Source: an uncultured Pelagibacteraceae bacterium (GTDB lineage: Bacteria > Pseudomonadota > Alphaproteobacteria > Pelagibacterales > Pelagibacteraceae). From it: 64,000 nucleotides of DNA. Both the position numbers and the translations under genes were made by a program. The stretch is from NCBI GenBank assembly GCA_902582475.1, contig CACHSH010000003.1, positions 1-64,000 on the forward strand, in the 5' to 3' direction. This document shows positions 1-64,000 of the stretch, piece by piece. Each line of letters starts with the position of its first letter. The stretch's first letter is position 1. Below the pieces are notes generated by a model that searched no databases, was not told the DNA's origin, and saw only the letters and a list, made by a program, of their open reading frames with translations.

Positions 1-72
1 CTGAACAGCTGTTGAACCTACATCTTTTTTGTTTATAGCGAGAGATTTAATTATATCCTTTTTTAACTTCAT
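1..72 (-). CDS. rpsO: 30S ribosomal protein S15, N-terminal fragment cut by window edge
   Basis: Reverse-strand translation MKLKKDIIKSLAINKKDVGSTAVQ matches the S15 N-terminus (GD.GS.EVQ-like); located directly after rbfA. Confidence 0.75.
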   Translation of the reverse strand, partial: MKLKKDIIKSLAINKKDVGSTAVQ

Positions 73-444
73 TTATTTACTATTTTCTTTTATTAACTTT
101 TCAATTCTTTCAGCATAATCAAATGACTCGTCTCCAACAAAATGAAGCTTGGGAAGAAACTTGATGTCTAATTTCTTAGATAAGGCTTTTCTAACAAGAT
201 GAGAAAATTCCGTCAAGATATTTACTGTTTTTTCTGTCTCTTTGCCCCCTAATGGAATAACATAGGCTCTTGCTGATTTTAAGTCTGAGCTCATTCTGAC
301 CTCTGTTACAGTGACTAATTTTGTGTTTAATGAGGGTATTTTCGCTTCATTTCTAAGAAAAATTTGCCCCAAACTTTGTTTAACAAGCTCACCAACTCTT
401 AAATGTCTATGATTTGAGTTAAGAGTATTAGATTTCCTATTCAT
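73..444 (-). CDS. rbfA: 30S ribosome-binding factor A
   Basis: RbfA-like protein (RVGELVKQSLGQIF..., ARAYVIPLGG) downstream of infB. Confidence 0.9.
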   Translation of the reverse strand: MNRKSNTLNSNHRHLRVGELVKQSLGQIFLRNEAKIPSLNTKLVTVTEVRMSSDLKSARAYVIPLGGKETEKTVNILTEFSHLVRKALSKKLDIKFLPKLHFVGDESFDYAERIEKLIKENSK

Positions 445-2645
445 GATTTTAACTCTCTTTGTATTATATCAACTTTATATGCTTCTATCTTATCTTTAAC
501 TTTAAAATCTGCGTAGTTTTTAAAAGATATACCGCATTCAAGTCCATTTTTAACTTCTTTAACAGCATTTTTTTCCCTAAAAATGCTAGCTATATTCCCT
601 TCATGAATTACGGCTCCATCACGAATAATCCTTGCTTTAGAGGTGCTTGTAATTTCTCCATCAATAACTTTAGAACCTGCTACTTTTCCAGATTTAGAAA
701 GTTTGAAAATTTGTAAAACTTCGGCAGTTCCCTGGATTGTTTCTTTTTTCTCTGGTTCTAACAATCCTGAAAGTGATTTTTCAACAAATTCTATTGCTTT
801 ATAAATTATATTAAAAAATTCTATTCTGATTTTTTGTTGTTCTGCAGAATTTTTTGCTTCTCGATTTGGCTTCATATTAAATCCAATGATAATAGCATTA
901 GAGGCCTTAGCTAAGGATACATCTGTTTCGTTTATCATTCCAATATCTGATAGAATTATTTTAGGCTTAACTTCTGAGTGTTCAATCTTGTTAATAGCAT
1001 TCTTAAGAGCTTCGCTTGATCCTTGCACATCAGATTTTAAAATTATATTTAATTCTTTTTTAGTGCTCTGATTATCAAAAATTTTTGTCTTATCTTGTGA
1101 GACTAATAAACTTTTTTCCTTACTTCCTGTTTTTCTAAAAGCATTAATTTTTTTAGCTTCTTCTTCAGAGTCAACTACAGAAAATTCATCACCTGCATTG
1201 GCTGATTCGTTCATACCTAATATTTCAACTGGAAATGATGGGTTAGCCTCATCAACATTCTTTCCATTGAAATCTATCATTGCACGTATTTTTCCCCAAG
1301 TATTTCCACAAACAAAATAATTTCCTTTTTCTAATTTACCCTTCATAATTAAAATTGTGGATACTGGCCCTTTACCCTTATCTATTTTTGCCTCTAAAAC
1401 TATTCCTGTTGCGTTACCGTCTTTCGGCGCCTTTAGATCTAAGATTTCAGATTGCAGAAGAATACTTTCTTTTAGTTTGTCTAGATTTTTTTTATTTTTT
1501 GCTGAGACCTCTACAAATAATGTTTCTCCACCCAAGCTTTCCGCTACCAACTCATACCTCATTAGTTCATCTTTAATTTTTCCTATTTGAGAGTTAGGTA
1601 AATCAGATTTATTTATAGCAACTATTATTGGTACTTTTGCAGCCTTTGCGTGCTGGATTGCTTCGACTGTCTGTGGTTTAACACCGTCGTCGGCTGCTAT
1701 TACTAAAATGACTATATCAGTTACTTTTGACCCTCTTGCTCTCATCTCTGTAAATGCAGCATGACCAGGCGTATCTATGAATGTAATTAATTTTTTATCA
1801 TCACTGAAGACTTGATACGCTCCTATGTGTTGTGTAATCCCTCCATGTTCCCCTGATACTACATTCGTGCTTCTCAATGCATCTAATAATGAAGTTTTAC
1901 CATGATCTACATGACCCATTATTGTGACAATTGGAGGTCTTGGATGTAAATTTGACTCATCAAGATTTTCTTTTTTCTCCAAATTCTCTGATGGAGCTTG
2001 TTCTATTACTGGGGTATGCCCAAACTCTTTAACAATGTACTCTGCTGTGTCTTTATCAATAGTGTGATTGATTGTAGCTTTCACTCCCATATTTAAAAGA
2101 AACTTAATTATATTAGATGATTGTTCTGCCATCCTATTAGATAGTTCTTGTATAGTAATTTGTTTTGGAATTTTTACATCTCTTATGACTTTTTTAAATT
2201 CTTTCTTTGGGTCCTCACCTATTTTTAAATTTTTCTTCTCCTTTAATCTGGCCCTTTTAACTGAAGCCAAACTTCTTTGTTTTATCTCAAATTCCTCAAC
2301 ATCCATTGCTCTAGATAGAGTCAATTTATTTTCTCTTCTAAAACCAAAATTATTATTTTTATCAAAATTTTTCTCTTTATTTTTTTCTGGCTTTTTAGAG
2401 TCAGGTTGAATAAATCTTTTTGTGGCCTGCTGCTCAGCGTATTTTCTTGCAAAATTCTTTTTTGTGCTTGGTTTACTGATTGATTGATTCAAAAAACTTT
2501 TATTTCTGGATGGTGGTCTAATATTTTTCTTTTTTTCAGGAATGAAAGCTTTTTTTGTACCACTACGGAAAGATGTTTGATCTAACTTTTTCTTATCAAA
2601 AGAGGTAGAAATTGTAAGTGTTCTTTTTTTTTTATTTTTTTCCAT
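441..2645 (-). CDS. infB: translation initiation factor IF-2
   Basis: GTPase motifs GHVDHGKTSLLD, DTPGH, NKSD; likely start is MEKNKKKR (2645) rather than the ORF-track start at 2675. Confidence 0.97.
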   Translation of the reverse strand: MEKNKKKRTLTISTSFDKKKLDQTSFRSGTKKAFIPEKKKNIRPPSRNKSFLNQSISKPSTKKNFARKYAEQQATKRFIQPDSKKPEKNKEKNFDKNNNFGFRRENKLTLSRAMDVEEFEIKQRSLASVKRARLKEKKNLKIGEDPKKEFKKVIRDVKIPKQITIQELSNRMAEQSSNIIKFLLNMGVKATINHTIDKDTAEYIVKEFGHTPVIEQAPSENLEKKENLDESNLHPRPPIVTIMGHVDHGKTSLLDALRSTNVVSGEHGGITQHIGAYQVFSDDKKLITFIDTPGHAAFTEMRARGSKVTDIVILVIAADDGVKPQTVEAIQHAKAAKVPIIVAINKSDLPNSQIGKIKDELMRYELVAESLGGETLFVEVSAKNKKNLDKLKESILLQSEILDLKAPKDGNATGIVLEAKIDKGKGPVSTILIMKGKLEKGNYFVCGNTWGKIRAMIDFNGKNVDEANPSFPVEILGMNESANAGDEFSVVDSEEEAKKINAFRKTGSKEKSLLVSQDKTKIFDNQSTKKELNIILKSDVQGSSEALKNAINKIEHSEVKPKIILSDIGMINETDVSLAKASNAIIIGFNMKPNREAKNSAEQQKIRIEFFNIIYKAIEFVEKSLSGLLEPEKKETIQGTAEVLQIFKLSKSGKVAGSKVIDGEITSTSKARIIRDGAVIHEGNIASIFREKNAVKEVKNGLECGISFKNYADFKVKDKIEAYKVDIIQRELKS

Positions 2646-2646
2646 G

Positions 2647-3885
2647 CTAATTCTCAAATACAATCTTTCTTGCATCCATTATCAGATTGTTTGCTTCTTC
2701 TCTTGTCAAAGCAAAATCTTCTAAATAGCCATTTATCTTTATACGTTTGCCTTTAATTTCATCCATACCGCCAATTAACTCATCTGATGACAATTCTGCA
2801 AAATCTTTTAATTTTTTTATGTTTTGCTCACCTAAGACAACTAACATTCCTTGGGTTATTCCTTTTAAATTAATAAGAGAGTCCTCTACTCCCAATTCTT
2901 TTAATTTTTTTGATATTTCAATTTTTTCCTTATCTAAATATTCTTTTGCTCTTGAAATTAGTTCACCAGCTGTAGAGTCTTCTATCCCCTCGATTTTAGA
3001 AATATCTTCTACTTTTGACTGTGCAATTTCTTCAATACTTTGAATATTCTCAGAAACTAAAAGTTGACCCAAAGTTTCATCTACTTCTAAATTTTTAATG
3101 AAATTCTGGCTTCTTTCTTTAAATTCAGCCTGTCTTCTCTCTGAGTCTTCCTTGTCTGTTAAAATATCTATTTCATAATTAATTAATTTAGAAGCAAGCC
3201 TAACATTCTGCCCTCTTCTTCCGATTGCTTTACTTAAATTTTCTTCTGTTAAAATGACATCAATCCTTTTATTTTGTTCGTCTATCAAAACTTTTTGTAT
3301 TTCTGCAGGAGATAAAGACTCAGCAACAAGAGTTGGTAAATCTTCTGTCCATTTAATAATATCAATTTTTTCTCCATGTAACTCATTTACAATCGTTTGA
3401 ACTCTGCTTCCTCTCATACCTACGCAAGCTCCGACTGGATCAAGTGATGAGTCTTTTGAGTGAACGCAAATCTTTGCTCTACTTCCTGGGTCTCTTGAAA
3501 CAGTCTTAATTTCAATTACACCTTCGTAAATTTCTGGAACCTCTTGAAAAAATAATCTTGCTAAAAATTGGGGGTGTGCACGAGAAAGAAATATTTGATG
3601 CCCTTTATTGTCTCTTTTAACTTCATAACAATATGCTTTTACTCTATCACCGTTTTTTAAAATTTCTCTTTGGATTAATTCTTCTTTTCTAATTATTCCC
3701 TCAGCTCTGCCTAAGTCTACAATCACATTTCCATATTCTAATCGTTTTATTATACCGCTTAAAATGTGTCCCTGTTTTTCAATAAAATCATTATATTGTC
3801 TAGTTTTTTCTGCCTCTTTAACTCTTTGTGATATAACTTGTTTTGCACTTTGAGCTGCTATTCTTCCGAAATCAACTTGTGGCAA
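2647..3885 (-). CDS. nusA: transcription termination/antitermination factor NusA, C-terminal part (frameshifted)
   Basis: S1/KH domains (GACVGMRGSRVQTIVNELHGEKIDII; AIGRRGQNVRLASKL); continues the upstream fragment in another frame. Confidence 0.93.
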   Translation of the reverse strand: MPQVDFGRIAAQSAKQVISQRVKEAEKTRQYNDFIEKQGHILSGIIKRLEYGNVIVDLGRAEGIIRKEELIQREILKNGDRVKAYCYEVKRDNKGHQIFLSRAHPQFLARLFFQEVPEIYEGVIEIKTVSRDPGSRAKICVHSKDSSLDPVGACVGMRGSRVQTIVNELHGEKIDIIKWTEDLPTLVAESLSPAEIQKVLIDEQNKRIDVILTEENLSKAIGRRGQNVRLASKLINYEIDILTDKEDSERRQAEFKERSQNFIKNLEVDETLGQLLVSENIQSIEEIAQSKVEDISKIEGIEDSTAGELISRAKEYLDKEKIEISKKLKELGVEDSLINLKGITQGMLVVLGEQNIKKLKDFAELSSDELIGGMDEIKGKRIKINGYLEDFALTREEANNLIMDARKIVFEN

Positions 3886-3911
3886 TTCTTCATATATTTT
3901 GTCACCAATTT

Positions 3912-4199
3912 TTAAGTCAGCGTTTTTTTATCTAATAATATTGCTTCTTTTAAAGATATCTCTTTTGCTGGATCTTCTACTTTCTCCACTAACTGAAGTA
4001 CTTTTTGAATTTTAATACTTCCTTTTTCTCTATCAATTTTAGCCTCAATTTCATTATCAAATCCAAATTTACTATATGCAGCTTTTTGAATAGCTGACTC
4101 CATAGAACTCAATATAAGTTCTTTATCTATTGATTTTTCGTTCGCAACAGAATCGACTATCCTTAGTAGTTCTTGCTTATCTAAACCTCTATTTAACAT
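3912..4199 (-). CDS. nusA: NusA N-terminal fragment, separated from the rest by a 1-nt shift at an A7 run
   Basis: N-terminal NusA sequence (LLRIVDSVANEKSIDKELILSSMESAIQKAA); adding one A at 3923-3929 gives DKKNADLKIGDKIYEELPQVDFGRIAAQSAKQ, joining the two parts. Confidence 0.88.
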   Translation of the reverse strand: MLNRGLDKQELLRIVDSVANEKSIDKELILSSMESAIQKAAYSKFGFDNEIEAKIDREKGSIKIQKVLQLVEKVEDPAKEISLKEAILLDKKTLT

Positions 4200-4212
4200 A
4201 TTGTTTAAACCT

Positions 4213-4240
4213 AAAAAAAAATGGGCAAAAGCCCATTTTG
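4213..4240 (-). terminator. Rho-independent terminator-like hairpin after metK and just before nusA
   Basis: Minus strand AAAATGGGC-TTTT-GCCCATTTTTTTTT; GC stem plus U-tract ending 13 nt before the nusA ATG. Confidence 0.75.
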
Positions 4241-4294
4241 ATCTTCCGATTAATTTAATTATTATTTAATTTAAAATTAGTATTTTTTCAAGAA

Positions 4295-5458
4295 CTACTT
4301 TTTAAAAACAGCTGTTTTGTCGATTTTTTCCCAAGAAAAAGAGCCATCTGGTCCAGGTTTTCTTCCAAAATGACCATAGGCAGCTGTACACTCATAAATA
4401 GGTTTGTTTAGGGACAACATTTCTCTTATGCCTCTAGGGCTTAAATCAAAATTATCTTTTATTAGATTTTCAACTTTTTTTGATTTTTCTTCATCGCCAT
4501 CAAAAAGATTCACATATATAGATAGAGGCTTTGAAATACCAATCGCATATGCTAGTTGGATTAAACATTTATCTGCAATATTTGATGCTACTACGTTTTT
4601 TGCAACATATCTTGCTGCATAAGCCGCTGATCTATCTACCTTACTTGGATCTTTTCCAGAAAAAGCTCCTCCACCATGTGGAGCAGCACCGCCATAAGTA
4701 TCTACTATGATTTTTCTACCAGTTAGACCACTATCTCCATCTGGACCACCGATTATAAATTGGCCTGTTGGATTAACATAAAACTCCTCCTCTTTTAAAC
4801 CTGATAATAGTTTTTTTGGAATTGATTTTTCCAAATAAACTCTGACGATTTCTTTTACTTGAGATTGGTCAACTTTGGATGAGTGTTGAGTTGAAATTAC
4901 AACTGATTTAACTTTTACTGGTTTTCCATTCTCATAAAGCATTGTAACCTGACTTTTTGAATCTGGTTCTAAGTTTTTAGCAATTCCTTTTTTTCTATCT
5001 AAAGCCATTAATTCTAAAATTTTATGTGAGTAATAGATTGGTGCTGGCATTAAAACATCTGTTTCATTGCAAGCATAACCAAACATTATACCTTGGTCTC
5101 CGGCACCTTCATCTTTATTACCTTTTGAGTCAACGCCCATTGCTATATCGGAAGATTGTGAATGAAGATACACATCTATATCACAGTTTTTCCAGTGGAA
5201 ACCTTTTTGCTCATATCCAATATCTTTGATGCAGTCGCGAACTTTTTTTATTAAATTATCTTTTTTTACTTCAGGGCCTCTCACTTCACCGGCTAAAACT
5301 ACTTTATTAGTAGTTGTTAAAGTTTCGCATGCTACTCTTGAAAAAGGATCTTTTGAAAGGTAAGTGTCGACAACCATATCGGAGATACGATCACACACCT
5401 TATCAGGATGGCCCTCGGAAACTGATTCACTAGTAAATAAATAATCTTTTGATATCAT
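4295..5458 (-). CDS. metK: S-adenosylmethionine synthetase
   Basis: [44 protein letters not shown]. Confidence 0.98.
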
Positions 5459-7014
5459 TAAAGTTTAAACTTTCGTAATACAAAAAAAGTAACAACATAT
5501 GTAATTAAAAGTAAAGAAAATATCAAACTTTTTTTAGTTGTATTATTTTTAGATTTTAAAATTGGTAAATCTAACTCAATATTGCCAAACTCGGTGGGAT
5601 TTAAACTTTTGATAACTTTTCCATAAGGACTAATAAAAGCACTAACTCCCTTATTTGCAGCTCTTATCACATAGGTTTGTGACTCAATTGATCTAAAAAC
5701 TGCTTTTGCAAAATGCTGTTGTGGCCCGATACTATTTCCAAACCAAGCGTCTTCTGAAATGTTTATAATAAAATTAAATTTATTTTTATTTTTTTCTATC
5801 AGATCAGGAAAAATAATCTCATAACAAATTAGCGATAGAAGATTTATATTTTGATTTTCAAATTCTATTGAAATAATAGAATTTTCTTTACCGCTAGAAA
5901 AAGAGGAATAACCAGGTGTGATTTTTTTGAGTCCCACCTTATTTAAAATTTTCTCAAATGGCAAAAACTCTCCAAAAGGAACTAGTTTTTGTTTATCATA
6001 TTGATTAATAATTTTTAAATCCCTGTCTACTATAATTAGGCTGTTATAGTAATTTTCATTACCATTATAAATTTTCTTTGTATTTGCACCTAGTAAAATT
6101 AGATGGTTTTCAGAAAAATTTTCTCTAAATAATTTTTTAATTTCCTCTATTTTATTAAAATCTTCATTTAAAATAACACCCTCGGGCCAAACGAAAATAG
6201 TTTTTTCATTCTTGATAGGTTCACTCAGCTTAATTAATTTTGAAATTACAAGCCTCTGGTCCTTAAATTCTGAAAGACTTATGCCTGCAGAAACAATTTT
6301 AAAATTTATTTTTTTCTCTGAGTAGTCTTTTGATTGTGAATTTATTTTATACGAACCATAAAAATAATTAGAAAATATCAATATTACAAAAATGCTAATG
6401 AAAAAATATTTTGATTTTTCTTTAATAAATAAAACAGCAGGTATAAAGAATGATGTTATAAGTAAAAGATTAAAGGAAAAGATTCCTATAAGAGATAATA
6501 TCTGTAAACTCTCCTGCGACCAGGAAAAACTATAAGCCCAAATATTCCATGGAAATCCTGTTAATACAATACTTCTTAAAAAATCAAATATAGCTAATAA
6601 TAAACTAAATAAAATTATTGATGAAATTTTTAAATCGATAAAGTATCCAACAAAAATAATGGGCAAAGAAAAAAATAATGATAAAAATAATGGAATAAAT
6701 ATTAAAGCAAATGGGATTAAAATTTTAAATGAATTATCAAAAGTTAAAGAATAAACAATCCAATAAAATCCAAAAAGAAAAAAACCAAAACCATAAGATG
6801 TTCCAAGCAAGAACAGATTTTTTAAAAAAGGTTTTTTTCTATAAGAACTTTGAGTTTTTTTTTTTACATAGAAAATTAAGTAAAATAGCAAAGAAACTGA
6901 TACTGCATTAAAGAAAAAAAGATTAAATGGCTTGAAGCCCAATACAGTTAAGCCACCTAAAATAAATGGAAAAACAAATAAAATAAAATATCTTTTGTTA
7001 AAAAAATTCAACAT
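5458..7014 (-). CDS. lnt: apolipoprotein N-acyltransferase
   Basis: N-terminal membrane segments plus nitrilase-type domain ([32 protein letters not shown]). Confidence 0.92.
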
Positions 7015-7469
7015 TTAATTTGTTTTAATATTTTATTTTCCATTTTTTTCATTTGGTAAAAATCCTTATTTTTAAAATGTTTATATCCCAATAAGTGTAA
7101 AAAACCATGTACCCATAATTTATTAAATTCTTTTTTGAAATCACTTTTTGTTTTATTAATTTCATAAAAATTTAAAACTATATCACCGAGATAGATACTT
7201 TCATTTTTTTTTAATTTATTCTTTGTTTGCTCTGGAGAATGATTAGGGAATGAGAGAACATCAGTTATTTTATTTTTTTTTCTGAATTTATTATTCAGAA
7301 ATTTTATTTCTTTACTGCCAGTAAGTAGTACTGAAAGATTAATTTTTTTTGCTTTAATAAACCCTTTTTTAAAATTTATTAATTTTGCTTTTTTATTTAA
7401 ATATTCAACTGGGTTAGAAACATGTCTTTTCCAATTTTTGTCTTTAATAAAAACATCAATTTTGATCAT
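7008..7469 (-). CDS. ybeY: endoribonuclease YbeY (rRNA maturation)
   Basis: HGFLHLLGYKH metal-binding motif; adjacent to phoH; likely start MIKIDVF at 7469. Confidence 0.9.
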   Translation of the reverse strand: MIKIDVFIKDKNWKRHVSNPVEYLNKKAKLINFKKGFIKAKKINLSVLLTGSKEIKFLNNKFRKKNKITDVLSFPNHSPEQTKNKLKKNESIYLGDIVLNFYEINKTKSDFKKEFNKLWVHGFLHLLGYKHFKNKDFYQMKKMENKILKQIKC

Positions 7470-8469
7470 CAATATTTTTTTGATATGCTTGTATAATTTT
7501 TGAAACAAGAGGGTGTCTTACTACATCTTTATGGTCGAATTCGATTACCTTTATTTCTTTTATGTTGTCTAATATTTTCTTAGATTTCACCAGTCCGGAA
7601 TGATTTTTATTAATCAAATCAATTTGCGATGGATCTCCATTTACAACTAATTTTGAATTTTCCCCAATTCTAGTCAGAAACATTTTAATCTGGGTAAGAG
7701 TAGCGTTCTGAGCCTCGTCAAGTATAGCAAAAGAGTTTTTCAATGTTCTGCCTCTCATAAAAGCTAATGGAGCAATTTCAATTGCTCCTGTTTCTATTTT
7801 TCTTTGAATTTTTTCGTATCCAAATAGGTCATACAACGCATCGTATAAAGGTCTTAGATAAGGATCTACTTTTTCTTTCATATCTCCTGGAAGAAACCCT
7901 AACTTTTCACCAGCTTCTACTGCGGGTCTAGATAATATTACTCTTTCAATTTTTTTTTCCAACAAAAGAGTTACCGCTACTGAAACTGCTAGATAACTTT
8001 TTCCTGTTCCGGCTGGTCCTAATGACATAATAATGCTCTCGTTTTGTAAAGCCTTTAAATAGTCAGATTGTTTTTTTGATCTTGGAATTATTGATCTTCT
8101 TGGTGTTTTGATAACTTGATCTATAGATCTAATATTATTTTTATTTTTATTTTCCAAATCAGATACCTCATGTTTAATAGAATAAACTATATCATTATTT
8201 TCAACAGAATTGGTAACAAGAAATTTATTAACTAAAAACATTAAGGAATTTGAAACACTTAATACAGAATTCTCAGTTCCCTTTACTGTTATTGAATTGC
8301 CTCTAAAAAAAAGCTTGGTATTTGTTAGCTTTTCGATTTGATCGAGATTTTTATTAAATTCACCAACAATAGCCATCAAAACATTATTATTAAATATTTT
8401 TATATTTGCTGTTTCGTTATCAATTTTTTTAATAGAAATTTCCTTGTTAAGATTTTTTGCTTCTAGCAT
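7456..8469 (-). CDS. phoH: PhoH-like ATPase (YbeZ)
   Basis: GPAGTGKSYLA Walker A, FAILDEAQNAT, RMGRTLKNSF-like signature. Confidence 0.93.
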   Translation of the reverse strand: MLEAKNLNKEISIKKIDNETANIKIFNNNVLMAIVGEFNKNLDQIEKLTNTKLFFRGNSITVKGTENSVLSVSNSLMFLVNKFLVTNSVENNDIVYSIKHEVSDLENKNKNNIRSIDQVIKTPRRSIIPRSKKQSDYLKALQNESIIMSLGPAGTGKSYLAVSVAVTLLLEKKIERVILSRPAVEAGEKLGFLPGDMKEKVDPYLRPLYDALYDLFGYEKIQRKIETGAIEIAPLAFMRGRTLKNSFAILDEAQNATLTQIKMFLTRIGENSKLVVNGDPSQIDLINKNHSGLVKSKKILDNIKEIKVIEFDHKDVVRHPLVSKIIQAYQKNIDDQN

Positions 8470-9812
8470 TAGGCAGCTACTTCCTTTTCTATATTTTCTT
8501 TGCTACCAAATAAAGTATTTCTATTGTAACTGTTAATTTTAACATTGATAATTTTACCTAAATCTTGATCATCAGCTTTACTTATTATCACAGGGGTAGA
8601 GTTTTCAATTCTACCGAAGTAGTTTTTTTTATTTTTTGCTTTATTTTCAATCAAAACTTCCTTTGTTTTCCCGACTTGATTTTTATTTTCTTTTATTTGA
8701 ATATCCTCTAATAAATTTTGAAGTATCAATAATCTTTCTTTTTGTATTTTCTTTTCAACGCCTTCAAGATTGGACGAAGGTGTTCCTGGTCTTGAATTAT
8801 AAATGAATGAATATGAATTAATAAAATTTACTTCTTTAACTAAATTAATAGTATCATTAAAATCTTTTTCTATTTCTCCTGGATAACCTACAATGAAATC
8901 ACTAGAAAATTTTATATCAGGTCTTACTTTGATTAAGTTTTTTATTGTAGAAATATATTCTTCTCTAGTATGCTTTCGGTTCATATTTTTCAAAATTTTA
9001 TTTGAGCCACTTTGAACTGGTAAATGTATAAAAGGAACTAATTTTGTAGTTTTTTTGTAACAATTAATCAAATCTGTTGTCATATCTTTTGGATGGGATG
9101 TTGTATAGCGAATTCTTTTTAATTTTTGCAAGCTCTCTAATTCCATAATTAAATTTGAAAGATTATATTTTAAACCTTTGTCATTATAAGAGTAAGCATT
9201 AACATTTTGACCTAATAGAGTAATTTCTTTTACTCCATTAAAAACAATTTGCTTTGCCTCATTTATTATTTCCGTTGGTGATCTTGAAAATTCAGGACCT
9301 CTGGTATAAGGAACCACACAAAAATTACAGAATTTATCACATCCCTCTTGAATAGTAATAAATGATGATATTTTTGAATCTGAATTTAAAACTGCATTTA
9401 ACTTATCAAATTTTTCAATAACATCAAAATTAGTAAAATTTAACTTTTCTTTTCTTTTTTCAAATTCCAACAAAATTTTTGGAAGACCTTGGTATGATTG
9501 TGGTCCTATTACAGCATCTATATAAGGTTCTCTTTCTAGCATTTCACTGTTTTCTGCTTGTGCAACACAGCCCGCCACTAACACTATAGGTTTCTTCCTA
9601 TTTTTATAATTTTTTTTTAAGCGACCGATGTCATGATAAACTTTTTCTGTTGCCTTTTCCCTTATGTGACATGTATTTAAAATATAACAATCTATATCAT
9701 TAAAATTATCAGTTTTTAAATATCCAGCTTCTTTTGCTAAACCTGCAATACGATTGCTGTCGTATTCGTTCATCTGGCATCCAAAAGTTTTAATGAAAAT
9801 TTTTTTATACAA
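8469..9812 (-). CDS. miaB: tRNA-2-methylthio-N6-dimethylallyladenosine synthase
   Basis: FGCQMNEYDS, radical SAM CDKFCNFCVVPYTRG, TRAM C-terminus. Confidence 0.95.
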   Translation of the reverse strand: MYKKIFIKTFGCQMNEYDSNRIAGLAKEAGYLKTDNFNDIDCYILNTCHIREKATEKVYHDIGRLKKNYKNRKKPIVLVAGCVAQAENSEMLEREPYIDAVIGPQSYQGLPKILLEFEKRKEKLNFTNFDVIEKFDKLNAVLNSDSKISSFITIQEGCDKFCNFCVVPYTRGPEFSRSPTEIINEAKQIVFNGVKEITLLGQNVNAYSYNDKGLKYNLSNLIMELESLQKLKRIRYTTSHPKDMTTDLINCYKKTTKLVPFIHLPVQSGSNKILKNMNRKHTREEYISTIKNLIKVRPDIKFSSDFIVGYPGEIEKDFNDTINLVKEVNFINSYSFIYNSRPGTPSSNLEGVEKKIQKERLLILQNLLEDIQIKENKNQVGKTKEVLIENKAKNKKNYFGRIENSTPVIISKADDQDLGKIINVKINSYNRNTLFGSKENIEKEVAA

Positions 9813-9816
9813 GTTA

Positions 9817-10245
9817 TTAATTTTTTTTAATTTTTTGTGCGTATAACTCTAACTTATGGTCTACTAATTTATATCCTAACTTTTCTGCAACTTTTTTTTG
9901 CAATTCTTCAATTTCTTTATCAACAAATTCAACTATTTCTCCAGTCTTAACATCGATCAAATGATCGTGATGCTCCTCTGTTAATGGCTCATATCTGGAT
10001 TTACCTTCTTTAAAATCATGTCTTTCAATTATTCCAGCTTCCTCAAAAAGTTTAACAGTTCTGTAAACTGTTGCTATACTAATATTCTTATCAAGTAGGT
10101 TCACTCTTTTATGAAGTTCATCAACATCTGGGTGATCTTTAGATCCATATGTTGATTTAGACTCAGACATAACTTTTGCAATCAAACGTCTTTGGTCTGT
10201 TAACCTCACACCTCTTGATTTACATTTTTCTTCTATTTTACTCAT
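9817..10245 (-). CDS. Fur-family transcriptional regulator
   Basis: RLTDQRRLI, ISIATVYRTVKLFEEAGII, HHDHLID. Confidence 0.9.
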   Translation of the reverse strand: MSKIEEKCKSRGVRLTDQRRLIAKVMSESKSTYGSKDHPDVDELHKRVNLLDKNISIATVYRTVKLFEEAGIIERHDFKEGKSRYEPLTEEHHDHLIDVKTGEIVEFVDKEIEELQKKVAEKLGYKLVDHKLELYAQKIKKN

Positions 10246-10258
10246 TAAGATTGGTAAT

Positions 10259-10642
10259 TTAGCTTAAATATACTGGTTTAATCAAATTGTTTTCTATTAA
10301 ATTTTTCTTAATTAATAACTCAATATTTTTATAGTTAAAATCAATTAAATCGGTGTCTTTATAACCATATAATTTAGCTCCTTTTGATATTTTGATACCT
10401 TTAGCCACGGCAAGCGATATCCTTATTCCAGAAAAGCTACCTGGTCCAATATTTACAATAATAGAAAAAGTTTTATCAACATTAGCTTTTTTTTGTTTTA
10501 CAAAGTCAAATATATTGTTCACAAGTGATTCATTTTTTCCTATATTAGTTTGAAGTTTTTTAAGAAAAAAATTATTATTAACCCTTAAACCAATTGAGTT
10601 ATTTTTGCCTGTGAAATTAATTATTAAAAAATCTTTTATCAT
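10259..10642 (-). CDS. tsaB: short TsaB-like tRNA t6A biosynthesis protein
   Basis: GPGSFSGIRISLAVAKGI signature; about 127 aa from the likely start MIKDFLIINFTGKN. Confidence 0.75.
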   Translation of the reverse strand: MIKDFLIINFTGKNNSIGLRVNNNFFLKKLQTNIGKNESLVNNIFDFVKQKKANVDKTFSIIVNIGPGSFSGIRISLAVAKGIKISKGAKLYGYKDTDLIDFNYKNIELLIKKNLIENNLIKPVYLS

Positions 10643-11660
10643 TACCCTATTTATAGTTTCTTTATTGACTCTAAACAATTCTTATTCTGAAGAAAAAAGT
10701 ATTGATGACTATGGAATTCTTTCAATAATGTATCATCGTTTTGAAGAAAACAAGTATCCATCAACCAATATAAAATTAGAGGATTTTAAATCTCATATTA
10801 ATCTAATATCAGAAAAAAAATATACTTTTATTTCTCATAGTCAATTTGAAAAATTCATTAAAGAAAAAAATTTAGAAAAAAAAATTCTTTTAACTATAGA
10901 TGACGGATTTTTGTCTTTTTATGAAAATGCATGGCCAATTTTAAAAGAAAAAAAAATACCTTTTATAATATTTATAAATACTGAAACGATTGGTTCAAGT
11001 GGATATATGGACTGGTCCCAAATTAAAGAAATATCTCAATTTAATTTTGTTCATATTGGAAACCACAGTCATTCTCATGGGTATTTGGCAGATAAAAGCG
11101 ACAAAGAAATAGAAAAAGATTTAAAAACATCTATTAATATATTTAAAGATAAGTTGAACCATCAAACTAAATTTTTTGCATACCCATTTGGTGAATACAA
11201 AACATCGTATATTGAAATTGTTAAAAAATTGGGATTTGAGTATGGTTTTGGACAACATTCTGGTGTTATGGACAAATCAAAAAATAAATTTGAATTACCA
11301 AGATTTCCAATAAATGAAAAATATGGACAAGAAAAAAGATTTAAAACAATATTAAATACAATACCTTTTCCTTATTCAAGAATTGAACCAGAAGAAAAAT
11401 ATTTAAATCCAAAAAATAATCCTCCAAATGTAAGGGTTAGCTTTTTTGAGGATGGTCCCGATTATAAAAAAATAACATGTTATTCTAATGAAGAAAACAA
11501 GTGGAGAAAATCAAAAATCAAATTTACTGATAGAAATAAATTAGATATTGTTTTGGATGGAAAATTTACAACTGAACGAGGCAGAATCAATTGTTCTCTT
11601 AGAGAAAATTCTGGAGAATGGCGATGGCTCGGGATACAGTTCGTGATCTCTAATCTATAA
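10605..11660 (+). CDS. secreted polysaccharide deacetylase family protein
   Basis: N-terminal signal-like segment; LTIDDGFLSFYENAWPILKE, HSHSHGYL, FAYPFGEY (NodB-type motifs). Confidence 0.85.
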   Translation: MPVKLIIKKSFIITLFIVSLLTLNNSYSEEKSIDDYGILSIMYHRFEENKYPSTNIKLEDFKSHINLISEKKYTFISHSQFEKFIKEKNLEKKILLTIDDGFLSFYENAWPILKEKKIPFIIFINTETIGSSGYMDWSQIKEISQFNFVHIGNHSHSHGYLADKSDKEIEKDLKTSINIFKDKLNHQTKFFAYPFGEYKTSYIEIVKKLGFEYGFGQHSGVMDKSKNKFELPRFPINEKYGQEKRFKTILNTIPFPYSRIEPEEKYLNPKNNPPNVRVSFFEDGPDYKKITCYSNEENKWRKSKIKFTDRNKLDIVLDGKFTTERGRINCSLRENSGEWRWLGIQFVISNL

Positions 11661-11661
11661 A

Positions 11662-12843
11662 TTATAATGTTAGACTTGAACCAGGACTTGAATTCATCAA
11701 AACAGCATTGTCAAAATCTGTAAGTCCATTTTGGTCAATAATTTTTTTTAATATTCTTGTGTATTCTGATCCAGTTGCAGCATAATTATGGAGATACTTT
11801 ACAAGCTCTGAACCAGAGATTTTTTTATTCTTACTTCTAAGTTCTGCTCTTTTTTCTCTAAATTCTCGGTACCCTTTGTGGGTATTCAAATTATTTTTAT
11901 AAGCCTGAACTGATGAACGTAAAATAGGAAATTTTAAAATTTTATGACCTTTGTTTTTTTCTCTGTTTAAAGGTGCAATACCTTTTTCGCCCCATGTCCA
12001 CTGACCAAACATAGCGTTGCCCTCTAAAGCAAATCTTGATGTTCCCCAACCACTTTCTTTTGCCGCTTGAGCTATAGCTATTGATACAGGAATAATATCC
12101 ATTCTAATTTTAAGTTCTGTAACATCCTCATTTTTAATTCCATAATCCTCTAATCTTCTTTTTAACCAAACTTTTTCACCTCTAGTATTGTTTTGTTTTC
12201 CTAAAATTTTGAAAAGTTTTTTTCTATTTTCTAAAATTTTACTGTTTTCATCTAATATAAGGGGCATAACAATTTTTATAAAAGTATCTTTTTTTCTTTG
12301 GGTACTTTTAATTTTTTTTAAATCCTTAGGTAATCTTGATAAATAAATAGGTTTAACAAGTGCTCCTGATCTGATGTTGCTTAAATCATACTTTAAATCT
12401 TCAAATAAATTTAATGTAATCTTTGTATCTAAACTTATATCCTCTTCTTTTGAGTCAAATTTCTGTTTTTTTTTCAAATCTTTAGTAGATTTTTTCTTAA
12501 CTCCAAAATTGGATTTATATTCTTTTGCGACGTGAGTGAATTTTATTTCATCTGTAACTAACTTAATATAGGGCCTAACTCCCATTAAGCTGGTTATAAA
12601 AGCTAATAAAGCTATTGTTAGTACTATATTTGTTAAAACCTGCTCTTTAAATCTTATCTCAGCAATTTTTTTTTTATTATAGCTATGAGCGGGTAATGGT
12701 ATTTTATTTTTTAGTAAAATTAGTTCGATTTGAGAAGTAGTTAAATTTTTTTTTGATCTAAGATAAGATTTAACCTCATGTATCTTATAAAGTTTTGATA
12801 ATTCTATAAGCTGATCTCGATATGGAACATCTTTCTTCATCAA
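11662..12843 (-). CDS. Bax-like glucosaminidase-domain protein with a transmembrane segment
   Basis: IPVSIAIAQAAKESGWGTSRFALEGNAMFGQWTW glucosaminidase signature; TM helix near residues 70-95. Confidence 0.8.
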   Translation of the reverse strand: MMKKDVPYRDQLIELSKLYKIHEVKSYLRSKKNLTTSQIELILLKNKIPLPAHSYNKKKIAEIRFKEQVLTNIVLTIALLAFITSLMGVRPYIKLVTDEIKFTHVAKEYKSNFGVKKKSTKDLKKKQKFDSKEEDISLDTKITLNLFEDLKYDLSNIRSGALVKPIYLSRLPKDLKKIKSTQRKKDTFIKIVMPLILDENSKILENRKKLFKILGKQNNTRGEKVWLKRRLEDYGIKNEDVTELKIRMDIIPVSIAIAQAAKESGWGTSRFALEGNAMFGQWTWGEKGIAPLNREKNKGHKILKFPILRSSVQAYKNNLNTHKGYREFREKRAELRSKNKKISGSELVKYLHNYAATGSEYTRILKKIIDQNGLTDFDNAVLMNSSPGSSLTL

Positions 12844-12844
12844 A

Positions 12845-13414
12845 CTAACTTGCCTCTACAGACTTAACCTCTTTGACATAATGACAAAGTAGATTTTGTA
12901 CTCCTTGTTTAAGTGTCATTACAGAACTAGGACAACCCGAGCAGCTGCCTTTAAGTTTAACTTTTACAACACCATCATTAAAAGAAACGAACTGTATATC
13001 ACCACCATCTTTTGCAACAGCTGGTCTAACTTTACTCTGTAGAACATCGTTAATTTTTTGTACTATCTCATCACCCTCTTCGATTTCCTTTTCTGCTTTT
13101 TTATCTTGTGATTTGAGAATTATAGGTTTTTTATTTTTTTCAAGATAATCATTTATATAAGAGATAATTGATGGCTTGAGAGAATCCCAGCTAGTTTCTT
13201 CGTTTTTCTTAACACTTAAAAAGTTTTGAGAAATCAATATAAGTTCAACACCTTCAAAATTTAGTAGTTGCTTTATAAAATCATTTTTAATTTTACTTAT
13301 GTCTTTTTTTTGAAATTCTTGTGTACCTTGTTCTGAAAGTTGTTTTTCCGACAAAAATTTAAGAGCATTTGGATTAGGTGTATTTTCTATTTGAATCATA
13401 TTTAAATTTAACAC
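12845..13414 (-). CDS. NifU/NfuA-family Fe-S scaffold protein
   Basis: VRPAVAKDGGDIQFV, GSCSGCPSSVMTLKQGV; N-terminal Nfu domain (TPNPNALKF). Confidence 0.92.
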   Translation of the reverse strand: MLNLNMIQIENTPNPNALKFLSEKQLSEQGTQEFQKKDISKIKNDFIKQLLNFEGVELILISQNFLSVKKNEETSWDSLKPSIISYINDYLEKNKKPIILKSQDKKAEKEIEEGDEIVQKINDVLQSKVRPAVAKDGGDIQFVSFNDGVVKVKLKGSCSGCPSSVMTLKQGVQNLLCHYVKEVKSVEAS

Positions 13415-13426
13415 ACTTTTTGATTT

Positions 13427-14440
13427 TTAATACGAAATAAATCCTACAATTTCCTTAATTTTATCCATGTTTTTTTTAGCAATAATTTTAGCTCTATTAG
13501 TGCCATCTTTTAAAATATTTTGTAGATATTGATTATCATTCTTCAATTCTTTAATCTTTTTTCCGATAGGACAAATAGTAGCCACCAACACATCTGAGAG
13601 TTCATTTTTTAATTTTGAAAAATCTTTACCCGCCATATTTTCCATAGTTTTTTCAATACTCTTGTTTGTTAATGAAGAATAAATGTTTAATAAATTGAGC
13701 GCTTCTGGTTTGTTTTTTAAATCATCTAATTTAGCAGGAATAGGTAATGAGTCAGTTTTTGCTTTCTTAATCTTTTTAATTATTTCATCCTCACTGTCTT
13801 GTAAATCAATTCTAGAGTAATCCGAGTCTTCAGACTTACTCATTTTTTTCATTCCATCTCTCAAGCTCATAACTCTTGAAATATTTTTTTGTATTAAGGG
13901 TTCTGGAATTGGAAAAAAATTAACTTTAAAATCATTATTAAATTTTTTTGCAATATCTCTGGTTAATTCCAAATGTTGTTTTTGATCATCGCCTACAGGA
14001 ACATGAGTGGCCTTATAAAGTAATATGTCAGCTGCCATAAGATTAGGATAAACGTAAAGTCCAACACTTGCGTTTTCTTTATTTTTTCCTGCTTTTTCTT
14101 TAAATTGTGTCATTCTGTTCATCCATCCAACTCTAGAAATACAATTTAAAACCCACCCGAGCTCAGCATGCTCACTAACGGAAGATTGATTAAATATTAT
14201 ACTTTTTTTAAAATCTAATCCACAAGCTACAAACCCAGCTGTTGTTTCAAGTATATTGTTTTTTAGTTCTGATGGATCCTGAAATACTGTTATTGCGTGA
14301 AGATCGACCACACTAAATATACATGTGATTTTTTTTTCAAGGTCAACAAAGTTTTTAATAGCACCAAGATAATTGCCCAAATGTAGGTTTCCAGTAGGCT
14401 GGACACCTGAAAATACTAGTGATTTAGAACTTTTGTTCAT
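13427..14440 (-). CDS. trpS: tryptophanyl-tRNA synthetase
   Basis: SGVQPTGNLHLGNYLGA, KMSKS. Confidence 0.97.
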   Translation of the reverse strand: MNKSSKSLVFSGVQPTGNLHLGNYLGAIKNFVDLEKKITCIFSVVDLHAITVFQDPSELKNNILETTAGFVACGLDFKKSIIFNQSSVSEHAELGWVLNCISRVGWMNRMTQFKEKAGKNKENASVGLYVYPNLMAADILLYKATHVPVGDDQKQHLELTRDIAKKFNNDFKVNFFPIPEPLIQKNISRVMSLRDGMKKMSKSEDSDYSRIDLQDSEDEIIKKIKKAKTDSLPIPAKLDDLKNKPEALNLLNIYSSLTNKSIEKTMENMAGKDFSKLKNELSDVLVATICPIGKKIKELKNDNQYLQNILKDGTNRAKIIAKKNMDKIKEIVGFISY

Positions 14441-15963
14441 TTTAATTTATAACTTTCTAACTTTAGTATTCCTAAAAGGTTAGTAATTAAAAGATATATA
14501 GCTGCTGACAAACCTATCATAATTAACAAATAAATTAATTTAAAATTATAAGAATATTCCAACTTATCCTCAAAATATTCTAAACCAAAATAAAGAAAAA
14601 AACACATTAGAGCAGATGCTGCTAAAATTTTCAAAGAATTAATTAAAGTTCTATTTTGAAAAAATAAAAATTTATCTTTCTTAAGTAGAATAAAATATAC
14701 GAAAGCAGCGAACCAAGTTGAAACTGTGGTTGCTATTGGTATGATTATAAAACCATATTCTTTAAATAACGAAACACTAATTATAATATTAATCAACATA
14801 CTCATAAAAGATATATAAAATGGTGTTTTTGTATTATCTCTTGCAAAATAAAAATTGGATAAAACTTTAACTAATGCAAATGCAGGTACGCCTACAGCAA
14901 AAAAAGTTAATGCCATGGAAGTATTTAAAACATCCTCTTTATTGAAAGATCCGTAGCCAAACAAACCGCTCACTATATGCTCGGATGCTATTAGCAAACC
15001 AAAAGACGCAGGTAAAGATAGTGCTAAAGATAGTTCTAAAGATTTATTTTGTATGAGATTTACAGAATTTTCTTTTCCTAATTTAATACTCTTTGATAAA
15101 TTTGGCAAAACAACTGTTCCAACTGCGATACCAGCAATAGCTAAGTTGATTTGATAAATTCTATCAGCATAATATAAATAAGAAACTGCACCTGATTGAA
15201 ATGATGCAATGATTGTGCCTATAAGTATATTTATCTGAGTAATTCCTGATGAAAAAATACTGGGTAATAATTTTTTGAAAAAGTTTTTTAGATTTTTTCC
15301 GTAATTGAAAAATAATTTTAAGGATGGAAAATAAAACTTTTTTGTGAAAATAATTAAAATTAGAAATTGTAAAATCCCTGAAAGCGTCACACCTATAGAT
15401 AAGCTTTTTGCAATATTGAGTTTAAAATAAAAAGATAAAATTAATGACAAAATTAGTATTACATTAAGCACTATTGGTGCTGCTGCTGCTGCTGCAAATT
15501 TATTATTTGTGTTTAATATTCCAGACAAAAGGGAAGATAAACTTACAAATAATAAAAATGGAAATGTAATTCTGGTAAATTCTACGGCTAAATTTATTTT
15601 TTCTGAATTTTCATAAAAGCCTGGGGCAATTAAATAAACTACAAAAGGAGTAAAGATCTCAACAATAATTATTAAAACAATGAGAACATATAAAAGAAGG
15701 TTAAATACATCGTCGGCAAATTTTTTTCCCTTATCTTTTCCTTTGAGTCTCTGTTCAGCATAACTTGGGATGAAGGCTGCGTTAAAAGTACCCTCAGAAA
15801 ACAAACGCCTGAAGGTGTTGGGAAGCCTAAAAGCGACAAAAAAAGCATCAGCATATATGGTTGTCCCAAGAAAAATAGCGATTAAAATATCTCTTAAATA
15901 TCCTAAAACTCTACTTATCAGGGTATAAAAACCAAAAACCGATGTTGAAGACAGTAAATTCAT
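14437..15963 (-). CDS. murJ: lipid II flippase MurJ
   Basis: Polytopic MviN family; FRLPNTFRRLFSEGTFNAAFIPSY. Confidence 0.95.
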   Translation of the reverse strand: MNLLSSTSVFGFYTLISRVLGYLRDILIAIFLGTTIYADAFFVAFRLPNTFRRLFSEGTFNAAFIPSYAEQRLKGKDKGKKFADDVFNLLLYVLIVLIIIVEIFTPFVVYLIAPGFYENSEKINLAVEFTRITFPFLLFVSLSSLLSGILNTNNKFAAAAAAPIVLNVILILSLILSFYFKLNIAKSLSIGVTLSGILQFLILIIFTKKFYFPSLKLFFNYGKNLKNFFKKLLPSIFSSGITQINILIGTIIASFQSGAVSYLYYADRIYQINLAIAGIAVGTVVLPNLSKSIKLGKENSVNLIQNKSLELSLALSLPASFGLLIASEHIVSGLFGYGSFNKEDVLNTSMALTFFAVGVPAFALVKVLSNFYFARDNTKTPFYISFMSMLINIIISVSLFKEYGFIIIPIATTVSTWFAAFVYFILLKKDKFLFFQNRTLINSLKILAASALMCFFLYFGLEYFEDKLEYSYNFKLIYLLIMIGLSAAIYLLITNLLGILKLESYKLK

Positions 15964-16020
15964 AATTAAGCCAAAATTATTGGTGATTTAATATCATTTA
16001 TATTACATACTCAAAATTCA

Positions 16021-18315
16021 ATGACAAAAAAATCAAAAATTGATCATTATACCGATAAAGAAGCATTAGACTTTCATAATAAAGGAAAGTCTGGCAAAAT
16101 TGAGATTGTTTCTTCAAAATCTTTAACAACAAAAAGAGATCTTTCTCTAGCATATTCACCGGGGGTAGCTGTTCCAGTTAAAGAAATTTCAAAAAATCCA
16201 GATGCCGCCTACGAATATACAAGCAAAGGAAATCTTGTGGCTGTAATAAGTAATGGCTCTGCAATTCTAGGTCTGGGAGACTTAGGGGCATTAGCATCAA
16301 AGCCAGTGATGGAAGGTAAAGCAGTTTTATTTAAAAGGTTCGCAGATATTGATGCTATAGATATTGAGATAGATAATAAAAATTCAGATGAAATAATCAA
16401 GTGTATTCAAAATATTGGAAATAGTTTTGGTGGGATTAATTTAGAAGATATCGCAGCACCAGATTGCTTCATTATTGAAAGAAAATTAAGGGATACTTTA
16501 GACATTCCCATATTTCATGATGATCAACATGGAACAGCGATAATTACATCTGCGGCATTAATTAATGCTTTAGACATTTCAGGAAAAAAAACGGATGATG
16601 TAAGAGTTGTTATTAATGGTGCTGGTGCCTCGGCTATTGCTTGTGCCAATCTTTTTAAAAGCATAGGTATTAAAACACAAAATATAGTTATGCTTGATAG
16701 AAAAGGCGTTATTTATAAAGGAAGAGATAATGTTGATCAGTTTAAATCTGCTTATGCAATCGAAACAAATTTAAGGACTCTTAAGGACGCAATTAAAGAT
16801 GCAGATGTTTTTTTAGGATTATCTGCAAAAAATGTATTAACCCAAGAAATGGTAAAATCAATGGCACAAAATCCAATTATATTTGCATGCGCAAATCCTG
16901 ATCCTGAAATTAAACCTGAATTGGTAGATGAGGTAAGATCAGATGCAATAGTTGCAACTGGAAGATCAGACTATCCTAACCAAGTTAATAATCTTATCGG
17001 ATTTCCATATATATTCCGAGGGGCTCTTGATGTAAGAGCTAGAGAAATTAATGAAGAAATGAAAATAGCTGCTGCGAAAGCTATAGCGACGCTAGCTAGA
17101 GAAGAGGTTCCAGATGAAGTGGTAAATGCATATGGTGGGGAAAGACCTCACTATGGAAGAGAATATATTATTCCATCAACATTTGATCCTAGATTGATTA
17201 GTAGAATACCTGCTGCTGTTGCAGAGGCTGCAATGAAAAGTGGTGTAGCAAGAAAAAAAATAGCCGATCTCGATACTTACAAAGATCAATTAGCCAATAG
17301 ATTGGATCCTTCGATGAGTATCATGCAAGGAATTAATGCCCAAATTAAGAAAAAACCTAAAACAGTTGTTTTTGCTGAGGGTGAAGATGAAAATATGCTT
17401 AAAGCAGCAGTTGCTTATAAAAATAGTCGTTTAGGAACACCAATTGTTATCGGTAATGAAAAAAGAGTAAAGGAACAATTAAAAGAAATTGGTTTAGATG
17501 AAAATTATAAAATTAAAATTGTTAACTCGACCGATAAGGAAAAAAGAGAGATATATACAAAAAAATTGTATTCGAAATTGCAAAGACAAGGGCTTTTAGA
17601 AAGGGACGTAGATAGGTTAATAAGAAATGATAGGATTATTTGGGGATCTTCAATGGTTGATTGTGGAGATGCAGACGCAATGGTAACAGGGAATATAAGA
17701 CATTATGCTGCATCAATCGAAAGCCTAAAAAAAGTTGTAGAAGCAAGACCTGGAGAAATTTTATTTGGTTTGAATATGATTATTACATCTAAAAGAACTG
17801 TTTTTATTGCGGACACCCAGGTAAATGACTTTCCATCTGCTGAGGATTTGACCAAAATTGCAACTTCAAGTGTGAGGGTCGCTAAATTATTTGGCTTTGA
17901 ACCAAAAGTAGCATTTTTATCTCATTCTACATTTGGAAAACCATTATCAAGAAATACAAAACATGTAAGAGATGCAATAGATTTATTGAAAAGTAGAAAA
18001 GTTGATTTTGATTTTGATGGAGAAATGCAGCCTGATGTGGCTTTAAATCCAAAGTATAAAGAAACTTATCCTTTTTCTAAAATAGTTGGTAATGCAAATA
18101 TTCTAATAATGCCTGCACTTCATAGTGCTGCGATATCAACAAAACTTATGAGAACTATAGGTGGAGCAAAAACTATTGGTCCACTTTTAATTGGTTTGGG
18201 ATTACCAATAGAAATCGCACCTTTGAGATCTTCACCAAATGACATATTAAATTTAGCGTCTGTTGCTGCTTATTCAGCCGAAATTATTGACTATAAAAAT
18301 AAGAAAAGTAATTAA
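16021..18315 (+). CDS. maeB: NADP-dependent malic enzyme with C-terminal phosphotransacetylase-like domain
   Basis: [27 protein letters not shown]-like C-terminal half. Confidence 0.95.
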
Positions 18316-18902
18316 TTTTTATTTCTGCTTAAATCCTCTACCAATATTATGCTTGGTATAACCTCTTTCACACCATATATTTCTTTTGCCTCGGATATGA
18401 CTTTTTTCTTTTCATCCTTTGACATAGCAATTCCAAATATGTAAATTTTTCCATTTATTGTGTCTATATTATAATTTGTTGCCTTTGTTAGTTTATTAAA
18501 AATTAAAGCTGTTCTTAGCTGAGACGTAATTAATAAATCTTTTGTAGTATTTCTAAAATTAGCTTTTCCCTTAATTGTTACTGCACTTTGAACTGATCTG
18601 GCTCCTTTAGTTTCCCAAGCCATTTTAATAATCTTTAATTTTTCCTCAGGCTCATCAACCTTTCCCGATAAATAAATATTTCCGTCAAGAACCTTTATGC
18701 TTATATCGATAATATATTTTTTTTCTCTAAGAGCTAGTCTGCCTAATAGATTTTTTTGCATAATTGAATCGTCAATTTGCATGCCAACTGTTCTTGGATC
18801 ATAAGCAACGCTTACCCCAGATCCAAAAATTCCAACTGAAGAGGTTCCAACACAAGAAGTCAGAAACATAAAAAATACAATTAATATTAAATTTTTTCTC
18901 AT
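18312..18902 (-). CDS. BON-domain lipoprotein
   Basis: Lipobox-like MFLTSCVG; two BON-like repeats (VLDGNIYLSGKV, TINGKIYIFGIA). Confidence 0.8.
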   Translation of the reverse strand: MRKNLILIVFFMFLTSCVGTSSVGIFGSGVSVAYDPRTVGMQIDDSIMQKNLLGRLALREKKYIIDISIKVLDGNIYLSGKVDEPEEKLKIIKMAWETKGARSVQSAVTIKGKANFRNTTKDLLITSQLRTALIFNKLTKATNYNIDTINGKIYIFGIAMSKDEKKKVISEAKEIYGVKEVIPSIILVEDLSRNKN

Positions 18903-19738
18903 TTTTTTTTAATACCTAAACAAATATTATATACTTTCTTTTTAGACAAATTATTTTTTTGTGAAAATAAATTAACCACATCTTTTAAACTATATCTTTT
19001 TAAGTATTTTTTAAGTTCAATTCTTAATTTGTTTTCGTCAATAGTACTAGTTTCTTTAAATTTGTTTATTTTTTTTGATAAAACAACTGTAAGTTCTCCT
19101 TTTAAGTTTTCTTTAAAATCTTTGATATTTTCCAAATTTTCTCTGTAGAACGTCTCATGTATTTTGGTCATTTCCCTTCCAATAAAAATTTCTCTACCTT
19201 TTAAAAATTTTTTAAACAGATTAATATAAAAATTAATTTTTATTGCAGGTACAAAAAAAACAATGTTAAAATCAAAATCTTTCAAAAAATTTATTTCTTT
19301 TTCGGCAGCTTTATTTTTTTTTGGCAAAAATCCGTAAAAAAAATATTGATCATCAAAACCTGAAATACTCATAGCTGTTGTCGCTGCTGATACTCCCGGA
19401 ACAGGGAAAACATTAATTTTTTTTTTAATACATTCTTTAATTAGTACAAGTCCTGGATCAGAAAAAGTTGGGGTTCCTGCATCCGAGATCATTGAAATTA
19501 CCTCTCCATTTTTCAGGGACTCAGTAATTAATTTTGCTATCTTTTTTTCGTTAAATTTATGATTAGAAATTAATTTTTTGCTAATACCATAGTAATTAAG
19601 TAATTTTAAAGACCTTCTTGTATCTTCGCAAAGAATTTTATTAGAATTTTTTAATACATTTAATGCTCTTAATGTAATATCCTCTAAATTTCCTATTGGC
19701 GTTGAAACTATGTATAAACCTGGTAGAAAACTATCCAT
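18899..19738 (-). CDS. rsmI: 16S rRNA (cytidine1402-2'-O)-methyltransferase
   Basis: LYIVSTPIGNLEDITLRALN, EDTR, ISDAGTPTFSDPG. Confidence 0.95.
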   Translation of the reverse strand: MDSFLPGLYIVSTPIGNLEDITLRALNVLKNSNKILCEDTRRSLKLLNYYGISKKLISNHKFNEKKIAKLITESLKNGEVISMISDAGTPTFSDPGLVLIKECIKKKINVFPVPGVSAATTAMSISGFDDQYFFYGFLPKKNKAAEKEINFLKDFDFNIVFFVPAIKINFYINLFKKFLKGREIFIGREMTKIHETFYRENLENIKDFKENLKGELTVVLSKKINKFKETSTIDENKLRIELKKYLKRYSLKDVVNLFSQKNNLSKKKVYNICLGIKKK

Positions 19739-19743
19739 AAATT

Positions 19744-20907
19744 ATGAAAAAAACTTTTAAGATAATTTTATCTTATTTATTGATCACTTTTAATAGTTAT
19801 GTTTTTGCAGTAGAAAATAATAGTGCAAATAATCTAAAAATAGGAATTTTGGCCCCTTTCTCAGGAGAATTTAAATTTTTGGGAGAAACAATTTTGTACT
19901 CTGTGAATTTGGCAGTTCACGATATCAACGATGATTCGATTAAAATTTTTCCTAAAGACTCTGGTTCCAATAAAGATAAAATATTAAGTGCATGTAAAGA
20001 ATTTCAAGAAGAAGGGGTAAAGTATATTATTGGCCCCTTGGACTCAACATTTAAAAAAGAACTTAAAAATTTTGACGATTTAATATTTTTGTCTTTATCA
20101 AATATGGACTCTGTTATCGATAAAAATGTTTTGATGATGGGAATCAATTTAGAGTCTCAATTGATAGCAATAAAAAAATTTATTCAAAAACAAAAAAAGG
20201 AAAAGACAGTAATTTTATATCCTGATAACGAAAATTCTAAAAATATAACAAGAAAAATAAAGCTTTTAGAATTTCAAAATTATAAACTATTTAAGTATAG
20301 TAGTGACTCTGAAATACTTACTGGGCAAATAGAAAAGCTGACCAATTATAAAAAAAGGAAAAGAAATCTAGAAGCAAGAGTTAAAAAATTAGAAAAATCA
20401 GATTTACCAAAAGACATAAGAGAACTGGAGCAGCTAAAACAAAAATATACTCTTGGCAAAGTTGATTTTGACTCTATCGTGATAATTGATTTTGAAAATG
20501 GATTAAAAAGTGTTCTAACGTCTCTAGCTTATACTGATGTTTCAGAAAAAGATGTTTTATTAATAACAGCTAATCAGTGGTTTGATAATGGAATTTTATC
20601 TGAAACCTCGATAAAAAATTTTTATTTTCCGTCTATAAATTTAAAAAATTTTAATAAATTTAATAAAAATTTTTCTGAAATATATGGCTACGAACCCAAT
20701 CAAATTACAATAATTTCGTATGATATAGCTGGGCTCTTATATTATATTTGGAAAAATAATATTAAAGTGAACTCCGCAAATGATTTTAATATGAAAAATG
20801 AGATTAAAGGTAAAATAGGTAAATTTAAAATATCTGAAAATAAGGTTATACAAAATTTAGAAATTTATAAATTGGAAGAAAATAAATTTGTTAAAAGTAA
20901 ATTTTAA
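19744..20907 (+). CDS. penicillin-binding protein activator (LpoA-like periplasmic-binding fold)
   Basis: Signal peptide, IGILAPFSGEFKFLGETILYSVNLAV; divergent from rsmI. Confidence 0.75.
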   Translation: MKKTFKIILSYLLITFNSYVFAVENNSANNLKIGILAPFSGEFKFLGETILYSVNLAVHDINDDSIKIFPKDSGSNKDKILSACKEFQEEGVKYIIGPLDSTFKKELKNFDDLIFLSLSNMDSVIDKNVLMMGINLESQLIAIKKFIQKQKKEKTVILYPDNENSKNITRKIKLLEFQNYKLFKYSSDSEILTGQIEKLTNYKKRKRNLEARVKKLEKSDLPKDIRELEQLKQKYTLGKVDFDSIVIIDFENGLKSVLTSLAYTDVSEKDVLLITANQWFDNGILSETSIKNFYFPSINLKNFNKFNKNFSEIYGYEPNQITIISYDIAGLLYYIWKNNIKVNSANDFNMKNEIKGKIGKFKISENKVIQNLEIYKLEENKFVKSKF

Positions 20908-21481
20908 TTTTTTCAAATAATTTTTTATATGCAACTGCTCTATGATCTATAAGAAGTTTTTTCTTATAATCCATTTCTGCAAATGTTTCAGAATAGCCGT
21001 CTGGTATGAAAATAGGATCATATCCAAATCCATTTTTTCCTTTTTTAGAAGAAATATTTCCTTTTATGATACCTACTTCCGAAATTTTTTTTCCATCAGG
21101 CCACTGAATTGTAAGACTTGAAATAAATCGTGCCTTTCTATTATGTTCAAATTGTTTTATTTTTTTTAAAATTTCTGTCATAGCATTATCAAATCCACCA
21201 AATTCTTTAGCCCACCTCGCAGAAAATATTCCTGGTTGATTATTTAAACATTCAATTTCAATTCCCGAGTCATCAGATAGAGTTACCAGTTTTGATTTGT
21301 TACAAAAAAAATTAGCTTTTAATTCTGAATTTTCAATAAAAGTTTTTCCATCTTCTTTTGGACTATCAATATCAAGGTCTTTGGGAGAAAGTTTTTTTAC
21401 ATTAAGCGGTAATAAGTCGCTTATTTCTTTGAATTTTCCTTCGTTATGGGTACCAATTAGTATTTTATCAATTTTATGCAT
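20891..21481 (-). CDS. rdgB: dITP/XTP pyrophosphatase
   Basis: GTHNEGKFKEI, LSDDSGIEIECLNNQPGIFSARWA, GFGYDPIF. Confidence 0.95.
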   Translation of the reverse strand: MHKIDKILIGTHNEGKFKEISDLLPLNVKKLSPKDLDIDSPKEDGKTFIENSELKANFFCNKSKLVTLSDDSGIEIECLNNQPGIFSARWAKEFGGFDNAMTEILKKIKQFEHNRKARFISSLTIQWPDGKKISEVGIIKGNISSKKGKNGFGYDPIFIPDGYSETFAEMDYKKKLLIDHRAVAYKKLFEKIKIYF

Positions 21482-21522
21482 ACGGGTCTGGAAATTAAAT
21501 AATTAATTACTATATATAATTT

Positions 21523-22101
21523 ATGACTAATTTAAATGACGAAGATAAAAGCAAAGTAGAGAGCAAAATTCCAAAAAAAGAAGAAAAAAAAGAGCCAAGT
21601 ACTGAAGATAAACTCAAAGATACCGAGGACAAGCTTTTGAGGTCTCTTGCTGAACTAGAAAATCAAAGAAAGAGGTTTGATAAGGATATTAAAGAAGCTA
21701 TAGATTTTGGCGGCTTTAATTTTGCTAAAGAAAATTTAGTTATTCTAGATAATCTTCAAAGAGCTCATATTTCAATTAAAAATGATCCCGCTTTTAAAGA
21801 TAGCAAGGATTTAGGTAAATTTTTAAAAAATCTCGAAATTATTGAAAAAGATTTAGTCTCGATTTTTAAGAAAAACAAAATAGAAAAAATTGATGCAAAA
21901 AATAAAAAATTTAATCCAAATTTTCACCAAGCTATGACAGAAATTGAGGATGATAATGTCGAGGCAGGGACCATTGTCCAAGAAGTCCTTCCAGGTTACA
22001 TGTTTGGAGAAAGATTGCTGAGACCTTCTTTGGTTGCAGTTTCAAAAAAAGGTATGAAAAAAGAGGGAAAAAATGAGGAAAAAGATGAAAAAAAACAATA
22101 A
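21523..22101 (+). CDS. grpE: nucleotide exchange factor GrpE
   Basis: LAELENQRKR, FNPNFHQAM, LLRPSLVAVSK; upstream of dnaK. Confidence 0.93.
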   Translation: MTNLNDEDKSKVESKIPKKEEKKEPSTEDKLKDTEDKLLRSLAELENQRKRFDKDIKEAIDFGGFNFAKENLVILDNLQRAHISIKNDPAFKDSKDLGKFLKNLEIIEKDLVSIFKKNKIEKIDAKNKKFNPNFHQAMTEIEDDNVEAGTIVQEVLPGYMFGERLLRPSLVAVSKKGMKKEGKNEEKDEKKQ

Positions 22102-22146
22102 TTCCCATCTTGTAGAAATTCAAAGAGCACCCATATATCAATTATC

Positions 22147-24066
22147 ATGAGCAGAGTAATAGGTATAGACTTAGGCACAACAAATTCGTGTGTGTCAATA
22201 ATGGAGGGAAAACAACCCAAGGTTATTGAAAACGCAGAAGGTCAAAGAACAACGCCTTCGGTAGTAGCCTTTATTGAAAAAGACGAAAAATTAGTTGGTC
22301 AACCTGCAAAGAGGCAGGCTGTGACAAATCCGAATGACACAATTTTTGCTGCTAAAAGATTAATAGGAAGAACTTTTGATGACCAGTCGGTTAAAAAAGA
22401 TATTGAAAAAGTTCCATTTAAAATTATTAAGTCGGATAAAAATGATGCCTGGATCGAAGCGAAAGGTAAAAAATACTCTCCGTCTCAAATATCAGCTTTT
22501 ATTCTTCAAAAGATGAAAGAAACTGCGGAAAAACATTTGGGTCAACCAGTTACCAAGGCAGTTATAACAGTGCCAGCTTATTTTAATGATGCGCAAAGGC
22601 AAGCGACAAAAGACGCTGGTAAAATTGCTGGTTTAGAAGTTTTAAGAATTATTAATGAACCTACTGCAGCTTCTTTGGCTTATGGTTTAGATAAAAAAGG
22701 AGGAAAGAAAATTGCTGTTTATGATTTAGGCGGTGGTACTTTTGACGTATCTATACTAGAAATTGGAGATGGAGTATTTGAGGTAAAATCTACAAATGGA
22801 GATACATTTTTAGGTGGTGAAGATTTTGATGACACAATAGTAGATTACTTAGTCTCAGAATTTAAAAAAGATAGTGGAATTGATTTAAAGGGTGACAAAC
22901 TAGCATTACAAAGACTAAAAGAGGCTGCTGAAAAAGCAAAAATAGAATTATCATCTGCAACGCAAACTGAAATTAATCTCCCATTTATCACTGCAGATAA
23001 AACTGGGCCAAAACATATTAATTTAAAATTTACTAGAGCAAAACTTGAAGCTTTAGTTGAAAATTTAGTTGAGAGAACTTTAGAGCCTTGCAAGACTGCA
23101 CTTAAGGACTCTGGTTTTTCTGCAGCTGAAATAAATGAAGTTGTTTTAGTCGGCGGAATGACAAGAATGCCGAAAATAGTTGAAACAGTTAAAAACTTTT
23201 TTGGAAAAGATCCTAATAAGAGTGTTAACCCAGATGAAGTAGTTGCAATGGGGGCTGCTATTCAGGCCGGTGTATTACAAGGAGATGTTAAAGACGTTTT
23301 GCTCTTAGATGTTACGCCTTTATCTTTAGGTATCGAAACACTTGGAGGTGTCTCTACAAAATTAATTGATAAAAATACAACTATTCCAACTAAAAAAAGT
23401 CAGGTTTTTTCAACCGCTGAAGATAACCAGCCTGCGGTATCTATAAGAGTACTTCAAGGAGAAAGAGAGATGGCTACAGATAATAAAATCTTAGGTAATT
23501 TTGAACTTGTTGGAATTGCGCCGGCTCCTAGAGGAATTCCACAAATTGAAGTAACTTTTGACATAGATGCAAACGGTATTGTTAATGTTTCTGCAAAAGA
23601 TAAAGGGACAGGAAAAGAGCAAAAAATTCAAATCCAAGCATCAGGAGGGCTATCTGATGAAGAAATTAAAAATATGGTTAAAGATGCAGAAGCTAACAAA
23701 GAGTCTGATAAAAAGAAAAGAGAGTCTGTAGATGCAAGAAACCAGGCTGATACTATAATTCATTCGACTGAAAAAAATCTAAAAGAGCATGGTTCTAAAA
23801 TTTCTGAGACTGAAAAAAAAGCTATAGAAACTTCTATTTCAGATCTTAGAAATGCTTTGAAAGGTACGGATGCAGAAGAAATTAAGAAAAAAACTCAATC
23901 TTTAATTCAAGCTTCTATGAAGTTAGGAGAAGCTGTTTACAAAAGCCAACAAAAACCTACTGGCAAAGCTGATAAAAATAAAAATAACAAAGATGATAAA
24001 GAAAAAGATAATGTTGTTGATGCAGAAGTAGTAGACGCAAAAGAAGACAAAGAAAAAAGAGCCTAA
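22147..24066 (+). CDS. dnaK: molecular chaperone DnaK
   Basis: [38 protein letters not shown]. Confidence 0.99.
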
Positions 24067-24093
24067 GACTAATTAATAGGAGCAAATCTTCTC

Positions 24094-25221
24094 ATGGCAA
24101 AAAGAGATTATTATGAAGTCTTAGGAGTTTCAAAATCAGCCAATAAAGACGAAATAAAAAAAGCTTATAGAAAATTAGCACTCAAATATCATCCTGATAA
24201 AAATAAAGGTGATAAGAGTGCAGAAGAAAAATTTAAAGAAGGAAGTGAAGCATACCATGTTCTTTCGGATGAGAAGAGAAAAGCAAATTACGATCAATTT
24301 GGACATGCTGCTTTCCAAGGGGGTGGCCAAGGAGGCTTTGGTAATTTTGATTTTTCGTCTTCATTCTCAGATATTTTTGAAGATGTGTTCGGTGATTTTG
24401 GGTTTGCTGGTTCCGGACAATCCAGAAGAGGAAGAAGAAATAATAGGGGTAATGATTTAAGATATGATATCTCTATAGATTTAGATGACGCTTTTAAAGG
24501 CAAAGAGGAAAAGGTTAATTATACAACCTATAAAAAATGTAAAACATGCTCTGGCAGCGGTGCAAAACCAGGGTCTAAACCATCAGCATGCAATTATTGC
24601 GGAGGACAAGGTAAAATAAGATCAAGTCAAGGATTTTTTACTATACAACAAACTTGTCCAGAGTGTAGTGGGGAAGGAGAAAAAATAACTAATCCGTGTA
24701 ACAATTGTACTGGAGCAGGCAAAATACAATCTAATGAATCTGTTTCGGTCAAAATTCCGAAAGGTGTTGATGATGGAACTAGAATAAGAATTGCAGGAAA
24801 AGGTGAGGCAGGAACCAAAGGTGGTTCTAATGGAGATTTATATTTATTTATATCTGTCGAACCTCATGATATTTTTAAAAGATCTGAAGAAAATTTATTT
24901 TATGAATTACCAGTTTCCTTTGCGGATGCAGCTCTAGGAGCTACTGTAGAAGTCCCATCCATTGATGGTGGAAAAACTAAAATTAAAATTCCTTCTGGAA
25001 CTCAAAGTGGAAAACAGTTAAGACTAAGAGGTAAAGGTATGCCGATTTTAAAAAGAAACTTGCTTGGAGATTTATATATAAGAGTTGTAACAGAAATCCC
25101 AACTTCTTTGACTAAAAGACAAAGAGAACTTTTGGCAGAGTTTAAAAATTTAGAGGATAATAAGTCAAATCCACTAATAAAAAGTTTTTTCGATAAAGCT
25201 AAAAAGTTTTGGAAAAAATAA
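24094..25221 (+). CDS. dnaJ: molecular chaperone DnaJ
   Basis: J domain with HPDKN, Gly-rich region, four Cys repeats (CKTCSGSG etc.). Confidence 0.98.
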
Positions 25222-25997
25222 TGAAGAAAATAAATTTATCAATTACTGGATGTCTTGGCAGAATGGGTCAGCAAATTATTAAATCATCTAGGTCTTTTAA
25301 GGACTTTAAGATTGTTTCTGTCACAGAAAGTAGAATAATAAATAAAAAAGTCTCAGGTTTTAGACCTAAATTAAATTCTGATGATGCATTTAAAAACGCA
25401 AATATTATAATTGATTTTACAGCTCCCAGAGCTACTTTGCAGGTATTGAAAATTGCATCAAAGTTAAAAAAAAGAGTAGTTATCGGAACGACAGGTTTTT
25501 CTAGAAAAGAGGAAAAATTGATTAAAAAATATTCTAAAAAAATACCTATACTTAAAGCTGGTAATATGAGTTTAGGTGTAAATTTATTAGTTTTCTTGAC
25601 AGAGATAGCATCAAAGTCCCTTGGTAAGAATTTTTTAAGTAAAGTTTATGAAGTTCACCACAAGCAAAAAAAAGACCATCCTTCTGGAACAGCATTAATG
25701 CTGGGAAGAGGTATTGCGTTTGGGAAAAATAAAAATTTGAGTAAAATGATGGGTAAAAAATACTTGAACAAAAAATCTTTCCCATTTAGTAAAAAAATTA
25801 ATTTTAACTCTATTAGAAGAGGTAAAATTGTAGGCGAACACGAAGTAAAATTCTCAAGTGGAAAAGAAATTGTTACATTAAATCATGAGTCCTTTGATAG
25901 GGCTCTATACTCAGAAGGTGCCTTAACAGCAGCAAAGTGGTTAGCAAATAAAAAACCAGGTTTATACTCAATGAGAAATGTTTTAAATTTTAAATGA
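25221..25997 (+). CDS. dapB: 4-hydroxy-tetrahydrodipicolinate reductase
   Basis: GCLGRMGQQI, VIGTTGFS, VHHKQKKDHPSGTAL; likely start [10 protein letters not shown]. Confidence 0.95.
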   Translation: MKKINLSITGCLGRMGQQIIKSSRSFKDFKIVSVTESRIINKKVSGFRPKLNSDDAFKNANIIIDFTAPRATLQVLKIASKLKKRVVIGTTGFSRKEEKLIKKYSKKIPILKAGNMSLGVNLLVFLTEIASKSLGKNFLSKVYEVHHKQKKDHPSGTALMLGRGIAFGKNKNLSKMMGKKYLNKKSFPFSKKINFNSIRRGKIVGEHEVKFSSGKEIVTLNHESFDRALYSEGALTAAKWLANKKPGLYSMRNVLNFK

Positions 25998-26038
25998 AAA
26001 TGAGAGAATGGATATCAAATGGTTTTTTTAATAAATGA
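25994..26038 (+). CDS. candidate 14-aa bridging mini-ORF (MKMREWISNGFFNK)
   Basis: Starts in an ATGA overlap with the dapB stop and ends in an ATGA overlap with the nth start. Confidence 0.35.
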   Translation: MKMREWISNGFFNK

Positions 26039-26688
26039 GCCAAATAAAAAGAGCAAAAATAGTTTTAAGAATATTAAATAAAATTTATCCTAAGACCCCC
26101 ATCCCATTAAAACACAAAAATACATTTACACTTTTGGTTTCAGTTGCATTATCAGCTCAAACAACAGATCTTAATGTAAACAACGTAACAAAAAACATTT
26201 ACAAAAAATATTATAAACCTGAACATTTTGTAAGGTTAGGAAGAAAAAAAATTGAGAGACTTATTAAAAAGATTGGGCTTTTTAGAAATAAAGCTAAAAG
26301 TGTCTATTTGTTATCAAAACAACTTATAAAAAAACATGATGGTAAAGTACCAAAAAATTTTAAGGATTTAGAAGATTTACACGGAGTCGGGCATAAAACT
26401 GCTAGCGTAATTATGTCTCAAAAATTTGGAATAGCTGCCTTTCCTGTGGATACACATATTCATCGCTTAGCACAAAGATGGGGTTTAACAAATGGAAAGA
26501 ATGTTGTCCAAACAGAAAAGGACCTAAAAAGATTGTTTCCGAAGAAGTCTTGGAGCAAACTTCATCTACAAATAATTTATTATGGAAGGGAATATTGTAA
26601 AGCTAGAGAATGTTATGGTGTCTCTTGTAAAATTTGTACTACTTGTTATCCTAAAAGAAAAAAACCCATAAAAACAAAAAAGGCTTAA
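26035..26688 (+). CDS. nth: endonuclease III
   Basis: LHGVGHKTASVI HhH, VDTHIHRLAQRWGL, Fe-S cluster cysteines CKARECYGVSCKICTTC. Confidence 0.96.
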   Translation: MSQIKRAKIVLRILNKIYPKTPIPLKHKNTFTLLVSVALSAQTTDLNVNNVTKNIYKKYYKPEHFVRLGRKKIERLIKKIGLFRNKAKSVYLLSKQLIKKHDGKVPKNFKDLEDLHGVGHKTASVIMSQKFGIAAFPVDTHIHRLAQRWGLTNGKNVVQTEKDLKRLFPKKSWSKLHLQIIYYGREYCKARECYGVSCKICTTCYPKRKKPIKTKKA

Positions 26689-26689
26689 T

Positions 26690-27619
26690 ATGAAAGTTCT
26701 TGGAATAGGAAATGCGATTGTAGATGTTATCTGTAAGGTAGACGAAGATTTTTTAAATAAAAATAAGCTTACTAAAAGTACAATGAAATTAGTAGATGAA
26801 AATGAGTTCAAAAATCTAATATCAAATTTAAAAATTGAAGAAACTGTTTCAGGTGGATCTATTGCGAATTCAATTGTTGGCCTTGCACAATTAGGCAATG
26901 AGGTGGCATTTATAGGTAAAATTAATCAGGACAAATTAGGTATTAGCTATGAAGAGGGTTTAAAAAAAGAGAAAGTAAAATACTTTTATTCCAAAAAAAA
27001 AGAAATTTTACCAACTGGGACTTGCTTAATATTAATAACACCGGACTCAGAAAGGACCATGTGTACTTTTTTAGGAATTGCAGGAAAAATTAATGAAAAT
27101 GACATTGATGTTAGTGCTATTAAAAAAAGTGAAATTACATTTTTAGAAGGCTACCTTTGGGATGAAGGTGATCCAAAAAAAGCACTAGACAAAGCTATCA
27201 AAAATTCAAAAAAAGTTGCAATGTCATTATCTGATAAATTTTGTGTTGATAGACATAAATCAAACTTTTTAGATTTGGTTAAAAATAAATTGGATATTAT
27301 TTTTGCAAATGAACAGGAAATTTTATCATTAATAAATGCTAAACACTTCGATGAAGCAATTTCTTTTGGAAAAAACCTTAAGAAATTAATCATTATAACT
27401 CGTGGAGAAAAAGGAAGTGTAGCAATACAAAATGGCGATGTTACTCAGTGTGATGTACAAAAGAATTTAAATATTGTTGATTTAACTGGTGCAGGTGATT
27501 TATTTGCAGCTGGATTTTTACATGGTCATATAAACAATTTATCAATAAAAGAAAGTTTGGAAAAAGGAACTCAGATGTCTTCTAGAATTATACAAAAAAT
27601 TGGTGCTAGACTTTCTTAA
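26690..27619 (+). CDS. PfkB-family carbohydrate/adenosine kinase
   Basis: VSGGSIANSI, DLTGAGDLFAAGFLHG. Confidence 0.9.
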   Translation: MKVLGIGNAIVDVICKVDEDFLNKNKLTKSTMKLVDENEFKNLISNLKIEETVSGGSIANSIVGLAQLGNEVAFIGKINQDKLGISYEEGLKKEKVKYFYSKKKEILPTGTCLILITPDSERTMCTFLGIAGKINENDIDVSAIKKSEITFLEGYLWDEGDPKKALDKAIKNSKKVAMSLSDKFCVDRHKSNFLDLVKNKLDIIFANEQEILSLINAKHFDEAISFGKNLKKLIIITRGEKGSVAIQNGDVTQCDVQKNLNIVDLTGAGDLFAAGFLHGHINNLSIKESLEKGTQMSSRIIQKIGARLS

Positions 27620-27722
27620 ATTTTTTTCTAGTAAAACTTCCTTTACCTTTTTTTGGTTTTATAACTCGCCTTCGATATTTTTTTGAAAATAAATCTTTTG
27701 CAAATATGTTTCTTTTTTTCAG
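27606..27722 (-). CDS. arfA: small ArfA-like alternative ribosome-rescue factor (not in ORF track)
   Basis: Reverse-strand translation (CTG start) (M)KKRNIFAKDLFSKKYRRRVIKPKKGKGSFTRKKFKKV; KKGKGSF.RK and LF...RRRV fit the ArfA core; AGAAGG 9 nt upstream of CTG. Confidence 0.6.
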   Translation of the reverse strand: MKKRNIFAKDLFSKKYRRRVIKPKKGKGSFTRKKFKKV

Positions 27723-28351
27723 AGCGAATATCCTTCTTTAGAATTTTTAATAAAATTTACATCTTTAAATTGATTTTTAATTTTCTGTCTAAGTCTATAA
27801 ATGTGAGTTTCGATTGTGTGCGTATCTGTATCTGATGAATAATTCCAAATATTTTTTAATATATAATTTCTACTAAGAGGTTTTTTAGAGTTAAATAATA
27901 TTTCAATAAAATTAATTTCTTTTTCGGTTATTTTGAGAGACTCATCATTTTTTTTTAGAACTCTCTCATTTTTATCAAGAATATAGTCCTTTATTTTTAT
28001 TAAAGAATTTTTATTAAACTCAATTTTTTTACATACATTTATAACATCTTGATTAAACTGAACTACGTCTATTGGTAATTTTATAACTAGCGATAATTTA
28101 TCTTGGAATGTATTGGTCTGTGAATTTTCATGTATTAAAATTTTTGGTGTTTTAATATTATTTGAAAAAATCTTTTTGTTATTTGTGTAATCAACTATTA
28201 TTGCATCAAATTTATTATTTCTTAAATCCTCTATATTGATAGATTTTGTAATTAGGTTAAATCCAAAAAATGATTTAATTTCTTCAAGTGCAGAAGTAAA
28301 GTTTTTATTGCAAAAACATACTACGTTTATATTGTAAGATTTTTTATGCAT
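27719..28351 (-). CDS. OmpR-type winged-helix DNA-binding protein with degenerate receiver domain
   Basis: C-terminal LKITEKEINFIEILFNSKKPLSRNYILKNIW...TIETHIYRLRQKI...GYSL; N-terminus weakly receiver-like. Confidence 0.75.
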   Translation of the reverse strand: MHKKSYNINVVCFCNKNFTSALEEIKSFFGFNLITKSINIEDLRNNKFDAIIVDYTNNKKIFSNNIKTPKILIHENSQTNTFQDKLSLVIKLPIDVVQFNQDVINVCKKIEFNKNSLIKIKDYILDKNERVLKKNDESLKITEKEINFIEILFNSKKPLSRNYILKNIWNYSSDTDTHTIETHIYRLRQKIKNQFKDVNFIKNSKEGYSL

Positions 28352-28837
28352 TTATATTTAAAAAATAAATTTCTTTATTTTAAAGATTATAGGATAAAAT
28401 GCGCCATAGGTAAAATGGGTTTAACATCAAGTAAAAGAGAGGGAGATCTGAAAACTCCTAAGGGAAATTTCAAAATAAAACTGTTGTTTTATAGAGCTGA
28501 CAGAATCAAAAATATTCATACTAAAATTAAAAAAATAAGAATAAAAAAAAATTTTGGTTGGTGTGATGATGTTAATTCAGAGGAATACAATAAACTAATT
28601 TATTTTCCATTTAAAAAAAGCGCTGAAAAATTATACCTGAAGAAAAATATCTATGATCTAATTTTGGTAACTAGTTTTAATTCAAAACCTGTAGTAAAAA
28701 AAAGGGGAAGTGCAATTTTTTTACATATCGCAAGCAGAAAATTAAATCCTACAAAGGGATGTATCGCCGTACAAAAAAAGGATTTAATTAAAATGCTGCC
28801 ATTTATTACTCAAAAAACTAAACTTATTATTTCTTAA
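28346..28837 (+). CDS. L,D-transpeptidase catalytic domain (YkuD-like) protein
   Basis: GDLKTPKGNFKI; IFLHIA...PTKGCIAV catalytic Cys motif. Confidence 0.82.
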   Translation: MHLYLKNKFLYFKDYRIKCAIGKMGLTSSKREGDLKTPKGNFKIKLLFYRADRIKNIHTKIKKIRIKKNFGWCDDVNSEEYNKLIYFPFKKSAEKLYLKKNIYDLILVTSFNSKPVVKKRGSAIFLHIASRKLNPTKGCIAVQKKDLIKMLPFITQKTKLIIS

Positions 28838-29492
28838 AACTTCTGGGTCCTAAGATTGCAGAACCAATTCTTAAAAAAGTTGATTTGAACTTTAATGCAA
28901 TCTCGTAATCAGACGACATACCCATACTTAAATCCTTTAATCCAAGTTCGGAATTTAAATTAGAAACTTCCTCAAAATATTTCTCAGTATTCTCATCATT
29001 TGGAGGGATAACCATTAATCCTACAACATTAAGTTTATTCTCTTTTGAGCAATAATTTAGAAAATCTTTCGCATCTTTGCTAGAAATACCAGATTTTTGA
29101 TTTTCATTTCCAATGTTGATCTGTATAAAGTAAGAAATTTTTTTACCAGACTCTTCTTCATTTTTTCTCAAAACATCAGCTAGTTTTTGATTATCTAAAG
29201 AATGAATGAAATCAAATACTTTAATAGCTTTCTTTGCTTTATTTGTTTGAAGTTTTCCAACCATATGGATTTTTAAATCTGTATTTATTTTTTTAATTTC
29301 AGTCCATTTTACTTCTGCTTCCTGAACTTTGTTTTCTCCGAAATGATGATGGCCAAAATCAATGAGCCCCTTTAATTTATCCATCGAGAAGGTTTTCGAT
29401 ACACAAATTATATTTGGTTTACCTGAATTGTGATTTGAATTTTTAATATTATCTTGTATTAATTTTAACTTATTTATAGCTTCATCATTCAT
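28827..29492 (-). CDS. YggS-family PLP-binding protein
   Basis: ICVSKTF, FGENKVQEAEVKW, HMVGKLQTNKAK, SMGMSSDYEIAL. Confidence 0.94.
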   Translation of the reverse strand: MNDEAINKLKLIQDNIKNSNHNSGKPNIICVSKTFSMDKLKGLIDFGHHHFGENKVQEAEVKWTEIKKINTDLKIHMVGKLQTNKAKKAIKVFDFIHSLDNQKLADVLRKNEEESGKKISYFIQINIGNENQKSGISSKDAKDFLNYCSKENKLNVVGLMVIPPNDENTEKYFEEVSNLNSELGLKDLSMGMSSDYEIALKFKSTFLRIGSAILGPRSFKK

Positions 29493-30072
29493 GATAAAAA
29501 ATAAATTTGACTTATACTTTATAACTCAAAAATTAAAAGAGCTTAACCTAGATTATGTAAAAAAAACAGGTGCAATTTTGATTTTGAGAAATCCAGAAAA
29601 ATTTAAAAAGAGTGATTTAAAACACTTTGGGAGAAAATGTAGTGAAAAAAATATAAGCTTATTTATACCTAATAGTATAAAAACATTATTTCTTCTAAGA
29701 ACAAATAAATTCTATATATCCGCTTTTAATAAAAAAAAATTTAATCATTTGAAAAAAATCAATAGCAAATTAAAAATAATGGGAAGCGCCCATAATGTTG
29801 CTGAAATTCACGAAAAAATAAAACAAGGGTGTGATTATATAATATTATCGAGGATATTTGAGACATCTGACAAGCATAAAAAGGGGCATTTAGGACCGGT
29901 AAAATTTAATCTTATAACAAGAAACTTCGCAAAAAAATTTATAGCTTTGGGTGGCATTAATGAGAAGAATTATAAAAGATTAAACCTTTTAAATATTCAA
30001 GGCTGTGCCTTGCTTAAAGACAAAAAAAAAGCCGGCAAATACATGCCGGCTTTTTTAAAAAATAACTTTTAG
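29491..30072 (+). CDS. thiamine phosphate synthase (ThiE/TenI)-like protein
   Basis: IMGSAHNVAEIHEKIKQGCDYIILSRIFET, HLGPVKF, FIALGGINEKN. Confidence 0.75.
   Translation: MIKNKFDLYFITQKLKELNLDYVKKTGAILILRNPEKFKKSDLKHFGRKCSEKNISLFIPNSIKTLFLLRTNKFYISAFNKKKFNHLKKINSKLKIMGSAHNVAEIHEKIKQGCDYIILSRIFETSDKHKKGHLGPVKFNLITRNFAKKFIALGGINEKNYKRLNLLNIQGCALLKDKKKAGKYMPAFLKNNF
30022..30056. terminator. Bidirectional Rho-independent terminator, embedded in the 3' end of the ThiE-like CDS
   Basis: aaaaaaaaa-GCCGGCA-aataca-TGCCGGC-tttttt; A-tract on one side and T-tract on the other, between convergent genes. Confidence 0.88.
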
Positions 30073-30076
30073 TTAC

Positions 30077-31087
30077 TTAAAATGCTATTGATAATGATAC
30101 TGACGTCTCATCCATGCTTCTTCCAGAAGTGTAAGAAGAGTTTGAAACTTCAGCGTCAGCGATACCAATGACCATTCCGCCAATTGAGTAAGAAAGCGAT
30201 ATAGAATCGAATTCTTGTACCATGTTAGCAGCAGAACCATTAGATTTCATTGACTCCATTTCGTTGTAAGAAATAGATACGTCATCGTTTATCTTGTAAG
30301 ATATACCGATGTAGTCGTTAACGTATTCCGTTTCCGCAGATCCGCCATGAATTGACACTGCACCTTTTTGGTAACCAACTGATATTGGACCAGTTGAATA
30401 CTTAACGTATGCAGTACCTTCTTCTTGACCGTAATGACCTTGCGTAGAAGTCGCAGCTGAACCTTGGTCATAATAACCAAAACCAACTGATAGACCTTCT
30501 AGCATTGGCACGTTACCAGTAATAGTAATCTCTTTACCGTCATCAGAAGTTCCACCTAACTCTCCAGAAGTTCCGTTGTCGGATTGAGCATCACCAGAAC
30601 CAACATCTGTTGTGTACATAGCGTCAATTTTGAAGCCAGAACCAAGAACGTCAGCCATAGTTGCTCTAATACCGTAAGTACCATCCATACCATTAACATC
30701 ATCTATTGAACCGATTAACGCGTTAGCTTCTTCAAAAGCTGTTGGCGTTACGTCATCAATAGCTGAGATCGGTGATCCAGTTGATGTCATAGCAATTGAT
30801 GCAGTAGTTCCAAAAACGTTTCCGAAAACTAGTTCAGAATCGTTAAAGCCCATTGCATCAGTAATAGTTTGTTTGTAAGAAACAGTAGTTCCGTTATCTA
30901 ATTCACCAGAACCAGTTACAGATAATTCCTTATCCATACCTAATGGGTTTCCAGTTGTATGATAACCACTACCTTTCGTCCAAGTTGCCTCCATGCTACC
31001 AGAAAGTGACATTTCACCTGCGTTTGCAGATGTCATAGCCAATGCTCCAGCTAATGCAGACAAACCTACTTTAGTAATGTTTTTCAT
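30077..31087 (-). CDS. outer-membrane porin-like protein
   Basis: Signal peptide MKNITKVGLSALAGALAMTSANAG, beta-strand-rich repeats, terminal F; AGGAG Shine-Dalgarno. Confidence 0.82.
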   Translation of the reverse strand: MKNITKVGLSALAGALAMTSANAGEMSLSGSMEATWTKGSGYHTTGNPLGMDKELSVTGSGELDNGTTVSYKQTITDAMGFNDSELVFGNVFGTTASIAMTSTGSPISAIDDVTPTAFEEANALIGSIDDVNGMDGTYGIRATMADVLGSGFKIDAMYTTDVGSGDAQSDNGTSGELGGTSDDGKEITITGNVPMLEGLSVGFGYYDQGSAATSTQGHYGQEEGTAYVKYSTGPISVGYQKGAVSIHGGSAETEYVNDYIGISYKINDDVSISYNEMESMKSNGSAANMVQEFDSISLSYSIGGMVIGIADAEVSNSSYTSGRSMDETSVSLSIAF

Positions 31088-31105
31088 GTTTATCTCCTTA
31101 TTGTT

Positions 31106-31125
31106 ACGTTTATTTAAATAAACGT
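31106..31125. promoter_or_regulatory. 20-bp perfect palindrome in the porin 5' region
   Basis: acgtttatttaaataaacgt equals its own reverse complement, 19 bp upstream of the porin ATG. Confidence 0.5.
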
Positions 31126-31186
31126 TGAAAAGTACCTTAAACAAAGGTCTTAAATCACTAATATTATAAGTTTAATGCTATTTTTA

Positions 31187-31211
31187 TGTGATATGTTGTA
31201 TAAATATCACA
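31187..31211. promoter_or_regulatory. inverted repeat TGTGATAT-N9-ATATCACA between divergent porin and DUF3576 genes
   Basis: 8-bp perfect arms, 9-bp spacer, in the shared upstream region. Confidence 0.5.
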
Positions 31212-31262
31212 CGAAAATTAAGGTTTTTTGCTGCTTATTTATGAAGTATGGGATAAAAAAAT

Positions 31263-31810
31263 ATATGGCCAATCTTTTTAAGATTTTAATCAAAATATTA
31301 ATGATCCTGTCGTTTACAGCTTTACTTTCCTGTGGCGATCCCCTGTCAGGATTACCTGGTGGATCTCGTGATACTCCAGAAAGTGGAAGGGAAAGGGCAA
31401 AAAAGAATCTAGAGGAAGGTAAAGGAATATCTCTTGGAAAAGCTATTGGAAGAAAAACTACCTACGAATTTAGTTCCTCAAATCCAATGTGGAGAGCAAC
31501 TTTTGATGTTATTGACTTCATGCCATTAGTAACAGTTGATTACTCGGGAGGTATGATAATAACTGACTGGTATACCGACGCTAATACAACTGACGAGTCA
31601 CTAAAATTTACAATAAGATTTTTATCTAATGAAGTAAGGGCAGATAGTTTAAAGATAATAATACATAAAAAAACATGCAATAATAAAGGTGCGAATTGTA
31701 TTGTAGAAAAAATGTCTTCTCCAAGACTTGAGCAAACCATAAGGTCAGATATAATTAAAAAGGCAGCACTCCTAGCCAAGGATGCAAAGAATAAAAAGAA
31801 AAAAAACTAA
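31263..31810 (+). CDS. DUF3576-like lipoprotein
   Basis: Lipobox-like LSFTALLSCGDP; located upstream of leuS; WRATFDVIDFMPL...GGMIITDWY. Confidence 0.75.
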
Positions 31811-31828
31811 AAAAAATTCTATTATTCG

Positions 31829-34339
31829 ATGAACAAAGTTGATGTAAAAGAGATTGATAAAAGATGGCAAGATTTTTGGTCAAAAAATAAAAAATCTTTT
31901 AAAAATTCAAAAAAAAAAGAAAAGTTTTATTGTTTAGAAATGTTTCCATACCCATCAGGAAAGATTCATATGGGGCATGTAAGAAATTACACAATTGGTG
32001 ATGTATTAGCTCGGTACAAATCAATGAATGGATTTGATGTTCTTCATCCTATGGGCTGGGATTCATTTGGTATGCCAGCCGAAAATGCAGCTAGAGAAAA
32101 TAAATTAAGTCCTAAAGATTGGACAAAGAAAAATATTGCTACAATGAAAAGACAATTACAGTCCCTTGGTTTATCTATAGATTGGGATTTAGAAATTTCC
32201 ACTTGTGACGAAGAATATTACAAACATCAGCAGGAATTATTTATCGATTTTTATAATAAAGGCTTAGTAAGTCGAAAAGAAACTTATGTTAATTGGGACC
32301 CTGTCGATGAAACAGTTTTAGCAAATGAGCAAGTTATTAATGGCCGGGGGTGGAGATCAAACGCAATTGTTGAAAGAAAAAAACTATCTCAATGGTTTTT
32401 TAATATTTCAAAGTTTTCAAACGAACTACTAGAAGATTTGGAAGGTCTTAAAGAATGGCCTGAAAAGGTAAAATTAATGCAAAAAAATTGGATAGGAAAA
32501 TCTATAGGATGTGAAATAGATTTTGTAATTGAAGGTAACGAAAAAAAATTAAAAATTTTTACTACCCGCCCAGATACCATATTTGGAGCCACTTTTTTAG
32601 CTGTTTCCGTGGACCATCCACTTTGTAAAAATTTAGAAAAAAAAGAAAGTTTTATAGAATTTAAGAAAAAATCTTCTCAAGTAGGTACTACTGAGGAAGC
32701 GATAGCAAATGCAGAAAAAATTGGATTTGATACAGGTCTTAAAGCCAGACATCCTTTCATCAAAAATAAAAAAATACCAATTTTCGTAGCAAATTTTATA
32801 TTAATGGACTATGGAACTGGTGCAATATTTGGATGTCCCGCACATGATCAGAGAGACTTTGATTTTGCAAAAAAATATAAATTAGAAATAATTCCTGTAG
32901 TTAATTCAGAAAAAAAATTAGAAAGTAATAAAATGAAAGAAGCTTACACAGGAAGTGGGAAGATGACTAATTCAGAATTTTTAAATAATTTAAACGTTGA
33001 AGCAGCTAAAGAAAAAATAATTGAAAAAATCGAAGCTAAAAAAATTGGTAATAAAAAAACATCTTTTAGACTAAAAGATTGGGGTATATCAAGACAAAGA
33101 TATTGGGGGTGCCCTATTCCTATGATATATTTAAAAGATGGTTCAGTTGTTCCTGTGGAGAAAAGTGAACTTCCAATTACTTTACCTGAAAATGTGGACT
33201 TGAATTCTAAAGGTAATCCGTTGGAAAATCATCCAACTTGGAAAAAAACTAAACATAAAAAGACCGGACAAAGCGCTACAAGGGAAACTGATACTCTTGA
33301 CACCTTTGTTGACTCTTCTTGGTACTTTATAAGATTTTGTTCGCCAAAATTGAAGGATAGACCTTTTGATGAAAAGGCACTCAGCTACTGGATGCCTGTT
33401 GACCAATACATAGGAGGTATTGAACATGCAATATTGCACCTTCTATATTCTAGATTTTTTATGAGGGCAATCAAACTAAATGACAAAAAAATCAAAATTA
33501 AAGAACCTTTTAAAGGACTTTTTACTCAAGGAATGGTTTGCCATGAAACATATAAAAATCAAAATGGGGACTGGGTAAGTCCAGAAGAAATAAAGAAAAT
33601 TGATAAATCTAAGTTAATTATTGGAGCACCAGAGGCTATGTCAAAATCTAAAAAAAATGTTATTGATCCTCAAAGTATGATTAATATTTATGGAGCAGAT
33701 GCCATAAGATGGTTTATGCTTTCGGATAGTCCACCTGATAGAGATATACAGTGGTCGAATGAAGGGGTGGCGGCAGCAAATAAATTTGTTCAAAGAGTAT
33801 GGTTGCTTAATAGTAAAATTTTAGAAAGAAAAGAAAAAGAAAGTTCCAAGGACGAAAAGAACTTTCTTATAAAAATAAATAAGTACTTATTTAAAATTAC
33901 CAATCTTATTGAAAAATTTCAGCTGAATGTAGCAATTGCTAGTATTTACGAAGCCATTCGTTTTCTAGAAGAGAGCCTCGAAAAAAACATTAAAAATCAA
34001 TGCTTTTTAAACACTCAGATTAAGATCATTACAGCTCTTATGCCTTTTATGCCTCATCTGTCCTGTGAATGTCTTTTAAGACTTGAGGGTAAAGATTTTT
34101 ATTCTAAAATCAAATGGCCAAGCATAGAAAATTCCTTATTAATTGAAGAAGAAGTTACAATTGTAATTCAAGTAAATGGTAAGAAAAGGGGCCTAATTTT
34201 AATGAAAAAAGACACTAACGAAGATGAGGTTATTAGAGAATCTAGAAAAATACAAAATATTGAAAAAAATCTTAAAGATAAAAAGATAGTAAAAAATATA
34301 TTTGTCAAAAACAAAATCATAAACTTTATCACCACATGA
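31829..34339 (+). CDS. leuS: leucyl-tRNA synthetase
   Basis: [33 protein letters not shown]. Confidence 0.98.
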
Positions 34340-34812
34340 ACAACATTAGTCTAAATAGATTTTTACTATTTTTGCTAGCTTCTTATTTTTTAATAAGTTG
34401 CGGTTATCAGCCTGTATTAAACAAGGGGAAACAAGAATTTACGATCGCAAAGTTCACATTAGATGGTAACAAAAGATTAGGTGGACTATTAAAAAATAAT
34501 TTAATTTTTCCAAAAAAGAATAAAAATAATTTAAATTTAAATATTAAATCCTCTAAAAATACGTCTATAGACACGAAAACTCAAACTGGCAAAATATTAA
34601 CTTATGCGGTAACTTTAGATTTCGAGATCGCTGCAAGTGAACTTGATGGGAAAACTATATTTTCTAAGGTTTATACTAGAAAAAAAAGTTATGCGGCATC
34701 TGATGTACATTTTAGAACGTTGCAAGGTGAAAAAAAGGTTGTTGAAACCTTAATTGAATCGGTTGCCAATCAAATACAAATCGATTTAAATTCAGTTTAT
34801 CAAAATAGATGA
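34336..34812 (+). CDS. lptE: LPS-assembly lipoprotein LptE-like
   Basis: Lipobox ISCGYQPVL; between leuS and holA as in other alphaproteobacteria. Confidence 0.8.
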
Positions 34813-35813
34813 TTTTAAAAAGTTTTATAGTCGAAAAAAATATTGCCTTATTAGAAAAATATTTTGCTACTTTAGTTTATGGCGAAAATATTGGAATGAA
34901 GGATGATATTAAAAATGATATTAAAGAATATTTCAAAGAATATGAACCAATTAATTTTGATCAGAATGAAATTATAAAAAATGGAAGAATCCTAAATGAA
35001 CAAATAGATAATACATCTCTTTTCAGTAAAAAAAAAATTATTTTTATTAATGAGATTTCTGACAAAATTAAAGATAAAATTTCTGAAATCCTAGAGAAGC
35101 CAAAGCCAGATGTTAAAATTTTTTTATTTGCACACAATTTAGAAAAAAAACTTTTTATAAGAACTATTTTTGAAAAAGAAAAAGAATTAGCAATAATTCC
35201 GTGTTATCAAGATAATGAAAGATCGCTTTCAGAATATTTGAGGAAAAAGTTAAATGGTTATTCAGGTTTAAGTCAACAGAGCATAAATTTTCTTATTGAT
35301 AACGCAGGTCTTGATCGAAAAACATTATCCTATGAAATAGATAAAATTAAGTCACTCTTTTTAGACAAAAAAATAAAATTCGAAAAGCTTCTAGAAGTAT
35401 TGAATAGTGCTAATAATTTAGATTTTAACGATATCAGAGACAATTGTTTAGGAGCAGAAAAAGAGAAATTAAATAAAAATTTAGGAAATGTTATTTTGCA
35501 AAATGAAGAGGCGTATTTTTATTTGAGTATTTTAGGTAATAGAATAGAAAAACTTTCTGTCATAAATGATGGTTGTAAAAATATAAATGATGCTGAGAAA
35601 GTAATTGACTCTCTTAGGCCACCAATTTTTTGGAAGGATAAACCCACTTTTTACAAGCAAATAAAAAAATGGGACACAAAGAAACTTAATGAAGCAAAAA
35701 AAATGCTTTTTGATACAGAAATTCTTATAAAAACTAAAGCGAATATGAATAATAATACTCTTATTAAGAATTTAATTGTCAAACTTTGCTATAAGGCTGC
35801 TTCTACTTACTGA
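34809..35813 (+). CDS. holA: DNA polymerase III delta subunit
   Basis: HolA-like length and architecture; LVYGENIGMKDD, AYFYLSILGNRIEKL. Confidence 0.85.
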   Translation: MILKSFIVEKNIALLEKYFATLVYGENIGMKDDIKNDIKEYFKEYEPINFDQNEIIKNGRILNEQIDNTSLFSKKKIIFINEISDKIKDKISEILEKPKPDVKIFLFAHNLEKKLFIRTIFEKEKELAIIPCYQDNERSLSEYLRKKLNGYSGLSQQSINFLIDNAGLDRKTLSYEIDKIKSLFLDKKIKFEKLLEVLNSANNLDFNDIRDNCLGAEKEKLNKNLGNVILQNEEAYFYLSILGNRIEKLSVINDGCKNINDAEKVIDSLRPPIFWKDKPTFYKQIKKWDTKKLNEAKKMLFDTEILIKTKANMNNNTLIKNLIVKLCYKAASTY

Positions 35814-36651
35814 GCTTTTTTGAAACTAATTCAAATTGGTCTAAAGTTTTATATTTAATTGTAATTTTACCAGAATTGTTTTTTTTATTAATTATCTCCA
35901 CGCTCAAACCTAATTTGCTTTCTATCTCATTTTTAATAAATGTTATATTTGGATCCTCAAGTTTTTCTTTTTTTATACCTTGCTTTTTTATTTTAGCTAA
36001 AGACTCAACTTCTCTAGCAGCAACTTTCTTTTTGACTATATTCTCTGCTACTTCAGAAGCATTTGGCATTCCTATTAAAGGTCTTGCTTGACCAGCTGTC
36101 AGTCTTCCCTCCTCTATTAGTCCAATAATATCTTCTGGAAGAGTTAGAAGTCGTAATGTGTTACTTATATGACTTCTACTTTTGGACATAAATTTTGAAA
36201 TCTTTTCATGATCATATCCAAATTCTTTGACCAGTCTCTGATATCCTTTAGCTTCTTCAATAATATTTAAATCTTGTCTTTGAACATTTTCTACAATGGC
36301 AATCTCTAAACTTTTCTGATCATCTATATTTAAAACAACAACTGGAACTTCATTTAATCCGGCTCTTTGTGCAGCCATCCATCTTCTTTCGCCTGCAACT
36401 ATTTCAAATTTATTTGTTTCGTACTTATGGGGGCGAACTGCTATTGGCTGAATAATCCCATTTTCCTTTATAGACGCTGATAATTCATCAATTTTTTCTT
36501 GATCAAATATTGTTCTTGGTTGGTAATTATTACGTAGTAAATCGGCTATTGAGACCTTGTTTATTTCATTTTGATTAATTTCCGACCTTTTTTCAATATC
36601 GCCAAACAAAGCTGACAATCCTCTACCAAGTCCTTTTTTTGCTGCACTCAT
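35803..36651 (-). CDS. parB: chromosome partitioning protein ParB
   Basis: LGRGLSALFGD, NNYQPRTIFD, GERRWMAAQRAGL, HTH MSKSRSHISNTLRLL. Confidence 0.97.
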   Translation of the reverse strand: MSAAKKGLGRGLSALFGDIEKRSEINQNEINKVSIADLLRNNYQPRTIFDQEKIDELSASIKENGIIQPIAVRPHKYETNKFEIVAGERRWMAAQRAGLNEVPVVVLNIDDQKSLEIAIVENVQRQDLNIIEEAKGYQRLVKEFGYDHEKISKFMSKSRSHISNTLRLLTLPEDIIGLIEEGRLTAGQARPLIGMPNASEVAENIVKKKVAAREVESLAKIKKQGIKKEKLEDPNITFIKNEIESKLGLSVEIINKKNNSGKITIKYKTLDQFELVSKKLSK

Positions 36652-37448
36652 GCTGCGCTTCCCATTGATTGTTTTGTTTGACTAATGAACTCCTCTGCTA
36701 AATTTATATAAGATTTGCTACCTGAACAATTTTTGTCATAAATCAAACATGGCATACCATGTGATGGGGCTTCTGATAATCTCACGTTTCTTGGAACAAC
36801 GGTTTTATAAACTTTTTCTTTAAAATGTTTTCTAGCTTCGGCATCTACTTGTGATGAGAGCTTGTTTCTTTTATCGAACATAGTTAATAGTACACCTCGG
36901 ATACCAAGTTGTGGATTTAAATTAATCTTTATTCTATCAATCGTCTTCACTAGCTGAGTGATTCCTTCTAATGCAAAAAACTCTGTTTGAAGAGGTATTA
37001 GCAAGTCGTCTGCGGAGACTAATGACATAACTGTTAGTAGGCTTAAGGATGGTGGACAGTCGATAAAAATATTCTCATACCTTTTAAAATAAAGTTCCTT
37101 TCCTTTGCTTAAAATTTCTTTTAGTAAGAAGGCCCTATTTGCATCGTTTGCCGTTTCTACCTCAAGCCCTGATAGATTTACATTTGATCCTATAAGATCT
37201 AATCCAGGTACACTACTTTCTTGAATAGCACTCTGTACTGGTGTTTTGCCTATAAGAACATTATAGATGCTTTTCTCTTCATCATTATTTGACTTGCCTA
37301 GGCCAGTCGTGGCATTACCCTGAGGATCGAGATCGATTACTAAGATTTTTTTTCCTTTTTTTGCTAAGGCTGTTGCAAGGTTTATGACAGTCGTAGTTTT
37401 TCCGACTCCACCTTTCTGATTAATTACCGATATTATAGATCCAGCCAC
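36648..37448 (-). CDS. parA: chromosome partitioning ATPase ParA
   Basis: NQKGGVGKTTTVINLA deviant Walker A, DLDPQGNATTGLG. Confidence 0.98.
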   Translation of the reverse strand: MAGSIISVINQKGGVGKTTTVINLATALAKKGKKILVIDLDPQGNATTGLGKSNNDEEKSIYNVLIGKTPVQSAIQESSVPGLDLIGSNVNLSGLEVETANDANRAFLLKEILSKGKELYFKRYENIFIDCPPSLSLLTVMSLVSADDLLIPLQTEFFALEGITQLVKTIDRIKINLNPQLGIRGVLLTMFDKRNKLSSQVDAEARKHFKEKVYKTVVPRNVRLSEAPSHGMPCLIYDKNCSGSKSYINLAEEFISQTKQSMGSAA

Positions 37449-37451
37449 AAT

Positions 37452-38090
37452 TTATTCATTGGCATCAACTAAAAGTATTTTTGAATCACTCTCAGTAATG
37501 CTAGATACTAGCTTATACTTATAAATCATATCCTTTGAAGCTTTATTTAATTCTTCCTGTGCATTCTTTCCAAGCATAACAATAACTTTATGGGGCTTTT
37601 TTGCAGTTTCACGTGAAATTCTGAGTATTTCCGGTAATTTTTTAAAAGCTCTACAAACTAAATAGTCTGCATCTATTATATGATACTGATAATCATTATC
37701 ATATATATGTATGTTTCTTAGGCCTAGTTTTCCGATAATATCATTTATAAATTTAACTTTAACATTAGATTTTTCGTAAAGTTTCACGTGAAACGTGAGA
37801 ATATCACTATAAAAAATCGACAATACAATACCAGGAAAACCAGCTCCTGTTCCTAAATCAGCTAAACTATTAAAATTTTTATGGTCTATATACTTAACAA
37901 GTTGGGCAGAATCCAAAACATGCCTATTCCAAATATCTTTTTCGGAGTTCTTTGAAATTAAATTATACTTTTGATTAAAAATTAAAACTTCTTTTACATA
38001 TAAATCGATCAGTTCTAATTTTTTATGGTTAAAATTTAAGTTTTTAGCTAAAATTAGCTTAGATTTCACCTTAGATTCACTTGAATTCAT
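37452..38090 (-). CDS. rsmG: 16S rRNA (guanine527-N7)-methyltransferase
   Basis: NLISKNSEKDIWNRHVLDSAQL, LADLGTGAGFPGIVLSI. Confidence 0.95.
   Translation of the reverse strand: MNSSESKVKSKLILAKNLNFNHKKLELIDLYVKEVLIFNQKYNLISKNSEKDIWNRHVLDSAQLVKYIDHKNFNSLADLGTGAGFPGIVLSIFYSDILTFHVKLYEKSNVKVKFINDIIGKLGLRNIHIYDNDYQYHIIDADYLVCRAFKKLPEILRISRETAKKPHKVIVMLGKNAQEELNKASKDMIYKYKLVSSITESDSKILLVDANE
37605..37620. promoter_or_regulatory. parS: parS-like ParB-binding site (inside rsmG)
   Basis: agTTTCACGTGAAAtt, close match to the bacterial parS consensus TGTTTCACGTGAAACA. Confidence 0.8.
37780..37795. promoter_or_regulatory. parS: parS-like ParB-binding site (inside rsmG)
   Basis: aGTTTCACGTGAAACg, 14-bp perfect palindrome core of parS. 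Confidence 0.88.
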
Positions 38091-38097
38091 AAGGATT

Positions 38098-39969
38098 CTA
38101 GGCTGGAACCCTGTTTTTAACCTTTTTTATAGCTCCCAATAAAATTATTGCTGCAGCGGGAGTCACTCCATCAATCCTAAGGGCTTGTCCTAGTGTCTTT
38201 GGCCTAATCAATTTTAATTTAGACTTAACTTCGTTAGAAAGGCCACTGAAAGAGTCGTAATCAATTTCTAAAGGTATCAGCAGACCTTCATCTTTTTTAA
38301 ATGTTTTAATATCGTGCTCCTGCTTGGGTAAATAGCCTGAATAATGGGCATTAATTTCAACCTGTTCATCAATACTATGTCCATAATGGGGTATATCAGC
38401 CCAAATGCTTCTAATATGTTTCAATTTAACATTTTTAATACCCAAAATATCTAGCCCAGATCTTTTAACTCCATCCATAGCAATCTTAATTGAATGCTTC
38501 GCGGCAGCATTTGGTGTTATCAATTTTTTTGAAAGAGAAGTTTCAAGACTAGTTATTTTATTTTGTTTATCATAAAATAATTTTTTTCTTTCATCATTTA
38601 CCAAATTCATTTTTATACCAATAGGTGTCAGTCTTTTATCTGCGTTATCCGCTCTTAATGACAATCTGTATTCAGCTCTGGATGTAAACATTCTGTAAGG
38701 TTCAGAGACACCCTTTGTAATAAGATCATCAATCATCACTCCAATGTATGAACTAGCTCTATCTAGGATAAAGTCATCTTCTTTTTTAACTTTTAGAGCA
38801 GCGTTAATTCCAGCCACCAATCCTTGAGCTGCAGCTTCTTCGTAGCCTGTCGTCCCATTAATTTGACCAGCCAAAAAAAGAGACCCTATTTTCTTGGCTT
38901 CTAGACTCGCTTTTAGCTCCCTTGGATCCACATAATCGTACTCTATAGCGTATCCTGATCTCACCATTTTAACGTCTTCTAATCCCTTGATTTTAGCCAA
39001 TATTTTGAGCTGAACGTCCTCTGGTAGAGAGGTCGAAATCCCATTAGGATAAACTATATGATCATCCAATCCTTCAGGCTCTAAAAAAATTTGATGTTTT
39101 TGTTTTTCCTTAAATTTAACAATTTTATCTTCGATGGACGGACAGTATCTCGGACCTACCCCTTTGATGTTACCAGAGTACATCGCACTTCTTGAAATGT
39201 TATCACTTATAATTTTATGTACGGTGTCATTAGTATAAGTCATACCACAACTAATTTGTTTATTGATAGCTTTAGTAGTTAGGAATGAAAAAAAGTATGG
39301 TTCATTATCCGCTGGTTGCATTTCAAGATTTTTATAATTAATAGTTCTACCATCTAACCGTGGAGGTGTACCAGTTTTAAGTCTTCCAATTTTGATGTTA
39401 AATTTTTCCAATTGTTCACTTAATCCTGTTGAGGGTTTTTCATCATATCTGCCAGCTGGTATTTGTTTTTCCCCTATGTGTATTAAGCCATTTAAAAAAG
39501 TTCCTGTGGTAAGAATTAACTGACTACACTCTACCTCTTTTCCGCTTTGACAAATGAATCCTTTAATTTTGTCTTTCTCGAAGATGAATTTCACAACGGG
39601 ATCAGCTATCACCTCTAAATTTTCGTAGTTGAGCAATAGCTCCTGCATATATTTCTTGTAAAGCTTTCTGTCTGATTGAGTTCGTGGTCCTCGGACTGCA
39701 GGGCCTCTACTTCTATTCAACAATCTAAACTGAATGCCTGATTTGTCAGCTACATCACCCATGACGCCATCCAAGGCATCAATTTCACGAACCAAGTGAC
39801 CCTTGCCTAGTCCTCCGATGGCCGGATTGCACGACATTTCACCTATAGTCTCTATTTTATGTGTAAAAAGACCAGTATTTACGCCTATTCTGGCCGATGC
39901 TGCTGCAGCCTCACATCCAGCGTGTCCACCGCCTATTACAGCCACATCAAAGGTCATTTTATTGCTCAT
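38098..39969 (-). CDS. mnmG: tRNA uridine-5-carboxymethylaminomethyl modification enzyme MnmG
   Basis: [39 protein letters not shown]. Confidence 0.98.
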
Positions 39970-40016
39970 TTAGAGAATGTATCGATGAAATATGATTTTA
40001 CAAGCTCAAAGATGAG

Positions 40017-41351
40017 TTATTTACCGATACAGAAGTCTTGAAATATAGATCCCAGTATTTCTTCCACATCAACTTTGCCTACTATGCTTCCAAGATGTCT
40101 TGTGGCAAGTCTAAGGTCTTCTGCGGCTGTCTCTATCTCTTTTTTTTGATCTTTCTTTAAAAATTTTTCTATTTCCTTTAACGCTGCATTAAGTTTAACT
40201 CGATGCCTCTCTCTTGTAACTAAAATATTGTTTGCTTTCATAAATTTTTTACTTAGCTTCTCTTTTATTGTCTTTATGAGCCTGTCGATGTTTTTACTAT
40301 TTTTAACCGATATTAAAATTTGATCATTTTTCTTAAATTCATTTTTTGGAGTTTTTTTGCTTAAATCGGATTTATTAAAAACTAATATACAGTCTTTATT
40401 AATTAATTTTTTAACATCTTTGTTAATTGTTTTTTTTGATACATCAATCATGACTAAAGTTAAATCAGCCTCTTTTGCTTTTTTGATAGCTCTTTTAATA
40501 CCCTCTTTTTCGACCTTATTTTTAGCTTTTCTTATACCTGCTGTATCAGCCAAAATAACAGGGTATCCATCTATATTTAAATAGGTTTCAACCACATCTC
40601 TTGTGGTACCTTCCTCCTCCGAGACGATTACCGCATCTCTTTTGGCAAGGAGATTTAATAGGGAAGATTTTCCAGCGTTTACATCTCCTATAATAGATAT
40701 TCTAAAACCATCTCTTATTTTTTCTCCAACTTTTTGGTCCTCTAGAATTTGTTTAATATCAGTATGGACTTGTTTAATTGATTTTTGAACTTCCTTTAAA
40801 ACACTTCCAGGAAGATCATCTTCTGCAAAGTCTATTTTGGCCTCTATATATGATAGTGATTTTACCAATTTTTTCCTTAAATTTTCATAGTATTTAGATG
40901 CATATCCTTGAACCAAATTTGCTGCCTGTTCTCTTTGAAGCTCTGTTTCAGCATGTATTAAATCTCCAATACTTTCTGCCTTAACTAGATCTATCTTATT
41001 ATTTTGAAATGCTATTTTGGTAAATTCACCAGGTTCGGCTAATCTACAGCTTTTCTGGTCTGAAAGAACTTTCAAAAGATAACTTATTACAGCGTTACTT
41101 CCATGAATATGAAGTTCAGCTAAATCATCTCCGGTAAAACTGTGTGGTTTTGGAAACCACAAAAGTAGTGCTTCAGGATCGATAATCTTTTGATTTTTTG
41201 GATCTATAAATTTGCATAAATTTATCTCGTTAGACTTAATATTTTTTTCATTTGTTAAAGCCTTGCAAATATTGAGCGTCTGCGGACCCGATATTCTTAC
41301 TATAGCTATGCCGCTTGGGCCTTTTCCTGAGGATAATGCAAATATATTCAT
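40017..41351 (-). CDS. mnmE: tRNA modification GTPase MnmE
   Basis: GDVNAGKSSLLN, EEGTTRDVVE, C-terminal FCIGK. Confidence 0.97.
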   Translation of the reverse strand: MNIFALSSGKGPSGIAIVRISGPQTLNICKALTNEKNIKSNEINLCKFIDPKNQKIIDPEALLLWFPKPHSFTGDDLAELHIHGSNAVISYLLKVLSDQKSCRLAEPGEFTKIAFQNNKIDLVKAESIGDLIHAETELQREQAANLVQGYASKYYENLRKKLVKSLSYIEAKIDFAEDDLPGSVLKEVQKSIKQVHTDIKQILEDQKVGEKIRDGFRISIIGDVNAGKSSLLNLLAKRDAVIVSEEEGTTRDVVETYLNIDGYPVILADTAGIRKAKNKVEKEGIKRAIKKAKEADLTLVMIDVSKKTINKDVKKLINKDCILVFNKSDLSKKTPKNEFKKNDQILISVKNSKNIDRLIKTIKEKLSKKFMKANNILVTRERHRVKLNAALKEIEKFLKKDQKKEIETAAEDLRLATRHLGSIVGKVDVEEILGSIFQDFCIGK

Positions 41352-41385
41352 TTATTAAATTTTGTTTTTTATTAACATAGAATAT

Positions 41386-41838
41386 ATGCAAAATGCCATT
41401 TGTTTTAGTACTAAGTTTGGCTGGATTACAGCAACAGAGCAAAAAAACAAAGTAACTTCTATTCATTTTAAAAAGTCATCAAAACAAGGGAAAACTTCAT
41501 TTTTATTAAATAAACTTAAAAGTGATATTAATTTATTTTTTAAAGGTGAGACGAAACTTATAAATCTTCCATTAAAAATTGAGGGTAACTCGATCCAAAA
41601 AAAAATATGGAATGAACTTAGAAAAATTAAAAAAGGGAAAACCAAAAGTTATGGAGAGATTGCTAAAAAATTTAGATTGTCACCAAGATATGTTGGAAAG
41701 ATTTGTGGTCAAAATCAACATATTTTAGCTATTCCATGTCATAGGGTCATAAGATCTGATGGGTCGTTGGCTGGATTTTCTGCAATGGGCGGTATAAATC
41801 TTAAAAAAAAGCTTTTAGAATTTGAAAAAAATAAATAA
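41386..41838 (+). CDS. methylated-DNA-[protein]-cysteine S-methyltransferase
   Basis: IPCHRVIRSDGSLAGFSAMGGINLKKKLLEFE. Confidence 0.92.
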   Translation: MQNAICFSTKFGWITATEQKNKVTSIHFKKSSKQGKTSFLLNKLKSDINLFFKGETKLINLPLKIEGNSIQKKIWNELRKIKKGKTKSYGEIAKKFRLSPRYVGKICGQNQHILAIPCHRVIRSDGSLAGFSAMGGINLKKKLLEFEKNK

Positions 41839-41843
41839 TTTTT

Positions 41844-42989
41844 TTATTTCAAGGATTGAAAAATCCCTTTATCAGAAATTTTAATACTCATTTCCTTTAA
41901 AAAATTAAACTTATTGATATCTTTCAAAATGAAGTCCTTTATCGGTGAAGTAATTTTATTTTGTTTAAAAAAACTATTTGTTAAATTAATTCCTAAACCA
42001 AAAAGTAGGTTTTCTGGTTTTCTTGAACTTACAAACTTCTTAATAATCTCAGAGTCTCTAATTGGCAAACCTAAAGACTGGTTGTATTCAATAAATTGAA
42101 ATAATTTCATAATATCTCTTATTATCAAGTTGAATCCTTGGCCTGCTACTGGATGAACATTATAAGAGCCATCACCAAGAACTAGTGAATTATTTTTCGA
42201 AAAAATAGAATTAAATTTAAAAGAAATTGGGAAAGTAAAAATTTTATTCAAATTAATATTTGTTTTATTACCTAATATTTTTTTTAATTTATTATAAACA
42301 AGATCATTTATATTTTTATTTTGAAATTTATTTGAAACACTCCAAACAAAAGAAAAAATTTTTTCATTAACTGGCAAAATTGCAAGTGGACCCTCTTTTA
42401 AAAAATACTGTCTTGGGTCGCTAATATTAATGTTGTGGCTAACTATGGAGGTTAAGGCAATTTCCTTATCATCTTTTTGAATATATCTTTTTCCAACAAA
42501 ATCTGAAATTATCTTTGAACTCCTTCCAACACATAATAATATCAAATCATAGACATAACTTTTTTTTCCAAATAAAATACAGGAATTTTTAGTATCAACT
42601 TTTTTTACTTCTTTATTTATAATTTTAATATTTTTTTTACCTTTAATTCTTCTAAAAAGGATTTTTTTAAAATTATCATTTTTTATTATATACAAAAGAT
42701 TTTTACTACCTTCAGAAAAATTAATAAAATTATGAAGGTGATTAAATTTTTCATAAAATAAATTAATTTTCTTGCATGGCCAAAAAAATTTAGAATCTTT
42801 TATATCTAAGTAATTAATCAGAAATTTAAAATTACTTGGGGAAATTGCAGTAACCCTCGGATCACTGGATTTTTTTTCTTGTTTATTTTCAGCAATAAAA
42901 TCTACATCAATATCCAAATTACTAAGGACCAGAGCCGCTGTTAAACCTGATAATCCATCTCCAATTATACAAATTTTTTGTTTTTTCAT
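41844..42989 (-). CDS. UbiH/UbiF-family FAD-dependent hydroxylase (ubiquinone biosynthesis)
   Basis: IGDGLSGLTAALVLSNL; LVLGDGSYNVHPVAGQGFNLIIRD. Confidence 0.88.
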   Translation of the reverse strand: MKKQKICIIGDGLSGLTAALVLSNLDIDVDFIAENKQEKKSSDPRVTAISPSNFKFLINYLDIKDSKFFWPCKKINLFYEKFNHLHNFINFSEGSKNLLYIIKNDNFKKILFRRIKGKKNIKIINKEVKKVDTKNSCILFGKKSYVYDLILLCVGRSSKIISDFVGKRYIQKDDKEIALTSIVSHNINISDPRQYFLKEGPLAILPVNEKIFSFVWSVSNKFQNKNINDLVYNKLKKILGNKTNINLNKIFTFPISFKFNSIFSKNNSLVLGDGSYNVHPVAGQGFNLIIRDIMKLFQFIEYNQSLGLPIRDSEIIKKFVSSRKPENLLFGLGINLTNSFFKQNKITSPIKDFILKDINKFNFLKEMSIKISDKGIFQSLK

Positions 42990-43038
42990 ATTTTTATGAA
43001 TTTTATCAATTTTATATAAATGATACAAAGTAAACTAG

Positions 43039-45129
43039 GTGATTCGTGAAATGCAATTAAATAATGGTTTATTGAGTAATATTACTGATTTTATCAAAAA
43101 ACGTCTAATAGAGTGTTTTGGACTAGTTTTGATAACGTTTTTTTTCTTGTTTACATTCGCACTAGTTAATTATTCTCCAGAAAATTCTACTTTAATTTAC
43201 AAAGCTGAAGGTACAGATGTTCCAAATTACTTTTATTATTATTCAAATGTTGTAGCAGATTTTTTCCTGCAATGCTTTGGCTTAATCTCTTTTTTAATAG
43301 GAATAAGTATTTTTTCTTGGGGCATCAATCTGCTAGTTTCAAAAAAAGTTTCTCACATTTTAGCAAAGTCATTTTTTTTGGTGATATATATATTTTTTGG
43401 ATGTTTATTTATTTATTCAAGCTATAACAATTCTTTTTGGCTAATTGACAATGGGAATTCAGGTTTTGTTGGAGAAAAAACCTATACTTATTTATATAGT
43501 TTTTTTCCAATTATTGAAAATAATTTCATTAAATTTAGTTTTTTATTTTTTTCTTTGTGTTTTTTTATACTTGGTTCATCAATAAATTTAAAAAGGCTTT
43601 TTAATTATTTTTTTAATAAAGCAAAAAATGAGAATTATGGTACTAGTAGTAATGAAGACTTGTCCCAAGATATATCACAAAATACCTCTAAAATAGGCAT
43701 TAATTTAAAAGAAACAAAACAACAATCTTTTTCATTTAAAAATTTAAGTAGCAGCAAAAATAAATTTAAATTGCCCTCAATGAATTTACTTGAAAAAAAT
43801 AAAAATCTTAGTATTAAAAAATCTTTACAAAAAAGTGTCGAGCCAGATTTTCTTGAAAAAATATTATTAGATTTTGGTGTCAAAGGCAAAATTAAAAAGA
43901 TTAGTAATGGACCTGTTGTTAGCTTATACGAATTTGAACCAGCACCTGGAATTAAAGTAGCAAAAATTATAAGTTTATCTGATGATATTGCTAGACATAC
44001 TAGTGCTGTTTCTACAAGAGTATCAGTTATACCAGGAAAAAATACTGTAGGGATAGAAATTCCAAATTTAAAAAGAGACGATGTTTATCTTTCAGATATA
44101 ATTTCTTCAGATAATTTTAATAAAAAAGAAATTAAGCTTCCAATAGCTCTGGGAAAAACTATTTCGGGTGTTCCTATTACAGTTGATTTAACTTCTATGC
44201 CACATCTACTGGTTGCTGGAACAACTGGTTCTGGTAAATCAGTATGTATAAATAGTATTATAATGTCACTACTTTATAAGCACAGCCCTGATATATGTAA
44301 ATTTATTTTAATAGATCCTAAAATGTTAGAGCTGTCTTCTTATGAAGGAATACCTCATCTATTAACTTCAGTTATAACTGACTCAAGAAAAGCTACCTCA
44401 GCTTTAAGTTGGACTGTTAGAGAAATGGAAAATAGATATAAGTTAATGAGTTCAGAGGGTGTAAAAAATATTGATGGATATAATGAAAAGCATAAATTAA
44501 AGATGCCTTATATTGTTGTAGTAGTTGATGAAATGTCAGATCTCATGTTAGTTTCGGGAAAGGAAATAGAAGGTTACGTTCAAAAATTATCTGCAATGGC
44601 TAGAGCTGCAGGGATTCATATAATAATGGCAACCCAAAGACCGAGTGTCGATGTTATTACTGGTACAATCAAGGCTAACTTTCCAACAAGAATATCTTTC
44701 CAAGTAAGTTCAAAAATTGATAGTAAAACTGTTTTAGGAGAACAAGGTGCTGAACAGCTTTTAGGAAAAGGAGATATGTTATTTATGTCATCTGCTAACA
44801 AAATATTTAGAATACATGGCCCATATCTTTCGGAAAACGAGATTGAGAAGGTGAATAGTTTTTTAAGATCTCAAGGAAACCCTGATTATATTGATGAAAT
44901 AACTTCGAATTATAAAAGTGATAAAATTGAGAGTCAATCTGATGATGGGAAAGATGAGCTGTATGAAATGGCGCTAAAAATTATAAAGACAGAAAAAAAA
45001 GCATCAACAAGCTTTTTACAAAGAAAGCTTCAAATAGGCTATAATCGAGCTGCAAGGATTATCGACCAAATGGAAGATAATGGTATTGTAGGTAAAGCAA
45101 ATCATGTTGGTAAACGAGAGGTTTTATAG
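43039..45129 (+). CDS. ftsK: DNA translocase FtsK
   Basis: N-terminal TM segments, AGTTGSGKSVCINSI, C-terminal gamma winged helix (FLQRKLQIGYNRAARIIDQMEDNGIV). Confidence 0.96.
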   Translation: MIREMQLNNGLLSNITDFIKKRLIECFGLVLITFFFLFTFALVNYSPENSTLIYKAEGTDVPNYFYYYSNVVADFFLQCFGLISFLIGISIFSWGINLLVSKKVSHILAKSFFLVIYIFFGCLFIYSSYNNSFWLIDNGNSGFVGEKTYTYLYSFFPIIENNFIKFSFLFFSLCFFILGSSINLKRLFNYFFNKAKNENYGTSSNEDLSQDISQNTSKIGINLKETKQQSFSFKNLSSSKNKFKLPSMNLLEKNKNLSIKKSLQKSVEPDFLEKILLDFGVKGKIKKISNGPVVSLYEFEPAPGIKVAKIISLSDDIARHTSAVSTRVSVIPGKNTVGIEIPNLKRDDVYLSDIISSDNFNKKEIKLPIALGKTISGVPITVDLTSMPHLLVAGTTGSGKSVCINSIIMSLLYKHSPDICKFILIDPKMLELSSYEGIPHLLTSVITDSRKATSALSWTVREMENRYKLMSSEGVKNIDGYNEKHKLKMPYIVVVVDEMSDLMLVSGKEIEGYVQKLSAMARAAGIHIIMATQRPSVDVITGTIKANFPTRISFQVSSKIDSKTVLGEQGAEQLLGKGDMLFMSSANKIFRIHGPYLSENEIEKVNSFLRSQGNPDYIDEITSNYKSDKIESQSDDGKDELYEMALKIIKTEKKASTSFLQRKLQIGYNRAARIIDQMEDNGIVGKANHVGKREVL

Positions 45130-45706
45130 TTTTTTGTTAAAAAAAAGTATAATTAAAATTTTTTTTTTTTTTATCCTATTTCATTTTTCATATGCTCAAG
45201 GAAATGAAAAAATAAATATTATAAATAATTTCAATTCTTTGGAGACTTTAAAATTTAATTTTGTACAAAAATCTTTTGATAAAGAAGAAAATGGAGTTTG
45301 TTATTTAAAAAGGCCTTATTTTTTAAAATGTTTATATAAAGATAAAAATCAAAAAGAGTTGATTATTAATAAAAATGTTTTAGTAGTTTACCATAAAAGA
45401 TATGACAAAATTTATAGATATCCATTATCAAGATCCTATTTTTTAGATATTTTAAATAAAGAAAAATTTTCCAAATTAATTTTTGATGGAGAAATTTTTT
45501 TAGAAGAAATTAATTACGAGATTAAATATTTGGATGAAAAGAAGGGAGAAATAACATTTTTTTTTGAAAAAAAAAAATATGACTTAATAGGTTGGAGATT
45601 AGTTGATATCAATAACAATGTTACAAATATCGAAATTGAAAATTATTCAAAAAATATAGAAATGAAAAAAAATTTTTTTTTAATACCTGAAGAAAATCAA
45701 GATTAA
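45104..45706 (+). CDS. lolA: LolA-like outer-membrane lipoprotein carrier protein
   Basis: Follows ftsK; FNSLETLKFNFVQKSFD; GVCYLKRPYFLKCLY. Confidence 0.75.
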   Translation: MLVNERFYSFLLKKSIIKIFFFFILFHFSYAQGNEKINIINNFNSLETLKFNFVQKSFDKEENGVCYLKRPYFLKCLYKDKNQKELIINKNVLVVYHKRYDKIYRYPLSRSYFLDILNKEKFSKLIFDGEIFLEEINYEIKYLDEKKGEITFFFEKKKYDLIGWRLVDINNNVTNIEIENYSKNIEMKKNFFLIPEENQD

Positions 45707-46059
45707 GTGACCATTTTACCTATTTTTTCACCTGCAAATATATGAAAGTGTAAGTGAGGTACCTCTTGTCCACCATCGCCTCCAATGTTTGTTAGAGTTC
45801 GATAACCCTTATTTTTTGCTCCTAATAAAATTGAAACGTGAGTAATAGCTTTGTTTAATTCAACTATCTCTTTGTCAGTTGCATTATTATTAAAATCATC
45901 CAAATCTACATATTCACCTTTAGGAATTACTAAAACGTGAACTTTTTTTTGAGGATTAATATCGTGAAATGCTAAAACATTTTCATTTTCATAAACTTTT
46001 TTACATGGAATTTCGCCTCTGAGAATTTTAGCAAAAATATTATTTTTATCGTAGCTCAT
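45703..46059 (-). CDS. HIT-family protein
   Basis: FAKILRGEIPCKKVYE, HLHFHIFAGE. Confidence 0.95.
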   Translation of the reverse strand: MSYDKNNIFAKILRGEIPCKKVYENENVLAFHDINPQKKVHVLVIPKGEYVDLDDFNNNATDKEIVELNKAITHVSILLGAKNKGYRTLTNIGGDGGQEVPHLHFHIFAGEKIGKMVT

Positions 46060-46328
46060 TTTTGTCTTTTTTTTAGCTCGCTCATTACATCTTCAATTTT
46101 AATATTGTTTGCCTCAAGGTAAACCATCAAATGATAAATTACATCTGTTGCCTCGTGTGTTTTATTTGAATTTTTCTCAACTGAATCTATTAATTCTCCT
46201 ATTTCCTCTTTGACCTTAGAAACACTTAGGTTTTTATCATCAAGAAGCTTTTTAGTATATGATTTATCAGGAGAAGAGTTTTTTCTTTCTCTAATCGTTT
46301 TTATTAATTGTTCTAGGTTTTCAAACAT
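46056..46328 (-). CDS. hisE: phosphoribosyl-ATP pyrophosphatase
   Basis: HisE family; KVKEEIGELIDSVE...HEATDVIYHLMVYLEA. Confidence 0.92.
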   Translation of the reverse strand: MFENLEQLIKTIRERKNSSPDKSYTKKLLDDKNLSVSKVKEEIGELIDSVEKNSNKTHEATDVIYHLMVYLEANNIKIEDVMSELKKRQK

Positions 46329-46329
46329 T

Positions 46330-47088
46330 TTATAATCTTACTGATACATTCTTAGAATTCAAATATTCTTTAGCATCTTTAATTTTATATTCGCCATAGT
46401 GAAAAATTGAGGCTGCTAGAACCGCGCTCGCTCCACCTTTAACTATACCATCATATAAATGATCTAATGTTCCAACTCCACCTGATGCTATAACTGGAAT
46501 ATTGGTATTGTCTGTAATTGCTTTTATTAGATCAACATCATAACCGGACCTAGTTCCATCTTTATCCATTGAAGTTAATAAAATCTCACCAGCTCCATTT
46601 GTCTCTACTTGTTTAGCAAACTCTACAGCATTAATACCTGTTTTATTTCTTCCGCCGTGTGTAAAAACTTCCCATTTATTTTCCAGAACTTTTTTAGCAT
46701 CTATAGCTACAACAATACATTGAGATCCAAATTTTCTAGAAGCTTCTTTAACAAAATCAATATTCTTAACAGCCGCGGTATTAATAGAAACTTTATCTGC
46801 CCCAGCTAACAATAAATCGGTAATATTTTGAATAGATCTTACACCACCGCCTACAGTCAAAGGAACGAAACATTCTTTTGCAGTTTTTCTAACAATATCA
46901 ATGATTGTATCTCTATTTTCATTAGATGCTGTAATATCTAAAAAACAGATCTCATCCGCACCACCATCGCTATAAATCTTAGCTTGTTCAACTGGATCTC
47001 CAGCATCTTTTAGTTCAACAAAGTTAATTCCTTTAACAACTCTTCCGTTCTTAACATCTAGACAAGGAATAATTCTATTTTTAAGCAT
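46330..47088 (-). CDS. hisF: imidazole glycerol phosphate synthase subunit HisF
   Basis: [19 protein letters not shown] start; [20 protein letters not shown]. Confidence 0.97.
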
Positions 47089-47806
47089 CAATCTCCTTTG
47101 CCAAATCATCAAGTTTAATATCACCATCATAAATAGCTTTACCAACAACAATTCCTTCAATTTTTTTATTATTTAAATCTTTCGCTTTCTTAATATCTTT
47201 CATCGAAGAAACACCTCCTGAGATTACAACAGGACAATTAGAAAGCTCTGCAATTTTAATAGTTTCTTTAAAGTTAGGGCCAGTCTTCATTCCATCTCTG
47301 TTTATATCTGTGTAAATAATTCTGCTCACACCAAAACTGTTTACTTCTTTCAGAAAATCTACCGTTTTAATATCTAGATTTTCTTTCCAACCTGACACGT
47401 AAAGATTACCATCCTTCGCATCTAATCCTAAAGCAATTTTGTTTTTAAATTTATCACAAGCGTCTTTTAAAAATTCTTTATTTTTAATTGCTCCACTGCC
47501 TAAAATAACTTTCTCAACACCTACGTCGATATACTGCTTAATACTATCTGTAGTTCTTATTCCACCACCAATTTCAATTTTGAGATCATGTTTACTTACA
47601 ATTTCCTTAATTATGTTTAAATTAACTGTCTTACCAGTTAAGGCACCGTCTAAATCAACTATATGCAAATTTTTAAAACCATGATCATTAAATTTACAAG
47701 CTTGATTGATAGGGGATGTTTCATATTCAGTTTTATTATCAAAGTCACCCTTGATTAATCTCACACACTTCTTGTCTTTAATATCAATTGCGGGAAATAT
47801 TTTCAT
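47081..47806 (-). CDS. hisA: ProFAR isomerase HisA
   Basis: [41 protein letters not shown]. Confidence 0.97.
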
Positions 47807-47809
47807 TTT

Positions 47810-48436
47810 TTATAATTTAATAAAATTTTCAATTATTTTTAATCCAGTTTTATCACTCTTTTCAGGATGAAATTGTGTACCGAATAGATTTTCTTTTTCA
47901 ACAGAACATACGATCTTTGTCGAATAATCTGTTGTAGCCAGGATGACCGATCTATCATCTGGTACAAACTCGTAACTGTGTACAAAATACATGTGTGACT
48001 TGTTTTTTATATCTTTAAATATTTTGCTTTCTTTTTGTATTTCAATTTCGTTCCATCCAATGTGTGGAAGTTTAAATTTTCCATTTTGATTATCGATTTT
48101 AGTAACTTTTCCTGAAATCCAGCCAAGCCCTTCTGTTTCTACCTCTTCGTAACCAACATCCGCAAACATTTGTAGACCAACGCAAATTCCTAGCAAAGGT
48201 TTCTTTTTTGTTATAGCAAATTCTTTAAGCGTATCAATTAAACCATTGATATTATTTAATGAGTCAACACAACTTTTAAAAGATCCTTGGCCAGGTAAAA
48301 CAATTTTATCACTAGATTTAATTTTATTAACGTTTGAAGTTACCTCCAGATTAACCTTACCCTTTGCTACTTCTGTAAAAGAGTTAATGACTGAGCTTAT
48401 ATTGCCCGATTGGTAGTCAACAATTGTGACTTTCAT
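47810..48436 (-). CDS. hisH: imidazole glycerol phosphate synthase subunit HisH
   Basis: VDYQSGNISSV, PLLGICVGLQMF, GTQFHPEKS. Confidence 0.96.
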   Translation of the reverse strand: MKVTIVDYQSGNISSVINSFTEVAKGKVNLEVTSNVNKIKSSDKIVLPGQGSFKSCVDSLNNINGLIDTLKEFAITKKKPLLGICVGLQMFADVGYEEVETEGLGWISGKVTKIDNQNGKFKLPHIGWNEIEIQKESKIFKDIKNKSHMYFVHSYEFVPDDRSVILATTDYSTKIVCSVEKENLFGTQFHPEKSDKTGLKIIENFIKL

Positions 48437-48441
48437 TTATT

Positions 48442-49032
48442 TTAAATAGTACCCTTAGTAGATGGTATTGAATTTTTAATTCTTTTATCAATTTCCAATG
48501 CTTCTTTAAGAGATCTTGCTAAGGCTTTAAAACAAGACTCAATTTTATGGTGACTGTTTTCACCATAAATGTTTTCAACGTGTAGCGTTATACCTGCTGA
48601 TTGTGAGAAAGCTTGGAACCACTCCTTAAAGAGTTCAGTGTCCATTTCACCCAGTTTTTCGACTTTTAAATCTACGTTCCAAATCAGATACGGTCTGTTT
48701 GATATATCCAAAGAAACACGAGTTAGAGTTTCATCCATGGGTATATTTGTAGTCGCATATCTTTTAATTCCTTTTCGATTTCCAGCAGCTTTTTTTATAG
48801 CTTCACCAATAGCTATTCCTGTATCTTCAGTGGTATGGTGAAGGTCTATATGTGTGTCTCCTTTTGCGTTTATCTTCATATCAATAAGAGAGTGCTTAGC
48901 AAGTTGCTCTAGCATATGATCTAAGAAACCTATTTTGGTCTTTATTTGATATTTGCCTTTTCCATCTAAATTTACTTCAACAGAAATATTTGTTTCTTTT
49001 GTTTTTCTTTGTATTTTAGCTTTTCTACTCAT
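48442..49032 (-). CDS. hisB: imidazoleglycerol-phosphate dehydratase
   Basis: [42 protein letters not shown]. Confidence 0.97.
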
Positions 49033-49040
49033 AAATAAGA

Positions 49041-49088
49041 AATTTAACTAAGATATATAGTTAAATTTGTCATTTATCAATAAATGAC
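49041..49088. promoter_or_regulatory. two tandem inverted repeats between divergent hisB and hslV
   Basis: aatttaacta-N7-tagttaaatt followed by gtcattta-tcaa-taaatgac. Confidence 0.45.
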
Positions 49089-49131
49089 CGCAGGGTCTTG
49101 AAGATTCAAAATCAGTCTCTACATATGAAGA

Positions 49132-49671
49132 ATGAGCACAAATCAAAATTGGCATGGAACTACGATAGTCTTAATTAGGAAAGGAAATCAAACCATTGTA
49201 GCTGGTGACGGGCAAGTTAGCTTGGGAAATACAGTTCTTAAAAGTAAAGCTAAAAAAGTTCGAAAGATTGAGAAAAGAAATGTGATTGCTGGATTTGCTG
49301 GTTCCACAGCAGACGCGTTAACTCTTTTTGAGAGATTAGAAGCAAAATTAGAGAAGCACGCTGGTAATCTGACAAGGGCAGCTGTTGAGCTAGCTAAAGA
49401 TTGGAGAACAGATAAGTATCTAAGAAGACTCGAGGCCTTAATGGCCGTGGCCGACAAAGAAAAAAGTTTTATTATTTCAGGAACAGGAGATGTTTTAGAA
49501 CCGGAAGATGGAATAATTGGTATTGGCTCAGGCGGAAATTACGCACTGGCAGCAGCAAAAGTTTTAATGGATAGCGACATGTCAGCAGAAGAAATTGCCA
49601 AAAAATCACTTAAAGTAGCTTCTGAAATATGTGTATTTACAAATGGTAACGTAACAACAGAAAAAGTTTAA
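49132..49671 (+). CDS. hslV: ATP-dependent protease subunit HslV
   Basis: [26 protein letters not shown]. Confidence 0.97.
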
Positions 49672-49672
49672 A

Positions 49673-51043
49673 ATGAATCAAAAAGCACCAAATCTTAAAG
49701 TTGTGAAGGACTCCGCAAAAAAAGATAGTTCCAAAGTAAGTGCGCTATCACCCAGAGAGATAGTATCTGAACTTGATAGATATGTCATAGGCCAACACCA
49801 GGCTAAAAGAGCAGTTGCAGTAGCCTTAAGAAATAGATGGAGAAGACAAGCACTTTCAGATGATATGAAAGACGAAGTACTACCAAAAAACATTTTAATG
49901 ATTGGACCAACTGGGGTTGGCAAAACAGAAATTTCTAGAAGACTGTCAAAATTAGCTCAAGCCCCATTTATAAAAGTAGAGGCAACTAGATTTACTGAGG
50001 TTGGCTATGTTGGTAAAGATGTAGAACAAATCATAAGAGATTTAATCGAAATTGCAATTGCAATGGAGAAAGAAAAAAGAAGAAAAGAGGTTCATGCAAA
50101 AGCTCAGTTGGCGGCTGAAGAAAAAGTGTTAGATGCCCTTGTTGGTAAAAAAGCAAGTTTAGCGACTAGAGAAAGTTTCAGAAAAAGATTACGTTCTGGA
50201 GACTTAGATAAAAATGAGATTGAAATTGAAGTAAATGATACTTCATCTGGAATGCCTAGTTTTGAAATTCCTGGAATGCCAGGAGCAAACATAGGGATGG
50301 TTAATCTCGGTGAGATACTTGGGAAGTCAGGTGGTTCCAAAGGTAAGAAAAAAAAGATGAGCGTTAAAGAATCACATGAAATTTTAATTGCTCAAGAATC
50401 AGACAAAATGATCGAGCAAGATAAAATTATTAAAGAAGCAAAAGATTCCACAGAAAATAACGGAATAGTTTTTTTAGATGAAATAGATAAAGTTTCTGCA
50501 AGAGGAGATAGAGTTGGTGGAGATGTATCTAGAGAAGGTGTTCAAAGAGATTTGCTTCCATTAATAGAGGGTACAACAGTTAATACAAAATATGGTCCAG
50601 TGAAAACCGATCATATTTTATTTATAGCATCAGGTGCATTTCAATTGGCGAAGCCCTCTGACTTACTTCCAGAATTACAGGGACGTTTACCTATAAGAGT
50701 TGAGTTAAATGCTCTAACTGAGGATGATTTTAAAAGAATACTTAAAGAGCCAGACAATAGCTTAATAAAACAATACAAGGCTTTACTAAAAACAGAGGAT
50801 GTAGAGTTAGACTTTTCTGACGACGGTATAGATATGCTAGCAAAACTATCAACAGAGATAAATGCTACGGTAGAAAATATTGGTGCTAGAAGATTACACA
50901 CGATTATAGAAAAAGTGTTAGATGAAGTAAGTTTTACTGCTTCAGACAAAGCGGGTCAAAAAATTAAAATTAATAAAGAGTTTGTAAGTAAAAATTTAGG
51001 TGATCTAGTGAAAAATACTGATCTATCAAAGTTTATACTTTAA
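49673..51043 (+). CDS. hslU: ATP-dependent protease ATPase subunit HslU
   Basis: [44 protein letters not shown]. Confidence 0.98.
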
Positions 51044-51455
51044 TCTTTTTCAATTTAATAATTAAAGCTCCCTTGCCGCCTTTTTTTTCACTAGCGGTGT
51101 TCAGACTGATTATTTTTGATGATATATCCGCATTGTTTTGAATAAATTCGGGTATGGTACCACTTAATGTACTATGATCTTTAGAGACATAAACATTATC
51201 TTCTACTTTTGAATGGTGTCCTTGACCTGTAATTAATAGAATTCTTAAAATTCCTCTACTATAACAATTCTCGATTATTTCAATAACTTTTTTATTTGCT
51301 GCCTCGATGGAATAACCGTGAAGATCAAATGTAAATTGAGATTTAATATTCTTTGATTGTGAATTTTCTTTTTCATCAATAACAATATTTGGATCCTTAA
51401 GAAAATCCTCCCAATCTTTTTTATCATCTGATGATATTTTATTTTTCTTGATCAA
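51033..51455 (-). CDS. Smr-domain protein
   Basis: [25 protein letters not shown]. Confidence 0.88.
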
Positions 51456-52057
51456 CTATTTTTAATTTCAGCGAGGTACCAATTCGGACTTATGCTTGCT
51501 GTATCTTTTGTGAATTTCCAACGATCTATTACAGTTTTAATCTTATTTGGATCACCCTCAATAACATTATTATCTTTGTCCCTTTTGACAGAAATGATTT
51601 CACTAACAAATTTTACTGTAAAGAAAAGTGCATTTGTTGTTTTTTCAAATTTTTCAACTACAGATGATTTAATTCCTATAAAAGTTAATTCTGACTTTAT
51701 GTTCTTAGAGTTTCTTTCTTCAATAGCAGTTTCGAAATTTTTTCTCATCTCTTTAGTTAAAAGATCTTTAAGACTTTTTTTATCACCTTTGGCAAAAGAA
51801 TTTATAATGGTTTCATAGGCAATCTCTGCACCTTTTAAAAATTCTTTTTTTTGTTCTTTATCAAATTCAGAAGGAGACTGTTTCGTTTGAGATTTTATTT
51901 TTTCTTTAAACTCATCAAATTTTTTTTCAGAAAAACCAGTAAAAACCTTATCCTGATGGCCTGTTTTTCTTCCAAGAATATTTCTTAATCTTAGGATTAT
52001 AAACCCCGCTATCATTGCTAAGAGAATTATGTCTAAATATCCAAAACTATCACTCAT
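51452..52057 (-). CDS. Tim44/TimA-domain protein
   Basis: N-terminal TM, FLKGAEIAYETIINSFAKGDKKSLKDLLTKEM..., ending DRWKFTKD...PNWYLAEI. Confidence 0.88.
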   Translation of the reverse strand: MSDSFGYLDIILLAMIAGFIILRLRNILGRKTGHQDKVFTGFSEKKFDEFKEKIKSQTKQSPSEFDKEQKKEFLKGAEIAYETIINSFAKGDKKSLKDLLTKEMRKNFETAIEERNSKNIKSELTFIGIKSSVVEKFEKTTNALFFTVKFVSEIISVKRDKDNNVIEGDPNKIKTVIDRWKFTKDTASISPNWYLAEIKNS

Positions 52058-52102
52058 TTAATTGATAAATATACATTATTAATATAATTTGCAAACTGAC
52101 AA

Positions 52103-52531
52103 ATGAACACAATATTATTATTTTTAATTGGCATTCCTGCAATAGAAATATTCGTAATGATCAAAATTGGTGAGAATATTGGTGCGTTTAACACGATTTC
52201 TTTAATTTTCTTAACTGCTATTGTTGGTATTTACTTTGCCAAGATGCAAGGGCTAAATGTTTTAAGGTCAGGTATATATAACTTATATAAAAACGAAATT
52301 CCATTATTCGAAATGATGTCTGGAGCTTCTATAGCGCTAGCTGCATGTTTGCTTATATTTCCAGGCTTTGTAACTGACACAATTGGTTTTCTATTATTAA
52401 TTCCCTTAACTAGAAAAATATTAGTGAAATCTTTTATTAAAAAACAAAACACACCAAAAGCTAAAGCAGATAATTATATTGAAGGTGAAGTAATAGAAAA
52501 AAATGATAAAAGAGATAAAAATGACATATAA
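52103..52531 (+). CDS. FxsA-family membrane protein
   Basis: IPAIEIFVMIKIGENIGAFNTI, LIFPGFVTDTIGFLLLIPLTR. Confidence 0.88.
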   Translation: MNTILLFLIGIPAIEIFVMIKIGENIGAFNTISLIFLTAIVGIYFAKMQGLNVLRSGIYNLYKNEIPLFEMMSGASIALAACLLIFPGFVTDTIGFLLLIPLTRKILVKSFIKKQNTPKAKADNYIEGEVIEKNDKRDKNDI

Positions 52532-52931
52532 AATCGTAACAAAGTATATAAAGGATTTATCTTTTGAAATTAAAGATGCTAAATCTTATTTTCTACTAGA
52601 AAAAAATATTAAAGATTTCACAGTTAACTTTGATATAAAAAGTAAAAAATTAAATCAAAATGTTATTGAGGTTGATACGACCTTATTTTTGTTATCAAAA
52701 AAGAATACCAATTTTTCACCTATTTCGATTTGCTATTCTTCTGTAATCAATATTGAAAAAGAAATTGCTAAGGATGAATTAGAAAAAATTATTGTTATTG
52801 AAGTACCTAAGTCTGTTTATCCTGAAGTAAGAAGTATTTTAGTTTATTTGTTTGAGAAATCTGGTTTTAAAAATGTTAATTTAGAAAAAGAATTAGATTT
52901 TGAAAAACTTTATAGGAGTAGAAAGATTTAA
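52521..52931 (+). CDS. secB: protein-export chaperone SecB
   Basis: YIKDLSFEI, SecB-sized acidic protein; neighbours fxsA and dnaQ as in other alphaproteobacteria; likely start MTYKIVTKYIKD. Confidence 0.8.
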   Translation: MTYKIVTKYIKDLSFEIKDAKSYFLLEKNIKDFTVNFDIKSKKLNQNVIEVDTTLFLLSKKNTNFSPISICYSSVINIEKEIAKDELEKIIVIEVPKSVYPEVRSILVYLFEKSGFKNVNLEKELDFEKLYRSRKI

Positions 52932-53602
52932 AAAAAATTTTTTTTAAGTTCTCTTTTTAAAAAATTATCGTGCTTGCTTGCTTCATCTCTTGATAATTCA
53001 ACAATAATTTTTTCTCTATTAATATCAATTTTAGAAGGGTCAACAGAGAAATCTGATAAAGTATTACCATCTTGAAAAACTAAAGATGGTTCTTTTTCTC
53101 CACTTAAATTAATATAAACTTCTCGTAGAAGTTCACAGTCTAATAGAGCGTTATGTTTTAATCTTTTAGAGAGATCAATATTAAATCTTTTACATAAATT
53201 ATCCAATGAATTAGAAGAAGAAGGGTATTTTGATCTTGCAAGTACCAAGGTATCTTCGGTTGGGTTTGAGTCAAGAGATTTTTTATTAACTTTTTTAAGT
53301 TCATTATTTAAAAAACCAATATCAAATGGAGCGTTATGGATAATTAATTTTTTTCCGTCAATAAAACTTAAAAATTCGTCAACTATGTCTTTGAATTTTT
53401 CTTTATTTGATAAAAATTCATCAGAAAAACCGTGTACCTTTTGAGCCTCTTGAGATACTTTTTTTTCAGGATTTAAAATTTTGTGAAATATTTTGTTCGT
53501 GGGAATTAGATTATTAGTTTCAATGCAAGCTATTTCAACTATTCTATCTCCATCTTTAACTGATAAACCCGTTGTTTCGGTATCTAAAAAAATTTCTTTC
53601 AT
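52928..53602 (-). CDS. dnaQ: DNA polymerase III epsilon subunit
   Basis: FLDTETTGLSVKDGDRIVEIACIE, HNAPFDIGFLNNEL. Confidence 0.94.
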   Translation of the reverse strand: MKEIFLDTETTGLSVKDGDRIVEIACIETNNLIPTNKIFHKILNPEKKVSQEAQKVHGFSDEFLSNKEKFKDIVDEFLSFIDGKKLIIHNAPFDIGFLNNELKKVNKKSLDSNPTEDTLVLARSKYPSSSNSLDNLCKRFNIDLSKRLKHNALLDCELLREVYINLSGEKEPSLVFQDGNTLSDFSVDPSKIDINREKIIVELSRDEASKHDNFLKRELKKNFF

Positions 53603-53604
53603 TA

Positions 53605-54162
53605 TTATAATATTATATTTTTAATATTTTTTTTTAAAAGTTTTAATGACCCATTGTTGTTGATAACATAGTCGCAAAACTTAATTTTTTTTACAGGCGG
53701 AAGTTGTCTTTTGTTCAAAAGATTAAATATTCTCTTGCTGTTTCCTTTTTTAAGATATCTTTTTAATCTTAAGTGCTTTTTTGAGTTAACAAATATAATT
53801 TTGTTATAATTTTTCATTAATTTACTCTCTATTAATAATGGAATTTCAAAAATTAGAAGTTTTTTTCTTTTATTTTTTTGAGAAAAATTTCTTATCTCCT
53901 TCCTTACAAGAGGATGAATGATTTTTTCTAAATCTTTTAAAGACCTTTTATTCGTTGAAATAATTTTTTTTATTTCATTCTTTATATTTTTTTTATTTCT
54001 AAGCTTAAACTTTTTATAAACTTTGTTTTTAAAAATATTATTCTTATAAATTTGTCTAACTGCTTTATCTGCGTTAAAAAGCGGGTATTTTCTTTTTGAA
54101 AGCATGTTTGCTACAGTTGTTTTCCCTGAAGCTATCGAACCTGTAATTCCTATTTTAATCAT
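53605..54162 (-). CDS. coaE: dephospho-CoA kinase
   Basis: IGITGSIASGKTTVANML, FEIPLLIES. Confidence 0.92.
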   Translation of the reverse strand: MIKIGITGSIASGKTTVANMLSKRKYPLFNADKAVRQIYKNNIFKNKVYKKFKLRNKKNIKNEIKKIISTNKRSLKDLEKIIHPLVRKEIRNFSQKNKRKKLLIFEIPLLIESKLMKNYNKIIFVNSKKHLRLKRYLKKGNSKRIFNLLNKRQLPPVKKIKFCDYVINNNGSLKLLKKNIKNIIL

Positions 54163-54970
54163 TTTCTAATAATTGAAGAACTTTTTTATCAATTTTCGGC
54201 TGAAGGCCAACTCGCTGATTGGGGGCTACTGTCCACAATCTAAAAGCTTCTTGGGCTTGATAAATGAACATCATTTTACCATTTTCAATTTTATGGCCAC
54301 GTTTTTCGGCTTCTGAGAGAAAATTTGTTTTTTTAGGATTATAAATAACATCATAAAAAAACTTTCCTGAGCCTATTTGATTATAATTTATTGGTATTTT
54401 ATCACCTCGTTTGAGACCTATACTTGTAGCATTTATTATCACATCAAAATCTTTTATCTCTCCCCATTTTACCAACTCTAATTGAGGAAATAATTTTTTT
54501 AGCTTTTCGGCTCTTTCTTTCGTTCTGTTGCTTAACATGATCACAGCGGCCCCGAGTCCCTCCAAAGCAAAAATAATTGAAGGCGTTACTCCGCCAGCCC
54601 CTAAAATTAAAATTTTTCTCCCTTTAAAATTATATTTAGTTTGCAGTAGTGCTAATTTAAATCCATGAATATCAGTGTTTGTTCCTATTATTTTATTTTT
54701 CTTTTTATAAATTGTGTTAACTGATGGGACTTTTCGTGAAACCTCATGTTCGTCTAAAAAAGGTATAACTGATTTTTTGAATGGGACAGTAACATTAATA
54801 CCTTCAATTTCTCCAATTCTCATTTGTGCAATTATTCCTTTTATATCACTTTCATTAATCTGTTTTTTTTCATAAACTGCATCAATATTATTTTGTTTAA
54901 ACCAATAATTATGCAATTGTGGGGATAATGAGTGCTCTATTGGATTTCCTATTACTAGGTATTTTTTCAT
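54155..54970 (-). CDS. aroE: shikimate dehydrogenase
   Basis: VIGNPIEHSLSPQLHNYWF, GINVTVPFKKSV, ILGAGGVTPSI. Confidence 0.96.
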   Translation of the reverse strand: MKKYLVIGNPIEHSLSPQLHNYWFKQNNIDAVYEKKQINESDIKGIIAQMRIGEIEGINVTVPFKKSVIPFLDEHEVSRKVPSVNTIYKKKNKIIGTNTDIHGFKLALLQTKYNFKGRKILILGAGGVTPSIIFALEGLGAAVIMLSNRTKERAEKLKKLFPQLELVKWGEIKDFDVIINATSIGLKRGDKIPINYNQIGSGKFFYDVIYNPKKTNFLSEAEKRGHKIENGKMMFIYQAQEAFRLWTVAPNQRVGLQPKIDKKVLQLLEND

Positions 54971-55119
54971 TTTTTTGCTTTTCTGCTTAATCTGTCTATA
55001 AAAAATAATACAAATGCTGTTAACAGAGCAAATAATTCTAATGCATGTCCAGAATTACCAAGTACGTTTTGTACTAAATAAAAAATAACACAAACTGCTA
55101 TCCAAATCAAAATTAGCAT
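54967..55119 (-). CDS. 50-aa predicted membrane protein between maf and aroE (not in ORF track)
   Basis: MLILIWIAVCVIFYLVQNVLGNSGHALELFALLTAFVLFFIDRLSRKAKK; two hydrophobic segments; start overlaps maf stop (TAATG), stop overlaps aroE start (ATGA). Confidence 0.65.
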   Translation of the reverse strand: MLILIWIAVCVIFYLVQNVLGNSGHALELFALLTAFVLFFIDRLSRKAKK

Positions 55120-55697
55120 TATAAATTATTTAAATACTCCTTTATTTTCTTAATGGGAAGTCCCATGATTGAATCTTCATCTCCTTCGATTTTTGAAAAT
55201 AAATCTCTTCCTCCAGCTTCTATTTGATAAACCCCATAGGCATATAATTTTTCATCATTCAATTTAATTAAATATGATTTAATTTGGTCTAAATTAAGTT
55301 TTTTCATAGTTAAAGAGGAAGCATCCGTATAATTCCAGATCATTGATCCATTCTTAGATATACAAACTGAACTTATTAATTGATGTTTCTTTCCATTTAG
55401 TTTTTGAAGTATTTCTAGAGCCTCTTTTCTGGATTTAGGTTTTGATATTAGCTCTCCTTCAAGGTCAATAACACTATCAGCCCCCAAAACTATTTTATCA
55501 GGATTTTTATTGCTTACTTTGTTAGCTTTTAGTTCTGCTAAATTTTTTGAAATAAGTGTAGGTGTTGCACTTTCGTTTAACATTGCAACTTTAACTTCAT
55601 CCTCATCCACATTTGACGCCTCAACATCACAATCTATTTCGTTTTTCTCTAAAATTTCTTTTCTTACCCCGCTTCTTGACGCTAAAATTATCTTCAT
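55119..55697 (-). CDS. maf: Maf-like nucleotide pyrophosphatase
   Basis: ILASRSGVRKEIL, VLGADSVIDLEG, GDEDSIMGLPI. Confidence 0.94.
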   Translation of the reverse strand: MKIILASRSGVRKEILEKNEIDCDVEASNVDEDEVKVAMLNESATPTLISKNLAELKANKVSNKNPDKIVLGADSVIDLEGELISKPKSRKEALEILQKLNGKKHQLISSVCISKNGSMIWNYTDASSLTMKKLNLDQIKSYLIKLNDEKLYAYGVYQIEAGGRDLFSKIEGDEDSIMGLPIKKIKEYLNNL

Positions 55698-56515
55698 TTT
55701 TTCTTTTTTATTTCATAAATTTTTATTATTGAAGCAGCTGTTTCTTCTACAGATCTACGTGTTACATCTATAGAGGGCCAATTAAATTTTTTAAACATTT
55801 TTTTTGAACTATCAACTTCGTCTCTGATCTTTTCAACATCGGTGTATAAATTTAAATCAATGTTTTGATTGGTGTTAGCTCTAGTTTTTCTAATTTCTGA
55901 TAATCTCTCAGGGTCTGCGTACATGCCAATAACGCAAAGTTTTGTGCTTTCTTTCTCGAGTAAGTTTGGTATTTTTTGGTCTAAAACAAGTGGTATGTTT
56001 AAAGTTTTATATCCTCTATTTGCCAGATATATAGAGGTGGGTGTTTTGCTGGTCCTGCTCACTCCTAGTAAAATTATATCTGCTAGAGCTACATCTTCGT
56101 TTTTCTTGCCATCGTCGTGGGACATTGTGAATTGGATTGCTTCGATTCTTTTATAATAATCATCGTCTAATACATATTGGGCGCTTGGTTTGTGTGTTGC
56201 TTTTTGATTAAGCAACTTTGAGAAACTTAGTATTAAATTTCCAAGAACGCCAAAACATGGAATGTTATTTTGTAAACTCTGGCCCCCCAAGTACTTGGCT
56301 AGATTAGTATCTACTATAGTATATAAGATTATGGAGTTAGGAGTTTTTTTACATTCTTTGAGAATTTTTTCTATTTGTTGTTGGGTTCTAATGAAAACGA
56401 ATTCTTTTTTATCATAATTAAAATTGGTAAATTGCGATTGTAATGCTAAAAATATTCTATCAAGGGTTTCACCTGTCGAGTCGGAAATTAGATATATTTG
56501 ATATTTGTTATTCAT
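55694..56515 (-). CDS. pyruvate, phosphate dikinase regulatory protein (DUF299)
   Basis: YLISDSTGETLDRI, ILLGVSRTSKTPTSIYLANRGYKTLNIPL. Confidence 0.94.
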   Translation of the reverse strand: MNNKYQIYLISDSTGETLDRIFLALQSQFTNFNYDKKEFVFIRTQQQIEKILKECKKTPNSIILYTIVDTNLAKYLGGQSLQNNIPCFGVLGNLILSFSKLLNQKATHKPSAQYVLDDDYYKRIEAIQFTMSHDDGKKNEDVALADIILLGVSRTSKTPTSIYLANRGYKTLNIPLVLDQKIPNLLEKESTKLCVIGMYADPERLSEIRKTRANTNQNIDLNLYTDVEKIRDEVDSSKKMFKKFNWPSIDVTRRSVEETAASIIKIYEIKKKK

Positions 56516-56791
56516 TAAGTCCTGTGGGTAATATTAATACAACCAGCTCTTATTAACAGCAATTTCAAAAATAAATTTTTTTAGTAACATTACTTAACAA
56601 GTTCCTAACAATTAATCTAATGTTAGCTATTTAACATCTTACAATTAACATTGTTAATAATGTGTGAAAAATCAAATATAGTGGCGTATTTTGTTCAATA
56701 TATATGTAAATAAATAAAGAATTATCAATGTTTTACAAATCAACATGACCTATTACATTAAATATATTTTAAACTTATATTATTAATTATT
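56516..56791. other. oriC: candidate chromosomal replication origin (oriC) between divergent ppsR and hemE
   Basis: Longest AT-rich gap in the window; hemE/ppsR/maf/aroE/coaE/dnaQ neighbourhood; near-consensus DnaA box tgtgggtaa (56523-56531); cluster of (T/C)TAACA motifs; genes diverge from it. Confidence 0.7.
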
Positions 56792-57799
56792 ATGAACAAA
56801 CTTAAAGATTGCATAGTCAATAAAAATACCTCAAATACTCCTGTATGGTTTATGAGACAGGCGGGTAGGTACTTGCCGGAATTTCAAAAAATAAGGAAAG
56901 AAAATCCAGATTTTATTAAACTTTGTTTGAATAGTGATTTAGTCAAAGAAATTACCATCCAACCTTTGGATAGATTTGATCTTGATGCTGCGATAATATT
57001 TTCAGATATTTTAATAATACCTTATGGTTTAGGACAAAAAGTTGAGTTTAAAAAAGGCTTTGGGCCAGAACTAGGAAAATTAGATATCCAACAAATACTC
57101 AATGTGAGTGATAACGATTTTATCTCAAAAGTAGAACCTGTTTATGAAGGCATTAGCAAGGTAAAAAAAAAAATTAAAAACAAAGATCTAATCGGATTTG
57201 TAGGTGCGCCCTGGACATTACTTTTATATATGGTTAATAGAAAATCACCAAAAAAAAATTTTAATTTTAATGATATTAGCAAAGATGAATCATTAGTTAA
57301 TAAATTATTAAACAAATTAGAAAATATAATTTGCTTACACATAAAAAAACAAATAGAAGCTGGGGCTAATGTAATCCAAATTTTTGACTCATGGGCGGGT
57401 TTGTTGCCGGGGAAAGAGCTGCGGAAATATTGTTTTATGCCCACATTTAAAATCGTAGAATATGTAAAGTCGTTGAAAGTACCGGTAATTTGTTTCCCCA
57501 GAGGTATAGCAAAAAAATATACCGATTTTATCGAAATAGTTAAACCAGATTGTATTAGCATAGATTACGAGCTCGATCCCAATTGGATAAAAACAAAATT
57601 TAAAAGAATACCAATACAAGGCGGACTTGATCCAAAAACTCTATTAGGGGATCGCACAAAAGTAAAAAAGGAAGTCGAAAAGTACTTAGACATATTTTCT
57701 GGCCATCCTTATGTTTTTAACTTGGGACATGGCGTGCTCCCAGAAACAAAACCAGATATTATAAAATACATAGTTGATCTTGTGAGACAAAAAAAATGA
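56792..57799 (+). CDS. hemE: uroporphyrinogen decarboxylase
   Basis: PVWFMRQAGRYLPEFQ, FSDILIIPYGLG, FVGAPWTL. Confidence 0.97.
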   Translation: MNKLKDCIVNKNTSNTPVWFMRQAGRYLPEFQKIRKENPDFIKLCLNSDLVKEITIQPLDRFDLDAAIIFSDILIIPYGLGQKVEFKKGFGPELGKLDIQQILNVSDNDFISKVEPVYEGISKVKKKIKNKDLIGFVGAPWTLLLYMVNRKSPKKNFNFNDISKDESLVNKLLNKLENIICLHIKKQIEAGANVIQIFDSWAGLLPGKELRKYCFMPTFKIVEYVKSLKVPVICFPRGIAKKYTDFIEIVKPDCISIDYELDPNWIKTKFKRIPIQGGLDPKTLLGDRTKVKKEVEKYLDIFSGHPYVFNLGHGVLPETKPDIIKYIVDLVRQKK

Positions 57800-58794
57800 A
57801 AGAAGACCACCCAAAAGTTAATTATGGAAAAACAGGTTTGCTTTTAATTAATTTGGGCACACCTGACTCCACAAGTTGGTTGGACATAAGAAAATATTTA
57901 AAAGAGTTTTTGTCTGACAAAAGAGTAATAGAGGTTAACCCGGTTTTGTGGCAAATCATATTAAACCTTTTTATACTAAATCTACGCCCTTCGAAGACCG
58001 CAAAAGCTTATAAGGAAATTTGGATGAAAAAAGAAAATATGTCCCCACTTCGATATTATACTATCATGCAAACTAAAAAATTATCAGAAAAATTAGCAAA
58101 TGAAAATTTCATAATTGATTATGCTATGAGATATGGGAGTCCAAGTATAAAAAGTAAAATGCAAGAACTTAAAAAAAAAGGATGTGAGAATATTATAATC
58201 CTTCCCCTCTACCCTCAATATGCTGCAGCGACGACAGCAACAGTTTGCGACGAAGTATATAGAACTTTAATGAAAATGAGATGGCAACCCAGCCTTCAAA
58301 TAATACCGCATTATGAATCTGAACCTTTATATATTTCAGCTCTAGAAAAAAGTTTAAATAAAAAAATTACAGAAATAAATTGGTCCCCAGATATAGTTGT
58401 CGCTTCCTACCATGGCATTCCAAAGAAGTACTTTGAAAAAGGAGATCCATATCATTGTTATTGTCAAAAAACTTCAAGACTTTTGTCAGAAAAATTTACT
58501 AAATTCCCAATAAAAACAACATTCCAATCAAGATTTGGGCCACAGGAGTGGTTGCAACCTTACACTGATAAAACCCTAGAGAGTTTACCTAAAGAAGGTA
58601 AAAAAAATATATTGGTAATCTGTCCTGGATTTTCCTCAGATTGTGTAGAAACGCTAGAGGAGATATCTATTCAAGGAAAGAAAAGTTTTTTAGATAACGG
58701 CGGAAAAAATTTTGATGTTGTCCCTTGCCTAAATGATGGGGACGATCATATTAACTTATTAGACCATTTAACAAAAAAATATCTTCCTAAATGA
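57796..58794 (+). CDS. hemH: ferrochelatase
   Basis: GLLLINLGTPDS, SYHGIPKKYFEKGDPYHCYC, FQSRFGPQEWLQPYT. Confidence 0.97.
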   Translation: MKEDHPKVNYGKTGLLLINLGTPDSTSWLDIRKYLKEFLSDKRVIEVNPVLWQIILNLFILNLRPSKTAKAYKEIWMKKENMSPLRYYTIMQTKKLSEKLANENFIIDYAMRYGSPSIKSKMQELKKKGCENIIILPLYPQYAAATTATVCDEVYRTLMKMRWQPSLQIIPHYESEPLYISALEKSLNKKITEINWSPDIVVASYHGIPKKYFEKGDPYHCYCQKTSRLLSEKFTKFPIKTTFQSRFGPQEWLQPYTDKTLESLPKEGKKNILVICPGFSSDCVETLEEISIQGKKSFLDNGGKNFDVVPCLNDGDDHINLLDHLTKKYLPK

Positions 58795-59222
58795 ATGTAT
58801 ATTTAACATTTAAAGCGTTACATCTGATCGCGATCATCTCGTGGATGGCAGGTCTACTTTATCTGCCAAGAATTTTTGTCTATCATGCTGAAACCAAAAA
58901 TATAGAAGTAAGTAAAACTTTTAAAATTATGGAGAGAAGATTGTTTGTTTACATAATGAATCCAGCAATGATCTTATCTTGGCTTTTCGGTTTTATACTT
59001 ATTCATTCAATTGGTTTACAATCTTTCAAAGAATTTTGGCTTGTTGCCAAGCTTATCCTGGTTATTGCTTTAACATTTTATCATTTCTTTTTGTTTAGCT
59101 GCTTAAAGAAATTCAGCATAAATGAAAACAATTACCAGCCTAAATTTTTCAGAATTATCAATGAGGTTCCTACAATTTTACTGATCGCAGTAATATTTCT
59201 TGTTGTTTTCAAGCCTATTTAG
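58791..59222 (+). CDS. hemJ: protoporphyrinogen oxidase HemJ
   Basis: KALHLIAIISWMAGLLYLPRIFVYH. Confidence 0.93.
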   Translation: MNVYLTFKALHLIAIISWMAGLLYLPRIFVYHAETKNIEVSKTFKIMERRLFVYIMNPAMILSWLFGFILIHSIGLQSFKEFWLVAKLILVIALTFYHFFLFSCLKKFSINENNYQPKFFRIINEVPTILLIAVIFLVVFKPI

Positions 59223-59282
59223 ACTTGAATATTAAAATTAAATAACTATATTATACGTACTTACCTTAAAGACAATAATCTT

Positions 59283-60554
59283 ATGAATTTACAAGAACTA
59301 AAGAAAAAAACGCCGGCAGAGCTTATATCACAGGCAGAAAAACTTGGTATTGAAAATCCTAGTACACTCAGGAAACAGGAAATCTTATTTTCTATCTTAA
59401 AAAAATTAGCAGAAAAAAATGAGCAAATAACTGGTGGCGGTGTTCTAGAAGTATTGCAAGACGGTTTTGGTTTTCTTAGAGCGATAGAGTCTAATTATTT
59501 GCCTGGACCAGATGATATTTATGTTAGTCCTAGTCAAATTAGAAGATTTGGACTAAGAACTGGAGACTCGGTTGAGGGTGAAATAAGAGCACCCAAAGAT
59601 GCAGAAAGATATTTCGCATTATTAAAGGTACAACAGATTAACTTTGAAAATCCAGAAAAAGGAAGAAATAAAATAGCATTTGATAATTTAACGCCACTTT
59701 ATCCTAATCAACAATTAAAAATGGAAGTGGAAAAAAATATCACTGAAAAAAAACCAGATCAAACTCCAAGACTTATTGATCTAGTAAGTCCTATCGGCAA
59801 AGGACAGAGATCTTTAATAATTTCCCCACCAAAAGCTGGTAAAACAATAATATTGCAAAATATCGCACATTCTTTAGCGGCTAATCATCCAGAATGTTAT
59901 TTGATGGTTTTACTAATCGATGAAAGGCCCGAGGAAGTTACAGACATGCAGAGAACTGTAAAGGGAGAGGTTATAAGCTCAACTTTTGATGAGCCAGCCT
60001 CGAGACACGTGGCTGTTGCTGAAATGGTTATTGAAAAAGCAAAAAGATTAGTTGAACATAAGAAAGACGTTGTAATTCTCTTAGACTCAATAACAAGGTT
60101 AGGAAGAGCTTACAATGCAGTTGTTCCAAGCTCTGGAAAGGTTCTAACCGGAGGTGTAGATGCAAACGCACTCCAGCGTCCAAAGAGATTTTTTGGGGCA
60201 GCAAGAAATGTTGAACAAGGTGGTTCATTAACAATTATATCAACAGCTCTTGTTGATACAGGAAGCAGAATGGACGAAGTAATTTTTGAAGAGTTTAAAG
60301 GAACAGGAAATTCAGAATTAATTCTTGATAGAAAGGTTGCTGATAAGAGAATTTATCCAGCTGTTGATATAACAAGATCAGGAACGAGAAGAGAAGAGTT
60401 ATTATTTAAAAAAGAAGATCTAACCAAAATGAATGTTCTTAGAAGAATAATAAGCCCAATGGGAACAATGGATGGAATAGAATTCTTAATTTCTAAACTT
60501 AAAAATACAAAAAATAACGCTGATTTTTTCATTTCAATGAATAAACCGAACTAG
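59283..60554 (+). CDS. rho: transcription termination factor Rho
   Basis: [50 protein letters not shown]. Confidence 0.98.
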
Positions 60555-60560
60555 TATTAG

Positions 60561-60590
60561 TTGACCTTTAGAAAATTCTTGTAATATAAT
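60561..60590 (+). promoter_or_regulatory. sigma70-type promoter for tRNA-Gly
   Basis: TTGACC-N18-TATAAT ending 9 nt before the tRNA 5' end. Confidence 0.7.
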
Positions 60591-60599
60591 GTTTAAAAA

Positions 60600-60674
60600 G
60601 CGGGAGTAGCTCAGTGGTAGAGCGAAACGTTGCCAACGTTTAGGCCGAGGGTTCAATTCCCTTCTCCCGCTCCA
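60600..60674 (+). tRNA. tRNA-Gly (GCC anticodon), CCA encoded
   Basis: Cloverleaf GCGGGAG/CTCCCGC acceptor, anticodon arm AAACG-TTGCCAA-CGTTT, GGTTCAATTCC T-loop, TCCA end. Confidence 0.96.
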
Positions 60675-60736
60675 TTAAAGCGAAAATTAATCTTAAAATT
60701 TATTTATATTTATTTTTCTTTTTGCTATAATAAATT

Positions 60737-61075
60737 ATGTCTGATCTAGCCGATAAAAAATGTATTCCGTGTGAAGGTGGTATTCCAAGCTTTGATAAAA
60801 CGGAAATACACAAATATTTAAAAAAAGTGGACGGGTGGGATGTCAAAAATGATAAAGATGAAATTTATTATTTAATTAAGGAGTTTAAATTTAAAAATTT
60901 TTTAGAAAGCCAAAATTTCGTAAATAAAGTTGGTTCAATAGCTGAAGCTGAAGGTCATCACCCAGATATATCTTTTGGTTGGGGCTATGCTAAAATAAAA
61001 ATTTTCACTCATGCAATAAAAGGTTTACACGAAAGTGATTTCGTGCTTGCAGCCAAAGTCGATAGAATATCTTAG
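60737..61075 (+). CDS. 4a-hydroxytetrahydrobiopterin dehydratase
   Basis: KFKNFLESQNFVNKVGSIAEAEGHHPDISFGWGYAKIKIFTHAIKGLHESDF. Confidence 0.94.
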   Translation: MSDLADKKCIPCEGGIPSFDKTEIHKYLKKVDGWDVKNDKDEIYYLIKEFKFKNFLESQNFVNKVGSIAEAEGHHPDISFGWGYAKIKIFTHAIKGLHESDFVLAAKVDRIS

Positions 61076-62619
61076 TGATTAAAATGTCTAGTACCTGTAA
61101 AGACCATTTTTACTTTTGCTTTATTTGCTAAAGCTATTGATTTTTTATCACGTATTGATCCACCTGGTTGAATTATTAATTTTACCCCGGCTTTAATCAA
61201 TTTTTTTATCCCATCAGGAAAGGGAAAAAAGGCATCAGAAGCTGCAATTGAATTTTTTAACTTCTTCCTCTGAAATTTCTTTGCTTTTTCTACTGCTATT
61301 TTACAACTATCCACACGGCTTGGTTGTCCAGCTCCGATACCAATAGTTGAAAATTTGTTAGAAATCACAATTGAATTTGATTTTACAAACTTACAAACAT
61401 TCATTGAAAATTCTGCAAATTTTAATTCTTTTTTGGTTGGTTTCAAAGCAGTTACATATTTAATCTTTTTAAAATCAAATATTTTATTATTTTTATCTTG
61501 AACTAAAAAGGAATTACCAAAGCTCTTGATTTGTAAGTTCGATTTTTCTTTAAATTTTGAGATATCAATCAGAATTAAATTTTTCTTTGAAAGAAGAATT
61601 TTCAATGCCTTTTTATCAAACTTCTTAGCTAAAATTACTTCAAAAAAAGTTTTTGAAATTTCTTTTGCAATCTTTTTATTTACAGGAAAATTACATGCAA
61701 CTATACCACCAAATGCACTAATTGGATCACAAGATAAAGACTCTTGGTAAGATCTTAATGGAGATTTATTTATCGATACCCCTGACGGATTTGCGTGTTT
61801 GACAATTACTGTTCCAGTATTTTTTAAAGATGACAAAATATCTAAACTTGCAAAAATATCATTGTAGTTATTATAGCTTAAGCTCTTACCAGCTATTTGT
61901 TTTAAACCAATCCCTTCGGTGCTAGTATCATTTACATATATGGTACTTCTTTGATGTGGGTTTTCACCATATCTAAGTTGAGCTAATTTTTTTCCTGGTA
62001 TTGTCTTCTTTTCTGGAAAATTAATACCTAATTCCCTATTAAACCAATTCGATACCATAGAGTCATAATAAGCAGTTAGATTAAATGCTTTACTGGCCAT
62101 ATTTTTTCTAAACTCTAAATTGGTAGATCCTTTATTTTTTTTTAATTGATTGATTAGAGATTTATAATCGTATTCATCTGTAATTACAGATACGTCTCTA
62201 AAATTTTTTGCAGCAGCTCTTACCATTGCTGGCCCACCAATATCTATATTTTCAATAATACTATTTGAATTTTTATTGCTCAAAACGGTTTTTTGAAAAG
62301 GATAAAAATTTACTACAAGTAGATCAATGTTTTTAAATTTATTTTTTTTCATTTGGATTTGATGTTTTTTGTTTGATCTATTATTTAAAATTCCAGCATG
62401 AATTTTCGGATGAAGTGTTTTTACTCTACCATCTAACATTTCATTGAATTTTGTATATTTTGAAACTTCTGTACAACTAAAACCAAGTTTCTTTATTTCT
62501 TTAAAAGTACCACCTGAGCTAATTAAATTTACGTTATATTTTTTTAAAACAGATAATACCTTTTCAAGGTTAGATTTATCAGAAACAGATATCAGTGCGT
62601 TTGTAATTTTTTTTAACAT
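61072..62619 (-). CDS. purH: bifunctional AICAR transformylase/IMP cyclohydrolase
   Basis: ISVSDKSNLEKV, DGRVKTLHPKIHAGIL, LRYGENPHQ. Confidence 0.97.
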   Translation of the reverse strand: MLKKITNALISVSDKSNLEKVLSVLKKYNVNLISSGGTFKEIKKLGFSCTEVSKYTKFNEMLDGRVKTLHPKIHAGILNNRSNKKHQIQMKKNKFKNIDLLVVNFYPFQKTVLSNKNSNSIIENIDIGGPAMVRAAAKNFRDVSVITDEYDYKSLINQLKKNKGSTNLEFRKNMASKAFNLTAYYDSMVSNWFNRELGINFPEKKTIPGKKLAQLRYGENPHQRSTIYVNDTSTEGIGLKQIAGKSLSYNNYNDIFASLDILSSLKNTGTVIVKHANPSGVSINKSPLRSYQESLSCDPISAFGGIVACNFPVNKKIAKEISKTFFEVILAKKFDKKALKILLSKKNLILIDISKFKEKSNLQIKSFGNSFLVQDKNNKIFDFKKIKYVTALKPTKKELKFAEFSMNVCKFVKSNSIVISNKFSTIGIGAGQPSRVDSCKIAVEKAKKFQRKKLKNSIAASDAFFPFPDGIKKLIKAGVKLIIQPGGSIRDKKSIALANKAKVKMVFTGTRHFNH

Positions 62620-62622
62620 AAA

Positions 62623-64000
62623 CTAATTAGATCGTTTTAACTCCCATTTAATATCAGCATCTTCATTTTTTGTATTCCCATATATTACAATGCATTGATT
62701 ATTTAATACTTTATTACTACCTAAAAATAATCCTTTTTCAATTTGTAAATCTTGATCATTAGACAAAAAAATCCATGATTTGTTTTTACTAATTTGTAAA
62801 AGTATACTTTTGCCGCTAACAGTCTGTACTGCATTTATGCCAGGGTAAATATGGAATCTAATACTATAATTAGATCCATTTGAAATATTTTTTTTCTTTA
62901 TTAAGGTATCCGTTCCAATTATATCACCATTTTTTTTAAAAAATTTAATTAACCTTTTATGCAAATAACCAAATTTATCTAAATATGCATTATGTGTTGC
63001 TGTAATACGAATATCTGTCTTACTTTCAGTTCTGTCTGTGTCGAATACTTTGAAACTACTGCTAATTGTTGGTCCGTAAGTTTTATTTATAAAATCGCTT
63101 TTTTGAAATTTAACTACAGATGTGTCATTCATACAAAGAGTAGATTGAGCAGAAGTAAATTTACTTATTAGCTGAGTTTTTTTTGATATCTTTCTTCCGT
63201 AGCCACAATTAGTAATAATTTTGTTACTTTCATTCAAATATTCGAAAGACAAAGGTCCCGACTGATAATCTCTCGAAAACTGCTGTATTGGTGGTTCTCC
63301 AGAGTCAAAATATAAAATATTTTTTTTATTTTTTATGACTTGTATTTTACCAACTAATTCTAATTTTTTATCGAATCTGTAATTTAATTTTTCAAGATAT
63401 TGAAAAAATTCATCTAAATTCTTTTCTGTTACTCCATTAAACAAAGGCAACTTATTACTTTCATTCCTCAATGAATTCAAACAGATTAAATTTTTTTCAA
63501 TTATTTCATTAAGATAGTCAGGAACTATTTCTTGTGCATTTTTTATCCACTCTTTTATTAATACGAAATATTGAAGAAAAAGTATCAGGTTTTCAGAATT
63601 TCTATTTTTGGGGAAACCGTTTTTATCAAAAGAATTATTTATAATTTTTTTTAGCTCTTTTAGTCCAAAATTATAATTACTAAAATATTCTTTGAAAACT
63701 AAACCAGATAATACTATTGCAGCTAAGCAAGAAATTTTTGTTGTTTCATAAGAAATAATTCTTAAATTTTTCTTTAAAAAATTTATTTGCTTTATTAATG
63801 AAGAAAAAAATATTTTTTGGAATTTATCGTCTTGTTTACTTAAAATTATATCAGCATTTGACACCCATGCTATAGTCCTTTTACTAAGAACATTTTCATT
63901 CCATATATCTTTTTGATAATTTCCATATTTTTTTATCCAATCACTAACTATTTTTTTTATTGTTTCTTTTTCATTCTTTCTATCGATAAGGTTAAGCCAC
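62623..64000 (-). CDS. heparinase II/III family protein (continues beyond window end)
   Basis: HAYLDKFGYLHKRLI-type region; frame is open upstream of the listed GTG start to the window edge (...KDIWNENVLSKRTIAWVSNADIIL). Confidence 0.8.
   Translation of the reverse strand, partial: WLNLIDRKNEKETIKKIVSDWIKKYGNYQKDIWNENVLSKRTIAWVSNADIILSKQDDKFQKIFFSSLIKQINFLKKNLRIISYETTKISCLAAIVLSGLVFKEYFSNYNFGLKELKKIINNSFDKNGFPKNRNSENLILFLQYFVLIKEWIKNAQEIVPDYLNEIIEKNLICLNSLRNESNKLPLFNGVTEKNLDEFFQYLEKLNYRFDKKLELVGKIQVIKNKKNILYFDSGEPPIQQFSRDYQSGPLSFEYLNESNKIITNCGYGRKISKKTQLISKFTSAQSTLCMNDTSVVKFQKSDFINKTYGPTISSSFKVFDTDRTESKTDIRITATHNAYLDKFGYLHKRLIKFFKKNGDIIGTDTLIKKKNISNGSNYSIRFHIYPGINAVQTVSGKSILLQISKNKSWIFLSNDQDLQIEKGLFLGSNKVLNNQCIVIYGNTKNEDADIKWELKRSN

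Follow-up and report, generated by a model that had tools for sequence, protein, structure and literature searches.

Alphaproteobacterial origins at hemE

The replication origin of Caulobacter crescentus has been mapped at the hemE/COG1806 locus, and the origin of Rickettsia prowazekii has been predicted there, together with several candidate CtrA sites (PMC1914354). Origin opening has been described for the basal unwinding system (BUS), which consists of a DnaA box, a spacer and DnaA-trios (PMC8287927, PMC6669920, PMC8235120); in Bacillus subtilis and Helicobacter pylori the spacer is GC-rich. Among the papers searched, none gives an account of the anatomy of a SAR11 origin.

We analysed a 64-kb window at the start of a 77.9-kb contig, which belongs to a draft Pelagibacterales (SAR11) genome of 778 kb, with 46 contigs and a completeness of 63%. 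The intergenic gap between ppsR and hemE in this window lies at a locus already known as an alphaproteobacterial origin site, and it is most probably an oriC of the DnaA type with AT-drifted boxes. The parallel with Caulobacter drawn in the original prediction, an origin beside hemE, holds: the SAR11 gap has the same flanking genes in the same order as Cori (hemE to CC0001/COG1806), is AT-rich and contains DnaA boxes. With the predicted Rickettsia oriC it shares the hemE/COG1806 locus, the AT-rich composition and DnaA-box-like sites. Unlike Cori, however, the SAR11 boxes have drifted to the pattern TTATNNACA, no CtrA orthologue was found, and GANTC sites are few; the SAR11 gap also differs from the Rickettsia origins in the matter of CtrA sites. 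The combination of a CtrA orthologue with TTAA-N7-TTAA sites that defines a CtrA-regulated origin of the Caulobacter type was not observed here. CtrA sites are not universal within the hemE/COG1806 class of origins.

Structure of the ppsR-hemE gap

The gap occupies positions 56516-56791 (exactly 276 bp) between ppsR (minus strand, 55694-56515) and hemE (plus strand, 56792-57799), that is, between hemE and a COG1806 gene (ppsR, DUF299), as in other origins of this class. To the left the genes run ppsR-maf-aroE-coaE-dnaQ-secB and on the right hemE-hemH-hemJ-rho, an order that curated families confirm. The GC content of the gap is 20.7%, compared to about 0.30 across the window, so that the gap is more AT-rich than the genome, and only 3.5% of 276-bp windows have a lower value; the coordinates initially given for it are exact. 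The claim that it is the largest gap stands when ORFs as short as 60 or 40 amino acids are included, gaps then having a median of about 12 bp, but fails if only ORFs of at least 100 amino acids are considered, as the region 3886-4294 (409 bp, with a small ORF inside) is then larger. A candidate RNA element was rejected: the Rfam search of the gap yielded no RNA family, and the sole match, below the threshold, was located within hemE.

The dense cluster of (T/C)TAACA words noted originally was confirmed, with seven occurrences in the gap versus 1.16 expected and none of 1000 dinucleotide shuffles reaching seven. TTAACA occurs five times (0.99 expected, P 0.002) and TTATNNACA three times (0.38 expected, P 0.01). 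The latter pattern is the E. coli-type box TTATCCACA with two middle positions free, and it has a mean of 2.9 copies per gap across the relatives, compared to 0.33 expected. It was picked after inspection of the alignment of relatives, and a complete relative outside that alignment (G011, 1,308,759 bp, 800 kb sampled) provided a further set: both in the window and in this sample, 3-4 copies per 280 bp were observed in the gap alone, and other sampled 280-bp windows of G011 never had more than two. Canonical boxes with at most one mismatch do not distinguish the gap, as their best cluster in G011 (774.6 kb, four sites) lies within a coding ORF, and boxes with at most two mismatches are too frequent to discriminate. 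The gap of the window contains no exact TTATNCACA box and one box at one mismatch; many relatives have the exact form (TTATTCACA, TTATCCACA). These data support the interpretation of the (T/C)TAACA words as 3' halves of DnaA boxes that have drifted towards AT (TTATTAACA and similar), and of the repeats as predicted weak binding sites of DnaA, the ordinary initiator, and not of a CtrA-like regulator; the suggestion that the TTAACA repeats are candidate initiator sites is thereby upheld. The predicted features are as follows.

56516-56791, no strand: predicted oriC, the AT-rich ppsR-hemE gap with DnaA boxes and unwinding site; 266-289 bp in 76/76 genomes (duplicates removed), unique maximum of TTATNNACA density
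56523-56531, minus strand: candidate DnaA box A, TTACCCACA (tgtgggtaa on the forward strand), one mismatch from the DnaA box as originally noted; exact TTATCCACA in four close relatives (L263-L266), and ranked fourth among the conserved 12-mer blocks of the genus
56550-56558, plus strand: candidate DnaA box B, TTATTAACA; TTATNNACA density, genus conservation
56581-56589, plus strand: candidate DnaA box C, TTAGTAACA, leading a tandem array of three boxes (C, D, E) spaced 10-11 bp apart; TTATTCAC or TTAATAACA in relatives
56591-56599, plus strand: candidate DnaA box D, TACTTAACA, array; alignment of relatives, genus conservation
56602-56610, plus strand: candidate DnaA box E, TTCCTAACA, array, weak; alignment of relatives, genus conservation
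56621-56629, minus strand: candidate DnaA box F, TAGCTAACA; ATGTTAATAA = TTATTAACAT in several relatives
56652-56660, minus strand: candidate DnaA box G, TTATTAACA; ranks second in conservation within the gap, and lies next to an ATTAACA in the opposite orientation (56644-56650), a palindrome-like arrangement (ATTAACATTGTTAAT)
56705-56713, minus strand: candidate DnaA box H, TTATTTACA; third most conserved block, TTATCTACA in most relatives
56737-56745, plus strand: candidate DnaA box I, AAATCAACA, adjacent to the predicted unwinding site; relatives outside the genus have TTATTCACA, TTATCAACA or TTATTAACA
56746-56749, plus strand: 4-nt spacer TGAC; alignment of relatives
56750-56758, plus strand: DnaA-trio-like triplets CTA TTA CAT; middle T conserved in the first two only
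56759-56791, no strand: predicted AT-rich unwinding element past the trios, plus likely hemE promoter; low duplex stability, the 60-mer from 56751 being the fourth least stable in the 64 kb

Conservation and a probable unwinding module

Scanning of contigs with HemE produced 61 loci, of which 57 contain the complete ppsR-hemE gap; to these, 22 genomes from the genus of the window (the one under study included) were added. In one complete relative (L249 6200-7209, G123) hemE is split into two ORFs by a frameshift or a sequencing error. The gap sequence is overall poorly conserved across the relatives, yet fixed words persist. The most conserved 12-mer in the 22 genus gaps is 56740-56751 (TCAACATGACCT), followed by 56648-56659, 56704-56715, 56523-56534 and 56753-56764. 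In this order, the five blocks coincide with boxes I, G, H and A and with the trio block.

Outside the genus, nearly all relatives have TTATNNACA beside hemE (TTATTCACA, TTATCAACA, TTATTAACA, TTATCTACA), followed by four nucleotides and a series of triplets, e.g. CTA ATA CTA CTA CTA in L059. With the spacer fixed at 4 nt, a box followed by at least three NTN triplets was observed in 35 of the 50 relatives outside the genus that have a hemE-side box, compared to 2.5 expected from shuffles and a maximum of eight in 500. Like BUS, most SAR11 relatives therefore have a box, a spacer of about 4 nt and CTA/TTA-type triplets with a fixed middle T, and then AT-rich DNA. Unlike BUS, the SAR11 box is AT-degenerate, and in the genus of the window erosion has affected the box as well as the third trio. 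These 35/50 relatives fit the BUS definition (a box with at most two mismatches and, within 16 nt, three or more NAN trios); in the window the box has three mismatches to TTATCCACA and two trios fit, so that the window taken alone falls outside the definition. The module of this genus is weaker, with AAATCAACA as box I and the middle T retained in CTA and TTA only. Nevertheless, this block probably works like a BUS module, in an eroded form, because its pattern is fixed in 22/22 genus gaps and the 16-mer AACATGACCTATTACA (56742-56757) occurs only once in its own genome.

The initiator that would read these sites is conserved as well. DnaA was found in 188/198 genomes of the order, and its residues RPRQ, SLPEIG and RDHTT are intact, that is, the box-reading motif is kept in all aligned proteins, including three from the genus. 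No dnaA gene was detected in the draft genome under study, most likely because of its incompleteness.

The gap as the probable chromosomal origin

The ppsR-hemE gap is very probably the chromosomal oriC, with DnaA binding, opening and initiation expected by analogy with other bacteria. The original prediction to this effect is supported by the conservation of the gap, the density of boxes, the DnaA-box/trio module, the skew in relatives and the rearranged relatives. The anatomy and conservation described above, and the origin-like skew of complete relatives described below, are direct observations. DnaA would bind the low-affinity AT-drifted boxes in both orientations over about 220 bp. Starting at the box nearest hemE, a DnaA filament may then grow along the strand that pairs with the CTA/TTA triplets and open the AT-rich stretch before hemE, and the opened stretch would admit the helicase, leading to two-way replication.

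One alternative is that the gap is merely the divergent promoter and regulatory region of ppsR and hemE, and that the conserved words are transcription factor sites. Indeed, the two genes diverge and hence their promoters must lie in the gap, where six promoter-like matches were found (4.9 expected). However, the conserved words fit DnaA boxes and the trio module at a fixed spacing, and a box-bearing gap persists when either gene is missing from it. In the complete genomes G001 and G007 of genus g2 (L243, which is G001:C1:138001-148000, and L244), hemE-hemH-hemJ are absent between ppsR and rho, and in G001 ppsR faces rho over 353 bp. The hemE-less gap stays beside ppsR and retains TTATAAACA and CTAATA; in G001 there are three TTATAAACA boxes, and after one of them come a 4-nt spacer and CTAATA. 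The two genomes encode a divergent HemE relative (31% identity) at a distant site (718 kb in G001). Conversely, ppsR was not detected in family f2 (L250, L251, L252), where maf lies directly opposite hemE and a gap of about 280 bp with box-like sites is still found beside hemE. The clearest case is L252, with TTATTAACA, TTATCAACA and exact TTATCCACA, then CTACTACTACTA; its gap has four CTA repeats. The sites in L250 and L251 are sparser. A purely promoter-related role of the gap is thus very unlikely.

A second alternative places the true origin at dnaA, as assumed for Pelagibacter in published skew studies, one of which set oriC at dnaA when the skew agreed within 7% (PMC2031905). Since the genome under study is fragmentary, cumulative GC skew was computed on sampled stretches of three complete relatives, G001, G009 and G011. 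In G001 the minimum is at about 170 kb, 29 kb from ppsR (141 kb) and 101 kb from dnaA (69 kb). In G009 it is at about 1064 kb, 26 kb from the gap (1090 kb) and 97 kb from dnaA. In these two genomes dnaA lies on the other side than in G011, where the lowest sampled point, at about 404 kb, is nearer to dnaA (400 kb) than to the gap (336 kb). However, fill-in sampling of G011 revealed a flat floor at 288-416 kb, and as it covers both loci, this genome does not decide between them; its fourfold-site skew and strand bias are too noisy for origin placement. Thus the skew favours the gap over dnaA in G001 and G009 and is undiscriminating in G011, and in all three the gap lies within 26-68 kb of the minimum, the skew itself being weak and broad.

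Moreover, the dnaA loci contain no TTATNNACA cluster comparable to that of the gap. In genera g3 and g5 dnaA lies on the right of hemE at a distance of 62-64 kb; in g1, g2 and g4 it lies on the left, 71-87 kb away, with ppsR as the reference point in g2. In every case it is transcribed away from the gap, its strand switching with the side. This suggests inversions centred on the origin, which would produce such a switch. An origin at dnaA therefore appears highly improbable.

Finally, although the position resembles that in Caulobacter, where TTAA-N7-TTAA CtrA sites overlap the origin (PMC1914354), the additional proposal that a CtrA-like regulator binds the TTAACA repeats and represses the origin is very unlikely, as none of 118 genomes has a protein over the CtrA family cut-off (best 148 bits vs 350), Pelagibacter has been published as lacking ctrA (PMC2877005), and the enrichment of TTAA-N7-TTAA in the gap falls short of significance (P 0.147).

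Implications for SAR11 replication

A CcrM homologue has been reported for SAR11 (PMC3973325). GANTC sites are about half as frequent as expected, both in the G011 sample (L114-L153; 944 vs 2086) and in the window (113 vs 186), and the 76 gaps contain three such sites versus 14 expected. GANTC is thus rare in genome and gap alike, which makes a direct control of the origin by methylation appear unlikely.

Given an oriC in the ppsR-hemE gap, it is conceivable, though less likely than not, that the SAR11 origin is streamlined: it would consist almost only of low-affinity AT-drifted boxes (TTATNNACA), partly reduced in the genus of the window to TAACA half-boxes in a 10-11 bp phase, and would operate without CtrA or GANTC control. 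If so, initiation would depend mainly on the level and ATP state of DnaA.

SAR11 is among the most abundant groups of ocean bacteria, and growth estimates from metagenomes need the position of the origin; the published placing of the Pelagibacter origin at dnaA would be in error by 62-87 kb here. Mapping the boxes and the unwinding site base by base makes the control of initiation testable in a streamlined alphaproteobacterium that lacks CtrA.
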